In this document: piece by piece, positions 1 through 41,753 of the stretch
Numbering within the stretch: position 1 is the stretch's first letter
Layout of the letters: each line of letters begins with the position of its first letter
Source: Candidatus Saccharimonadota bacterium
GTDB taxonomy: Bacteria > Patescibacteriota > Saccharimonadia > Saccharimonadales > UBA4665
Direction: 5' to 3'
NCBI GenBank assembly: GCA_028289125.1
Contig: JAQGGZ010000011.1
Coordinates: 1-41,753 of the forward strand
DNA length: 41,753 bases
The notes under the pieces: generated by a model
Database searches by the model: none
The model's input: only the letters and a program-made list of their open reading frames with translations
What the model was told of the DNA's origin: nothing
Position numbers and translations under genes: made by a program

Positions 1-2
1 CC

Positions 3-1079
3 AGCTCGATTACCACCAGTAAACCGATCACCCTCTCGACACAACAGAAAGCCGTCAGCACTACCGATAACATCCTACCGGCCAATATCCAGCAGGCACA
101 GAAGACAGCCAGCCAGCAGGCAGCAGCTACCGGTCAGAAGAACAATGGCGAGAAAGCCCACGGATCGGCAACAATCATTAATTGCTCAGATAACGCGATT
201 GTGATTAAAGCCGGAACGGGCTTGTCTTATAACGGCAAGACATATATCACGCAGCAACCACTTTTACTCGGCGGGGGTAACTACAGCAGCAACCGTGCTT
301 GTAAAAACAGCGGATCGCACGTGGGTAATGTAAACGTTACTGCCCAAAGCCCGGGTTCGAGCTATAACATTGAAAATGGCATACCTTTGACGGTCGCATC
401 AGATCCCGGTGGTGCCTACCAAGGTTCCGACCTGAAAGCTGCCGCTAACGGCACTATCGGCGGTGGTAGTGATGACATCGTCAAGGTTGTCTCCCAAGGT
501 GACATCGACGGTGCCAAGCAGAAACTCGGTGCAGCTGATACTACCGCTGCTAAAAGCGAGCTTAAGACTAAATTGCAGAACGCCGGTTTTACGGCCATCG
601 AACCTACCTTTACCGCCAGCGCGCCAAACGTGACTTCCAGCGCGAGCGCCGGTGATCAAGCCGATACGGTCACCGTCACCCAGTCGGTCACGTACAGCAT
701 GTTCGGCGTCAAGCAAGCCGACCTCAAAACACTTGTCAATGCCAACGTCAAAGCTAAGATCGATACAGCGAAGCAGTCAATCATTGATGACGGCTTAAGC
801 GGCGCCACCTACAAGCTGACGAACGATCCGAGTGCCACCAGCGCCACCGTCGACTTCAGCGCAACCTCGACTGCCGGCCCGAAGCTCAACCTTGACGATG
901 TTAAGAAAGATATCGCCGGCAAGAAGACCGGTGACGTCAAAGCTTACCTGACAGCCACACCGGGCGTCGATGACGTTACCGTCAAGTTCAGTCCGTTCTG
1001 GGTCAACAAAGTACCGAAAGACCCGAGCAAAGTTACCATAACCTTCCAAAAAGCTGGTACGAGCAGCAATGGCCGGTAG
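3..1079 (+). CDS. Baseplate J-like / surface protein, C-terminal part (5' truncated by window)
   Basis: The reading frame is open from the first bases of the window, so only the C-terminal part (about 358 residues) is seen; a GTG at 201 is probably internal. The visible protein is rich in Thr, Ser, Ala and Lys. It contains repeated alpha/beta segments of about 70 residues separated by Ser/Ala linkers and a stretch VNVTAQSPGSSYNIENGIPL that resembles the 'A.xxG..yNv..g' pattern of baseplate J/gp47-like proteins. No transmembrane segment is visible in this part; a membrane anchor would lie upstream. The stop overlaps the ruvX start by 11 bp, so it is probably co-transcribed with ruvX and mltG. 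The baseplate-J assignment is tentative; it could be a generic secreted or cell-surface protein. Confidence 0.5.
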   Translation, partial: SSITTSKPITLSTQQKAVSTTDNILPANIQQAQKTASQQAAATGQKNNGEKAHGSATIINCSDNAIVIKAGTGLSYNGKTYITQQPLLLGGGNYSSNRACKNSGSHVGNVNVTAQSPGSSYNIENGIPLTVASDPGGAYQGSDLKAAANGTIGGGSDDIVKVVSQGDIDGAKQKLGAADTTAAKSELKTKLQNAGFTAIEPTFTASAPNVTSSASAGDQADTVTVTQSVTYSMFGVKQADLKTLVNANVKAKIDTAKQSIIDDGLSGATYKLTNDPSATSATVDFSATSTAGPKLNLDDVKKDIAGKKTGDVKAYLTATPGVDDVTVKFSPFWVNKVPKDPSKVTITFQKAGTSSNGR

Positions 1080-1494
1080 TGATTCTCCGGTCATCGGCCT
1101 TGATATCGGTCACGTCCGTATCGGCGTAGCCCGCGGCTGGCCATCCACCGGTACTGCCAGTCCGTTGACCACTATCAACAACGACGACCAGGTCCTTACG
1201 ACGATTACAGATCTCTGTAACGTTGAGCAGCCGTCCGTCCTTGTCATCGGACTACCTCGCAATCTGGACGGTGATGATACACCGCAGACCGCCTATGTCC
1301 GGGAGTTCGTCGAACGCTTACAGTCCAGCGTGTCGTTGCCGGTCGTCTTGCAGGATGAGGCCCTGACTTCGCGCAAGGCCGAGGCGGAACTTGCCGGTCG
1401 TGGCAAGCCGTTTCAGAAAAGCGACATCGATGCCTTGGCCGCGACCTATATCGTCGAAGATTATCTGCACACCGCCGGAGTCGGCAATGGGTAA
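1069..1494 (+). CDS. ruvX: RuvX/YqgF-type pre-16S rRNA nuclease / Holliday junction resolvase-like protein
   Basis: A 141-residue protein, the usual length of the YqgF family. The N-terminal GLDIGHVRIGVA motif (residues 10-21, acidic residue D12) is the family's RNase H-fold first strand. LVIGLPRNLDGDD in the middle, DEALTSRKAE and the late KSDIDALAATYI helix supply the other conserved acidic residues. Known family members trim the 5' end of 16S rRNA and were proposed as Holliday-junction resolvases. ATG lies inside the upstream gene and the stop overlaps the mltG start, so the three genes are translationally coupled. The ruvX-mltG pairing is frequent in bacteria, which supports both calls. 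Confidence 0.9.
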   Translation: MAGSDSPVIGLDIGHVRIGVARGWPSTGTASPLTTINNDDQVLTTITDLCNVEQPSVLVIGLPRNLDGDDTPQTAYVREFVERLQSSVSLPVVLQDEALTSRKAEAELAGRGKPFQKSDIDALAATYIVEDYLHTAGVGNG

Positions 1495-2542
1495 GAAATA
1501 CCGTATGAATGAACCGTTCAAGCCATCTAGCCACCGGCGTCGATTGGCCGTAGCGCTGATAAGCGTGGCCGTGGTTTTGCTTATCTGCACGGTCGCCGTC
1601 CGTCGGTTTTATTATGATAATCTCCGGCCGGTCAGCTCCAGTGACAGTTCGCAGACCGTCGAGATACCCAAAGGTGCCGGTATCGACCAGATTACCGAGA
1701 TACTCGATTCGCGCAAGTTGATCCGCAGTCCGTGGGCCTTCAAGCTGTATGTCCGCAATCAGGACGCTGCCAGTGTGCTCCAGGCCGGTACGTATGCACT
1801 GAGTCCGAGCATGAGCGTCAATCAGATCGTGGCCGCCATCTCGCACGGCAAGGTGGTGACGGATTTGGTGACGATATTGCCCGGTCAGACGCTGGCCCAG
1901 ATAAAGAAGACCTTCATCAGTGCCGGCTACAGCGAAGAGCAGGTGACGGCCGCGTTCGATCCTTCGTACTACTCTGACGTTCCCGTGCTGATTGATAAGC
2001 CGGGCGGTGCTAACCTCGAGGGCTTCCTGTATCCGGATTCCTTCCAGAAGAATAGTTCGACGAACCCACAGGCCCTGGTCACGGCCTCATTGACCGAAAT
2101 GCAGAAGTATCTGACTCCTGAACTGCGCCAGAAGTTCGCCGCCCAGGGACTCAGCACGTATCAGGGGTTGATATTGGCCTCCATAGTGGAGAAGGAAGTA
2201 TCACGTGAGAGTGACCGTCCGGTGGTAGCCCAAGTATTTCTGAGCCGTTTACGCCAGAATATCTCCCTAGGCTCCGACGTGACCGCCTTTTACGGGGCAG
2301 ATCTGGCCGGTCAACCCCGTTCGGTCAGGTATGATTCGCCTTTCAATACCCGTCTGCACCCCGGCTTACCGCCGACACCGATCGGCACGGTCAGCCAATC
2401 CTCGCTGAAAGCGGTAGCTAACCCTGCTAACACCGATTGGTTGTTCTTCGTGACGGGTGATGACGGCACGACGCACTTCTCGCACACCGTCAAGGAGCAC
2501 CAGGCGCTCGTCACTCAGTATTGCCACAAACTGTGCCAATAA
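1487..2542 (+). CDS. mltG: Endolytic murein transglycosylase MltG (YceG-like)
   Basis: A 351-residue membrane-anchored enzyme. A cytoplasmic basic N-terminus is followed by one transmembrane helix (about residues 18-38), a LysM-like segment and the YceG catalytic domain. The hallmark LASIVEKE motif places the catalytic glutamate at about residue 235. The family cleaves nascent glycan strands at the membrane and acts as a terminator of peptidoglycan polymerisation. I start at ATG 1487 because GGAG lies 6 nt upstream and the start overlaps the ruvX stop; an alternative ATG is at 1505. The frame remains open further upstream to 1391, but that part reads as the ruvX shadow. Length and motif order are typical. 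Confidence 0.9.
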   Translation: MGKKYRMNEPFKPSSHRRRLAVALISVAVVLLICTVAVRRFYYDNLRPVSSSDSSQTVEIPKGAGIDQITEILDSRKLIRSPWAFKLYVRNQDAASVLQAGTYALSPSMSVNQIVAAISHGKVVTDLVTILPGQTLAQIKKTFISAGYSEEQVTAAFDPSYYSDVPVLIDKPGGANLEGFLYPDSFQKNSSTNPQALVTASLTEMQKYLTPELRQKFAAQGLSTYQGLILASIVEKEVSRESDRPVVAQVFLSRLRQNISLGSDVTAFYGADLAGQPRSVRYDSPFNTRLHPGLPPTPIGTVSQSSLKAVANPANTDWLFFVTGDDGTTHFSHTVKEHQALVTQYCHKLCQ

Positions 2543-2562
2543 TGTAGCCCTAACAGGGGTAC

Positions 2563-2591
2563 TTGCATCTCAGGAAACCTCCGAGTATACT
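2563..2591 (+). promoter_or_regulatory. Sigma70-like promoter for the LysM-CHAP gene
   Basis: TTGCAT at 2563-2568 and TATACT at 2586-2591 are separated by exactly 17 bp. It sits just after the mltG stop and would start a roughly 210-nt leader before the hydrolase start at 2807, so the hydrolase is probably transcribed independently of mltG. Confidence 0.65.
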
Positions 2592-2597
2592 GTACTG

Positions 2598-2800
2598 GTA
2601 ACGCTCCTAATGGAGCTTACCTCACAATCGTACATAACAACATCGCGCACGAATACGTAAAAATCAGCAGGATTGCCCCTAGCGGGCAGGAGATTTGTAT
2701 TAGTCACACCAAAATCGGTATTCATTCGTCAGCCTCTGCCCGGCAGGGTATGGGTTGGTCGCTTTCACCGGCACACTGGCTTCGCTCGCGTCGCCGCAAA
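2598..2800 (+). promoter_or_regulatory. Hairpin-rich 5' leader of the LysM-CHAP hydrolase
   Basis: The 264 bp between mltG and the hydrolase start hold no convincing gene. The transcribed part contains several short perfect hairpins: GCTCC-TAAT-GGAGC near 2604-2617, TGCCC-CTAGC-GGGCA near 2674-2690, and CTGCC-C-GGCAG near 2736-2746. Peptidoglycan hydrolase genes in other bacteria are often behind c-di-AMP (ydaO) riboswitches. I could not match the ydaO consensus here, so the regulatory role is only a suggestion. Confidence 0.35.
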
Positions 2801-2806
2801 ATCACC

Positions 2807-3847
2807 ATGAAACTTCGCCGTAAATCGACGAAGCGTCGTTTGCTGCGCTTCGGCCTGGTCGGGTTCAATGCCCTGGTACTGGTCGGGGTCAGCTTTTTTG
2901 TTATTACCAGCCCTTCATCAAACCCGGTCGTCAATAACCAGGTATCGGCTGACAGCGGTGCCAATAATCCTACGGTCAGCCCGCTCGACCAGTTATCGGC
3001 CGCCAGCGTAGCCGTCAATGTCGCCAAGGTCAGTAATCTGGCCGAAGCTAACGCCGTCAAAAACCAGGCGGATACCGTCAACGCCGAAATGACCATCATG
3101 CCTGCCAGCGACAACGTCGTCTCCAAGCCGCAGGTCGTCTCAACGGCTCTGAAATCCGTCAAAGACGTCCAGACGTATGTCGCTAAGGAAGGTGACACCG
3201 TGTCCGCCCTGGCCGTTACGTTCGGCGTCAGCTCCGATAGCATCAAATGGTCAAACGGCTTATCCAGCGACGCCATCAGGGCAGGGACCAGCCTGACCAT
3301 TCCGCCGGTCAACGGCTTCACCTACACGGTCAAGGCCAGTGACACCGCCCAAAGTCTGGCTCAGAAGTACAACGCCAACGCCGATCAGATCACCGCTTTC
3401 AATGACGCCGAAATCACCGGCTTGAAAGTCGGCAGCGTCATCGTCATTCCGAACGGTCAGATGCCTGTTTTGGCGATTGCCCGTGGCAACTCCTTCAACA
3501 AGGGCTCCAACCCTACGTACGGCACCAACGGCTACGACTACGGCTACTGTACCTACTGGGTTGCTAATCTTCGTAACCGCGACGGTAACCCGGTCCCGAA
3601 CAACTTGGGCAACGCTTCGTCTTGGGGTTATCTGGCCCGCTCGTACGGCTTACCGGTCGGTAACACGCCGAAAGTCGGTGCGGCGGCCGTTACCAGCACC
3701 AAGGGTGCCGGCCACGTCGTCTATATCACTGGTGTCAACGATGACGGCAGCGTTACCGTCTCTGAAATGAACCACGCCGGCTGGAATGTGGTCAATACCC
3801 GTACCTTCGGGGCTGACCAAGCAGCTGGATTTACGTACATCTACTAG
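2807..3847 (+). CDS. Secreted peptidoglycan hydrolase with two LysM domains and a CHAP domain
   Basis: A 346-residue exported protein. A strongly basic N-terminus (MKLRRKSTKRR) precedes a hydrophobic segment that acts as signal peptide or anchor. Two LysM repeats follow (about residues 120-170 and 170-217; each begins with a TYxVKxxDT-type strand and ends with a hydrophobic-P strand). A C-terminal CHAP domain completes it. The CHAP catalytic cysteine is in YGYCTYWVA (C248) and the histidine in GAGHVVYI (H303). The expected role is amidase or endopeptidase cleavage of cell-wall peptides, bound to glycan by LysM. I chose ATG 2807 over 2750 because the former gives a classical export signal; the upstream stretch would add 19 unusual residues. 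The gene precedes obgE. Confidence 0.88.
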   Translation: MKLRRKSTKRRLLRFGLVGFNALVLVGVSFFVITSPSSNPVVNNQVSADSGANNPTVSPLDQLSAASVAVNVAKVSNLAEANAVKNQADTVNAEMTIMPASDNVVSKPQVVSTALKSVKDVQTYVAKEGDTVSALAVTFGVSSDSIKWSNGLSSDAIRAGTSLTIPPVNGFTYTVKASDTAQSLAQKYNANADQITAFNDAEITGLKVGSVIVIPNGQMPVLAIARGNSFNKGSNPTYGTNGYDYGYCTYWVANLRNRDGNPVPNNLGNASSWGYLARSYGLPVGNTPKVGAAAVTSTKGAGHVVYITGVNDDGSVTVSEMNHAGWNVVNTRTFGADQAAGFTYIY

Positions 3848-3882
3848 GCATTCAGCCTAAAATGAGTTAAACTTATAACAAT

Positions 3883-5163
3883 ATGTTTGTTGATAAAGTC
3901 AAGATTTCTTTGAAAGCAGGGGACGGCGGCGATGGCCGCGTCAGTTTTCGGCAGGAGAAATTCATTGACCGGGGCGGCCCTGACGGAGGTGACGGGGGAA
4001 AAGGTGGCGATGTCCTCTTCATGGGCAGCCGCAACCAAAACACCCTGGCAGCGTTCCGCTATCAGAAAGAAGTCAAAGCCGAGGACGGTCGGCCTGGGGG
4101 TAAGACCCGCAAGCATGGCCGCAGTGGCAAAGATCTGATCGTCGCCGTGCCGGTCGGTACGGTAGTGACAACCGAAGACGGTAAAATACTGGCCGATCTG
4201 GCTGCCGACGAACAGACGGTTGTCATCGCTGCCGGAGGCCGCGGAGGTTTCGGCAACGCCCACTTCGTGTCATCGCGTCGACAAGCGCCAAAGTTCGCCG
4301 AAAAAGGCGAAGACGGTGAGGCCTACGAGTCCCTGGTATTAGAGTTGAAAATGATCGCTGACGTCGCACTCGTGGGCATGCCGAACGCCGGTAAATCGAC
4401 GTTGCTCAGCGTCATCAGCAACGCTCGCCCTGAAATCGCTGATTATCCCTTCACGACCTTGACCCCGAACCTTGGCATGGTAGATGTGGCCGACACGAGT
4501 CTGCTTTTTGCTGACGTCCCTGGCCTCATCGAAGGTGCCAGCAACGGTAAAGGGCTGGGTCACGAATTCCTACGTCACGTTGAGCGGACTGCTGTCATCG
4601 TCCACATGATTGACGCGTACCAAGACGATGTCGCGACGACGTATAAAGCTATCCGTCAGGAACTTCATGATTATCGGGCAGAAATCATCGACCGCCCTGA
4701 GATTATCGCAATAAATAAGGTAGAAGGCTTGGACGAGGACATGATCGCCGACATCAAAGCCCAGCTGCAGAAAGTTGTCAACAAAGGCACACCTATCTTC
4801 GCGATTTCGGCGCAGGCCCGCCAGGGCTTAGACAAGATGTTGTATGACGTGGCTGACGCCGTCAAGCGTATCCGGCAAGAGGCGGCCGAGATGGCTGAAA
4901 CTGAGTCCGACAGCCTGCCTGTTCTGACGATCACCAATGTCGAATCCGGCTATACCGTCAGCCGCCAGGACGACAATAGTTTCATCGTAAGCGGCACCAA
5001 ACTCGAATCTTTCGCCGGCCGGACTGACTTTGAAAACGAAGAAGGTATGCAGCGTCTACGCGATATCCTTGCTCGTTGGGGTGTCATGCACGAACTCCGC
5101 CGCCAGGGTATCGAACCGGGTGACACGATCTTCGTCGGCCGACACGGCCCGATGGTATATTAG
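3883..5163 (+). CDS. obgE: GTPase Obg (ribosome assembly / stress GTPase)
   Basis: 426 residues with full Obg architecture. The glycine-rich OBG fold covers about residues 2-158, including the DGGDGGKGGDV stretch. The G domain has P-loop GMPNAGKST (165-173), switch I with YPFTTLTPNLG, G3 DVPGLIEGA (211-219) and NKVE as G4. A C-terminal OCT domain runs from about residue 345 to the end. Obg binds the 50S subunit late in assembly and links GTP/ppGpp state to growth. A TATAAC sequence ends only 3 nt before the ATG and no clear Shine-Dalgarno is present. There is nothing unusual in length or motifs. Confidence 0.95.
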   Translation: MFVDKVKISLKAGDGGDGRVSFRQEKFIDRGGPDGGDGGKGGDVLFMGSRNQNTLAAFRYQKEVKAEDGRPGGKTRKHGRSGKDLIVAVPVGTVVTTEDGKILADLAADEQTVVIAAGGRGGFGNAHFVSSRRQAPKFAEKGEDGEAYESLVLELKMIADVALVGMPNAGKSTLLSVISNARPEIADYPFTTLTPNLGMVDVADTSLLFADVPGLIEGASNGKGLGHEFLRHVERTAVIVHMIDAYQDDVATTYKAIRQELHDYRAEIIDRPEIIAINKVEGLDEDMIADIKAQLQKVVNKGTPIFAISAQARQGLDKMLYDVADAVKRIRQEAAEMAETESDSLPVLTITNVESGYTVSRQDDNSFIVSGTKLESFAGRTDFENEEGMQRLRDILARWGVMHELRRQGIEPGDTIFVGRHGPMVY

Positions 5164-5265
5164 GCACTACATCCGTCCAAAACGTTAAATTGACGTAAAG
5201 TTTCAGCCTGACACGGGTCAGCCAGCCTGGACAAAGCGCGCGCAATCAGACAAACTGGTAGCATT

Positions 5266-6705
5266 ATGGCCGCCAGTTTTTTCTTTTATGACCTTGAGAC
5301 CAGCGGCTTCAGCCCCCACGCCGACCGTATCATGCAGTTCGCCGGCCAGCGGACCGATACCAAGCTGCAGCCAATAGGCGAGCCGGTCAACCTGTCCATC
5401 AAGCTGCCACCCGATGTGCTGCCGAGTCCTGACGCCATCTTGATAACCGGTATTACGCCTCAATCGACGCTGGCTGACGGCCTGACCGAAGTCGAGTTCC
5501 TACGATATTTCTACGATGAGATCGCGACGCCTGACACCTGCTTCGTCGGCTATAATACTGTCCGTTTCGATGATGAGTTCATGCGCTGCCTGAATTATCG
5601 CAACTTCTATGATCCGTATGAGTGGCAGTGGCAGGATGGGCGAGGCCGCTGGGATCTGCTTGATGTGGTCCGCATGACCCGCGCCCTGCGTCCGGACGGC
5701 ATCAACTGGCCGATGACTGAAGATGGTAAACCCACCAACCGCCTTGAGCTTCTGACAAAAGAGAACGGGTTGGCACACGAGCACGCCCATGATGCACTCA
5801 GTGATGTCTATGCGACGATATCTATCGCGCAGCTCATCCGCGACAAACAACCGAAGCTGTTTGACTGGCTGTACCAGACCCGCACCAAAAAAGCCGTCCA
5901 GGACGTTGTAGAGGGCGGTCAGCCTTTCGTTTATACCTCAGGTAAGTATCCGGCCGAATATGAAAAGACGACCGCCGTATGGACCATCTGTCAGCATCCT
6001 GGTCGCCAGGGTGCACTCGTCTATGATTTACGACACGACCCGACGCCGTATCTTGCGATGGACATCGATCAGATCGTTGACGCCTGGCGTTGGAAGAAAG
6101 ACCGCGAAGACCAACCGTTGCCGATCAAGTCACTCCAGTATAATCGTTGCCCGGCGATTGCTCCGTTAGGTGTCCTCGATGCGCCGAGTCAGCAGCGATT
6201 GAAGCTGTCATTGGACACCATCCAGAAGCACGTGACGATCTTAAAGCAGGCCCGTGGCTTTTCCGAGCGACTCTGCAAGGCGCTCGAAGTCCTGGACGAC
6301 GAACGGAGCCGGAACTACGTCACCGATCAGCCGGCCGACGCCCGCTTGTACGACGGTTTCTGCCCGGAGGGCGATAAGGCCATCCAGCGTGCGATCCGAG
6401 CTGCCCAGCCGGCCGAGCTCAACGTCGATCAGTTCAGTTTCAAAGACAAACGCTTCCGCGAACTGCTGCCGCTCTATAAAGCCCGGAACTTCAGCAGTGC
6501 TATGACCGAAGAAGAGCAGTTAGAGTGGGAAGCATACCGCAGCAAGAAGCTCTTCGGGGGTGGCCAGAACAGCCAGCTGGCTAAATATTTTGCACGGTTG
6601 CAGGAATTAGCGGCCCGACCCGAGCTGACAGCCGATCAGCAGTATCTTCTCGAGGAACTGCAACTGTACGGTCAGTCGGTTATGCCGTCTGACGTGGCCG
6701 AATAG
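5266..6705 (+). CDS. sbcB: Exodeoxyribonuclease I (3'-5' ssDNA exonuclease)
   Basis: 479 residues, the usual length of ExoI. The DnaQ-like exonuclease domain begins with FFFYDLETSGFSPHADRI, where D9 and E11 are the first metal ligands, followed by YNTVRFDDEFMR and the later HDALSDVYATI motif carrying the His/Asp pair. The central SH3-like and C-terminal helical regions of ExoI follow (for example FCPEGDKAI and the terminal coiled region). The enzyme degrades single-stranded DNA 3' to 5' in recombination and mismatch repair. ATG 5266 has no clear Shine-Dalgarno. The 3' end overlaps the convergent small gene on the minus strand by 26 bp. A full-length sbcB is familiar in Saccharibacteria but not universal in bacteria. 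Confidence 0.93.
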   Translation: MAASFFFYDLETSGFSPHADRIMQFAGQRTDTKLQPIGEPVNLSIKLPPDVLPSPDAILITGITPQSTLADGLTEVEFLRYFYDEIATPDTCFVGYNTVRFDDEFMRCLNYRNFYDPYEWQWQDGRGRWDLLDVVRMTRALRPDGINWPMTEDGKPTNRLELLTKENGLAHEHAHDALSDVYATISIAQLIRDKQPKLFDWLYQTRTKKAVQDVVEGGQPFVYTSGKYPAEYEKTTAVWTICQHPGRQGALVYDLRHDPTPYLAMDIDQIVDAWRWKKDREDQPLPIKSLQYNRCPAIAPLGVLDAPSQQRLKLSLDTIQKHVTILKQARGFSERLCKALEVLDDERSRNYVTDQPADARLYDGFCPEGDKAIQRAIRAAQPAELNVDQFSFKDKRFRELLPLYKARNFSSAMTEEEQLEWEAYRSKKLFGGGQNSQLAKYFARLQELAARPELTADQQYLLEELQLYGQSVMPSDVAE

Positions 6706-6889
6706 GGCTACGGCTCAGGATGTAAGCGAACACGTAGATCGCCAGCCAGCGCTCCAGCGCCCGGCGGTGATGCCAGCATTCCAGCAGGATACCGAAGCAG
6801 ACGACGCCAATGCTTAAATAGATCCAGAACGTAAAATCGATTTGAATGTTGGTGCCCGGGATGGTGCCCAGGACGATAAGTTCAGTCAT
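6680..6889 (-). CDS. Small membrane protein, hypothetical
   Basis: About 69 residues, starting MTELIVLG. GGGAG lies 9 nt before this ATG on the minus strand, which favours it over the more distant ATG at 6916. Two hydrophobic stretches are visible, FTFWIYLSIGVVCFGILLE and WLAIYVFAYILS, separated by the basic ECWHHRRALER. It is therefore probably a two-pass inner-membrane protein. The C-terminus overlaps the 3' end of sbcB tail to tail. I do not recognise a family. The good ribosome-binding site and clean membrane topology argue that it is real. Confidence 0.55.
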   Translation of the reverse strand: MTELIVLGTIPGTNIQIDFTFWIYLSIGVVCFGILLECWHHRRALERWLAIYVFAYILSRSPIRPRQTA

Positions 6890-6971
6890 ACCAGTCGGCT
6901 CCCGCATTAGGTTCATATAATCCTATACTAAAATTGCATTAAAAGCAATAGTATTTTATATGAGCTTATGC

Positions 6972-7295
6972 TTAGCGGGAGGTAAAGTACAGTATCAGGC
7001 CGAGAGCCAATACTGAGGCAAAGATAGCGATGATGTTAATCGTGTATTGTACGTGGCTCCGGAACCAGTCGCCGAGCTGACGCACCAGCACAAGGATACG
7101 ATCGCGCAAACGCTGGGCCCACTCGAATTCGGTAGCCAATATCGCGATGCCGATGAGAAAGAGCGGAATTCCACCTGGTCCCGGAATCGGGCTGGTGATG
7201 ACGGCGGCGAGGACGAACAACAGTCCGAGTATCAAAACGATACCTTGCCGAACCCGACGGGGTACATGATGCCAAAAAGCTTGCAGTTTGTTCAT
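6972..7295 (-). CDS. PGPGW-type small transmembrane protein
   Basis: 107 residues. An amphipathic basic N-terminus is followed by two transmembrane helices around a SPIPGPGGIPLFLIGIAIL loop, a charged linker (EWAQRLRDRI) and a C-terminal transmembrane helix ending in LYFTSR. The PGPGG(I/W)P signature matches the putative transmembrane PGPGW family (Pfam PF09656), whose function is unknown. On the minus strand an extended -10 (TGC TATACT, plus-strand 7306-7311) lies 10 nt before the ATG with no Shine-Dalgarno, so the mRNA is probably leaderless or nearly so. It is divergent from uvrA. Confidence 0.72.
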   Translation of the reverse strand: MNKLQAFWHHVPRRVRQGIVLILGLLFVLAAVITSPIPGPGGIPLFLIGIAILATEFEWAQRLRDRILVLVRQLGDWFRSHVQYTINIIAIFASVLALGLILYFTSR

Positions 7296-7377
7296 AAGTG
7301 CTTGGAGTATAGCACATCAATTATTACTGTGGGTTTGCTCACGGTGCCGACTCAAACGCTTATGCTATAACAGGTCA

Positions 7378-7406
7378 GTGACAGAGAAGGAAATTCAGCG
7401 TATAAT
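7378..7406 (+). promoter_or_regulatory. uvrA promoter (GTGACA-17-TATAAT), near-leaderless
   Basis: GTGACA at 7378-7383 and a perfect TATAAT at 7401-7406 are 17 bp apart. The uvrA ATG is at 7418, so transcription starting about 7 nt after the -10 gives a leader of roughly 5 nt without a Shine-Dalgarno. Confidence 0.7.
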
Positions 7407-7417
7407 GGTCCACTTAG

Positions 7418-10228
7418 ATGAGTGATTACATTCGAGTATCGGGGGCCCGCGAGCATAACCTCAAGAACATCAGTGTTGAGATTCCGCGGGAAAAGCTAGT
7501 TGTCATTACCGGCCTGTCAGGATCCGGTAAGTCCAGCTTGGCTTTCGATACCATTTACGCCGAAGGCCAGCGCCGCTACGTTGAGTCGCTGAGCAGCTAT
7601 GCCCGTCAGTTCCTCGGCCTCATGGAAAAACCAGACGTCGATCAGATTGACGGCCTAAGCCCGGCCATCAGTATCGACCAGAAATCTACCTCCCGTAACC
7701 CCCGGTCGACCGTCGCGACCGTCACCGAAATTTATGATTATCTGCGCCTGCTGTTCGCCCGCGTCGGCATTCCGCACTGTCCGATCGACGGCCAGGTGGT
7801 CGCCCAGCAGACGAACGCGCACATCATCGAACAGGTCGCTGCTCTTCCTAAAGATGCGCGCCTGATGATCCTGGCGCCGATCGTCATCGACAAAAAAGGT
7901 GCTTTTGAGCACATCCCGGAACAGTATCAGCGTGCCGGTTTCGCCCGTGCCCGTGTCGACGGCGTGGTGTACGCGCTCGATGAATTTCCGCAGCTCGACA
8001 AGAAGTATAAGCACACCATTGAAATTGTCATCGACCGCCTGGTCAACAATGAAGAGTCTCGCGGACGCGTTTCCCAATCAGTCGAGCAGGGGCTGGATGT
8101 CGGTGAAGGCCGGCTTGAAGTCCTCAACGCCGATACTGATGAAGTGTTCAGTTACAGCCTGATGTATGCTTGCCCGGACCACCCCGAAATCGCCATTCCC
8201 GAACTTGAACCACGGACCTTCAGTTTCAACAGCCCGCACGGTGCCTGCCCGGTTTGTACGGGGCTCGGTTCGCGGCTTGAAGTCGACCCTGAGCTCGTCA
8301 TCCCGAACGGCCGCCTGACCATCGCCGAAGGCGCCATCCGCCCGTACAACCGCATCAACGTCGATAACTGGTACATGCGCAAACTACAGGCAGTTGCGGA
8401 CCGGTATAAGTTCAGCCTGCAGGTTCCGACCAGCCAGCTGAAGCCGGAGGATCTGGAACGGATCCTGTACGGCACCGGTAAGGAAACCTACAAAGTCAGC
8501 TTGGGCATCGGCCGCTCATTCGAAACGGTCTATGAAGGTGTCATTCCCAATCTGGAGCGACGCCACAAAGAGACCGACAGTGATTTCATGCGCCGCGATA
8601 TCGAGCGGTTCATGCAGGAAAAGCCGTGCTATTTCTGTAAGGGGCGCCGTCTTAAGCCCGAAGTGCTGGCAATCACCATCGCCGACAAGTCGATCATGGA
8701 CGTCTGTGAACTGTCGATCGACGGGGCACTCGACTGGTTCAACGGCCTGGTCTTCAATGAGCAGCATGAAAAAATCTCGAAACTTATCCTGAAAGAAATC
8801 ACCGCTCGCCTCAGTTTCCTGAATGATGTCGGTTTGAACTATCTGACGCTGTTACGCAGCGCCACTACGTTGTCCGGTGGAGAAGCCCAGCGTATTCGCT
8901 TGGCGACCCAGATCGGATCCGGGCTGCAGGGCGTGCTGTACGTGCTAGACGAGCCGAGCATCGGGCTGCACCAACGCGACAACGATCGCCTGATCAAGAC
9001 CCTGAAACACCTCCGCGATATCGGTAACTCGGTCATTGTCGTCGAGCACGATGAAGATACCATCCGGACCGCCGACTATTTACTCGACATCGGCCCGGGT
9101 GCCGGCATCCATGGCGGTAATGTCATCGCAGCCGGAACACCGTCCGAAGTCGAAAAGGTCGAAGACAGCATTACTGGACAATACCTGTCGGGTCGAAAGA
9201 CGATCGCGCTGCCGAAGAAGCGCCGTAAGAGTAATGGCAAAGAGCTTGTCATCAAAGGTGCCCGCGAAAACAACCTGCGCAATGTAGACGTCACGATCCC
9301 GCTCGGCCAACTGGTCGTGATCAGCGGTGTTTCCGGCTCCGGCAAATCAAGTCTGATCAACGATATCTTAGCCAAGGAACTGTTGGCACGTCTGCACCGG
9401 GCTAATACGGTGCCAGGCCGTCATGACGATATCGAGGGTATCGACCAGCTCGACAAAGCTATTATCATCGACCAGTCACCGATCGGTCGGACACCTCGTT
9501 CCAACCCGGCAACGTATACCGGTTTGTTCACGCCTATCCGTGAGCTGTTTGCCAGCGTGCCTGAAGCGAAGCTGCGCGGCTACGGCCCGGGCCGCTTCAG
9601 CTTCAACGTCAAAGGTGGCCGTTGTGAGAACTGCGCCGGCGACGGCATCATCAAGATTGAGATGCATTTCTTGCCGGACGTCTACGTGCCATGTGAAGTC
9701 TGCCATGGTAAGCGATATAACCGCGAAGCGCTGGAAATCCATTACAAGGGCAAGACCATCAGTGACATCCTTGATATGACGTGCGAAGCCGGTCTGGAAT
9801 TCTTTGAGAACATCCCCTCTATCGCTCGTAAGCTGCAGACACTGGTTGACGTCGGTCTCGGCTACATCAGTCTGGGGCAACCGGCGACGCAGCTGTCAGG
9901 TGGTGAAGCGCAGCGTATCAAGCTCTCGACAGAGTTGAGCCGTCGTCCGACCGGCCGCACCCTGTACATCCTGGACGAGCCGACGACCGGTCTGCATATC
10001 GCAGACGTCGACAAACTGCTAAACATGCTGCACGCTCTGGTTGACGCCGGCAACAGCATGATCGTCATCGAACATAACCTGGACGTCATAAAATCGGCCG
10101 ATCATATAATCGACATGGGCCCAGAAGGTGGGGCCGGTGGTGGCGCCATCATCGCTGAAGGTACACCTGAGCAGATTGCCAAGGTCAAAGAGTCGTACAC
10201 CGGCCAATTCTTGAAGCGGATGTTATAG
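7418..10228 (+). CDS. uvrA: Excinuclease ABC subunit A
   Basis: 936 residues, full length for UvrA. It has two ABC ATPase modules with Walker A motifs [12 protein letters not shown] near the N-terminus and [13 protein letters not shown] in the second half. Signature motifs [14 protein letters not shown] and [14 protein letters not shown] are followed by Walker [12 protein letters not shown] and [11 protein letters not shown]. Zinc modules are present: the central CxxC pairs ([16 protein letters not shown]) and the C-terminal CENC...[10 protein letters not shown]. In the first zinc module the usual CPxC reads CPDH, so a histidine may replace one cysteine. UvrA dimers scan for bulky lesions and load UvrB; uvrC lies in this window but uvrB is not seen. 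The stop overlaps the start of the next small gene. Confidence 0.97.
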
Positions 10229-10458
10229 TGACCGAACTCGGCCGTGTTATCCCGCTCTTTACCGAAGCACAACAGACCCGAAATGCACGCCGGGCCGATG
10301 AGACGGTCGAAGCTCTTGAACGAGCAGCTGAACTCGGTGCGCAAATTTTGGAAGCAATCGATGAGCTGAAAGACATGGCCAAAGATGGGAACGTGATAGT
10401 CCAGGATGCCACGGACGCCATACTACGAACCGTCAGGCAAGAATTGCCACCCGTGTAA
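10228..10458 (+). CDS. Small helical protein coupled to uvrA, hypothetical
   Basis: 76 residues starting at a GTG that overlaps the uvrA stop (TAGTG), the classic arrangement for translational coupling. The sequence is almost entirely helix-favouring and charged (for example RRADETVEALERAAELGAQI, then EAIDELKDMAKDGN), with no membrane segment or cysteine. I do not recognise a family. Its fixed junction with uvrA suggests co-expression with excision repair, but that is inference from position only. It is followed after 2 bp by the end of the convergent dedA gene. Confidence 0.6.
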   Translation: MTELGRVIPLFTEAQQTRNARRADETVEALERAAELGAQILEAIDELKDMAKDGNVIVQDATDAILRTVRQELPPV

Positions 10459-10460
10459 AA

Positions 10461-11087
10461 TTAGCGGCGTTTGCGACTGAAGCGAGCGCGTATCGCCTCA
10501 CGGATCTTGGGGTCGCGGAAAGCGTGAAACAGTGTCGGCAACAAGAAAATAAGTATTATTGCGATGAGTAACGGTTCGATGTAATGTTCGACGCCGGGGA
10601 TACGGCTGCCGATGTAGTAACCGAGGGATGTGACGCTGACTGCCCAGGCGATGTCGCCGATCGCGTCATAGATCATGAACTGCTTCAAGGGCATGTTGCC
10701 GGCGCCGGCTGTCACGGGGGCGAAGGTTCGTACGACCGGCACGAAGTGGGCGATCAGCATGGTCTTGCTACCGTATTTTTCATAGAATTTCTCAGCCCGA
10801 TCGATGTACTCTTTGCGAAAGACCACGCTGTCAGGTTTGTTGAATAAACGATGGCCCAGATGCTTGCCGATGTGGTAGCCGATATTGTCACCCAGTATGG
10901 CGGCGCCGGCGACAACCGCCATGGTCAACGGAAAGTTCAACGTGCCGCTGGCAGCCAGGATACCGGCACTGAATAACAGCGTGTCACCGGGGAAGAAGAA
11001 CCCCACCATCATGCCGGATTCTGCGAAGATGATCAGGGCCAGTAACAGCAGGCCGCCGGTCTGAATGAGTTGGGTGACGTCGAACAT
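10461..11087 (-). CDS. DedA family membrane protein
   Basis: 208 residues. The N-terminal re-entrant region carries FAESGMMVGFFFPGDTLLFSAG, the DedA signature (E...PGD). The middle has GAAILGDNIGYHIGKHLG, followed by FVPVVRTFAPVTAGAGNM with the conserved arginine and the R-x-F-x-P pattern. A C-terminal transmembrane helix and a basic tail (RARFSRKRR) complete it. DedA proteins are now regarded as phospholipid flippases/scramblases that recycle undecaprenyl phosphate or phosphatidylethanolamine. In an organism with reduced lipid synthesis it would serve envelope lipid trafficking. AGGGG lies just upstream of the start on the minus strand. Confidence 0.9.
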   Translation of the reverse strand: MFDVTQLIQTGGLLLLALIIFAESGMMVGFFFPGDTLLFSAGILAASGTLNFPLTMAVVAGAAILGDNIGYHIGKHLGHRLFNKPDSVVFRKEYIDRAEKFYEKYGSKTMLIAHFVPVVRTFAPVTAGAGNMPLKQFMIYDAIGDIAWAVSVTSLGYYIGSRIPGVEHYIEPLLIAIILIFLLPTLFHAFRDPKIREAIRARFSRKRR

Positions 11088-11179
11088 ATCCCCTAAGCTT
11101 AGCGATTTTTCTAACGTACGTCCAGCGCTGAACTGTTATACTAGGTAATACAACGAAACATTCAGAGGAGTCCGATTCG

Positions 11180-11926
11180 ATGTCACAAGACACTATTACG
11201 TTAGAAGTTCAATCCCGCGACGTGCTCGGTAAAGCCGTCAAACACCTGCGCAAGGATGGTATCATTCCGGCCGTCGTACACGACCATGGTAAACCATCGA
11301 TCGTCGTCATGGGCGACGAAGTGCAGATGCTGAAGGCATACAAGAAAGCCGGTATGCACCACCCGATCGAGCTGACCGCCGATGGTAAGAAATACGTAAC
11401 ATTAATCAAGACCGCTACTTTCGAGCCCAAGAAGAATCGCTTGACGCACATCGTCTTCAACGCCGTCAATCGTAATGAAAAGGTCGAGGCTGAGATACCG
11501 CTGCGCCCGCATTATGACGAAGGCAACGACGCAAGTCCGGCTGAACGCGCCAGCTTGATGGTACTGCAGCATGTCACGACCGTCTTGGTTGAAGCCACGG
11601 CTACCAACCTGCCAGACTTCCTGGAATATGATGCCGAAAAACTCGTCGCCGTCGGTGATAGTGTCACGGTCGCTGATGTGATCGCCCCAGCCCATGTCGT
11701 CATCAAGGCCGAGCCTGATACCTCGGTCGCCAGCGTATTCGAACCGAGTGCCATCGCCGCCGCTAACGACGCCGCCGGTGGTGACGCTGATGCCGGTGAT
11801 GAATCGACCGTCGATTCCGAGCATGAAAGCAATGCCGAACAAAACACGCAGTCAGATGAAATCCGCCCAGGCGGGAAGAAAGAATTCGAAGACAAGGAAC
11901 AGGGACACGACCCCGAGAAGAAGTAA
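11180..11926 (+). CDS. rplY: 50S ribosomal protein L25, general stress (CTC/TL5) form with acidic tail
   Basis: 248 residues. The N-terminal L25 beta-barrel (about residues 4-95, with RDVLGKAVKHLRKDGIIPAVV) binds 5S rRNA. The second CTC/TL5 domain (about 96-187) contains the PLRP-like strand and the typical ADVIAP segment. The last 60 residues are low-complexity and acidic (Asp, Glu, Gly, Ser), ending in lysines, longer than usual. AGAGGAG precedes the ATG with good spacing. An extended -10 (TGT TATACT, 11137-11142) lies about 37 nt upstream of the start. The gene is monocistronic and ends at a strong bidirectional terminator. Confidence 0.92.
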   Translation: MSQDTITLEVQSRDVLGKAVKHLRKDGIIPAVVHDHGKPSIVVMGDEVQMLKAYKKAGMHHPIELTADGKKYVTLIKTATFEPKKNRLTHIVFNAVNRNEKVEAEIPLRPHYDEGNDASPAERASLMVLQHVTTVLVEATATNLPDFLEYDAEKLVAVGDSVTVADVIAPAHVVIKAEPDTSVASVFEPSAIAAANDAAGGDADAGDESTVDSEHESNAEQNTQSDEIRPGGKKEFEDKEQGHDPEKK

Positions 11927-11941
11927 CATTTGTCTTACTCT

Positions 11942-11975
11942 AAAAAGAACAGCCCACGACGGGCTGTTCTTTTTT
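11942..11975. terminator. Bidirectional intrinsic terminator between rplY and the ABC gene
   Basis: The hairpin AAAAAGAACAGCCC-ACGAC-GGGCTGTTCTTTTT has A and T tracts on both sides, so it can stop transcription from the convergent rplY and ABC transporter genes. Confidence 0.9.
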
Positions 11976-13740
11976 ATTCCTCGATGAAACCACCGGACTG
12001 GCGGTTCCACAATTGGGCATAGACACCGCCCAGGCGCAGTAGTTCGTTATGGCTGCCTTGCTCGACGATCTTACCCTTATCCAGTACGACGATACGGTCC
12101 ATCTTCTGAATGGTGCTCAACCGGTGGGCGATGATGATCGCGGTCCGGTTCTGCATCAGTTTCCATAAGGCGTCCTGGATCAACGCTTCGCTTTCACTGT
12201 CCAGAGCCGAGGTTGCCTCGTCCAATACCAGGATCGGTGCATTTTTGAGCATGGCCCGGGCGATGGCGATACGCTGGCGTTGACCACCGGACAGTTTGAC
12301 TCCGCGTTCACCGACGAACGTGTCGTAGCCTTGCGGCAGGCTCTCGATGAAGCTGTCGGCATGCGCCATCCGGGCAACCCCTCTGATGGTTTTCTGGCTG
12401 GCATCAAGCTGACCGTAGCTGATGTTCTCTCTAATGGAACGGTGGAATAAGATCGGTTCCTGAGACACGTAGGTAATGTGCTGGCGCAGGTCGGTCTGAC
12501 GGATCTTGGTGATATCCTGGCCGTCAATCAGTATCTGGCCGCCCTGGATGTCTACGAACCGCAGCAGCAGGTTTGTCAACGTGGTTTTACCACTACCGCT
12601 CGGTCCGACCAAACCGATCTTTTCGCCCGGCTTGATTTTCAACGACAGGTTGTCATAGAGCATGTCGTTGCCATCGTGGGCGAAATTAACGTTTTTGAAC
12701 TCAATCTGACCGCGGCGGATGCGACTGCGCTCGGGCTTTTTCGGGTCGGCGATTTCGGGCTTCAGCTGGAGTATCTCGGTCATTTCTGCCGAGTCACCGA
12801 GCGAGCGGTTGACATTGCGGACGACCCGGCCGAACAGCCATAACCTATCAACGATGGCTGTCGTATAGCTGACTACCAGGTAGAGGATGCTGGCGTTGGC
12901 GTTGAGATTGACGACCGCGAAAATACCGAACGCAAAGGCAGCGATCCGCAGACCGTTGGTCATCGTCTGGCTGATCGAGTCATTAACGAACGTCTCGATC
13001 GACAGTTTGTGGTAGGCATCGTAGGTAACGTCGGAGGCGGCACGGAAGCGTTTCTGCTCGTAGGCTTCGTGCGCGAAGGCGCGAACGTTAGAGATGTTCG
13101 TGACTGCATCCGCCAGCGCAGCGGTCCGAGCGCTTTCGGTTACGGCCTCGCGCCGGTTGTACGGAAACTGGTGACGGACTCGCCAGCTCATTATCACGAT
13201 GTATATCATGACGATGCCCAGCAGGATCAGGGCGAAGCGCCAAGACTCTATGAACAGGATCGTCAGTGCCGCCAGGAAGGCGGTTAATCCGGTCATGATG
13301 CTCCAGGTGAACTCGTCCATCATCCGTTCATACGAACTGACGAACTTGTTGACCTGTGATACCAATGCACCGCCGAAACTGTTGGCGTGGAATTTTTGAC
13401 CGAGAGATGTCAGATGCTTGAATATGTCGACGATCAAGTCGCGCTGGGCGCGGATTTCGTATTGCCAGACGGCAAAGCCCTGGATGCGCCAGAAGAACAG
13501 TGCCAGTACCATCGAAATGATGAAAGCGATGACGTACGGCAGCAGCTCGGTCCATGCCAGGGGCTGGCCGGTGGCGTAAGCGGTTTGCAACAGTGCGAAG
13601 GCACGCGAGACGATGAACGGCGGGAAAATGTCTTGAAACAGGACGCCCAGAACCGAGCCGACGGTACCGACAGTAAAGTAAATAGGATAGCGTTTGGTGT
13701 ACTGCCAGAAAATCGACAGGGTGCGTTGGGTAGTTTTCAT
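11974..13740 (-). CDS. ABC transporter, fused permease-ATPase half-transporter (exporter type)
   Basis: 588 residues. The N-terminal six-helix ABC exporter domain covers roughly residues 10-310. The nucleotide-binding domain has Walker A GLVGPSGSGKTTLTN, Q-loop YVSQEPILFHRSIREN, signature VKLSGGQRQRIAIARAM, Walker B ILVLDEATSALD and H-loop IIIAHRLSTI. The start is chosen at 13740 because AGGAGG lies 9 nt upstream; an in-frame ATG at 13764 would put that Shine-Dalgarno inside the gene. It works as a homo- or heterodimer to export lipid, drug or peptide; the substrate cannot be read. No partner half-transporter is adjacent, which favours a homodimer. Confidence 0.9.
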   Translation of the reverse strand: MKTTQRTLSIFWQYTKRYPIYFTVGTVGSVLGVLFQDIFPPFIVSRAFALLQTAYATGQPLAWTELLPYVIAFIISMVLALFFWRIQGFAVWQYEIRAQRDLIVDIFKHLTSLGQKFHANSFGGALVSQVNKFVSSYERMMDEFTWSIMTGLTAFLAALTILFIESWRFALILLGIVMIYIVIMSWRVRHQFPYNRREAVTESARTAALADAVTNISNVRAFAHEAYEQKRFRAASDVTYDAYHKLSIETFVNDSISQTMTNGLRIAAFAFGIFAVVNLNANASILYLVVSYTTAIVDRLWLFGRVVRNVNRSLGDSAEMTEILQLKPEIADPKKPERSRIRRGQIEFKNVNFAHDGNDMLYDNLSLKIKPGEKIGLVGPSGSGKTTLTNLLLRFVDIQGGQILIDGQDITKIRQTDLRQHITYVSQEPILFHRSIRENISYGQLDASQKTIRGVARMAHADSFIESLPQGYDTFVGERGVKLSGGQRQRIAIARAMLKNAPILVLDEATSALDSESEALIQDALWKLMQNRTAIIIAHRLSTIQKMDRIVVLDKGKIVEQGSHNELLRLGGVYAQLWNRQSGGFIEE

Positions 13741-13953
13741 GTGGTGCGGCCTCCTGCCGCCCAAAAAATGGTTGATTGTTTTTTAGTGAAGAGTCTTAGC
13801 TGATCAGGCCGAAGCGGCTGACTGCTGGGACGAGTAGGGGATGAATCATTTTTTGCCGCTCCGTTACCACGGTGTTACACCGTTGTTGCTAAATAGTGGT
13901 ATAAATTGTATACTAAATACTTTGGTTACGCAACACGAATAATAAGGATAATT

Positions 13954-15648
13954 ATGGAACCTATCAGAGGCCACGAATCAGCTGATGACGACCGCCCGAA
14001 GCGGCCGAATATCAAAGCACCGATTCCTTTTGAAACCGGTTCTGATAAGAAGTCCAAGAAAAAATCAAAACCCGAAAAGAAGGCGGAAGTCGCACCGGCG
14101 GCTCAGGAATTGAAAAAAGACAAACCGGCTAAGCCTGAAAAGGCTGGTACCGAGCATCTCGTTTTTGAAGAAGGAACTTTGTTCCAGCGTGAACCTGATG
14201 AGGACAAACTTCGCCCGGCACCAAAGCCGGCAGAAAAAGAAGTCGAACCAGCCGTCGAACCGGATCAAACAAACTTTCAGGCTGAAGTGGATCGGCAGGC
14301 CGCCCTCGAAATCGCCGAACAGGAAGCCGCCAAATTGGCTCAAGCCAAACCGGAAACTCCGGTCGAAGCCGCCGTCATCGAAGCGGAAAAAGAACTGCTG
14401 ACAGAAATCCAAGCCAAGGTCGCAGAGGCCAAACCGGAAAAAGCTGAAGAAGCGATTGATACGGCCTACCAGGAAATGATCGATTCGATCAATAAAGAAA
14501 GCTTGCCTCAGACGGAGCCGACTTCGGTCGAAGTCCCGGAACCTGCCGCCCCTGCTGCACCTGAGACTGACCAGGTAACTGCCGCCCGCCAGGCCGCCGA
14601 GGCCGCTTACCGCGACTCCATAGAGACTCCGATCCTCCCGCTGGCCACGCCTGATGTTAGAACCGACTTGCCTCCTCAGCCGCCAGCCGAGATAGCGCCG
14701 CCGACTGCGACCGAACCAGCCGAGCGTCGGTTCTTTGGTTTTGGAAGCTTCCTGGCGGGCGACTGGCTGGGGTACCGCCGAGGCCGCCGCGAAGGTGAGC
14801 AGGCAAGAGATAGCCAAGTCGCATCCTCGAAGCGCGGTGCCAAGCAATCCGTGGCACACCTACAAGAAGTCATTCGCCGCCGTGAAGCACAGATCGCTGA
14901 ACTCGAACGAGAACATTACATTGATGAGCTGGCGATCTCGACTACCACGGTCAAAGTAAATGAGACCGCCCCGCAACAATATCGTCAGCCTGGTCAGGAA
15001 ATCATGACAATGCCGTTGCCAGTGAATCCGTTCGCTGGCCGTGCTGAAGCCATGCCGCCCGTACCGATCATCCCACTAGGCGAAGTCGCCCCGGTTAGGT
15101 CACAGGCAGAAACGACCCTGGCACCGATACCGGAACAGGCGCCGGTTCCGGCAGCGCGAAACGAGCAGTTATCGACGACGGAGCTGGTGCAGATCGCCGA
15201 GCGGATATATGTGGATGGTGTGACGGTCAAAAGCATGTTCGAGGTCGGCCGGTTTGACGAGGATAGCTTGCGTTTGATCGTTGATACGTATCTGCGCAGC
15301 GGCAACGTCAACCAGGTCGTCAGTCAAGAAGTGCAGCGCCATGACCACCTGCGGTTCAAGCGCTTCGAGACACTGAACCAGGTGCCGGCTCCCGGAGCAA
15401 CAGCGTATGGCCCACCGGTGCCGCTTATGCCACCACAGCAACCTTCCGCACACGGCAGTCTGCCGGTGCCGCAACAGTCCGGGCAACCAGTCATAGCGGC
15501 AGGTAACGCTGTGAATCCGAATCAGCCTGGCACTCCCGTCAAGCCCGAGGAATCCGGTTCGAACCTCGAACGCATCGTACTGATAGTCAGCATCATCCTG
15601 GTGGTAGTGGCTTCCGTCATCCTCATAGGATTGTTCGCCAGGAGCTAA
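13954..15648 (+). CDS. Pro/Glu/Ala-rich tail-anchored protein, hypothetical
   Basis: 564 residues from ATG 13954, which has AAGGA at good spacing; the frame is open back to 13906 but without a ribosome-binding site. The first 260 residues are low-complexity, rich in Lys, Pro, Glu and Ala ([20 protein letters not shown]-like), probably disordered. A short conserved-looking core, [20 protein letters not shown], is followed by a helical charged stretch, a Pro/Gln-rich linker and a folded segment near residues 405-480. A single C-terminal transmembrane helix ([20 protein letters not shown]) ends in ARS. It is therefore probably a cytoplasmic protein anchored by its tail, or a pilus/divisome scaffold. 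I do not recognise a family. Confidence 0.7.
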
Positions 15649-15660
15649 CCACGGTATACT
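15631..15660 (+). promoter_or_regulatory. trhO promoter, leaderless
   Basis: TTGTTC at 15631-15636 and TATACT at 15655-15660 are 18 bp apart. The trhO ATG begins 7 nt after the -10, where transcription would be expected to start, and there is no Shine-Dalgarno. Confidence 0.55.
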
Positions 15661-15667
15661 GAAAGTC

Positions 15668-16549
15668 ATGCAAAAAATCCTGTTATATTACATTTTCACT
15701 CCGCTCAGCGATCCGGACGCCGTTTGTCTGTGGCAAAAGACCCTGTGTCAAAGTCTGGGTCTGAAAGGCCGTATCCTGTTGTCCGAACATGGCTTGAACG
15801 GTACGGTCGGTGGCGATATCGAAGCTTTGAAACGCTACGTCACCGCCACAAAGCAATACCCGGCCTTCCGATCGATCGCATTCAAATGGTCGGACGGTTC
15901 GGCGGATGATTTCCCGCGACTCAGCGTCAAGGTCCGTTCCGAAATCGTCACCTTCGGCGCCGCTGACGAACTCCAAGTCACTGAAAAAGGCATCGTCGGA
16001 GGCGGTAAACATTTGACGCCACAACAGGTTCACGAACTGGTCAAAGAACGTGGTGAAGACGTCATATTTTTCGATGGGCGCAATGCGTACGAGGCCGCCG
16101 TTGGCAAATTTAAGAATGCCGTCGTGCCACAAGTCAACAATACCCGCGACTTCTTAACCGAACTCGAAAAGCCCGAATATCAGGCCCTGAAAGACAAGCC
16201 GATCGTGACGTACTGCACTGGCGGCATCCGCTGCGAAGTCCTGAGCGCCCTGATGAAGAATCGCGGCTTCGAAGAGGTTTACCAGATAGATGGCGGTATC
16301 GCCAAGTACGGCGAGCAGTTTGGCGACGACGGTCTGTGGGAGGGCGCTTTGTACGTCTTTGACGACCGCGTCACGACCAAGTTCAGCCAGGACGCGAAAG
16401 ACATCGGCAGCTGCGTACACTGTGATGGCAAGACCAGCCGCTACATCAACTGCGCCAACAAGCAGTGCAACCAACTGATCCTCGTCTGTCAGGACTGCAA
16501 CCAGCAGACCTACTGCACCACCTGCGCCAAGCAGCCCGCCGGCGTATAA
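15668..16549 (+). CDS. trhO: tRNA uridine(34) hydroxylase TrhO (rhodanese domain)
   Basis: 293 residues. An N-terminal acylphosphatase-like domain ([19 protein letters not shown]) precedes a rhodanese domain whose active-site loop is CTGGIRCE, with C183 as nucleophile. A C-terminal cysteine-rich segment with paired CxxC motifs (CVHCDG, CQDC, CTTC) may bind zinc. TrhO (YceA) inserts the oxygen into C5 of U34 in tRNAs to make ho5U, independent of prephenate, on the way to cmo5U or mo5U. tRNA-Val(UAC) in this window is a plausible substrate. The gene ends 8 nt before the uvrC start. Confidence 0.92.
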
Positions 16550-16557
16550 TATCTATA

Positions 16558-18060
16558 GTGACCGATAAAGTTTCAACGAAGTTAAAAGAACTGCCCCGAT
16601 CCCCCGGCGTGTATTTTCACAAGGATGCCAGCGGGGAAATCATTTATGTGGGTAAGGCTGCCGTGCTGCGCAACCGGGTACGGCAGTATTTTCAGAAGTC
16701 ACGTGGGCGCGACCCGAAAACCGAAGCCCTGGTCCAGGAAATCGCCGATATAGACTGGATGGAAGTCGACAGTGAGATCGAAGCACTTTTCTTAGAGGCC
16801 GAAATGATTCGCCGCTACATGCCGCGTTACAACATCCTGCTGCGGGACGACAAGGCGATGAGCTATATCCGTATAGACTACGACAGTGATTACCCGACCG
16901 TCAGTACGACCCGCCGGCCGCTCGACGATGGGGCCCGATATTTCGGTCCGTATTCCAGCACGACGACCATCCGCCAAGCCCTGAAGTTATTACGTCGGGC
17001 ATTCCCCTATGCGACGCGGCAGCTCGCCGGTCAGAAACGGGCCACGCTCCATTATCACCTCGGTCTCGATCCCGGACTTGAAGAAGGCCGCACCAGCCTT
17101 GAAGATTACCGGGCCAACCTGCGCAAGCTGATGGCTTATATCGAAGGCAAGCGGGTGACCATCATCCGCGAGCTTGAGCGGGAAATGAAAGCCTGTGCCA
17201 AACGCCAGGATTTCGAATCGGCGGCGCGCATCCGCAACCAGCTGACCGTCCTGACTAACCTTAGCCGTCAGGTCATTTTCAGTGACAAGGAATTCCTGGA
17301 TATCAGCAAGGACCATGCCCTGAACGAACTGGTAGACCTGCTGGGTCTGGAAAAATTCCCGCGCCGTATCGAAGGCTACGATATCAGCCACATGTCTGGA
17401 ACGAACGTCGTCGCCAGCATGGTAGTGTTCACCAACGGTGTCAGCGACAAGAGTGAGTACCGTAAGTTCAAGACCAAGATAGAGCACAACAATGATTTCT
17501 TCAACATGCACGAGACGTTGACCCGCCGCTTGAGTGAGAAGAATATCAAGGCGTGGGGTAAGCCGAGCCTGGTGCTGATCGATGGCGGTAAAGGCCAGCT
17601 CGATGCGGCTACCCGCGCCCGTGATGAGCAGGGCCAGAGCCACATCCCATTCATCGGTCTTGCCAAACGCGAAGAACAGATCGTCATTCAAAAAGGCGTG
17701 TCGGGAGTGACGTTGAATGACCAGGTGCTTCACAAACTTGGCGGATTCAGCAGCGAGACGGACGACTTCATCTTAGTGAACGTGCCACATTCGTCGAACC
17801 TGGTGAAGCTGCTGCAACGGATTCGCGACGAGAGTCACCGGTTCGCCGTCAGCTATCACAGCGTGTTGAAAGCGAAGCGACAGGTCGCCAGCCTGCTTGA
17901 TGATATACCGGGAGTCGGACCGACGACCCGGAAGAAACTACTGCGTACATTCGGATCGTATAAAGGCATAACCGAAGCCTCGATTGAAGAAATCAGTGCG
18001 GTAGTGGGTCCGGCTAAGGCCAAAGTCGTAGCAAAATACGTGGCTCCGACAGTAGCATAA
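16558..18060 (+). CDS. uvrC: Excinuclease ABC subunit C, compact form
   Basis: 500 residues from GTG 16558. The order is an N-terminal GIY-YIG nuclease domain (SPGVYFHKDASGEIIYVGKA, about residues 13-95), a UVR domain binding UvrB (KACAKRQDFESAARIRNQL), the RNase H-like 5' nuclease domain (GYDISHMSGTN, LVLIDGGKGQLDAA) and a terminal helix-hairpin-helix pair (IPGVGPTTRKKLLRTFGS). Typical UvrC is near 600 residues, so this copy is about 100 shorter, apparently in the region between the UVR and GIY-YIG domains and in the tail. A TATAAT at 16545-16550 lies inside the end of trhO, 7 nt before the GTG, and there is no Shine-Dalgarno. The frame continues upstream into trhO, but that part is not UvrC-like. 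Confidence 0.93.
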   Translation: MTDKVSTKLKELPRSPGVYFHKDASGEIIYVGKAAVLRNRVRQYFQKSRGRDPKTEALVQEIADIDWMEVDSEIEALFLEAEMIRRYMPRYNILLRDDKAMSYIRIDYDSDYPTVSTTRRPLDDGARYFGPYSSTTTIRQALKLLRRAFPYATRQLAGQKRATLHYHLGLDPGLEEGRTSLEDYRANLRKLMAYIEGKRVTIIRELEREMKACAKRQDFESAARIRNQLTVLTNLSRQVIFSDKEFLDISKDHALNELVDLLGLEKFPRRIEGYDISHMSGTNVVASMVVFTNGVSDKSEYRKFKTKIEHNNDFFNMHETLTRRLSEKNIKAWGKPSLVLIDGGKGQLDAATRARDEQGQSHIPFIGLAKREEQIVIQKGVSGVTLNDQVLHKLGGFSSETDDFILVNVPHSSNLVKLLQRIRDESHRFAVSYHSVLKAKRQVASLLDDIPGVGPTTRKKLLRTFGSYKGITEASIEEISAVVGPAKAKVVAKYVAPTVA

Positions 18061-18064
18061 CTGA

Positions 18065-18093
18065 TTGTAGGGCGTTGTAAATCGTGCTATAAG
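18065..18093 (+). promoter_or_regulatory. Leaderless promoter (TTGTAG-17-TATAAG, extended -10)
   Basis: TTGTAG at 18065-18070 and TATAAG at 18088-18093, preceded by TGC (extended -10), are 17 bp apart. The ATG of the downstream gene begins 6 nt after the -10. Confidence 0.6.
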
Positions 18094-18099
18094 TCAGAT

Positions 18100-19266
18100 A
18101 TGAGCCTTAGAGAGGATGCACCCCAGTTCCGATTCGACGAACTGCACCCGCTGGTAGCGGACAGTATGGTCGTGACCAGCCGGGAAGAAATCGGGGACGA
18201 GGTGGCTTATCAGGTAGATTTTCGGAAGCCGCTGGGAGGCATGGTCGTGGCACAAGCCCTGCATGAACCATTATGGCCGATCGCTGCGGATGCCCGCCTG
18301 TCCGATATAACTAAAGGTCTGCGAAGTATCCGGTATCCCAACAGCCGTTTGAGCCGCATGGTCCGTCGGTCTCACCACCGGACCATTACTGACGAACATC
18401 GTCGTGAAGTTGCGGACGAGGGGGTCGAGCTGGCTGAGCACATTGAAGCCAGTACGGCGCTCGACCCGACGCGATATCGCTTCAGTCTGCCAGTTTACGA
18501 TAATGACACGATACGCGATGCGGTACAGGATGACATTCGAAGCATAAAGCCGCTTGAGCTGAAAACGGTCGCCGCCAGAGCCGGCATCGAAGTGGACGAC
18601 TTGGCTGTCTGGCGGTTGCAGCGGCCGCGCAGTAAGAATCGCCCGAATTTGATTGATGATTATCTGGCTAATATGTCAGAAACTGAACGCGATGAACTGT
18701 TCGATGCCGTTCAAGACGACAATTACTTTACCTTCGATGCTCAGGATAACGACGGCCATAAGCGGACTGTCAGCGTGCGACGTGATGAACTGCCACGCTT
18801 TTTCAAAAGCGAGCTGGTCGGGTCCGCCCGACTCGGCCCTCCAGTGCGGGCATCTGCCAAAGACCGTGTTCCGACCCGGCCAGTCACCATGCGGATGTGG
18901 CCCGATAAGAGCCCGTCAGCGGCGTATGCCAAGCTTCGATGGGTTACAGGGCCGGACGGTAATCGTGCGCTGTTACTGGACGGAGGCGATCGGCGATGGA
19001 GCCGGGTACGGGAACAATTCGACCGGACTAGTGCGGTACTCGGACCGGTCCTCTTGGCAGCCACGGCCGACGTAGACTATGGCAAACCACTGCGCAAAAT
19101 CTGGACGCGGAAATCGCGTGAACGCAAAGACAAGCTACCGCGCTCCCTCAGCGGCGTGATGCCGTTGCTCCTCCGTCATAAGGAGGCAGTGCTGCTTGGC
19201 CAGCGCTATATCGTCGAAGCCGAAGCCGCTATTGACGGCCAGATTGCCGAACGTGCCGCCTGGTAG
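18100..19266 (+). CDS. Conserved-looking protein of unknown function (388 aa)
   Basis: 388 residues, soluble, without signal peptide, membrane segment or cysteine clusters. It is rich in Arg, Asp and Glu. Internal landmarks are FRKPLGGMVVAQALHEPLWP near residue 41, a charged helical centre (RRSHHRTITDEHRREVADEG), VARxGIEVDDLAVWRLQRPR-like in the middle, and a C-terminal LLLRHKEAVLLGQRYIVEAE helix. I do not recognise a domain. Its codon use and GC content match its neighbours, so it is not an obvious recent import. It lies between uvrC and the M24 peptidase, with its own leaderless promoter, so position gives little functional hint. Confidence 0.7.
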   Translation: MSLREDAPQFRFDELHPLVADSMVVTSREEIGDEVAYQVDFRKPLGGMVVAQALHEPLWPIAADARLSDITKGLRSIRYPNSRLSRMVRRSHHRTITDEHRREVADEGVELAEHIEASTALDPTRYRFSLPVYDNDTIRDAVQDDIRSIKPLELKTVAARAGIEVDDLAVWRLQRPRSKNRPNLIDDYLANMSETERDELFDAVQDDNYFTFDAQDNDGHKRTVSVRRDELPRFFKSELVGSARLGPPVRASAKDRVPTRPVTMRMWPDKSPSAAYAKLRWVTGPDGNRALLLDGGDRRWSRVREQFDRTSAVLGPVLLAATADVDYGKPLRKIWTRKSRERKDKLPRSLSGVMPLLLRHKEAVLLGQRYIVEAEAAIDGQIAERAAW

Positions 19267-19278
19267 CGCCGACTTTGC

Positions 19279-19284
19279 TATACT
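19279..19284 (+). promoter_or_regulatory. Extended -10 element of pepP
   Basis: TGC TATACT, with TATACT at 19279-19284, lies 12 nt before the ATG at 19297. No good -35 hexamer is seen at the right distance, which fits an extended -10 promoter. The leader would be about 5 nt. Confidence 0.5.
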
Positions 19285-19296
19285 GGACGTCTAGTT

Positions 19297-20520
19297 ATGC
19301 AAAAATTATTTACGGCCAGTTTCTTTGCTGGTAATCGAACCAGGTTGCGTGCCGGGCTGAAGGCCCATGAGCTCATTGTCGTGACCGCCAACGGCCTGCT
19401 TCAACGCAGCGCCGACTCGAGTTTCCCGTTCCAGCAGGACAGTAGTTTTTGGTATCTGACGGGTATCGATGAACCCGACGTAACCCTGGTGATGAGTCCG
19501 GCCGGTGACTTTCTGATCATACCGGGTCGCTCAGCGTCGCGGCAGGCTTTCGACGGTGTGCCGGAGTATGCCCAGCTCAGCAAGATCAGCGGTATCGACG
19601 AAGTCATGGATGAGCAAGCCGGTTGGGAAAGACTGATGCGGTATCTGCGCAAAGCCAAACGTGTCGCCATGCCGCTGCCGGCCGACGCGTACATCCAACA
19701 ATACGGCCTGTACGCCAATCCGGCCCGTCGCCGCCTGATGCAACGTTGTCGGCGCGTGGCTCCTAACATCGAAATCCACGATATACGCCCCGACATCGGC
19801 CGCTTACGTATGGTCAAGCAATCCGCTGAGCTAAAAGCTATCCAACAGGCGATTGACGTGACCGTCGACACGTTGCAGACAGTCATCGGTCAGATTGACA
19901 GCTACAAATATGAATACGAGGTCGAAGCCGATATCACCCGAGGCTTTCGCCGTGGTGCCCGGGGACACGCATTTGAGCCGATTGTAGCGGCCGGTGCCAA
20001 TGCCTGCACGCTTCATAATGTCGCCAACGCCGACGCATTGCCGAACAATGCTTTACTGACGATGGACGTCGGTGCCGAAGTGTCACATTACGCGGCTGAT
20101 ATTACTCGGACAATCGCTATAGGCACACCGACCGACCGCCAGCAGGCAGTCTTTGACGCGGTGCTTGAAGTGCAGGAGGCTGCAAAGAAGCTGCTCAAGC
20201 CGGGCGTCATGCTGAGAGAGTATGAACAGCAGGTCGAACAACTGATCGGCAAACAGCTGAATAAGCTCGGTGTCATCAAGACCATGGAGCGGGCGGATAT
20301 CCGGCGCTATTATCCGCACGCCACGACTCATTTCCTGGGACTGGACGTGCATGACGTCGGTGACTACCAGATGCCGTTGCAGCCGGGTTTGGTGCTGACG
20401 GTCGAGCCGGGCATCTATATACCAGAAGAGGGCATCGGCGTCCGTATCGAAGACGACGTCGTGGTGACGAAGACCGGTATAAAAGTACTCTCCGCCGCAC
20501 TGCCGCGTGTGCTACAATAA
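19297..20520 (+). CDS. pepP: Xaa-Pro aminopeptidase (M24B)
   Basis: 407 residues. An N-terminal creatinase-like domain covers about residues 1-165, with DSSFWYLTGIDEPDVTLVM typical of AMP_N. The pita-bread catalytic domain carries all five metal ligands: D in LTMDVGAEV, D in YAADITRTIA, H in THFLGLDVHDVG, E in TVEPGIYIPE and E in VRIEDDVVVT. The enzyme removes N-terminal residues preceding proline using two metal ions. This fits peptide scavenging; a peptide-binding protein lies three genes downstream. The gene begins a compact run with the holin-like gene, secG and the binding protein. Confidence 0.93.
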   Translation: MQKLFTASFFAGNRTRLRAGLKAHELIVVTANGLLQRSADSSFPFQQDSSFWYLTGIDEPDVTLVMSPAGDFLIIPGRSASRQAFDGVPEYAQLSKISGIDEVMDEQAGWERLMRYLRKAKRVAMPLPADAYIQQYGLYANPARRRLMQRCRRVAPNIEIHDIRPDIGRLRMVKQSAELKAIQQAIDVTVDTLQTVIGQIDSYKYEYEVEADITRGFRRGARGHAFEPIVAAGANACTLHNVANADALPNNALLTMDVGAEVSHYAADITRTIAIGTPTDRQQAVFDAVLEVQEAAKKLLKPGVMLREYEQQVEQLIGKQLNKLGVIKTMERADIRRYYPHATTHFLGLDVHDVGDYQMPLQPGLVLTVEPGIYIPEEGIGVRIEDDVVVTKTGIKVLSAALPRVLQ

Positions 20521-20526
20521 CAGGTA

Positions 20527-20898
20527 ATGAACGGTATCTCGCGCTTCGCGCTTCGTTGGTTTGTGTCCAGTCTTGGTCTTTGGATCGCGGCTGGCCTGCT
20601 TGGCAACACCATCACCTACCAAAGCCAGGTACGGGTCATCGTGATCGCCGGTTTCATCCTGGCTCTTATCAACGTTTTCATCCGGCCGCTGGTCGTCATA
20701 TTGTCATTGCCGGCCATCCTCCTCTCCCTCGGATTGTTCATGGTCATCGTCAACGGTTTTATGGTATTCCTCGTGAGCAAGTTCTACCCGTCACTTGAAA
20801 TCACCAACTTCGGTGCCGCCATACTTGCAGGGATGATCATCGGTTTAGTAAACTACTTAGTGAGCGCTATCTTAGAAGGCAAGGAAGAAAAATCATGA
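20527..20898 (+). CDS. Mycobacterial-4TM-holin-like (DUF/Pfam PF04020) membrane protein
   Basis: 123 residues with four hydrophobic segments: WFVSSLGLWIAAGLLGN, VIVIAGFILALINVFIRPLVVILSLP split over two helices, LSLGLFMVIVNGFMVFLV and AAILAGMIIGLVNYLVSAIL. The ALINVFIRP(L)xxxLxLPxxxLxLGLF pattern is the hallmark of the phage_holin_4_2 (PF04020) family. These proteins are common chromosomal membrane proteins without proven holin function. TGC TACAAT (20513-20518) ends 8 nt before the ATG, again suggesting a leaderless start. The stop overlaps the secG start by 4 bp. Confidence 0.85.
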   Translation: MNGISRFALRWFVSSLGLWIAAGLLGNTITYQSQVRVIVIAGFILALINVFIRPLVVILSLPAILLSLGLFMVIVNGFMVFLVSKFYPSLEITNFGAAILAGMIIGLVNYLVSAILEGKEEKS

Positions 20899-21110
20899 GC
20901 ATTTATAACTACATCACAATCGTCTCCATGGTCATCATGACCATCCTGATACTGATTCAGACACGCGGCGCATCGCTCGGTGCCGGACTCGGTTCATCCG
21001 GCGACATCAACATCACCCGCCGCGGTACCGACAAGACCATCTTTCAGCTAACCATTATCTCTGCAGTTATCTTCGCCGCAAGCTTGCTGCTAGGTATCCT
21101 CGTAGGATAA
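20895..21110 (+). CDS. secG: Preprotein translocase subunit SecG
   Basis: 71 residues with two transmembrane helices flanking a Gly-rich cytoplasmic loop containing TRGASLGAGLGSSGDINITRRG, the typical SecG loop between helix 1 (IVSMVIMTILILIQ) and helix 2 (FQLTIISAVIFAASLLLGIL). SecG assists SecYE in protein export. It overlaps the upstream holin-like gene by 4 bp (ATGA) and its TAA is immediately followed by the next ATG, so translation is coupled to the binding-protein gene. Confidence 0.9.
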   Translation: MSIYNYITIVSMVIMTILILIQTRGASLGAGLGSSGDINITRRGTDKTIFQLTIISAVIFAASLLLGILVG

Positions 21111-22904
21111 ATGGCGATCGAGGGTCTACACTCACTGCGGTTGCGCTTCCGGCGCCGATTCCGTTCGCGTCAGCGTCAAGTGGTCCGGATGAGCCTCGAG
21201 GCGGAAGAGCAGATCGAAGAGCGTTTTTTCAAGCGCCTGAACCGTTTGAGTCGGGTACGCCGGTTCATCGCGCTCTGGGTTTTGCTACTGGTCGGCTTGT
21301 TAGCCGGCGTCATGGCCCAGTTGCAGGCGCTCACCGGCTATTATCAGACGTTGCAGTACGTCTCGGGCGGTACCTATAGCGAAGGTGTCATCGGCAGTTA
21401 CACGAACGCCAACCCCCTCTACGCGACAGGTTCGGCCGACGCAGCGGTCTCACGACTGGTCTTCGCCGGCCTGTTGAAGTACGACAATGCCGGTAACCTG
21501 AGCGGCGATCTGGCCCAAAGCTGGACGGCCAATGAGCGCGGAACCGTCTATACTGTCGTCCTCCGCCCGGGTCTGACCTGGCAGGACGGCGCAGCCTTGA
21601 CGGCCGATGACGTTGTTTTCACCTATCATCTGATCCAGAACCCTGATGCCCACTCGCCGCTGGCGAACAGCTGGCAGAACATCAAGATCGCCGCGACCGA
21701 CGCCCGTACGGTTACTTTTACCTTACCCGGTGCACTGAGCTCGTTCCCGCACTCTTTGACGACCGGCTTAGTGCCGCAGCATATCCTCAAAGATGTGGCA
21801 GCCGGCAGCCTGCGTTCCGACCCGTTCAACACCACGACGCCGATCGGTGCCGGACCCTTCCGTCTGAACGCGGTTCAGGTGTCGGGTGATACGCCGACCA
21901 ACCGCCAGGAGCAGATTTCATTGGTGCCGTTTGATAAATATCACGCCGGCCGGCCGAAACTCGATCAGTTTGTCGTCCATGCTTTCCGCAGCCAAGATGA
22001 GATGCTGGCCAGTTATGAGACGCACGATCTGACGGCTATCGCTGGCGGTTCCGTGGTGCCGACCGATGACCGGGCGGTCAAAGGCCAGGAGGTCAACAAT
22101 ATGATTACGGCTGCCGCCAACATGGTATTCTTCAAAACGAGTCAAGGCGTGCTTGCTGATAAGGCCGTCCGTCAGGCGCTGGTGACCGCGGCTGACCCGG
22201 CAGCGATCATCAAGCAGTTAGGCTACCAGACGCCTTTGGTGAACCAGCCGTTCTTGCAGGGGCAGGTTAGCAGTGAAAGCGGCCTGACACAGCAGACCGG
22301 TAACCTCGCCAAAGCCAAGGCAGCCCTCGATGCGGCTGGCTGGACGGAAGGCAAGGGTGGCGTGCGCGGCAAGGATAAGACTAAGTTAGCATTCAGCCTG
22401 TATGCACAGGATACTCCGGAAGACCGCGTCGTCGTTGAGGCGCTGCGCAGGCAGTGGCAGGCGGCCGGCGCTAACGTTTCTATCGAGCTCCAGGACGCGC
22501 CGACGCTCCAGGATACGATCACCTTCCATAATTATGATGCGTTGCTGTACGGCATTACCATCGGCCGTGACCCCGACGTGTTCCCGTACTGGCACAGCTC
22601 ACAGGCAGATGTGCGGTCCGCCAATCGCCTGAACTTCTCTGAATATAAATCTTCGACTGCGGATGCGGCGCTTGAAGCCGGCCGGGCCCGAACTGACGCC
22701 AGTGTCCGTTCCGTGAAGTACAAGCCGTTCCTGCAGGCCTGGCTTGACGACGCGCCGGCTCTCGGTCTATACCAGCCGCGTTATATATATGTGTCGAACA
22801 CCCATATCGAAGGCCTGATGCCCCACGAACTGGTCAGTCCGGTCGATCATTACAGCAACGTCCACAACTGGATGATCCGCCAGGCCCGCGTCACCCACCA
22901 ATAG
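21111..22904 (+). CDS. Membrane-anchored ABC-type peptide-binding protein (SBP family 5)
   Basis: 597 residues. An unusual 60-residue Arg-rich cytoplasmic N-terminus (RLRFRRRFRSRQRQVVRM) precedes one transmembrane helix (FIALWVLLLVGLLAGVMAQL). The extracellular SBP_bac_5 domain follows, with GSYTNANPLYATGSADAAVSRLVFAGLL and ALTADDVVFTYHLIQNPDA typical of oligopeptide- and nickel-binding proteins. It ends ARVTHQ without a lipobox, so the N-terminal helix replaces a lipid anchor. No permease or ATPase genes are adjacent. It is translated directly after secG (0 bp gap). The expected role is capture of peptides for an ABC importer encoded elsewhere. Confidence 0.88.
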   Translation: MAIEGLHSLRLRFRRRFRSRQRQVVRMSLEAEEQIEERFFKRLNRLSRVRRFIALWVLLLVGLLAGVMAQLQALTGYYQTLQYVSGGTYSEGVIGSYTNANPLYATGSADAAVSRLVFAGLLKYDNAGNLSGDLAQSWTANERGTVYTVVLRPGLTWQDGAALTADDVVFTYHLIQNPDAHSPLANSWQNIKIAATDARTVTFTLPGALSSFPHSLTTGLVPQHILKDVAAGSLRSDPFNTTTPIGAGPFRLNAVQVSGDTPTNRQEQISLVPFDKYHAGRPKLDQFVVHAFRSQDEMLASYETHDLTAIAGGSVVPTDDRAVKGQEVNNMITAAANMVFFKTSQGVLADKAVRQALVTAADPAAIIKQLGYQTPLVNQPFLQGQVSSESGLTQQTGNLAKAKAALDAAGWTEGKGGVRGKDKTKLAFSLYAQDTPEDRVVVEALRRQWQAAGANVSIELQDAPTLQDTITFHNYDALLYGITIGRDPDVFPYWHSSQADVRSANRLNFSEYKSSTADAALEAGRARTDASVRSVKYKPFLQAWLDDAPALGLYQPRYIYVSNTHIEGLMPHELVSPVDHYSNVHNWMIRQARVTHQ

Positions 22905-22905
22905 C

Positions 22906-22934
22906 TTGCTTCACGCTGTTAAATACCGTACAAT
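22906..22934 (+). promoter_or_regulatory. Promoter of tRNA-Leu(CAG)
   Basis: TTGCTT at 22906-22911 and TACAAT at 22929-22934, 17 bp apart, lie 13 nt upstream of the mature tRNA. Confidence 0.65.
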
Positions 22935-22947
22935 GACCGGAGTCCAC

Positions 22948-23034
22948 GCGCGAGTGGCGGAATTGGTAGACGCGCTAGTTTCAGGTACTAGTGGGCGCAA
23001 GCTCGTGGAGGTTCAAGTCCTCTCTCGCGCACCA
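22948..23034 (+). tRNA. tRNA-Leu(CAG)
   Basis: An 87-nt class II tRNA with encoded CCA. Acceptor GCGCGAG pairs with CTCGCGC. The anticodon arm is CTAGT-TTCAGGT-ACTAG with anticodon CAG. A long variable arm (GGGCGCAAGCTC) and T-arm GGAGG-TTCAAGT-CCTCT follow. Confidence 0.96.
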
Positions 23035-23073
23035 AAGAAAAAGGACCCGGCCAGATCGGGTCCTTTTTCTTTG
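23033..23073 (+). terminator. tRNA-Leu(CAG) terminator
   Basis: A perfect 17-bp stem (23033-23049 with 23057-23073) around a GCCAGAT loop, beginning CAAAGAAAAAGG and ending CCTTTTTCTTTG. Its 5' arm begins in the last two bases of the CCA tail. Confidence 0.9.
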
Positions 23074-23096
23074 CCGATGGCTCGTATAAAATCTAG

Positions 23097-23125
23097 TTGA
23101 CACACGTACATGCATCTTCTATCAT
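23097..23125 (+). promoter_or_regulatory. Strong promoter of the surface-protein/sortase pair
   Basis: Consensus TTGACA at 23097-23102 and TATCAT at 23120-23125 are separated by 17 bp, 40 nt upstream of the surface-protein ATG. This is one of only two perfect TTGACA boxes noted, consistent with high expression of a surface protein. Confidence 0.75.
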
Positions 23126-23165
23126 TCGGGTAAGCGCAAGCGAAATAAACAAAAAAAGGCAAAAT

Positions 23166-24869
23166 ATGAAACTCAGACGACTTACTGCGGCGTTCAACGC
23201 CACCGTCCTCGGTGCATCATCAATCTTAGCTATGGGCCTGACAGGGGTAGCGCATGCTGCTGGCAATACCTGTACCTGGACCGGTGCTACCAATAATAAC
23301 TTCAGTACGGCTACCAACTGGTCTAACTGTGCCAGTGGTGCGCCAACCAATGGCGACAACCTCGTATTCGATGCGACGGCGCTGACAGCCAGCCAAACCC
23401 TGAATAACAATATTACGGGTCTGACCACAGGCACTATTCTTTTTAGTGGTGCAAACACTAATTTCTACAGTTATACCATAACCGGTAACAGTATAACTAT
23501 CGGAGGTAACGTTACGGTGTCCACGACTACCTACGTCACCATCAATACCGACATTGCATTGGCATCTGACGTAGTGATTACGCAGGCCGCAAACAGCGCC
23601 GGCGTGACATACGGTGACGGTCAGGGCACGAACGATCGCGTATTTGATACGCAGGGTCACCACTTGACTTTGACGGGACCTGGCGCGAACTGTAATACCA
23701 ATTTCTTTTCTAAGCTTTCCGGTAGTGGTGCTGTAACTGCCAGCTTTTCGGACGGTGGTGTCAGCTTCATTAAACCCACCACTAGTTATACTGGTGCGGT
23801 TAACGTAACGTCGGGTCGCCTAGGTGCGACCAAGAACTCGTTAGGCAGCACGAGTGGCATTACCGTGGCAGGCGGCAGTCTGATCATCGGTTTGGCAGCA
23901 AACGATTCAATCGGTTACCCGCTTAGTTTGTCAGGGCCCGGCAGTACCACAGCAGCAACACTTAGTGTCACTAATGGGCTTGGCGCTTGTAGTGGCGGTG
24001 CTCCAAGTGAGATGCTGACGGCTACTTTTACAGGACCCGTAACATTGATCACTGATATCTTGTATGGCGGCGTCTATAACGCGGTCGTAACCGGCACATA
24101 CACCGCCAACGGGAACTATGTGACGAACAAAGAGGGTGCTGCAGGAACGTTTACGGCCAACGGTTCCAGTACGGCTACTTCCTACACCAAGCGCACCATT
24201 GTAGAGTCTGACAGTCAACCTACCCAGAGCGAATACGTTTATTCAGGTCAAGAAGTCACGCTTGACGGTTCGCGTAAGGATGTAGAAGTATTTGCAGGTG
24301 GGCGTTTGCAAGGTACAGGCACGGTAGCCTTACTGCAAGTGGATGCTAACGCTATCGTCGCTCCTGGCCACAGTCCTGGCTGTATGACAGTCACTGGCGG
24401 CCTCAAAGAATACGGTACTTACGAAGCTGAAATCGGTGGCACCACTGCCTGTAGTGAATATGACCAATTGAAAGTCACTGGTACTGTCGACCTCGGTGAT
24501 GGTAGTACCAACCCACAGGGTAAACTCGTCGTCAGCCTTTACAACGGTTTCAAGCCAGCTGCCGGCCAGTCTTACACATTGATTGATAATGACGGCAGCG
24601 ACGCCGTGACCGGCACATTCAACGGTATGGAAGAAGGCAGTACTTTCACGATAGACGGTTACGTCTTCACGATCACCTACAAGGGTGGTGACGGCAACGA
24701 CGTTGTCGTATCTATCAAGAACGTTCCGAGCACTCCTGACACCGGTTTCGCCCTGATCACGGCTAACCCGTTGATGACCCTGGTCGTCGCAACGGCTGCT
24801 GCCGGCGCCATCGCCGTTGTAGCCCGCAAGACCCGTACGGCTCCAGCCACGGTTCGCCGACGCAAATAA
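23166..24869 (+). CDS. Sortase-anchored surface protein (beta-helix-like, TPDTG signal)
   Basis: 567 residues. The signal peptide MKLRRLTAAFNATVLGASS... ends at AHAA. The mature part is Thr/Gly/Ser/Asn-rich with repeated short strands (for example TGNSITIGGNVTVSTTTYVT), as in beta-helix or autotransporter-passenger folds. It includes the ANAIVAPGHSPGCMTVTG motif seen in passenger-associated repeats. The C-terminus has TPDTG (residues 523-527), then a hydrophobic helix (LMTLVVATAAAGAIAVVA) and a basic tail (RKTRTAPATVRRRK). This is a complete cell-wall sorting signal with TPDTG in place of LPxTG. I start at ATG 23166 (AAGG upstream) rather than the earlier in-frame ATG at 23097. The sortase gene follows 26 bp downstream. 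Confidence 0.85.
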   Translation: MKLRRLTAAFNATVLGASSILAMGLTGVAHAAGNTCTWTGATNNNFSTATNWSNCASGAPTNGDNLVFDATALTASQTLNNNITGLTTGTILFSGANTNFYSYTITGNSITIGGNVTVSTTTYVTINTDIALASDVVITQAANSAGVTYGDGQGTNDRVFDTQGHHLTLTGPGANCNTNFFSKLSGSGAVTASFSDGGVSFIKPTTSYTGAVNVTSGRLGATKNSLGSTSGITVAGGSLIIGLAANDSIGYPLSLSGPGSTTAATLSVTNGLGACSGGAPSEMLTATFTGPVTLITDILYGGVYNAVVTGTYTANGNYVTNKEGAAGTFTANGSSTATSYTKRTIVESDSQPTQSEYVYSGQEVTLDGSRKDVEVFAGGRLQGTGTVALLQVDANAIVAPGHSPGCMTVTGGLKEYGTYEAEIGGTTACSEYDQLKVTGTVDLGDGSTNPQGKLVVSLYNGFKPAAGQSYTLIDNDGSDAVTGTFNGMEEGSTFTIDGYVFTITYKGGDGNDVVVSIKNVPSTPDTGFALITANPLMTLVVATAAAGAIAVVARKTRTAPATVRRRK

Positions 24870-24895
24870 AAACATAGAGAAAAGTAGGTGAGGGC

Positions 24896-25867
24896 ATGAC
24901 CCGACGGGTGACGGTGGACAATTCGGATTTACGGTCGCGGATGCGATCGCCCGTTCGCCGTGCCCCACAGTATGTGACCCGCCCAAACTATGTGCAGGCT
25001 TCCAGCCGCAACCTTATGCAGGACGTGCGGCCGGTAAAAGCCATCGCCCAGGCCGCCGTTAAACAGCCGGTGCCTGAGCCTCCACGGCGTCCGAAGGCGG
25101 GCCGTCCGATGGTTCAGCGTCAGCAACCATCCAAAGTATTAGTCCGAAAAGCCGTCAAGCGACAGACAGTTTCCAAGAGACCATCTCGACGGCTGACACG
25201 GTCAAATCTGCTAACAGGTATGGCGGTCGTCATCTTCCTGCTCGGTCTCGGTGTCACGTACAACGGCCTTAAAACGAATAAGAAGATAGAGGCGCAGGTC
25301 GAACGCGTCAGCGCCCAGGCCGACGACGCAGCTGGGGAAGGCTCCGGTGTACAGGACCCGGGCGCGACCCCGTCAACGACTAAACCGACCTCACAAGCTG
25401 TCCGCAGCTACGCGGTCGCGCCGAATCTGCCACGATATATTGATATAGGATCGTTGTCGGTCCACGCCCGCGTCATGTCGATGGGCGTGACCGCTAGTAA
25501 TCAGCTGCGGGCACCTACTAACGTCCATGATGCAGGCTGGTATAACGCCAGCGCTCAGCCCGGCCAACCCGGTGCGATGCTCGTAGACGGTCATATCTCA
25601 AGCTGGAAGACCAAAGGTGTCTTCTATGGCATCAACAAGTTGAAAGCCGGTGCGCCGATCAAGATTACGCGGGGCGACGGTAAGGTATTTACCTACGTCG
25701 TGACATCCGTGGAAGTAAAAGACGCCGACAAAGTTGATATGGCATCACTGTTACTCTCTGCCGATCAGTCGAAGCCGGGTCTCAACCTCATTTCATGCTT
25801 CGGAGACGTGATCCCGGGTACGAACGAGTTCAACAAGCGCGTCATCGTTCGGGCCGTCCTACAATAG
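24896..25867 (+). CDS. Sortase (class E/F-like), probable partner of the TPDTG protein
   Basis: 323 residues. A long basic, Pro-rich cytoplasmic N-terminus (about 100 residues) is followed by one transmembrane helix (LLTGMAVVIFLLGLGVTYNGL) and a Thr/Ser/Gln-rich linker. The sortase barrel follows from about residue 175. Catalytic residues are in MLVDGHISS (H233), NLISCFGD (C301) and NKRVIVRAV (R315). The LxSC form of the TLxTC motif and the lack of extra domains place it near class E/F enzymes. It would cleave TPDTG in the adjacent substrate and link it to the wall. The substrate, the short 26-bp gap and the shared strong promoter suggest a dedicated pair. Confidence 0.88.
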   Translation: MTRRVTVDNSDLRSRMRSPVRRAPQYVTRPNYVQASSRNLMQDVRPVKAIAQAAVKQPVPEPPRRPKAGRPMVQRQQPSKVLVRKAVKRQTVSKRPSRRLTRSNLLTGMAVVIFLLGLGVTYNGLKTNKKIEAQVERVSAQADDAAGEGSGVQDPGATPSTTKPTSQAVRSYAVAPNLPRYIDIGSLSVHARVMSMGVTASNQLRAPTNVHDAGWYNASAQPGQPGAMLVDGHISSWKTKGVFYGINKLKAGAPIKITRGDGKVFTYVVTSVEVKDADKVDMASLLLSADQSKPGLNLISCFGDVIPGTNEFNKRVIVRAVLQ

Positions 25868-25897
25868 GGGCCGTGGTCATCCCGCTCACGTTTGTGC

Positions 25898-25903
25898 TAT
25901 CAT
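25898..25903 (+). promoter_or_regulatory. Extended -10 of the FAD oxidase gene
   Basis: TGC TATCAT (hexamer 25898-25903) after the sortase stop would start transcription near 25910, leaving a short leader with a GAGGG Shine-Dalgarno before ATG 25947. Confidence 0.5.
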
Positions 25904-25946
25904 AAACTCAACAACACGTATGGCTTATACAGAGGGTCCAAAAAAC

Positions 25947-27584
25947 ATGAGCAAAGTAGCGCAGTATTTACAGGAACATGTCACCGGCGAGGTCATGAGT
26001 TCGGTCGATGCCCGTCGCTATTTCTCGACCGACGGCAGTATCTTCAGTGTCATACCTTCGCTCGTGGTGTACCCACGGAGTGAAAACGACGTCCGCAAGA
26101 TCGCCCGCTTTACCTGGCAGCTGGCCGAGCGTGGCCGGGTCGTACCGATGACCGCCCGCGGTGCCGGTACCGATCAAGGCGGTGCGGCCCTCGGTGAAGG
26201 TCTGATGCTGGTCTTTCCAGCCCACCTCAACCGGGTCGTCGAATATAACGCCAAGACCGGCGTCGTCAACGTCGAGCCGGGTATCAACTACGGCAAACTG
26301 CAGCAGACCCTGAAGACCCATGGCCGATTTCTACCGCCGTTTCCGTCATCGATCGAATACTCCACCATCGGTGGTGCCGTCGCCAACAACGCCAGCGGTG
26401 AAAAGTCAGTCAAATACGGCGACACCCGACAGTACGTCCGCGGCCTGAGGGTCGTGCTGGCTAACGGGGAGGTCATCGAGACCGGCCGCATAAGTAAGCG
26501 TGAGCTGAACAAAAAGCTCGGCCTTTCGACCTTCGAGGGCGAGATTTACCGTTCGCTCGACGCTCTGCTCGAAGAGAACAAGCAACTCGTCGAAAGCATC
26601 AAGTTCAAGGTCAGTAAGAACTCGGCCGGTTATGACATTTGGGACATCAAGCGCAAGGACGGCTCGTTTGACTTGACGCCGTTGTTCGTCGGTTCGCAGG
26701 GGACGCTCGGCGTCATCACTGAGATCATGCTCGACACGGAGATATTCCACCCGGAGACACATCTCATCCTGGCAGAATTCGACACCGTCAAGCAGGCCGA
26801 AGAGGCCGCCGTCGAACTGCGCGCCATGAAAGAGCAGCCGAGCGCCATCGAAATGGTAGACGGCCAGCTGCTGACGCTCGTCGAAGAGCTGAACCCGAAC
26901 TTACTCAAGGACATGATCAAGAAGCCGTTCCCAGCCGTCGCGATGTTGGTCGAATTCGATGACGGCAACGAGCGTTCCCAGAAGAAGAACGCCCGTCGCG
27001 CCGTCAAGATCCTCGAAAAGCACGCCCGCAGTCATCAGATGGAAACCACCATGGCAAAGCAGGAGATGCTTTGGAAGATCCGTCACTCGTCAGCCGCTAT
27101 CATTGCTCACAGTGAAGGCAACAGCAAGGCCTTGCCGATCATCGAAGACGGTATCGTTCCGCTCGACAAGTTTGACGAGTATCTGACCGAGGTCTACGCC
27201 ATGTTCAAACGTTACGGTCTGCGTGTCGCCGTCTGGGGCCACGCCGGTGATGCCAACATCCATCTACAGCCATTCCTGGACCTGAGCCAGATCGGTGACC
27301 GTCAGAAGGCCTTCCGGCTCGTTGATGAGTACTACGACTTGGTACTGAGCCTCGGTGGCAGTACCAGCGGCGAACATAACGACGGCCGTCTCCGGGGGCC
27401 GTACCTGTCAAAGATGTTCGGTCCGGAACTGTACGAGGTGTTCCAGAAGGTCAAACAGATATTCGACCCATATGGTGCGCTCAACCCTGGCGTCAAGATC
27501 AACGTCACACTGAACGACATCAAACCGTTGGTCCGCTCCAGCTACAGCCTCGAGCATCTGTACGACCATATGCCTCGCAGCTAG
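25947..27584 (+). CDS. FAD-linked oxidase (GlcD / D-lactate dehydrogenase-like)
   Basis: 545 residues. The PCMH-type FAD-binding domain has PMTARGAGTDQGGAAL, the FPSSIEYSTIGGAVANNASG motif that wraps the FAD pyrophosphate, and ALxGSQGTLGVITE-like VGSQGTLGVITEIML. The C-terminal FAD-oxidase domain has WGHAGDANIHLQPF (His ligand region) and STSGEHNDGRLRG, ending FDPYGALNPGVKI. Family members oxidise 2-hydroxy acids such as glycolate or D-lactate. No iron-sulfur partner is adjacent. GAGGG ahead of ATG 25947 decides this start over ATG 25920. A D-lactate or glycolate substrate fits a fermentative, host-associated cell, but is inference. Confidence 0.88.
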   Translation: MSKVAQYLQEHVTGEVMSSVDARRYFSTDGSIFSVIPSLVVYPRSENDVRKIARFTWQLAERGRVVPMTARGAGTDQGGAALGEGLMLVFPAHLNRVVEYNAKTGVVNVEPGINYGKLQQTLKTHGRFLPPFPSSIEYSTIGGAVANNASGEKSVKYGDTRQYVRGLRVVLANGEVIETGRISKRELNKKLGLSTFEGEIYRSLDALLEENKQLVESIKFKVSKNSAGYDIWDIKRKDGSFDLTPLFVGSQGTLGVITEIMLDTEIFHPETHLILAEFDTVKQAEEAAVELRAMKEQPSAIEMVDGQLLTLVEELNPNLLKDMIKKPFPAVAMLVEFDDGNERSQKKNARRAVKILEKHARSHQMETTMAKQEMLWKIRHSSAAIIAHSEGNSKALPIIEDGIVPLDKFDEYLTEVYAMFKRYGLRVAVWGHAGDANIHLQPFLDLSQIGDRQKAFRLVDEYYDLVLSLGGSTSGEHNDGRLRGPYLSKMFGPELYEVFQKVKQIFDPYGALNPGVKINVTLNDIKPLVRSSYSLEHLYDHMPRS

Positions 27585-27585
27585 C

Positions 27586-27614
27586 TTGAGTTTTTTACCC
27601 TTGTCAGGTACTAT
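27586..27614 (+). promoter_or_regulatory. Promoter of the tRNA-Leu(GAG)/tRNA-Val pair
   Basis: TTGAGT at 27586-27591 and TACTAT at 27609-27614 are 17 bp apart, 15 nt before tRNA-Leu. No promoter or terminator lies between the two tRNAs, so they are probably co-transcribed. Confidence 0.5.
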
Positions 27615-27629
27615 TATTCAGGTCTCCTC

Positions 27630-27716
27630 GCGGACGTGGCGGAATTGGTAGACGCGCTACCTTGAGGTGGTAGTGGCCGTAAGGTTGTGGAGGTTCAAGT
27701 CCTCTCGTCCGCACCA
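27630..27716 (+). tRNA. tRNA-Leu(GAG)
   Basis: An 87-nt class II tRNA with encoded CCA. Acceptor GCGGACG pairs with CGTCCGC. The anticodon arm CTACC-TTGAGGT-GGTAG gives anticodon GAG. A long variable arm (GGCCGTAAGGTT) and T-loop TTCAAGT follow. Confidence 0.96.
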
Positions 27717-27747
27717 CAGAGATTCGACATCAGGCTACGGCCTGCAA

Positions 27748-27824
27748 GGGTGATTAGCTCAGTTGGCTAGAGCATCTCGTTTACACCGAGAGGGTCGGGG
27801 GTTCGAATCCCTCATCACCCACCA
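27748..27824 (+). tRNA. tRNA-Val(UAC)
   Basis: A 77-nt tRNA with encoded CCA. Acceptor GGGTGAT pairs with ATCACCC, the anticodon arm TCTCG-TTTACAC-CGAGA gives anticodon TAC, and the T-arm is normal (GGGGG-TTCGAAT-CCCTC). U34 makes it a possible TrhO substrate. Confidence 0.96.
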
Positions 27825-27864
27825 AATAAAAAGCACCGGCTTCAGTCGGTGCTTTTTATTTGGT
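27821..27864 (+). terminator. tRNA-Val terminator including discriminator and CCA
   Basis: A perfect 18-bp stem: ACCAAATAAAAAGCACCG (27821-27838) pairs with 27847-27864 around an 8-nt loop. The 5' arm starts at the discriminator base, so A73 and the CCA are inside the hairpin. Confidence 0.9.
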
Positions 27865-27998
27865 CTCGTCCTGGGCTTGAACCTCCGACCGCGGCAGCTT
27901 TAGCTGGCGCAAGGTCGGGGGTACGGTCGTCAAGCCGTCGCGCAGAAATTCATTTCGAGCAACGGCGCAGACGTGCGTCTACCCCTCATCACCCCTTA
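27865..27998 (+). repeat. tRNA-Val-derived composite element (inverted T-arm plus split direct T-arm)
   Basis: After the terminator, 27871-27890 read in reverse complement resembles the tRNA T-arm (GGTCGGAGGTTCAAGCC versus GGTCGGGGGTTCGAATC). Then GGTCGGGGGTACG at 27913-27925 repeats the 5' half of the T-arm in direct orientation. CCCTCATCACCC at 27983-27994 exactly repeats the tRNA 3' strand (27809-27820). The two halves are separated by 57 bp containing short hairpins and TTCGAGCAACGGCGCAG. The same plan is seen after tRNA-Phe and tRNA-Gly. No protein-coding content. Confidence 0.6.
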
Positions 27999-28294
27999 AA
28001 TACAAATGCCAAAAGAAAATCCACCCCAAACATTCCCAAAGCGATGCCCGCTATCAGTGCCCGGCGACGCCAGGCCGGCGAATCCAATGAAGGCTTACCG
28101 CACGCAGCTAAGCCTTTGAGCACGCAAAAGAAAGCGATAGCCTGAATGGGCAGGCTATAAAACCCGAAAGAGTTTTCAGGAGAAATTTGGGTGACGATTA
28201 TGTCAGCGATCGAAAGAAGCACGAGCGTACCACCGGCAACAAGCAACAGGTCATCGGTTGCTGACCATGCGGGACTTGGCGTCGATTGTTTCAT
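27989..28294 (-). CDS. Small multi-pass membrane protein, hypothetical
   Basis: 101 residues with three hydrophobic helices: LLLVAGGTLVLLSIADIIV, FYSLPIQAIAFFCVLKGLAA and ALIAGIALGMFGVDFLLAFVF, ending KG. The second loop is basic (SPAWRRR), as expected for the cytoplasmic side. TATGAT lies about 14 nt before the ATG on the minus strand and there is no Shine-Dalgarno. I do not recognise a family. Its last codons run into the decayed tRNA-Val element, so its C-terminus may have been altered by that DNA. Confidence 0.6.
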   Translation of the reverse strand: MKQSTPSPAWSATDDLLLVAGGTLVLLSIADIIVTQISPENSFGFYSLPIQAIAFFCVLKGLAACGKPSLDSPAWRRRALIAGIALGMFGVDFLLAFVFKG

Positions 28295-28355
28295 GTTACT
28301 GGCAGCGTATCATACTCCGCAGATGCGGCATATATAATACTGGTAGCTGCCGGGA

Positions 28356-28586
28356 CTACTCGATCCCCATCGCATCCTGTATAGCCCGTATCATCTTCTT
28401 CGCCTGATCCCGGCTCATCCCCAGACTTGCCACGACGAACTGCTGGTTGGCCAGCCCGGCGCTCTGCGCAAAATCCAGCACCACGCTGTCATCGCGCGCC
28501 GTCACGAATACGCTTTCACTGTGCAAGACGGGCACACGGCCACGATCGTAGTTGATATTCATTTCAGTGGTGGGGTTTTGGTTCAT
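28356..28586 (-). CDS. DUF3467-like small protein
   Basis: 76 residues. RVPVLHSESVFVTARDDSVVLDFAQ, then QFVVASLGMSRDQAKKMIRAIQDAMG, matches the pattern of DUF3467 proteins (S-D-x-V...VVLDFxQ...R..MS..HA..L...L). No cysteine or membrane segment is present. CATACT lies 7 nt before the ATG on the minus strand and no Shine-Dalgarno is seen. The function of the family is unknown. Confidence 0.65.
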   Translation of the reverse strand: MNQNPTTEMNINYDRGRVPVLHSESVFVTARDDSVVLDFAQSAGLANQQFVVASLGMSRDQAKKMIRAIQDAMGIE

Positions 28587-28692
28587 GGGTTCCAGTATGA
28601 GCCCGCTAGCTACGAGCGGTTGTAATAATTCTAATATTCAAGACAGCTATGCTAGCCATAATGGTGGGTACTAACTAAGGAGGGGCTTAAAA

Positions 28693-28908
28693 ATGGCAGA
28701 AGATTACGATTCAATCCATCACATGCGCCGCGACGTCCATGACGCTCATACCAACTCACAAGTAGCAAAACTTCTAGGTACGCTGGCGCTGATAGCGTCA
28801 GTTATCGCGTTAGCTGTGGCGATCGTTGCCTACAACAAGGCTGGTGACGCTCAAAGCACCGCTAACCGTGCGACTGAACGCCTCAACAGCGTCACTTCTA
28901 CCCCTTAA
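28693..28908 (+). CDS. Small single-pass membrane protein, hypothetical
   Basis: 71 residues. A hydrophilic, histidine-rich N-terminus (DYDSIHHMRRDVHDAHTN) is followed by one transmembrane helix (LLGTLALIASVIALAVAIVAY) and a short helical tail (NKAGDAQSTANRATERLN). A strong AAGGAGG Shine-Dalgarno precedes the ATG, among the best in the window, arguing for a real and well translated gene. No family is recognised. It is convergent with the cupredoxin gene. Confidence 0.65.
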   Translation: MAEDYDSIHHMRRDVHDAHTNSQVAKLLGTLALIASVIALAVAIVAYNKAGDAQSTANRATERLNSVTSTP

Positions 28909-28925
28909 TTACCATTGAGGGTGCG

Positions 28926-28967
28926 TCAGCGCCACCATATTGATGGTGGCGTAAACGAGCCCTTAAG
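28926..28967 (-). pseudogene. Duplicated 3'-end fragment of the D,D-carboxypeptidase gene
   Basis: On the minus strand these bases read LKGSFTPPSIWWR then stop, nearly the C-terminus of the carboxypeptidase gene (LKGSFTPPSAWWRLTHPEF). 28942-28967 is a perfect 26-bp copy of 29484-29509, and similarity continues beyond it. Both copies also form a GCCACCA/TGGTGGC hairpin, so this one may now act as a terminator between the convergent genes. Confidence 0.6.
28932..28951. terminator. Hairpin between the small membrane protein and the cupredoxin
   Basis: GCCACCAT-ATTG-ATGGTGGC is a perfect 8-bp stem with a 4-nt loop between two convergent genes. It lacks a T tract, so terminator activity is uncertain. 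Confidence 0.4.
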
Positions 28968-28978
28968 CGCAGATGGTG

Positions 28979-29386
28979 TTATTTGACGACGATCGTGCCG
29001 CGCATCGACGGGTGGATGCTGCAGTGGTACTGGTAGGACGCTGCTTTGGTGAATGTGAAGCTGTAGGTGCCGCCGGGAGCGATGGGGTCACTGTGGGGGC
29101 CATTGCCATGGTCGATTGTCACGGTGTGGGCCGTCGTGTCGTTGTTGGTCCAGGTGACCGTACCGCCGACCGGCACGGTGATCTGCGATGGCGTGAACAT
29201 CATGTTCGTAATGTTGATCGTGCCTTTGGCGGTAGTCGATGTTGGTGTGGGTGCGGTGTTGTCAGAGGTCGATCCGGTACCGTACTCATTGCCGGTGGAG
29301 GATTTATGATTGGCTACGACAAATCCGACTCCGGCGATGATGATCACGGCGACCACGATTATGATTATCGTTGACTTACTACGCAT
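28979..29386 (-). CDS. Membrane-anchored cupredoxin (plastocyanin/azurin-like)
   Basis: 135 residues. A transmembrane anchor (IIIIVVAVIIIAGVGFVVA) and a Ser/Thr linker precede a single cupredoxin domain. Type 1 copper ligands are all present: H87 (TTAHTV), C122, H125 and M128 in YHCSIHPSMRG. FTPSQITVPVGGTVTWTNND is the typical N-terminal strand pair. It faces the outside and would carry electrons or sequester copper. A strong GGAGG precedes the ATG on the minus strand. No copper oxidase is adjacent; it lies downstream of the D,D-carboxypeptidase on the same strand. Confidence 0.9.
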   Translation of the reverse strand: MRSKSTIIIIVVAVIIIAGVGFVVANHKSSTGNEYGTGSTSDNTAPTPTSTTAKGTINITNMMFTPSQITVPVGGTVTWTNNDTTAHTVTIDHGNGPHSDPIAPGGTYSFTFTKAASYQYHCSIHPSMRGTIVVK

Positions 29387-29449
29387 ATGACCCCTCCACC
29401 TACCTATATTCTTAGTATCAACCTGCCAGGGGCGAAAAGCAACGGGTAG

Positions 29450-30664
29450 TTAGAACTCGGGGTGGGTCAGCCGCCACCAGGCAGATGGTGGCGTAAACGA
29501 GCCCTTAAGAATTACCGGTGTCTGGCTCTCGGCATAGGTACTCTTGGCACTGACCGAACCGACGACCTCCTTGTCGCGGGCCGTTGAAGTTACATTATTT
29601 ATGGAAACGGTCGGGGTGACCTTCTGATTTTTCCAGCGTAGTATGACGACGTCTTTCTGGGCAACGGCATCGACTTGTTGGCCCCATGGGGCTGTGTAGT
29701 GGCCGATGACGGTGCCGGCTTTTATCACGGTGTCAGTCTCGAAGGAATTAGATACGGCAGCGCTGAAAGGCACTGAGCCTTCCATGGCGGTCCGTAGATC
29801 AGGCGCATTCATGATGGCGCCCACCACCCGGACGGTGGTTGTCTGACCGCTCGGTACGACGTCGGCAGCGAACAGGAACACACCACCAGCCTCGTCGGTA
29901 TTGCCGGTCTTAATGCCGATGTTGCCGTTCTGGCCAAGCAGATAATTACGATTGCGGATGAGCCCGGCCACGGGGATGGTCGCGGTCTGTTCTTTGACGA
30001 TCGTTGCCAGACTGCCGTGTGCCAGGGCGGCTTCCCCGAGCAGCACCAGGTCTTCGGCGGTACTGACCGTCGCCGGCGAGAATCCGCTGGCGTCCGCGAA
30101 GTAGCTGTCATGCATACCGAGTCTCGCCGCTTTCTCGTTGGCGTATTTGACGTAATTCTGCATCGAACCGAAAGCCCAGATAACGAGAGAGTCCGCCAGG
30201 TTATTGGCCGATGGGAGCATCAGAGCTTCAAGCGCCTGGCGCTCAGTGATCTTCTCGCCCACGGCGACGGCAGCGACCGAGCCGTTCTTGGCGATGTAGG
30301 CGTTGTATAGGTCGACGTCGGCTTGTGTCAGCGTCAGGGTAGGGCCGCTTTCGTTGCCGCGCAAGGGCTTCTTGTCGAGGACGCACAAGGCGGTCATCAC
30401 TTTTGCCGTGCTGGCCGTAGGAACCGCTTTTTGCTCAGCATTATTTAAGCGAAGTTGGCTACCATTGATACTGATGGCGGCTTCGCCCGAAGCCGGCCAT
30501 GGCAGAGAAGGTTCGGTCGAGGCTAGGGTGCTCGCCCTATAGACGGTTTGAAGCTGGACGGCCGCGAATGGCCGGCTGAGCGTAAACCAGCTATATGCGG
30601 TGATAACTGCGACGAAAGTGGCGGCCGTACCGGCCCAGATAATTCGTTTTCGGTTCATGGTCAT
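29450..30664 (-). CDS. D-alanyl-D-alanine carboxypeptidase (penicillin-binding protein, S11)
   Basis: 404 residues. A signal-anchor helix lies at residues 9-25. The S11 serine-peptidase domain has the SxxK motif STAK (S85, K88), SxN motif SAN (S152, N154) and KTG (residues 252-254). A C-terminal beta domain and a tail ending HPEF follow. It trims the terminal D-Ala of stem peptides outside the membrane. An extended -10 (TGG TATGAT, plus-strand 30670-30675) ends 5 nt before ATG 30664 and 11 nt before ATG 30658. The message is thus probably leaderless and either start is possible. The last codons include a GCCACCA hairpin duplicated downstream of the cupredoxin gene. Confidence 0.92.
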   Translation of the reverse strand: MTMNRKRIIWAGTAATFVAVITAYSWFTLSRPFAAVQLQTVYRASTLASTEPSLPWPASGEAAISINGSQLRLNNAEQKAVPTASTAKVMTALCVLDKKPLRGNESGPTLTLTQADVDLYNAYIAKNGSVAAVAVGEKITERQALEALMLPSANNLADSLVIWAFGSMQNYVKYANEKAARLGMHDSYFADASGFSPATVSTAEDLVLLGEAALAHGSLATIVKEQTATIPVAGLIRNRNYLLGQNGNIGIKTGNTDEAGGVFLFAADVVPSGQTTTVRVVGAIMNAPDLRTAMEGSVPFSAAVSNSFETDTVIKAGTVIGHYTAPWGQQVDAVAQKDVVILRWKNQKVTPTVSINNVTSTARDKEVVGSVSAKSTYAESQTPVILKGSFTPPSAWWRLTHPEF

Positions 30665-30713
30665 GTTTTATCATACCACTGATGCACCGCTGGTCCCGCC
30701 CGTACTTTTCCGC

Positions 30714-30719
30714 TATAAT
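30714..30719 (+). promoter_or_regulatory. -10 box of the lemA operon
   Basis: TATAAT at 30714-30719 lies 28 nt before the lemA ATG; AAAGGAG is close to the start codon. The -35 region is poor. Confidence 0.5.
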
Positions 30720-30747
30720 CTTAGCTATAACCTAAAGGAGTAAATCC

Positions 30748-31314
30748 ATGACCGCGCTCATCATTATCGTAATCGTCGTAGTCATCATCGCCGCTCTTCT
30801 TATCGGCCTATATAACCGTCTGGTCCGACTGAATGTCCGGGCTGATGAAGCCTGGAGCGATGTCAACGTCCAACTGAAGCGTCGCTATGACTTGATCCCG
30901 AACCTCGTCAACAGCGTCAAGGGGTATGCCAAGCACGAAAGTGGCGTCCTCGAGTCCGTGACCGCCGCCCGTGCCAACGCCCTCAGTGCCCAGACTGTCG
31001 AACAGCAGGCTGCCGCCGAAAACCAGCTCCAAACTGCGCTGAAGAGCCTGTTCGCCGTCGCCGAAGCCTACCCGGACCTGAAGGCCAGTCAGAACTTCAT
31101 CCAATTGCAGGATGAGCTGGTCGACACCGAAGATAAGATCCAGGCTTCCCGCCGCTTCTACAACGGCGTCGCCCGTGACTTCAACAGCTCCCGACAGGTA
31201 TTTCCGGCTAACGTCATCGCCGGTATGATCGGTTTTAAGACCGACCGCACATTTTTCGAACTCGACGAAGCTGAAGCTGCTGCCGTCAAGCAGCCGGTCA
31301 ACGTCCAATTCTAA
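30748..31314 (+). CDS. lemA: LemA family protein
   Basis: 188 residues. An N-terminal transmembrane helix (IIIVIVVVIIAALLIGLYNRL) is followed by a four-helix bundle with the family landmarks RADEAWSDVNVQLKRRYDLIPNLV and ARRFYNGVARDFN-like sequence. LemA proteins are of unclear function and in many bacteria sit beside htpX, as here (14-bp gap). AAAGGAG before the ATG is a strong ribosome-binding site. It heads an operon lemA-htpX-membrane protein-ligA. Confidence 0.93.
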   Translation: MTALIIIVIVVVIIAALLIGLYNRLVRLNVRADEAWSDVNVQLKRRYDLIPNLVNSVKGYAKHESGVLESVTAARANALSAQTVEQQAAAENQLQTALKSLFAVAEAYPDLKASQNFIQLQDELVDTEDKIQASRRFYNGVARDFNSSRQVFPANVIAGMIGFKTDRTFFELDEAEAAAVKQPVNVQF

Positions 31315-31328
31315 CGAAAGGCACATAA

Positions 31329-32196
31329 ATGTACTCCGAAATAGCCGCCAATAAACGCAAATCCGTCTTCATAATGACGGGTTTCATCGTGGTGATCGGT
31401 GCCCTTGGTTACGTCGCCAGCCTGATGTTCGGCGGTGGTTACGGCTTGACTGCAGGGGTCATCATAGGCGCTCTGATCTACGCGTTCATTACGTATTTTA
31501 CCGGCAGCAGCATGGCCCTGGCCCTGAACGGCGCCAAAGAGATCAGTAAAGCAGATAATCCGCGTCTGTGGCGAATAGTTGAGAATCTAGCCATCACTGA
31601 CGGTTTGCCGATGCCACGCGTCTTCATCATCGACGACCCGGCACCGAACGCGTTCGCCACCGGTCGCAACCCTCAGAAGGCGGCCGTCTGTGCCACTACT
31701 GGCATCCTCGACCTGATGAACGATACCGAACTTGAAGGCGTCTTCGCGCATGAGATGGGCCACGTCAAGAACTACGACATCCGCGTCTCGATGATAGCCT
31801 TCGCGCTAACCGTCGTGATTTCATTCATCGCTGACGCCTTGTTGCATTCGATGTTCTTCCGAGATGATGACGAAGGCGTAAGCCCTCTCGTCATCGTGTT
31901 GGCGATACTGGCTGCGATTTTGGCACCGTTTGTCGCTACCATCATCCAGCTGGCCGTTTCGCGCCGTCGCGAGTACTTGGCCGATGCCACCGGTGCGCTG
32001 ACTACGCGGTATCCGGAAGGCCTCGCGAGCGCTCTCGAAAAGATCGCGCAGTATGGTCGGCCGATGAAGCGCCAGAACGCATCGACCGCCCACTTGTTCT
32101 TTGCGAATCCGCTGAAAAGCAAAAGCTTATCCAACCTCTTTAGCACCCACCCGCCACTCGAAGACAGAATCGCCCGCCTACGCCAGATGATTTCCC

Positions 32197-32204
<8 letters not shown>
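31329..32204 (+). CDS. htpX: HtpX membrane zinc metalloprotease
   Basis: 291 residues. Two N-terminal transmembrane helices are followed by the M48 domain with HEMGH (H141, E142, H145) and two further hydrophobic segments. The third zinc ligand is in the SRRREYLADATGA region (E). The C-terminal STHPPLEDRIARL motif is typical. HtpX degrades misfolded membrane proteins in the cytoplasmic membrane. Its stop overlaps the next gene by 8 bp, so translation is coupled. Confidence 0.95.
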
Positions 32205-35212
<3,008 letters not shown>

Positions 35213-35285
35213 GACAATCAGGCTTAAGCTTAGGGTAATTCGTGCGGCATCAGCGGCGAGTAAAAGAAACATCAGAAAACAAAAA

Positions 35286-35345
35286 CACCCGCCGCTCGGG
35301 TGGGCCCGCACGATCAAGACCTTGCCATCCGCAAGGTCTTTTTTG
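35286..35345 (+). terminator. Tandem terminators after ligA
   Basis: CACCCG-CCGCT-CGGGTG (35286-35302) is followed by a strong AAGACCTTGC-CATCC-GCAAGGTCTTTTTT hairpin (35316-35345). The T tract runs directly into the -10 box of the next gene. Confidence 0.85.
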
Positions 35346-35346
35346 A

Positions 35347-35352
35347 TATGAT
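35347..35352 (+). promoter_or_regulatory. Extended -10 of the glycosylase gene, abutting a terminator
   Basis: TGA TATGAT (hexamer 35347-35352) lies 6 nt before the ATG and begins 2 bp after the T tract of the ligA terminator. The mRNA would start at or within 1-2 nt of the ATG. Confidence 0.5.
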
Positions 35353-35358
35353 GGCGGT

Positions 35359-35973
35359 ATGACAGCAGACCAGCTGAAAGAAGCCGAAGATTATCTTCGC
35401 AAGGCTGACCCCTTATTGGGCGCCTTGATTGATAGCCAGATCTTACGTGACCGCACTGACCGTCATGACTACGATTACTTCGCGTCGCTGGCCCGCTCGA
35501 TCATCGGCCAGCAGGTGTCGGTCGCGGCGGCCAACGCTATCTACGGACGCTTCCAAGACCAGACAAACCTGCAGCCCGAAAACGTGGTCGGTATCGACGA
35601 GGAGATGATGAAGCTTATCGGTTTGTCGCGGCAAAAGACCACGTACCTGAAAGACCTGGCCCAACACTTCGTTGACGATCCGGCGGTCTACAATCACCTT
35701 GAATCCCAAACTGACGAACAGGTCATTGCCGAGCTGACCTCGGTGAGGGGTATCGGTATTTGGACCGCGCAGATGTTCCTAATGTTCACGTTGAATCGTC
35801 CGGACGTATTCGCTCCCGACGATGTCGGCCTCCAGAATGGCATGATGAAGCTGTTCGGCTGGGACGTCATGCCGAAGAAGGCGGAACTGGCGGTAATAGC
35901 CGAGCGATGGAAGCCATATCGGACGGTAGCCAGTTTTCACGTATGGCAGTCGCTGGAAAACACGCCGGCTTGA
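35359..35973 (+). CDS. DNA-3-methyladenine glycosylase (AlkA-type HhH-GPD)
   Basis: 204 residues. The HhH-GPD fold has ARSIIGQQVSVAAANAIYGR at the start of the catalytic domain and the hairpin-helix ELTSVRGIGIWTAQMFLMF. The catalytic aspartate is in FAPDDVGLQNGM (D155). It lacks the iron-sulfur cluster of EndoIII/MutY. It excises alkylated purines and adds base excision to the UvrA/UvrC repair set nearby. The gene is probably leaderless. The TGA stop supports the standard code. Confidence 0.9.
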   Translation: MTADQLKEAEDYLRKADPLLGALIDSQILRDRTDRHDYDYFASLARSIIGQQVSVAAANAIYGRFQDQTNLQPENVVGIDEEMMKLIGLSRQKTTYLKDLAQHFVDDPAVYNHLESQTDEQVIAELTSVRGIGIWTAQMFLMFTLNRPDVFAPDDVGLQNGMMKLFGWDVMPKKAELAVIAERWKPYRTVASFHVWQSLENTPA

Positions 35974-35997
35974 AATATTCCCTGTTACTGGTATCAT
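35970..35997 (+). promoter_or_regulatory. Promoter of tRNA-Ala
   Basis: TTGAAA at 35970-35975 and TATCAT at 35992-35997 (16-bp spacing) lie 12 nt before tRNA-Ala. The -35 overlaps the glycosylase stop codon. Confidence 0.6.
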
Positions 35998-36009
35998 TGA
36001 TGGAGTTCT

Positions 36010-36086
36010 GGGGCATTGGCGCAGTTGGCTAGCGCGCTTCCATGGCATGGAAGAGGTCATCGGTTCGAATCCGATATGCTCCACCA
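36010..36086 (+). tRNA. tRNA-Ala(GGC)
   Basis: A 77-nt tRNA with encoded CCA. The anticodon arm CTTCC-ATGGCAT-GGAAG gives anticodon GGC. The acceptor GGGGCAT pairs with ATGCTCC, including the G3-U70 wobble that identifies alanine tRNA. Confidence 0.96.
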
Positions 36087-36125
36087 TATAAAAACGTTCT
36101 GCTTTTGGCAGGACGTTTTTATATG
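36085..36125 (+). terminator. tRNA-Ala terminator
   Basis: An 18-bp stem (36085-36102 with 36108-36125, one G-U) with A and T tracts. Its 5' arm begins in the last two bases of CCA. Confidence 0.9.
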
Positions 36126-36191
36126 CATTCACATTTTAGAATTATTGTGGTATTAATAAGCTTAACCAATTAAAAACGAAGGATTACCTAT

Positions 36192-37259
36192 ATGGTTAAG
36201 CTGAATGAAACCGGTGTACTGCATTGGAGTATGATACTACCAATATTAACGGTAGTCGCTATCGGACTCATCGGGGCCCGTATCCTTGGTGGCAGCCAGG
36301 CCGCAACGGCGGTAACGAACGGTAATATCTATTTCGACAGGAACGTTGCGTATAAAAGCGATCTCACGACAAAGACCAGTCAGCTGACTTTCCCGGCGGC
36401 TTTCACTAACTGTAATAATACGGGTACGGCTTACATGGGAGTGAATCAGACCGGCAAGACGGTCGCGGCTGTGTGTAAGGACAGCGCCAATGCGATGAAG
36501 AAGCTTACGACGTACCCTACAACGAGCACCACCGGAATAAAGCAGATCGCTACCGTACCGGCCGCGTTCTGGGCAGGCCAGCCCCGCTGGCAGAAAGCCA
36601 AGGTAGGCACCCAGAATCTGCAAATACTGACCCGTGAGTTCGACACTACTCGATCAATCTGGGTGTTTGTCCAGTACGATTCCGTCACCGGTGCCCGTAA
36701 GCTGGTGAAAGTCGGCGGCACGGATAACTTCGTCGGCACGTACAACAGCGTTAACTACGATTGGTCAGCCGACGGTAAGAAGATCTTATACGTCGCCGTC
36801 GATAGCAACAACGCCGCAACTACTAAGCAAATCAAGATGACATCATGCGCCGTCGATATCTCGTTGACGGCCCCGACCAAGACCTGTGGCGCGACGATCA
36901 CCGTCAGTGGTGCCGTTGTCGGTCTTGTCAGCTGGAGCTATGCCAGTGACAAAGTATCGTTCACGACGTTATCTACCGCCTACTCCGCTGAAAATGCCAA
37001 GGTTACCACGGCACTCTTTACCGCCAACGCAAACCTGACCGGTATTAAGAAACTCACCACTACCCCTGCAGGTCAGACATTCTATGCAGCCGTCTGGTCG
37101 CCTGATAGCCAGTCATTGGTAGTTTCGGTGCGAAACATAGCTAAGACTCCTAGTAACGGGTGGATGCAGATCCGTTCGGCCAGTACCGGTGCCGTTACCA
37201 AACAGGTGGCTGATGACGCCGGATTGTTCGGTGCAATCCTCAAGTGGATGCCGGTCTAA
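36192..37259 (+). CDS. Secreted TolB-like beta-propeller protein
   Basis: 355 residues. The N-terminal signal-anchor MILPILTVVAIGLIGARIL ends in SQAATA. The rest forms repeated beta blades with PD40/TolB-type motifs: YDWSADGKKILYVAVDSN near residue 193 and AVWSPDSQSLVVSVRNI near the C-terminus. Thr, Ala and Lys are frequent, as in secreted proteins. AAGGA precedes the ATG. TolB-like propellers bind proteins or peptides; no Tol/Pal partners are present, so a specific role cannot be given. Confidence 0.72.
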   Translation: MVKLNETGVLHWSMILPILTVVAIGLIGARILGGSQAATAVTNGNIYFDRNVAYKSDLTTKTSQLTFPAAFTNCNNTGTAYMGVNQTGKTVAAVCKDSANAMKKLTTYPTTSTTGIKQIATVPAAFWAGQPRWQKAKVGTQNLQILTREFDTTRSIWVFVQYDSVTGARKLVKVGGTDNFVGTYNSVNYDWSADGKKILYVAVDSNNAATTKQIKMTSCAVDISLTAPTKTCGATITVSGAVVGLVSWSYASDKVSFTTLSTAYSAENAKVTTALFTANANLTGIKKLTTTPAGQTFYAAVWSPDSQSLVVSVRNIAKTPSNGWMQIRSASTGAVTKQVADDAGLFGAILKWMPV

Positions 37260-37271
37260 ACGAGTAGCCTC

Positions 37272-37301
37272 GTGTAGCACCTCCCTGCAAGGTGCTACAC
37301 T
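37272..37301 (+). terminator. Terminator hairpin with embedded promoter -10
   Basis: GTGTAGCACCT (37272-37282) pairs perfectly with AGGTGCTACAC (37290-37300) around a 7-nt loop. The 3' arm contains TGC TACACT (hexamer 37296-37301), an extended -10 located 6 nt before the DUF2177 ATG. The T tract is weak (TTCTT). Confidence 0.6.
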
Positions 37302-37307
37302 TCTTAC

Positions 37308-37712
37308 ATGACCTGGTTATATGTCTTTCTAGCCTGCCTCGCCGTCTTTGTTCTGGACGCGGTCTGGATCGGCCTGGCCGCCCGCCGGCTATACCGGGCG
37401 GAGTTAGGCAACATGCTTCGGGATAAGCCCCTGGCTCTGCCCGGCATGATCTTTTACCCGCTCTACGCGGCGGCCGTCAGCTTGTACGTCGTCTGGCCAG
37501 CCCAGTCCTCGGCGGTCATTCATGACTGGATGATGGTCTATTCGTATGGCGTCGGCTTCGGTTTGGCGGCATACGGCACCTACGCGTTAACCAACTGGGC
37601 TATCTTCAAGCGGTGGAGTGCCCGCGTGGCGGTGCCTGATATAATCTGGGGCGGTTTTCTGACCGGTCTGATGGGCCTGGCCGGCAGTGCGGTCTGGCTC
37701 ATGGCCAAATGA
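37308..37712 (+). CDS. DUF2177 family membrane protein
   Basis: 134 residues with four transmembrane helices. Family landmarks are FVLDAVWIGLAARRLYRAELG at the N-terminus, PGMIFYPLYAAAVSLYVV, YGVGFGLAAYGTYALTNWAIFKRW and VPDIIWGGFLTGL. DUF2177 (PF09945) is of unknown function. The start is probably leaderless, with the -10 in the preceding hairpin. Its length equals the family norm. Confidence 0.88.
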   Translation: MTWLYVFLACLAVFVLDAVWIGLAARRLYRAELGNMLRDKPLALPGMIFYPLYAAAVSLYVVWPAQSSAVIHDWMMVYSYGVGFGLAAYGTYALTNWAIFKRWSARVAVPDIIWGGFLTGLMGLAGSAVWLMAK

Positions 37713-37770
37713 TTTACAAATGTCCCCGGCAAGCTTAGACTTAACTATATAAATCTCAAAGGAGCACACC

Positions 37771-38532
37771 GTGACCGGCTTTCTCATATTCCTAATCATC
37801 ATCATCGTCATCTTCATCCTGAGCGGCATAAAAGTTATCAAGCAGTACGAACGCGGTGTCATACTGACGCTTGGCAAATTCACAGGCGTCAAGAGCCCTG
37901 GCCTACGCGTCGTCATCCCCATATTCCAGTCGATTACCAAGGTTGATATCCGTTCCACGCCGATCGACGTGCCGAAGCAAGAAATCATAACCAAGGACAA
38001 TGTGACCGTCGGCGTCGAAGCAGTGGTCTACTTCCGTGTCGTCGATGCGCCTAAGGCCTTTCTTGAGACGGTCAACTTCACCTATGCTACCAGTCAGTTC
38101 GCCCAGGCCGCCCTGCGTGACGTCGCCGGCAATGTCGAACTTGATGAGCTTTTGAGTAAGCGCGACCAGATCAGCCAGCAGATCAAGGAAATCGTCGACA
38201 GCGAAACCATCAAGTGGGGTATCGATGTCGAAAACGTAAAGATCCAGAATATCGAGCTCCCTGAAAACATGAAGCGCTCGATGGCGAAACAAGCCGAAGC
38301 CGAACGCGAACGCCGCGCTAACATCATCAACGCCGATGGTGAACGATTGGCCGCCCAAGCCTTGTCCGAAGCCGCTAAGATGCTTGCCGGCACCCCAGGC
38401 GCCCTCAACCTCCGTACCCTGAACACATTGGAGCGTATCAGCACAGAACCGTCACAGAAGACCATGTTCCTGTTCCCAGTCGAACTAATCGATGCGCTTC
38501 GCGGTCACGGTCCCATCAAACCCGGCCAGTAA
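37771..38532 (+). CDS. Stomatin/slipin-like SPFH (Band 7) protein
   Basis: 253 residues from GTG 37771, with AAAGGAG 9 nt upstream. A single N-terminal hydrophobic helix (FLIFLIIIIVIFILSGI) precedes the SPFH domain with QYERGVILTLGKFTGVKSPGLRVVIP and the stomatin-type STPIDVPKQEIITKDNVTVGVEAVVYFRV. A C-terminal coiled coil rich in Ala/Glu/Arg (AKQAEAERERRANIINADGE) follows. These proteins form oligomeric scaffolds in membrane microdomains. The NfeD partner common beside slipins is absent. Confidence 0.92.
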   Translation: MTGFLIFLIIIIVIFILSGIKVIKQYERGVILTLGKFTGVKSPGLRVVIPIFQSITKVDIRSTPIDVPKQEIITKDNVTVGVEAVVYFRVVDAPKAFLETVNFTYATSQFAQAALRDVAGNVELDELLSKRDQISQQIKEIVDSETIKWGIDVENVKIQNIELPENMKRSMAKQAEAERERRANIINADGERLAAQALSEAAKMLAGTPGALNLRTLNTLERISTEPSQKTMFLFPVELIDALRGHGPIKPGQ

Positions 38533-38536
38533 CAGC

Positions 38537-38565
38537 TTGCCTTTATCTGTTAAACCCCGTAAAAT
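38537..38565 (+). promoter_or_regulatory. Promoter of tRNA-Phe
   Basis: TTGCCT at 38537-38542 and TAAAAT at 38560-38565 are 17 bp apart, 12 nt before the tRNA. Confidence 0.65.
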
Positions 38566-38577
38566 AGCGGGGTGCCC

Positions 38578-38653
38578 GGCTCTTTAGCTCAGTTGGTAGA
38601 GCAGAGGCCTGAAGAGCCTTGTGTCCCCAGTTCGAGTCTGGGAGGAGCCACCA
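38578..38653 (+). tRNA. tRNA-Phe(GAA)
   Basis: A 76-nt tRNA with encoded CCA. The anticodon arm GAGGC-CTGAAGA-GCCTT gives anticodon GAA. Acceptor GGCTCTT pairs with AGGAGCC (one G-U), and the T-arm is CCCAG-TTCGAGT-CTGGG. Confidence 0.96.
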
Positions 38654-38693
38654 AAGAAATAGCCCTAGCGAAAGCTAGGGCTATTTCTTTGGT
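38650..38693 (+). terminator. tRNA-Phe terminator including discriminator and CCA
   Basis: A perfect 20-bp stem (38650-38669 with 38674-38693) closed by a GAAA tetraloop. The 5' arm begins at the discriminator A, so the complete ACCA end is inside the hairpin. Confidence 0.9.
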
Positions 38694-38823
38694 GCCCGTT
38701 TCTAGTGCCTCGAACTGGGACGCGCGAAGCCGCCAGTTCGGTGAAGCGAGGAGGCGCACAGAGGCTCGCTTCGAGCACGCCGCAGGGGAAGAGGCTGCTC
38801 GCAGCCGATCTGGGAGGGCCCCA
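38694..38823 (+). repeat. tRNA-Phe-derived composite element (inverted T-arm plus split direct T-arm)
   Basis: 38709-38721 (CTCGAACTGGGAC) is the reverse complement of the tRNA-Phe T-arm (one base shorter). CCAGTTCG at 38733-38740 and TCTGGGAGGGCCCCA at 38809-38823 are direct copies of the two halves of the T-arm/3' end. They are split by 68 bp with hairpins (GGCTG-CTCG-CAGCC; GAAGCGAG with CTCGCTTC) and the string TTCGAGCACGCCGCAG, close to the one in the tRNA-Val element. No protein-coding content; a long open frame across the tRNA is a by-product of GC bias. Confidence 0.6.
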
Positions 38824-38835
38824 TACCTCTTATCC

Positions 38836-38864
38836 TTGACAAAAACCACCAAAACTGTTATTTT
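38836..38864 (+). promoter_or_regulatory. Consensus leaderless promoter (TTGACA-17-TATTTT)
   Basis: Perfect TTGACA at 38836-38841, 17-bp spacer and TGT TATTTT (38859-38864) end 6 nt before the ATG of the coiled-coil gene. It is the clearest leaderless example in the window. Confidence 0.75.
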
Positions 38865-38870
38865 TACCCC

Positions 38871-39314
38871 ATGCACCCCAAACTGAAAAGCATCCTCAAA
38901 TACCTCGCCCCCGTCCTGATCGTCGTCGCTCTCTACGCCATCGTCAACGGTGTCGCCTTCGGTGTTCAGAAAATCGCTAACCGCGACGACCAGAAGAAGC
39001 TCGACAGCCTTACTAGTCAGATCGACACGCAGGAAAAGACCCTGAACGATCTGGATAAGAAAATCACGGCCGAAGAAGCCCAGCTGACCGCACTGGACAA
39101 GAAAATCACCGACGAAGAAGAAACTGCCGATGACGAGACCTACAATAACGACGTTGCAGCCTACAACAAGCTGGTAGACCTCTACAAGGCCGACATCGAC
39201 GCCTACAACAAGCAGATCCCAGCCTACAACGCCAAAGTCACTGAAGCCAACGAGCTTGCTAAAAAAGTCGGCTCGACATGGTACGTCGTCCCGCTACCGA
39301 CCAACAAGCACTAA
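38871..39314 (+). CDS. Membrane-anchored coiled-coil protein, hypothetical
   Basis: 147 residues. One N-terminal transmembrane helix (YLAPVLIVVALYAIVNGVAF) is followed by a long coiled coil with heptad-like repeats (LTSQIDTQEKTLNDLDKKIT, then LTALDKKITDEEETADDE). A Tyr/Asn/Ala-rich second helix with the recurrent A-Y-N-K pattern (VAAYNKL, DAYNKQI, PAYNAKV) precedes the tail VPLPTNKH. The coil is probably outside the membrane. No family is recognised. Confidence 0.75.
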   Translation: MHPKLKSILKYLAPVLIVVALYAIVNGVAFGVQKIANRDDQKKLDSLTSQIDTQEKTLNDLDKKITAEEAQLTALDKKITDEEETADDETYNNDVAAYNKLVDLYKADIDAYNKQIPAYNAKVTEANELAKKVGSTWYVVPLPTNKH

Positions 39315-39328
39315 ACCGGCTCCACCCC

Positions 39329-39357
39329 TTGTATTACAACCCGTCTTTCCGTATAAT
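39329..39357 (+). promoter_or_regulatory. Promoter of tRNA-Gly
   Basis: TTGTAT at 39329-39334 and perfect TATAAT at 39352-39357 are separated by 17 bp, 15 nt before the tRNA. Confidence 0.7.
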
Positions 39358-39372
39358 CGCCATGGTACAAAT

Positions 39373-39449
39373 GCGGGTCTAGCTCAGTTGTTTAGAGCGC
39401 ATCCTTGCCAAGGATGAGGCCACGGGTTAGAGTCCCGTGACCCGCACCA
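39373..39449 (+). tRNA. tRNA-Gly(GCC) with altered elbow
   Basis: A 77-nt tRNA with encoded CCA. The anticodon arm CATCC-TTGCCAA-GGATG gives anticodon GCC, and all stems pair perfectly. The D-loop is AGTTGTTTA (G19 replaced by T) and the T-loop TTAGAGT (C56 replaced by A). The usual G19-C56 tertiary pair thus appears as U19-A56. All other invariant positions (G18, T54, T55, A58) are kept. Confidence 0.93.
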
Positions 39450-39488
39450 AAGAAAAAGTCCCAGCTCGTCTGGGACTTTTTCTTTGGT
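39446..39488 (+). terminator. tRNA-Gly terminator including discriminator and CCA
   Basis: A perfect 19-bp stem (39446-39464 with 39470-39488) around CTCGT. The 5' arm starts at the discriminator base and includes CCA. Confidence 0.9.
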
Positions 39489-39589
39489 CTTTGGCCGATG
39501 ATTCTAACCCGTGGCCTCATCGAAAATTATAAAGCGGCCACGTGCGCGGCACTTGTGCTGCGCGTTAGAGTCCCGTGACCCGCACCAAA
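39489..39589 (+). repeat. tRNA-Gly-derived composite element with 26-bp direct repeat of the tRNA 3' end
   Basis: 39500-39520 is the inverted copy of tRNA positions 39414-39434 (20 of 21 match), running from the anticodon stem into the T-loop. GGCCACG near 39536-39542 and the 26-bp GTTAGAGT...CACCAAA at 39564-39589 are direct copies of the tRNA (the latter identical to 39426-39451). They are split by a 21-bp hairpin insert (GCGCGGCAC/GTGCTGCGC). All copies carry the unusual A56. The layout matches the elements after tRNA-Val and tRNA-Phe and also looks like an attachment-site pair. Confidence 0.65.
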
Positions 39590-39652
39590 TCTGTAATACC
39601 AAATTATCAATTTACACCCCATAGGGGTGTTGTTTTGTTACCATTGATACAT

Positions 39653-40297
39653 ATGAAAATGTATCTATCCTCCTATCATTTAGGCAATAAGCCCGAAAAA
39701 CTTAAAGAACTCGTTGGTAAAGAAAATGCTAAGGTTGCAATAATCCTTAATGCAGCAGACAATTCTGATGACGAAAGACGTGCTTCGTACGTAACTTCAC
39801 AGATTGAAGCGCTGGCTACACTGGGAATGAACTCGGACGAGCTAGACTTGAGAAATTACTTCGATAGCAATCAGGAGTTAGCATCAGCATTGTCAAATTA
39901 TGATTTAGTTTGGGTTGTTGGAGGCAATTCGTTTTTACTTCTTAGAGCTATGAAGCAGAGTGGTTTCGACAAGCTTATAGTACCGTTAGTTAAAAATGAC
40001 TCCATCGTTTACGCGGGTTTTAGCGCAGGAGCCGTGGCTGCTACACCAACCTTGCATGGCATTGAGCTGGTTGATGATAAAGATACTGTTCCTGAAGGCT
40101 ATAGCAAAGAGGTTGTCTGGACGGGGCTACATCTGGTTGGTAAATCAATAGCCCCACACTATAAGTCTAGCCACGCAGAGTCTGAGGCCGTAGACGAAGT
40201 CGTTAAATACTTTCTTGAAAACGGTATGGACTATTGGACGTTGAGTGACGGACAAGCTTTAGTAGTTCAGGATACGACAGTTACTCTTGTTGGCTAG
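39653..40297 (+). CDS. Peptidase E-like protein (S51 family, class I glutamine amidotransferase-like)
   Basis: 214 residues from ATG 39653 (a second ATG follows at 39659); the in-frame stretch upstream reads through the tRNA-Gly copy and is not coding. VWVVGGNSFLLLRAMKQSG is the family's GGNxF strand. The nucleophile is the serine in YAGFSAGAVAATP (GxSAG). The acid/His region is probably GLHLVGKSIAPHYKSSHAES. S51 enzymes cleave Asp-Xaa dipeptides or act as cyanophycinases. AT-rich codon use unlike its neighbours (AAA, TTA, GAA endings) suggests transfer. No Shine-Dalgarno is seen. Confidence 0.85.
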   Translation: MKMYLSSYHLGNKPEKLKELVGKENAKVAIILNAADNSDDERRASYVTSQIEALATLGMNSDELDLRNYFDSNQELASALSNYDLVWVVGGNSFLLLRAMKQSGFDKLIVPLVKNDSIVYAGFSAGAVAATPTLHGIELVDDKDTVPEGYSKEVVWTGLHLVGKSIAPHYKSSHAESEAVDEVVKYFLENGMDYWTLSDGQALVVQDTTVTLVG

Positions 40298-40827
40298 AAA
40301 AGAGTATTCGACTGAGTAACTCCCCAGCATTACCTAGATAGTAAATAATCTTGATAAGGCACTTCAATAATTAACCTCCAGCGAGCTATTTCACGCAGTA
40401 AGAAGGAACGTACGTTGATGACGCCAGTAGCTTTTCACTTGCTGTAGTTTTTTGGTAGTGACACTCAATTAATAAATAATGATCTTCGTTTTTCAGGCTC
40501 TCCTGGTAGGTAGGGTATGTTATTCAACCTACCCTCGGATAACGCACAAAAAGTTTAAGTAGATTCTGTTCGGCGTCAACGGTTCGAACCCCTGGCAAAT
40601 AAATCAATTGACTTGCCAGCCGTGGCTAGTCAAGGGTTAAAGTACGGTTCTACGGACGTACTGCAGATTAAAGATATAGAAAAACCAACACAACAAAGCA
40701 GTGATGTCCTAAGACCCACTTTTGCTTCCGTAGCTGAACAATCATGCTGAGAGCAGGGACAAGTATGGGCCTTGCAATGTGTATAATACTGATAGTGACT
40801 ACCATATTATGTTAGGAGAATAAGCTG
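40298..40827. other. 530-bp intergenic tract with hairpins, no gene seen
   Basis: No open frame here looks coding. Three hairpins stand out: GGTAGGT...ACCTACC near 40507-40540, TTGACTTGCCA-GCCG-TGGCTAGTCAA (40608-40633) and AGTACG...CGTACT (40641-40662). CTGGCAA at 40592-40598 can pair instead with TTGCCAG at 40613-40619, which would exclude the second hairpin. A TATAAT at 40782-40787 is the likely -10 for the zinc-ribbon gene. A small RNA is possible but unproven. Confidence 0.4.
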
Positions 40828-41118
40828 ATGAAATGTCCAGTTGACGACACTGAATTAACCATGACCGATCGGCAGGGGATTGAAATTGACTACTGTCCGA
40901 AGTGCCGGGGCGTTTGGCTGGATCGGGGAGAACTCGATAAGCTCATTGAACGCACCGCTATATCTCAGAATGACGGTGCACGGTCAAATACTTATGACCA
41001 ACCTACTTACCATGAACCGCAGCAGCGTCGTCCATCCCACGACGAACATTACGATGAACGACAATATGGAAAGAAGCGCAAGAAAGAGGGTTTCTTGGGC
41101 GACCTATTTGATTTCTAG
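40828..41118 (+). CDS. Zinc-ribbon (zf-TFIIB type) protein
   Basis: 96 residues. The N-terminal zinc ribbon has MKCPVDD and YCPKCRGVWLDRGELDKLIE, the typical zf-TFIIB (PF13453) signature; the first knuckle retains one cysteine (CPVD) and the second two (CPKC). A His/Asp/Glu/Gln/Tyr-rich linker and a basic-then-hydrophobic tail (KKRKKEGFLGDLFDF) follow; such FLGDLF tails are common in this family. TTAGGAG upstream is a good Shine-Dalgarno. Function is unknown. Confidence 0.85.
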   Translation: MKCPVDDTELTMTDRQGIEIDYCPKCRGVWLDRGELDKLIERTAISQNDGARSNTYDQPTYHEPQQRRPSHDEHYDERQYGKKRKKEGFLGDLFDF

Positions 41119-41382
41119 GTAACTATAGCCGAGCGCGCATGTTTATTTGGCTCCGCATCGGCGTTCAGCCCGCGTAGACATAGCCCGACTATATATTTCG
41201 CAGGCTTTAATAAATACGGTGATTTGTTATCAAAACTTGGAAAATATAAACACAGTGCATCCTGCTTAGCGAACCCGGCTCATAATGCCGCACCATAAAA
41301 AACTCATATATCGGTAATTGGATACCTTTATTGGGTAAGAATTACGACTGAAAATAAGAAACGCCAGTTGTAGCATACAGGT

Positions 41383-41622
41383 ATGGCAAACAATGATAAC
41401 GATATAGATGACCCTGACTTGCAGATGATAAGCGAGCCGCCGAGCGAGTATACCGAATTGACCCGACTACCAGACGAAGATAACCCGATGAGTGATCCGG
41501 ATGATGTGCCAAAAGTCCTCGATGATACCCACCCGGTCACCGATACGGAAATTGATCCTATGGAAGAATATGATGAAGGCTTATCCGGGGCGGCCGAGGC
41601 CGAAGATCCGTTAAAGCACTAA
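41383..41622 (+). CDS. Small acidic protein, hypothetical
   Basis: 79 residues, extremely acidic and Pro-rich (MANNDNDIDDPDLQMISEPP, then DEDNPMSDPDDVPKVLDD), without hydrophobic core or cysteine, hence probably disordered. The 264 bp upstream (41119-41382) show no gene. A weak CAGG lies just before the ATG. Composition bias makes the coding call less certain, but the consistent Asp/Glu codon pattern supports it. Confidence 0.5.
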   Translation: MANNDNDIDDPDLQMISEPPSEYTELTRLPDEDNPMSDPDDVPKVLDDTHPVTDTEIDPMEEYDEGLSGAAEAEDPLKH

Positions 41623-41706
41623 AATCATGTAACTGCTTCCGCATATGACGGAGGCAGGTCATGCAGGTAACTCGCGAGTGTGTCGGAATCAACATTCGCA
41701 CCAAAT

Positions 41707-41726
41707 GCCTCGTGTCCCGGTTCGAG
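41707..41726 (+). other. tRNA-like T-arm fragment near the window end
   Basis: GCCTCGTGTCCCGGTTCGAG closely follows the anticodon-stem/variable/T-arm sequence of tRNA-Phe (GCCTTGTGTCCCCAGTTCGAG). No acceptor stem or anticodon loop surrounds it, so it is a fragment, or the start of another tRNA-derived element cut by the window edge. Confidence 0.35.
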
Positions 41727-41753
41727 CCATCTGCCGGCAGAAAGCTGCCCGAT

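Follow-up and report, generated by a model that had tools for sequence, protein, structure and literature searches.

The window, the whole stretch of 41,753 nucleotides that was analysed, is contig C7 of genome G000 (874 kb, 89% complete). It carries at 39373–39449 (+) a tRNA-Gly(GCC) gene that is called by both ARAGORN and Rfam RF00005, with an RF00005 score of 69.1 bits against a cut-off of 29. Element by element the gene reads GCGGGTC TA GCTC AGTTGTTTA GAGC G CATCC TTGCCAA GGATG AGGCC ACGGG TTAGAGT CCCGT GACCCGC A CCA. The anticodon GCC (39407–39409, +), which decodes GGC and GGU, sits within a 7-nt loop, the 3' CCA is encoded, and the discriminator is A73, as in all three tRNA-Gly genes of the genome, Gly(GCC), Gly(UCC) and Gly(CCC). 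Each of the four stems is entirely Watson-Crick, as the first-pass annotation had stated. A putative sigma-70-like promoter, TTGTAT - 17 nt - TATAAT (39329–39357, +), which we recognise by direct reading from its consensus match, ends 15 nt 5' of the gene. At the other end a perfect 19-bp hairpin with an A-run and a T-run (39446–39488, +) is terminator-like, and its 5' arm begins within the CCA end; tRNA-Phe is likewise followed by a perfect hairpin at 38649–38694 (the two hairpins are of 19–21 bp) with a 5' arm that begins in CCA. As these 5' arms start inside the CCA end, a terminator formed in this way would sequester CCA.

The tertiary pair G19-C56 is nearly universal, has long been regarded as invariant in elongator tRNAs, and provides tRNA models with a fixed landmark. 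In the gene described here the D-loop AGTTGTTTA (39386–39394, +; direct reading) places G18 at 39390 and U19 at 39391, and the T-loop TTAGAGT (39427–39433, +; direct reading) places A56 at 39429, confirming the report of the first-pass annotation that U19 and A56 stand in place of G19-C56. The numbering of position 19 is unambiguous because relatives have 8-nt D-loops (AGTTGTTA). The canonical bases G15, G18, C48, U54, U55 and A58 are all retained, and with them the G18-U55 and U54-A58 partners. In comparison with a canonical bacterial tRNA-Gly(GCC) (PMC4810234; RF00005) the cloverleaf, the stems, G18-U55, U54-A58, G15-C48, CCA and the GCC anticodon are shared, but the 19–56 pair is U-A (A-U in relatives) and not G-C, and the discriminator here is A73. 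The U19-A56 pair does not exclude tRNA function, and in all tested respects bar this pair the feature appears to be a tRNA-Gly.

A whole-genome Rfam search of G000 returns 43 tRNA matches, and reading these in the 89%-complete assembly shows a single gene each for Gly(GCC), Gly(UCC) and Gly(CCC); every tRNA except Gly(GCC) has C56 together with GG in the D-loop. This search finds no second canonical tRNA-Gly(GCC) in the assembly, the presence of which might have left the copy described here silent. Ala(UGC) and Ile(GAU) are also missing from the assembly, so that at 89% completeness the sole-gene status of Gly(GCC) is not strict. Of the 125 glycine codons counted in eight window ORFs, 104 are GGC or GGU, and the demand for this tRNA is therefore high. 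We take the gene to be most probably a working tRNA and the ordinary decoder of GGC and GGU.

These observations bear on the proposal that the gene encodes a cell-wall tRNA comparable to the staphylococcal non-proteinogenic tRNA-Gly species (PMC4052509, PMC9976931), which avoid EF-Tu. Those tRNAs carry the same amino acid and are also altered at D-loop positions 18–19, including the position 19 that is altered here, and FemAB-family proteins do occur in some relatives that bear the swap. In the staphylococcal case, however, GG is replaced by UU or CU, T-stem changes weaken EF-Tu binding, and the tRNAs are additional isoacceptors that stand beside proteinogenic genes and are accompanied by Fem transferases, whereas here G18 and the G18-U55 pair are kept, position 56 compensates, and a sole Gly(GCC) gene must decode. 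A search for FemAB was negative in G000 and four further genomes of the family, five in all, as well as in several outgroups that bear the swap, and we regard a cell-wall role as extremely unlikely.

The first-pass annotation had proposed that positions 19 and 56 be scored for covariation across Saccharibacteria, and we did so in the family (93 genomes) and the order (393 genomes). In the family, U19 and A56 are present in 30/30 of the loci first read, which span many genera, and A19-U56 was later found in one further genome (G089). The acceptor, anticodon and T-stems of the 30 loci differ from one another by compensatory changes, and the constancy of U19 and A56 against that background is more than chance. 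An assembly error is ruled out by the occurrence of identical bases in many independent genomes. Decay to a pseudogene is ruled out by the covarying stems together with the gene being the only one of its kind in the assembly, in agreement with the earlier suggestion that the pair is selected and not decayed.

When the order is scanned with a Gly(GCC) 3'-half pattern in which position 56 is left free, matches are obtained in 360 of the 393 genomes, and position 56 is A or T in every tRNA-Gly(GCC) among the approximately 160 matches listed. The converse scan of the same 393 genomes, in which position 56 had to be C or G, gives 42 matches of which only three are tRNA-like, most of the matches being plainly non-tRNA and without stems. 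One, in G035, is a canonical gene and lies on a contig of 4 kb; the second, in G385, is an additional gene on a 6-kb contig; and the third, in G192, is an interrupted extra copy. An A56 gene is present besides in each of these genomes. The C56 copies, the only three found in the 393 genomes, are thus each an extra copy that looks foreign or is interrupted. In the G192 copy (locus L271, G192:C1:544700-544850) the D-arm of a C56 Gly(GCC)-like gene is broken by about 90 nt with CGGCACG...CGTGCCG ends, which is possibly an intron or an insertion. Among the 33 genomes that the 3'-half pattern leaves unmatched, an intron-bearing or other Gly(GCC) gene is rejected for the split BLAST hits examined, which are His, Met and other tRNAs; in G319 and G356 the absence of a match coincides with assembly gaps or contig ends. 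A single locus (L323, G205:C14) has a Gly(GCC) with T-loop TTAGGGT (A58 changed to G), an acceptor mismatch and a partial copy nearby, a possible case of decay or exchange.

Reading both loops in 103 distinct sequences gives U19-A56 in 51, A19-U56 in 51 and G19-C56 in one. A56 is always accompanied by U19 and U56 always by A19: in a GTDB scan that fixed position 56 as A or T and placed no constraint on 19, the matching base is found at 19 in 115/115 (at least 115 loci). The covariation is perfect and includes the reverse pair, A19-U56, which supports the earlier proposal of a compensatory and selected U19-A56 pair.

Both orientations are found within each of six families (f1, f8, f28, f30, f31 and f34), and inside one genus in f1 and f34 (g39, g90). 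There must therefore have been at least seven switches, a lower bound that takes the GTDB groups as monophyletic; the counts given above cover genomes related by descent, and independence comes solely from the mixed-orientation families. Each switch between U-A and A-U is a double transversion, presumably passing through a mismatch, whereas the route from A19-U56 to G-C requires two transitions via a G-U wobble and is the easier path. No replacement of the 19–56 pair by G-C is seen in the 393 genomes of the order. The combination of repeated double transversions with no return to G-C is the strongest hint of what may be selection against G-C.

It is this combination that speaks against neutral drift, in which an adequate A-U pair would have arisen once and simply persisted. 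That A19-U56 occurs in several phyla shows it to be tolerated, as drift requires, but the easier replacement by G-C is absent from 393 genomes that have undergone at least seven double-transversion flips, and most other tRNAs of the same cells show no such change. We consider drift quite unlikely.

Integration of mobile elements could also contribute. Downstream of the gene, positions 51–77 from the 3' part of the tRNA recur as a direct partial copy at 39561–39587 (+), 26/27 identical, and positions 41–62 as an inverted partial copy at 39500–39521 (−), 21/22 identical; both copies keep A56, as the first-pass annotation had observed. The tRNA-Gly(GCC) gene thus looks like an attachment site, and the copy at 39561–39587 looks like the attachment-site scar of a mobile element. 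Downstream 3' copies of Gly(GCC) are also seen at six other loci (L143, L145, L175, L187, L208 and L220), often preceded by a T-stem inverted repeat, and in G247 (C17:21531-52554) the complete gene is separated by 31 kb from a 3' copy, with U56 in both. These copies, too, have the appearance of integration scars. If an element integrating into the 3' half of the gene imported a T-arm, a changed position 56 would then force a change at 19, and the copies in the window, those in relatives and the G247 pair all agree with such events. At best, however, this accounts for the flips and not for the missing G-C, and the D-loop partner already matches in every case; adjoining stem positions, moreover, need not follow a flip. 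Mobile elements could aid the flipping of the 19–56 pair, but as the explanation of the swap they are very unlikely.

Beyond the order, A19-U56 or U19-A56 is also carried by three further genomes belonging to the class. In the rest of the phylum G19-C56 is found in most of the matched genes, with A19-U56 in f69, f82 and f112. Outside CPR, among the matches listed, A19-U56 Gly(GCC) genes occur in records of Clostridia, Labilibaculum, Flavobacteriales, Bdellovibrionaceae and SAR86, that is in Clostridia, Bacteroidota, Bdellovibrionota and SAR86, and a C56 Gly(GCC) was not found by pattern in 27 of the 29 genomes of this A19-U56 kind, those of CPR included. The Clostridia-type genes with A19-U56 have U73, as opposed to A73 in G000. 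U19-A56 is found, among the matches listed, only in Saccharibacteria and in other records, some of them of Patescibacteria, that resemble Saccharibacteria.

A possible reason for this restriction lies in pseudouridylation. The substrate consensus of TruB is GUUYRANYC (PMC7912444), and GUUAGAGUC of the tRNA-Gly(GCC) described here breaks it by having A56 where Y is required, while GUUUGAGYC of the A19-U56 relatives fits. U56 fits the consensus while A56 departs from it, and this may be why U19-A56 is confined to Saccharibacteria-like records. G000 encodes a TruB of 231 aa, and the U19-A56 tRNA may escape normal pseudouridylation at position 55.

Among the tRNAs on the collected loci, 16 of the 38 distinct tRNA-Ala sequences have A19-U56 or U19-A56, complementary throughout, and U19-A56 is also present in a single Gly(CCC) whose body resembles that of Gly(GCC). 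G19-C56 is retained by Gly(UCC), by most Gly(CCC) and by about 155 distinct tRNAs of all other isotypes on these loci. When Ala(GGC) is scanned across the order, position 56 is C in the majority of cases and T in a large minority. In Gly(GCC), then, the 19–56 swap is obligatory, whereas in Ala it is optional. Beyond what the first-pass annotation had noticed, the swap extends to the whole class, with repeated reorientation and with recurrence outside CPR and in tRNA-Ala. A different position of the elbow seems to be altered in tRNA-Cys(GCA) at five loci (L068, L076, L088, L089 and L230), where A18 occurs with G55 instead of G18-U55 (D-loops AGTAGTT, AGGAGTT and AGAAGTT with T-loops TGC... or AGC...), a possible further compensatory elbow change in several Saccharibacteria; tRNA-Cys(GCA) of G000 is canonical, with G18-U55.

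GlyRS and AlaRS are both class II synthetases. Mobile domains that touch the tRNA elbow are described for both enzymes, Ins3 in human GlyRS and C-Ala in AlaRS (PMC9908026), and if such contacts were gone or altered here, Gly and Ala elbows could be free to change or co-adapted. The swap is indeed confined to Gly and Ala tRNAs on the collected loci. In G000 the AlaRS (C11, L379) is about 637 aa long, stops at the end of the editing domain and lacks any match to DHHA1/C-Ala, and the GlyRS is of the short single-chain bacterial type (432 aa). GlyRS, AlaRS and TruB were located in stretches of G000; a motif search of the collected loci for GlyRS and TruB gave no match. Yet Gly(UCC) and Gly(CCC), which are charged by the same GlyRS, retain G19-C56, tRNA-Ala(GGC) of G000 is canonical despite an AlaRS without C-Ala, and A19-U56 is also found in Clostridia and others. 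As relaxation alone would leave the absence of G-C from Gly(GCC) unexplained, we consider a synthetase-driven origin unlikely.

Because the orientation of the pair is free, a positive reader of a single base is unlikely, and the strength of the pair or an unwanted G-C signal would be at issue instead. The latter would involve an enemy or unwanted partner that grips G19-C56, such as a tRNA-cleaving toxin or a modifying enzyme, and that is escaped by any A-U or U-A pair. An indifference to orientation with only G-C barred has the look of an anti-determinant, and recurrence of the swap in unrelated phyla is in keeping with this, but the hypothetical partner would need to have persisted across the whole class, and we give this explanation little weight.

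We propose with high confidence that the U19-A56 pair of tRNA-Gly(GCC) is selected and functional. In this proposal the elbow would be closed by a Watson-Crick U19-A56 in place of G19-C56, and selection would act in two ways, keeping 19 and 56 complementary and excluding G-C at 19–56 in this isoacceptor. The elbow pair is exposed and Watson-Crick; RNase P, 23S rRNA and T-boxes all grip it, and ribosomal protein L5 makes contact with it (PMC4810234). A U-A or A-U pair can probably preserve the flat face with one hydrogen bond fewer, and complementarity would be kept because RNase P, 23S rRNA and other partners grip the exposed face.

Why G-C should be avoided is a more tentative matter. If, as seems to be the case, having a two-hydrogen-bond pair counts for more than its orientation, then a slightly softer elbow becomes the likeliest reason, and we make it our first choice while holding it to be somewhat doubtful. 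Changes in the tRNA elbow alter translocation and frameshifting (PMC4810234), and Ala and Gly tRNAs have strong G-C anticodons that are said to require tuning for uniform decoding (PMC7566577). A softer elbow would offset the very strong GCC anticodon helix and might keep Gly(GCC) decoding or translocation level with that of other tRNAs. Against this, Pro and Arg(NCG) tRNAs, which also have strong anticodons, keep G19-C56 (few were sampled), and so do Gly(UCC) and most Gly(CCC). There is perhaps not quite an even chance that an isoacceptor-specific elbow code exists, in which G19-C56 is actively selected against in Gly(GCC) throughout Saccharibacteria, repeatedly elsewhere and optionally in tRNA-Ala, and in which the strength or identity of the pair is adjusted to suit the anticodon or the synthetase.

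Isotype-specific loss of near-universal tertiary pairs has a parallel in eukaryotic tRNA-Ala (Westhof et al. 2020, PMC7566577), likewise within the Ala/Gly group of G-C-rich codons, although there it is 15–48, 54–58 and 30–40 that change and here it is 19–56, in bacteria, from which the altered 15–48, 54–58 and 30–40 pairs are reported to be absent (PMC7566577). The G19-C56 pair is also missing from tRNA-Pyl and mitochondrial tRNAs (PMC7609411), but these rebuild or lose the D/T contact, whereas in the present case the contact survives as an A-U Watson-Crick pair and the tRNA is otherwise ordinary. In the open literature, outside which most subscription journals fall, we found neither A19-U56 nor U19-A56 reported for bacterial tRNA-Gly, and no description of a 19–56 swap in CPR.

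U19-A56 in Gly(GCC) offers a simple sequence marker of Saccharibacteria. With either orientation in use and no return to G-C, these bacteria may be regarded as a natural experiment on the purpose of the 19–56 pair, and they would help to show whether tuning of the elbow follows the anticodon.
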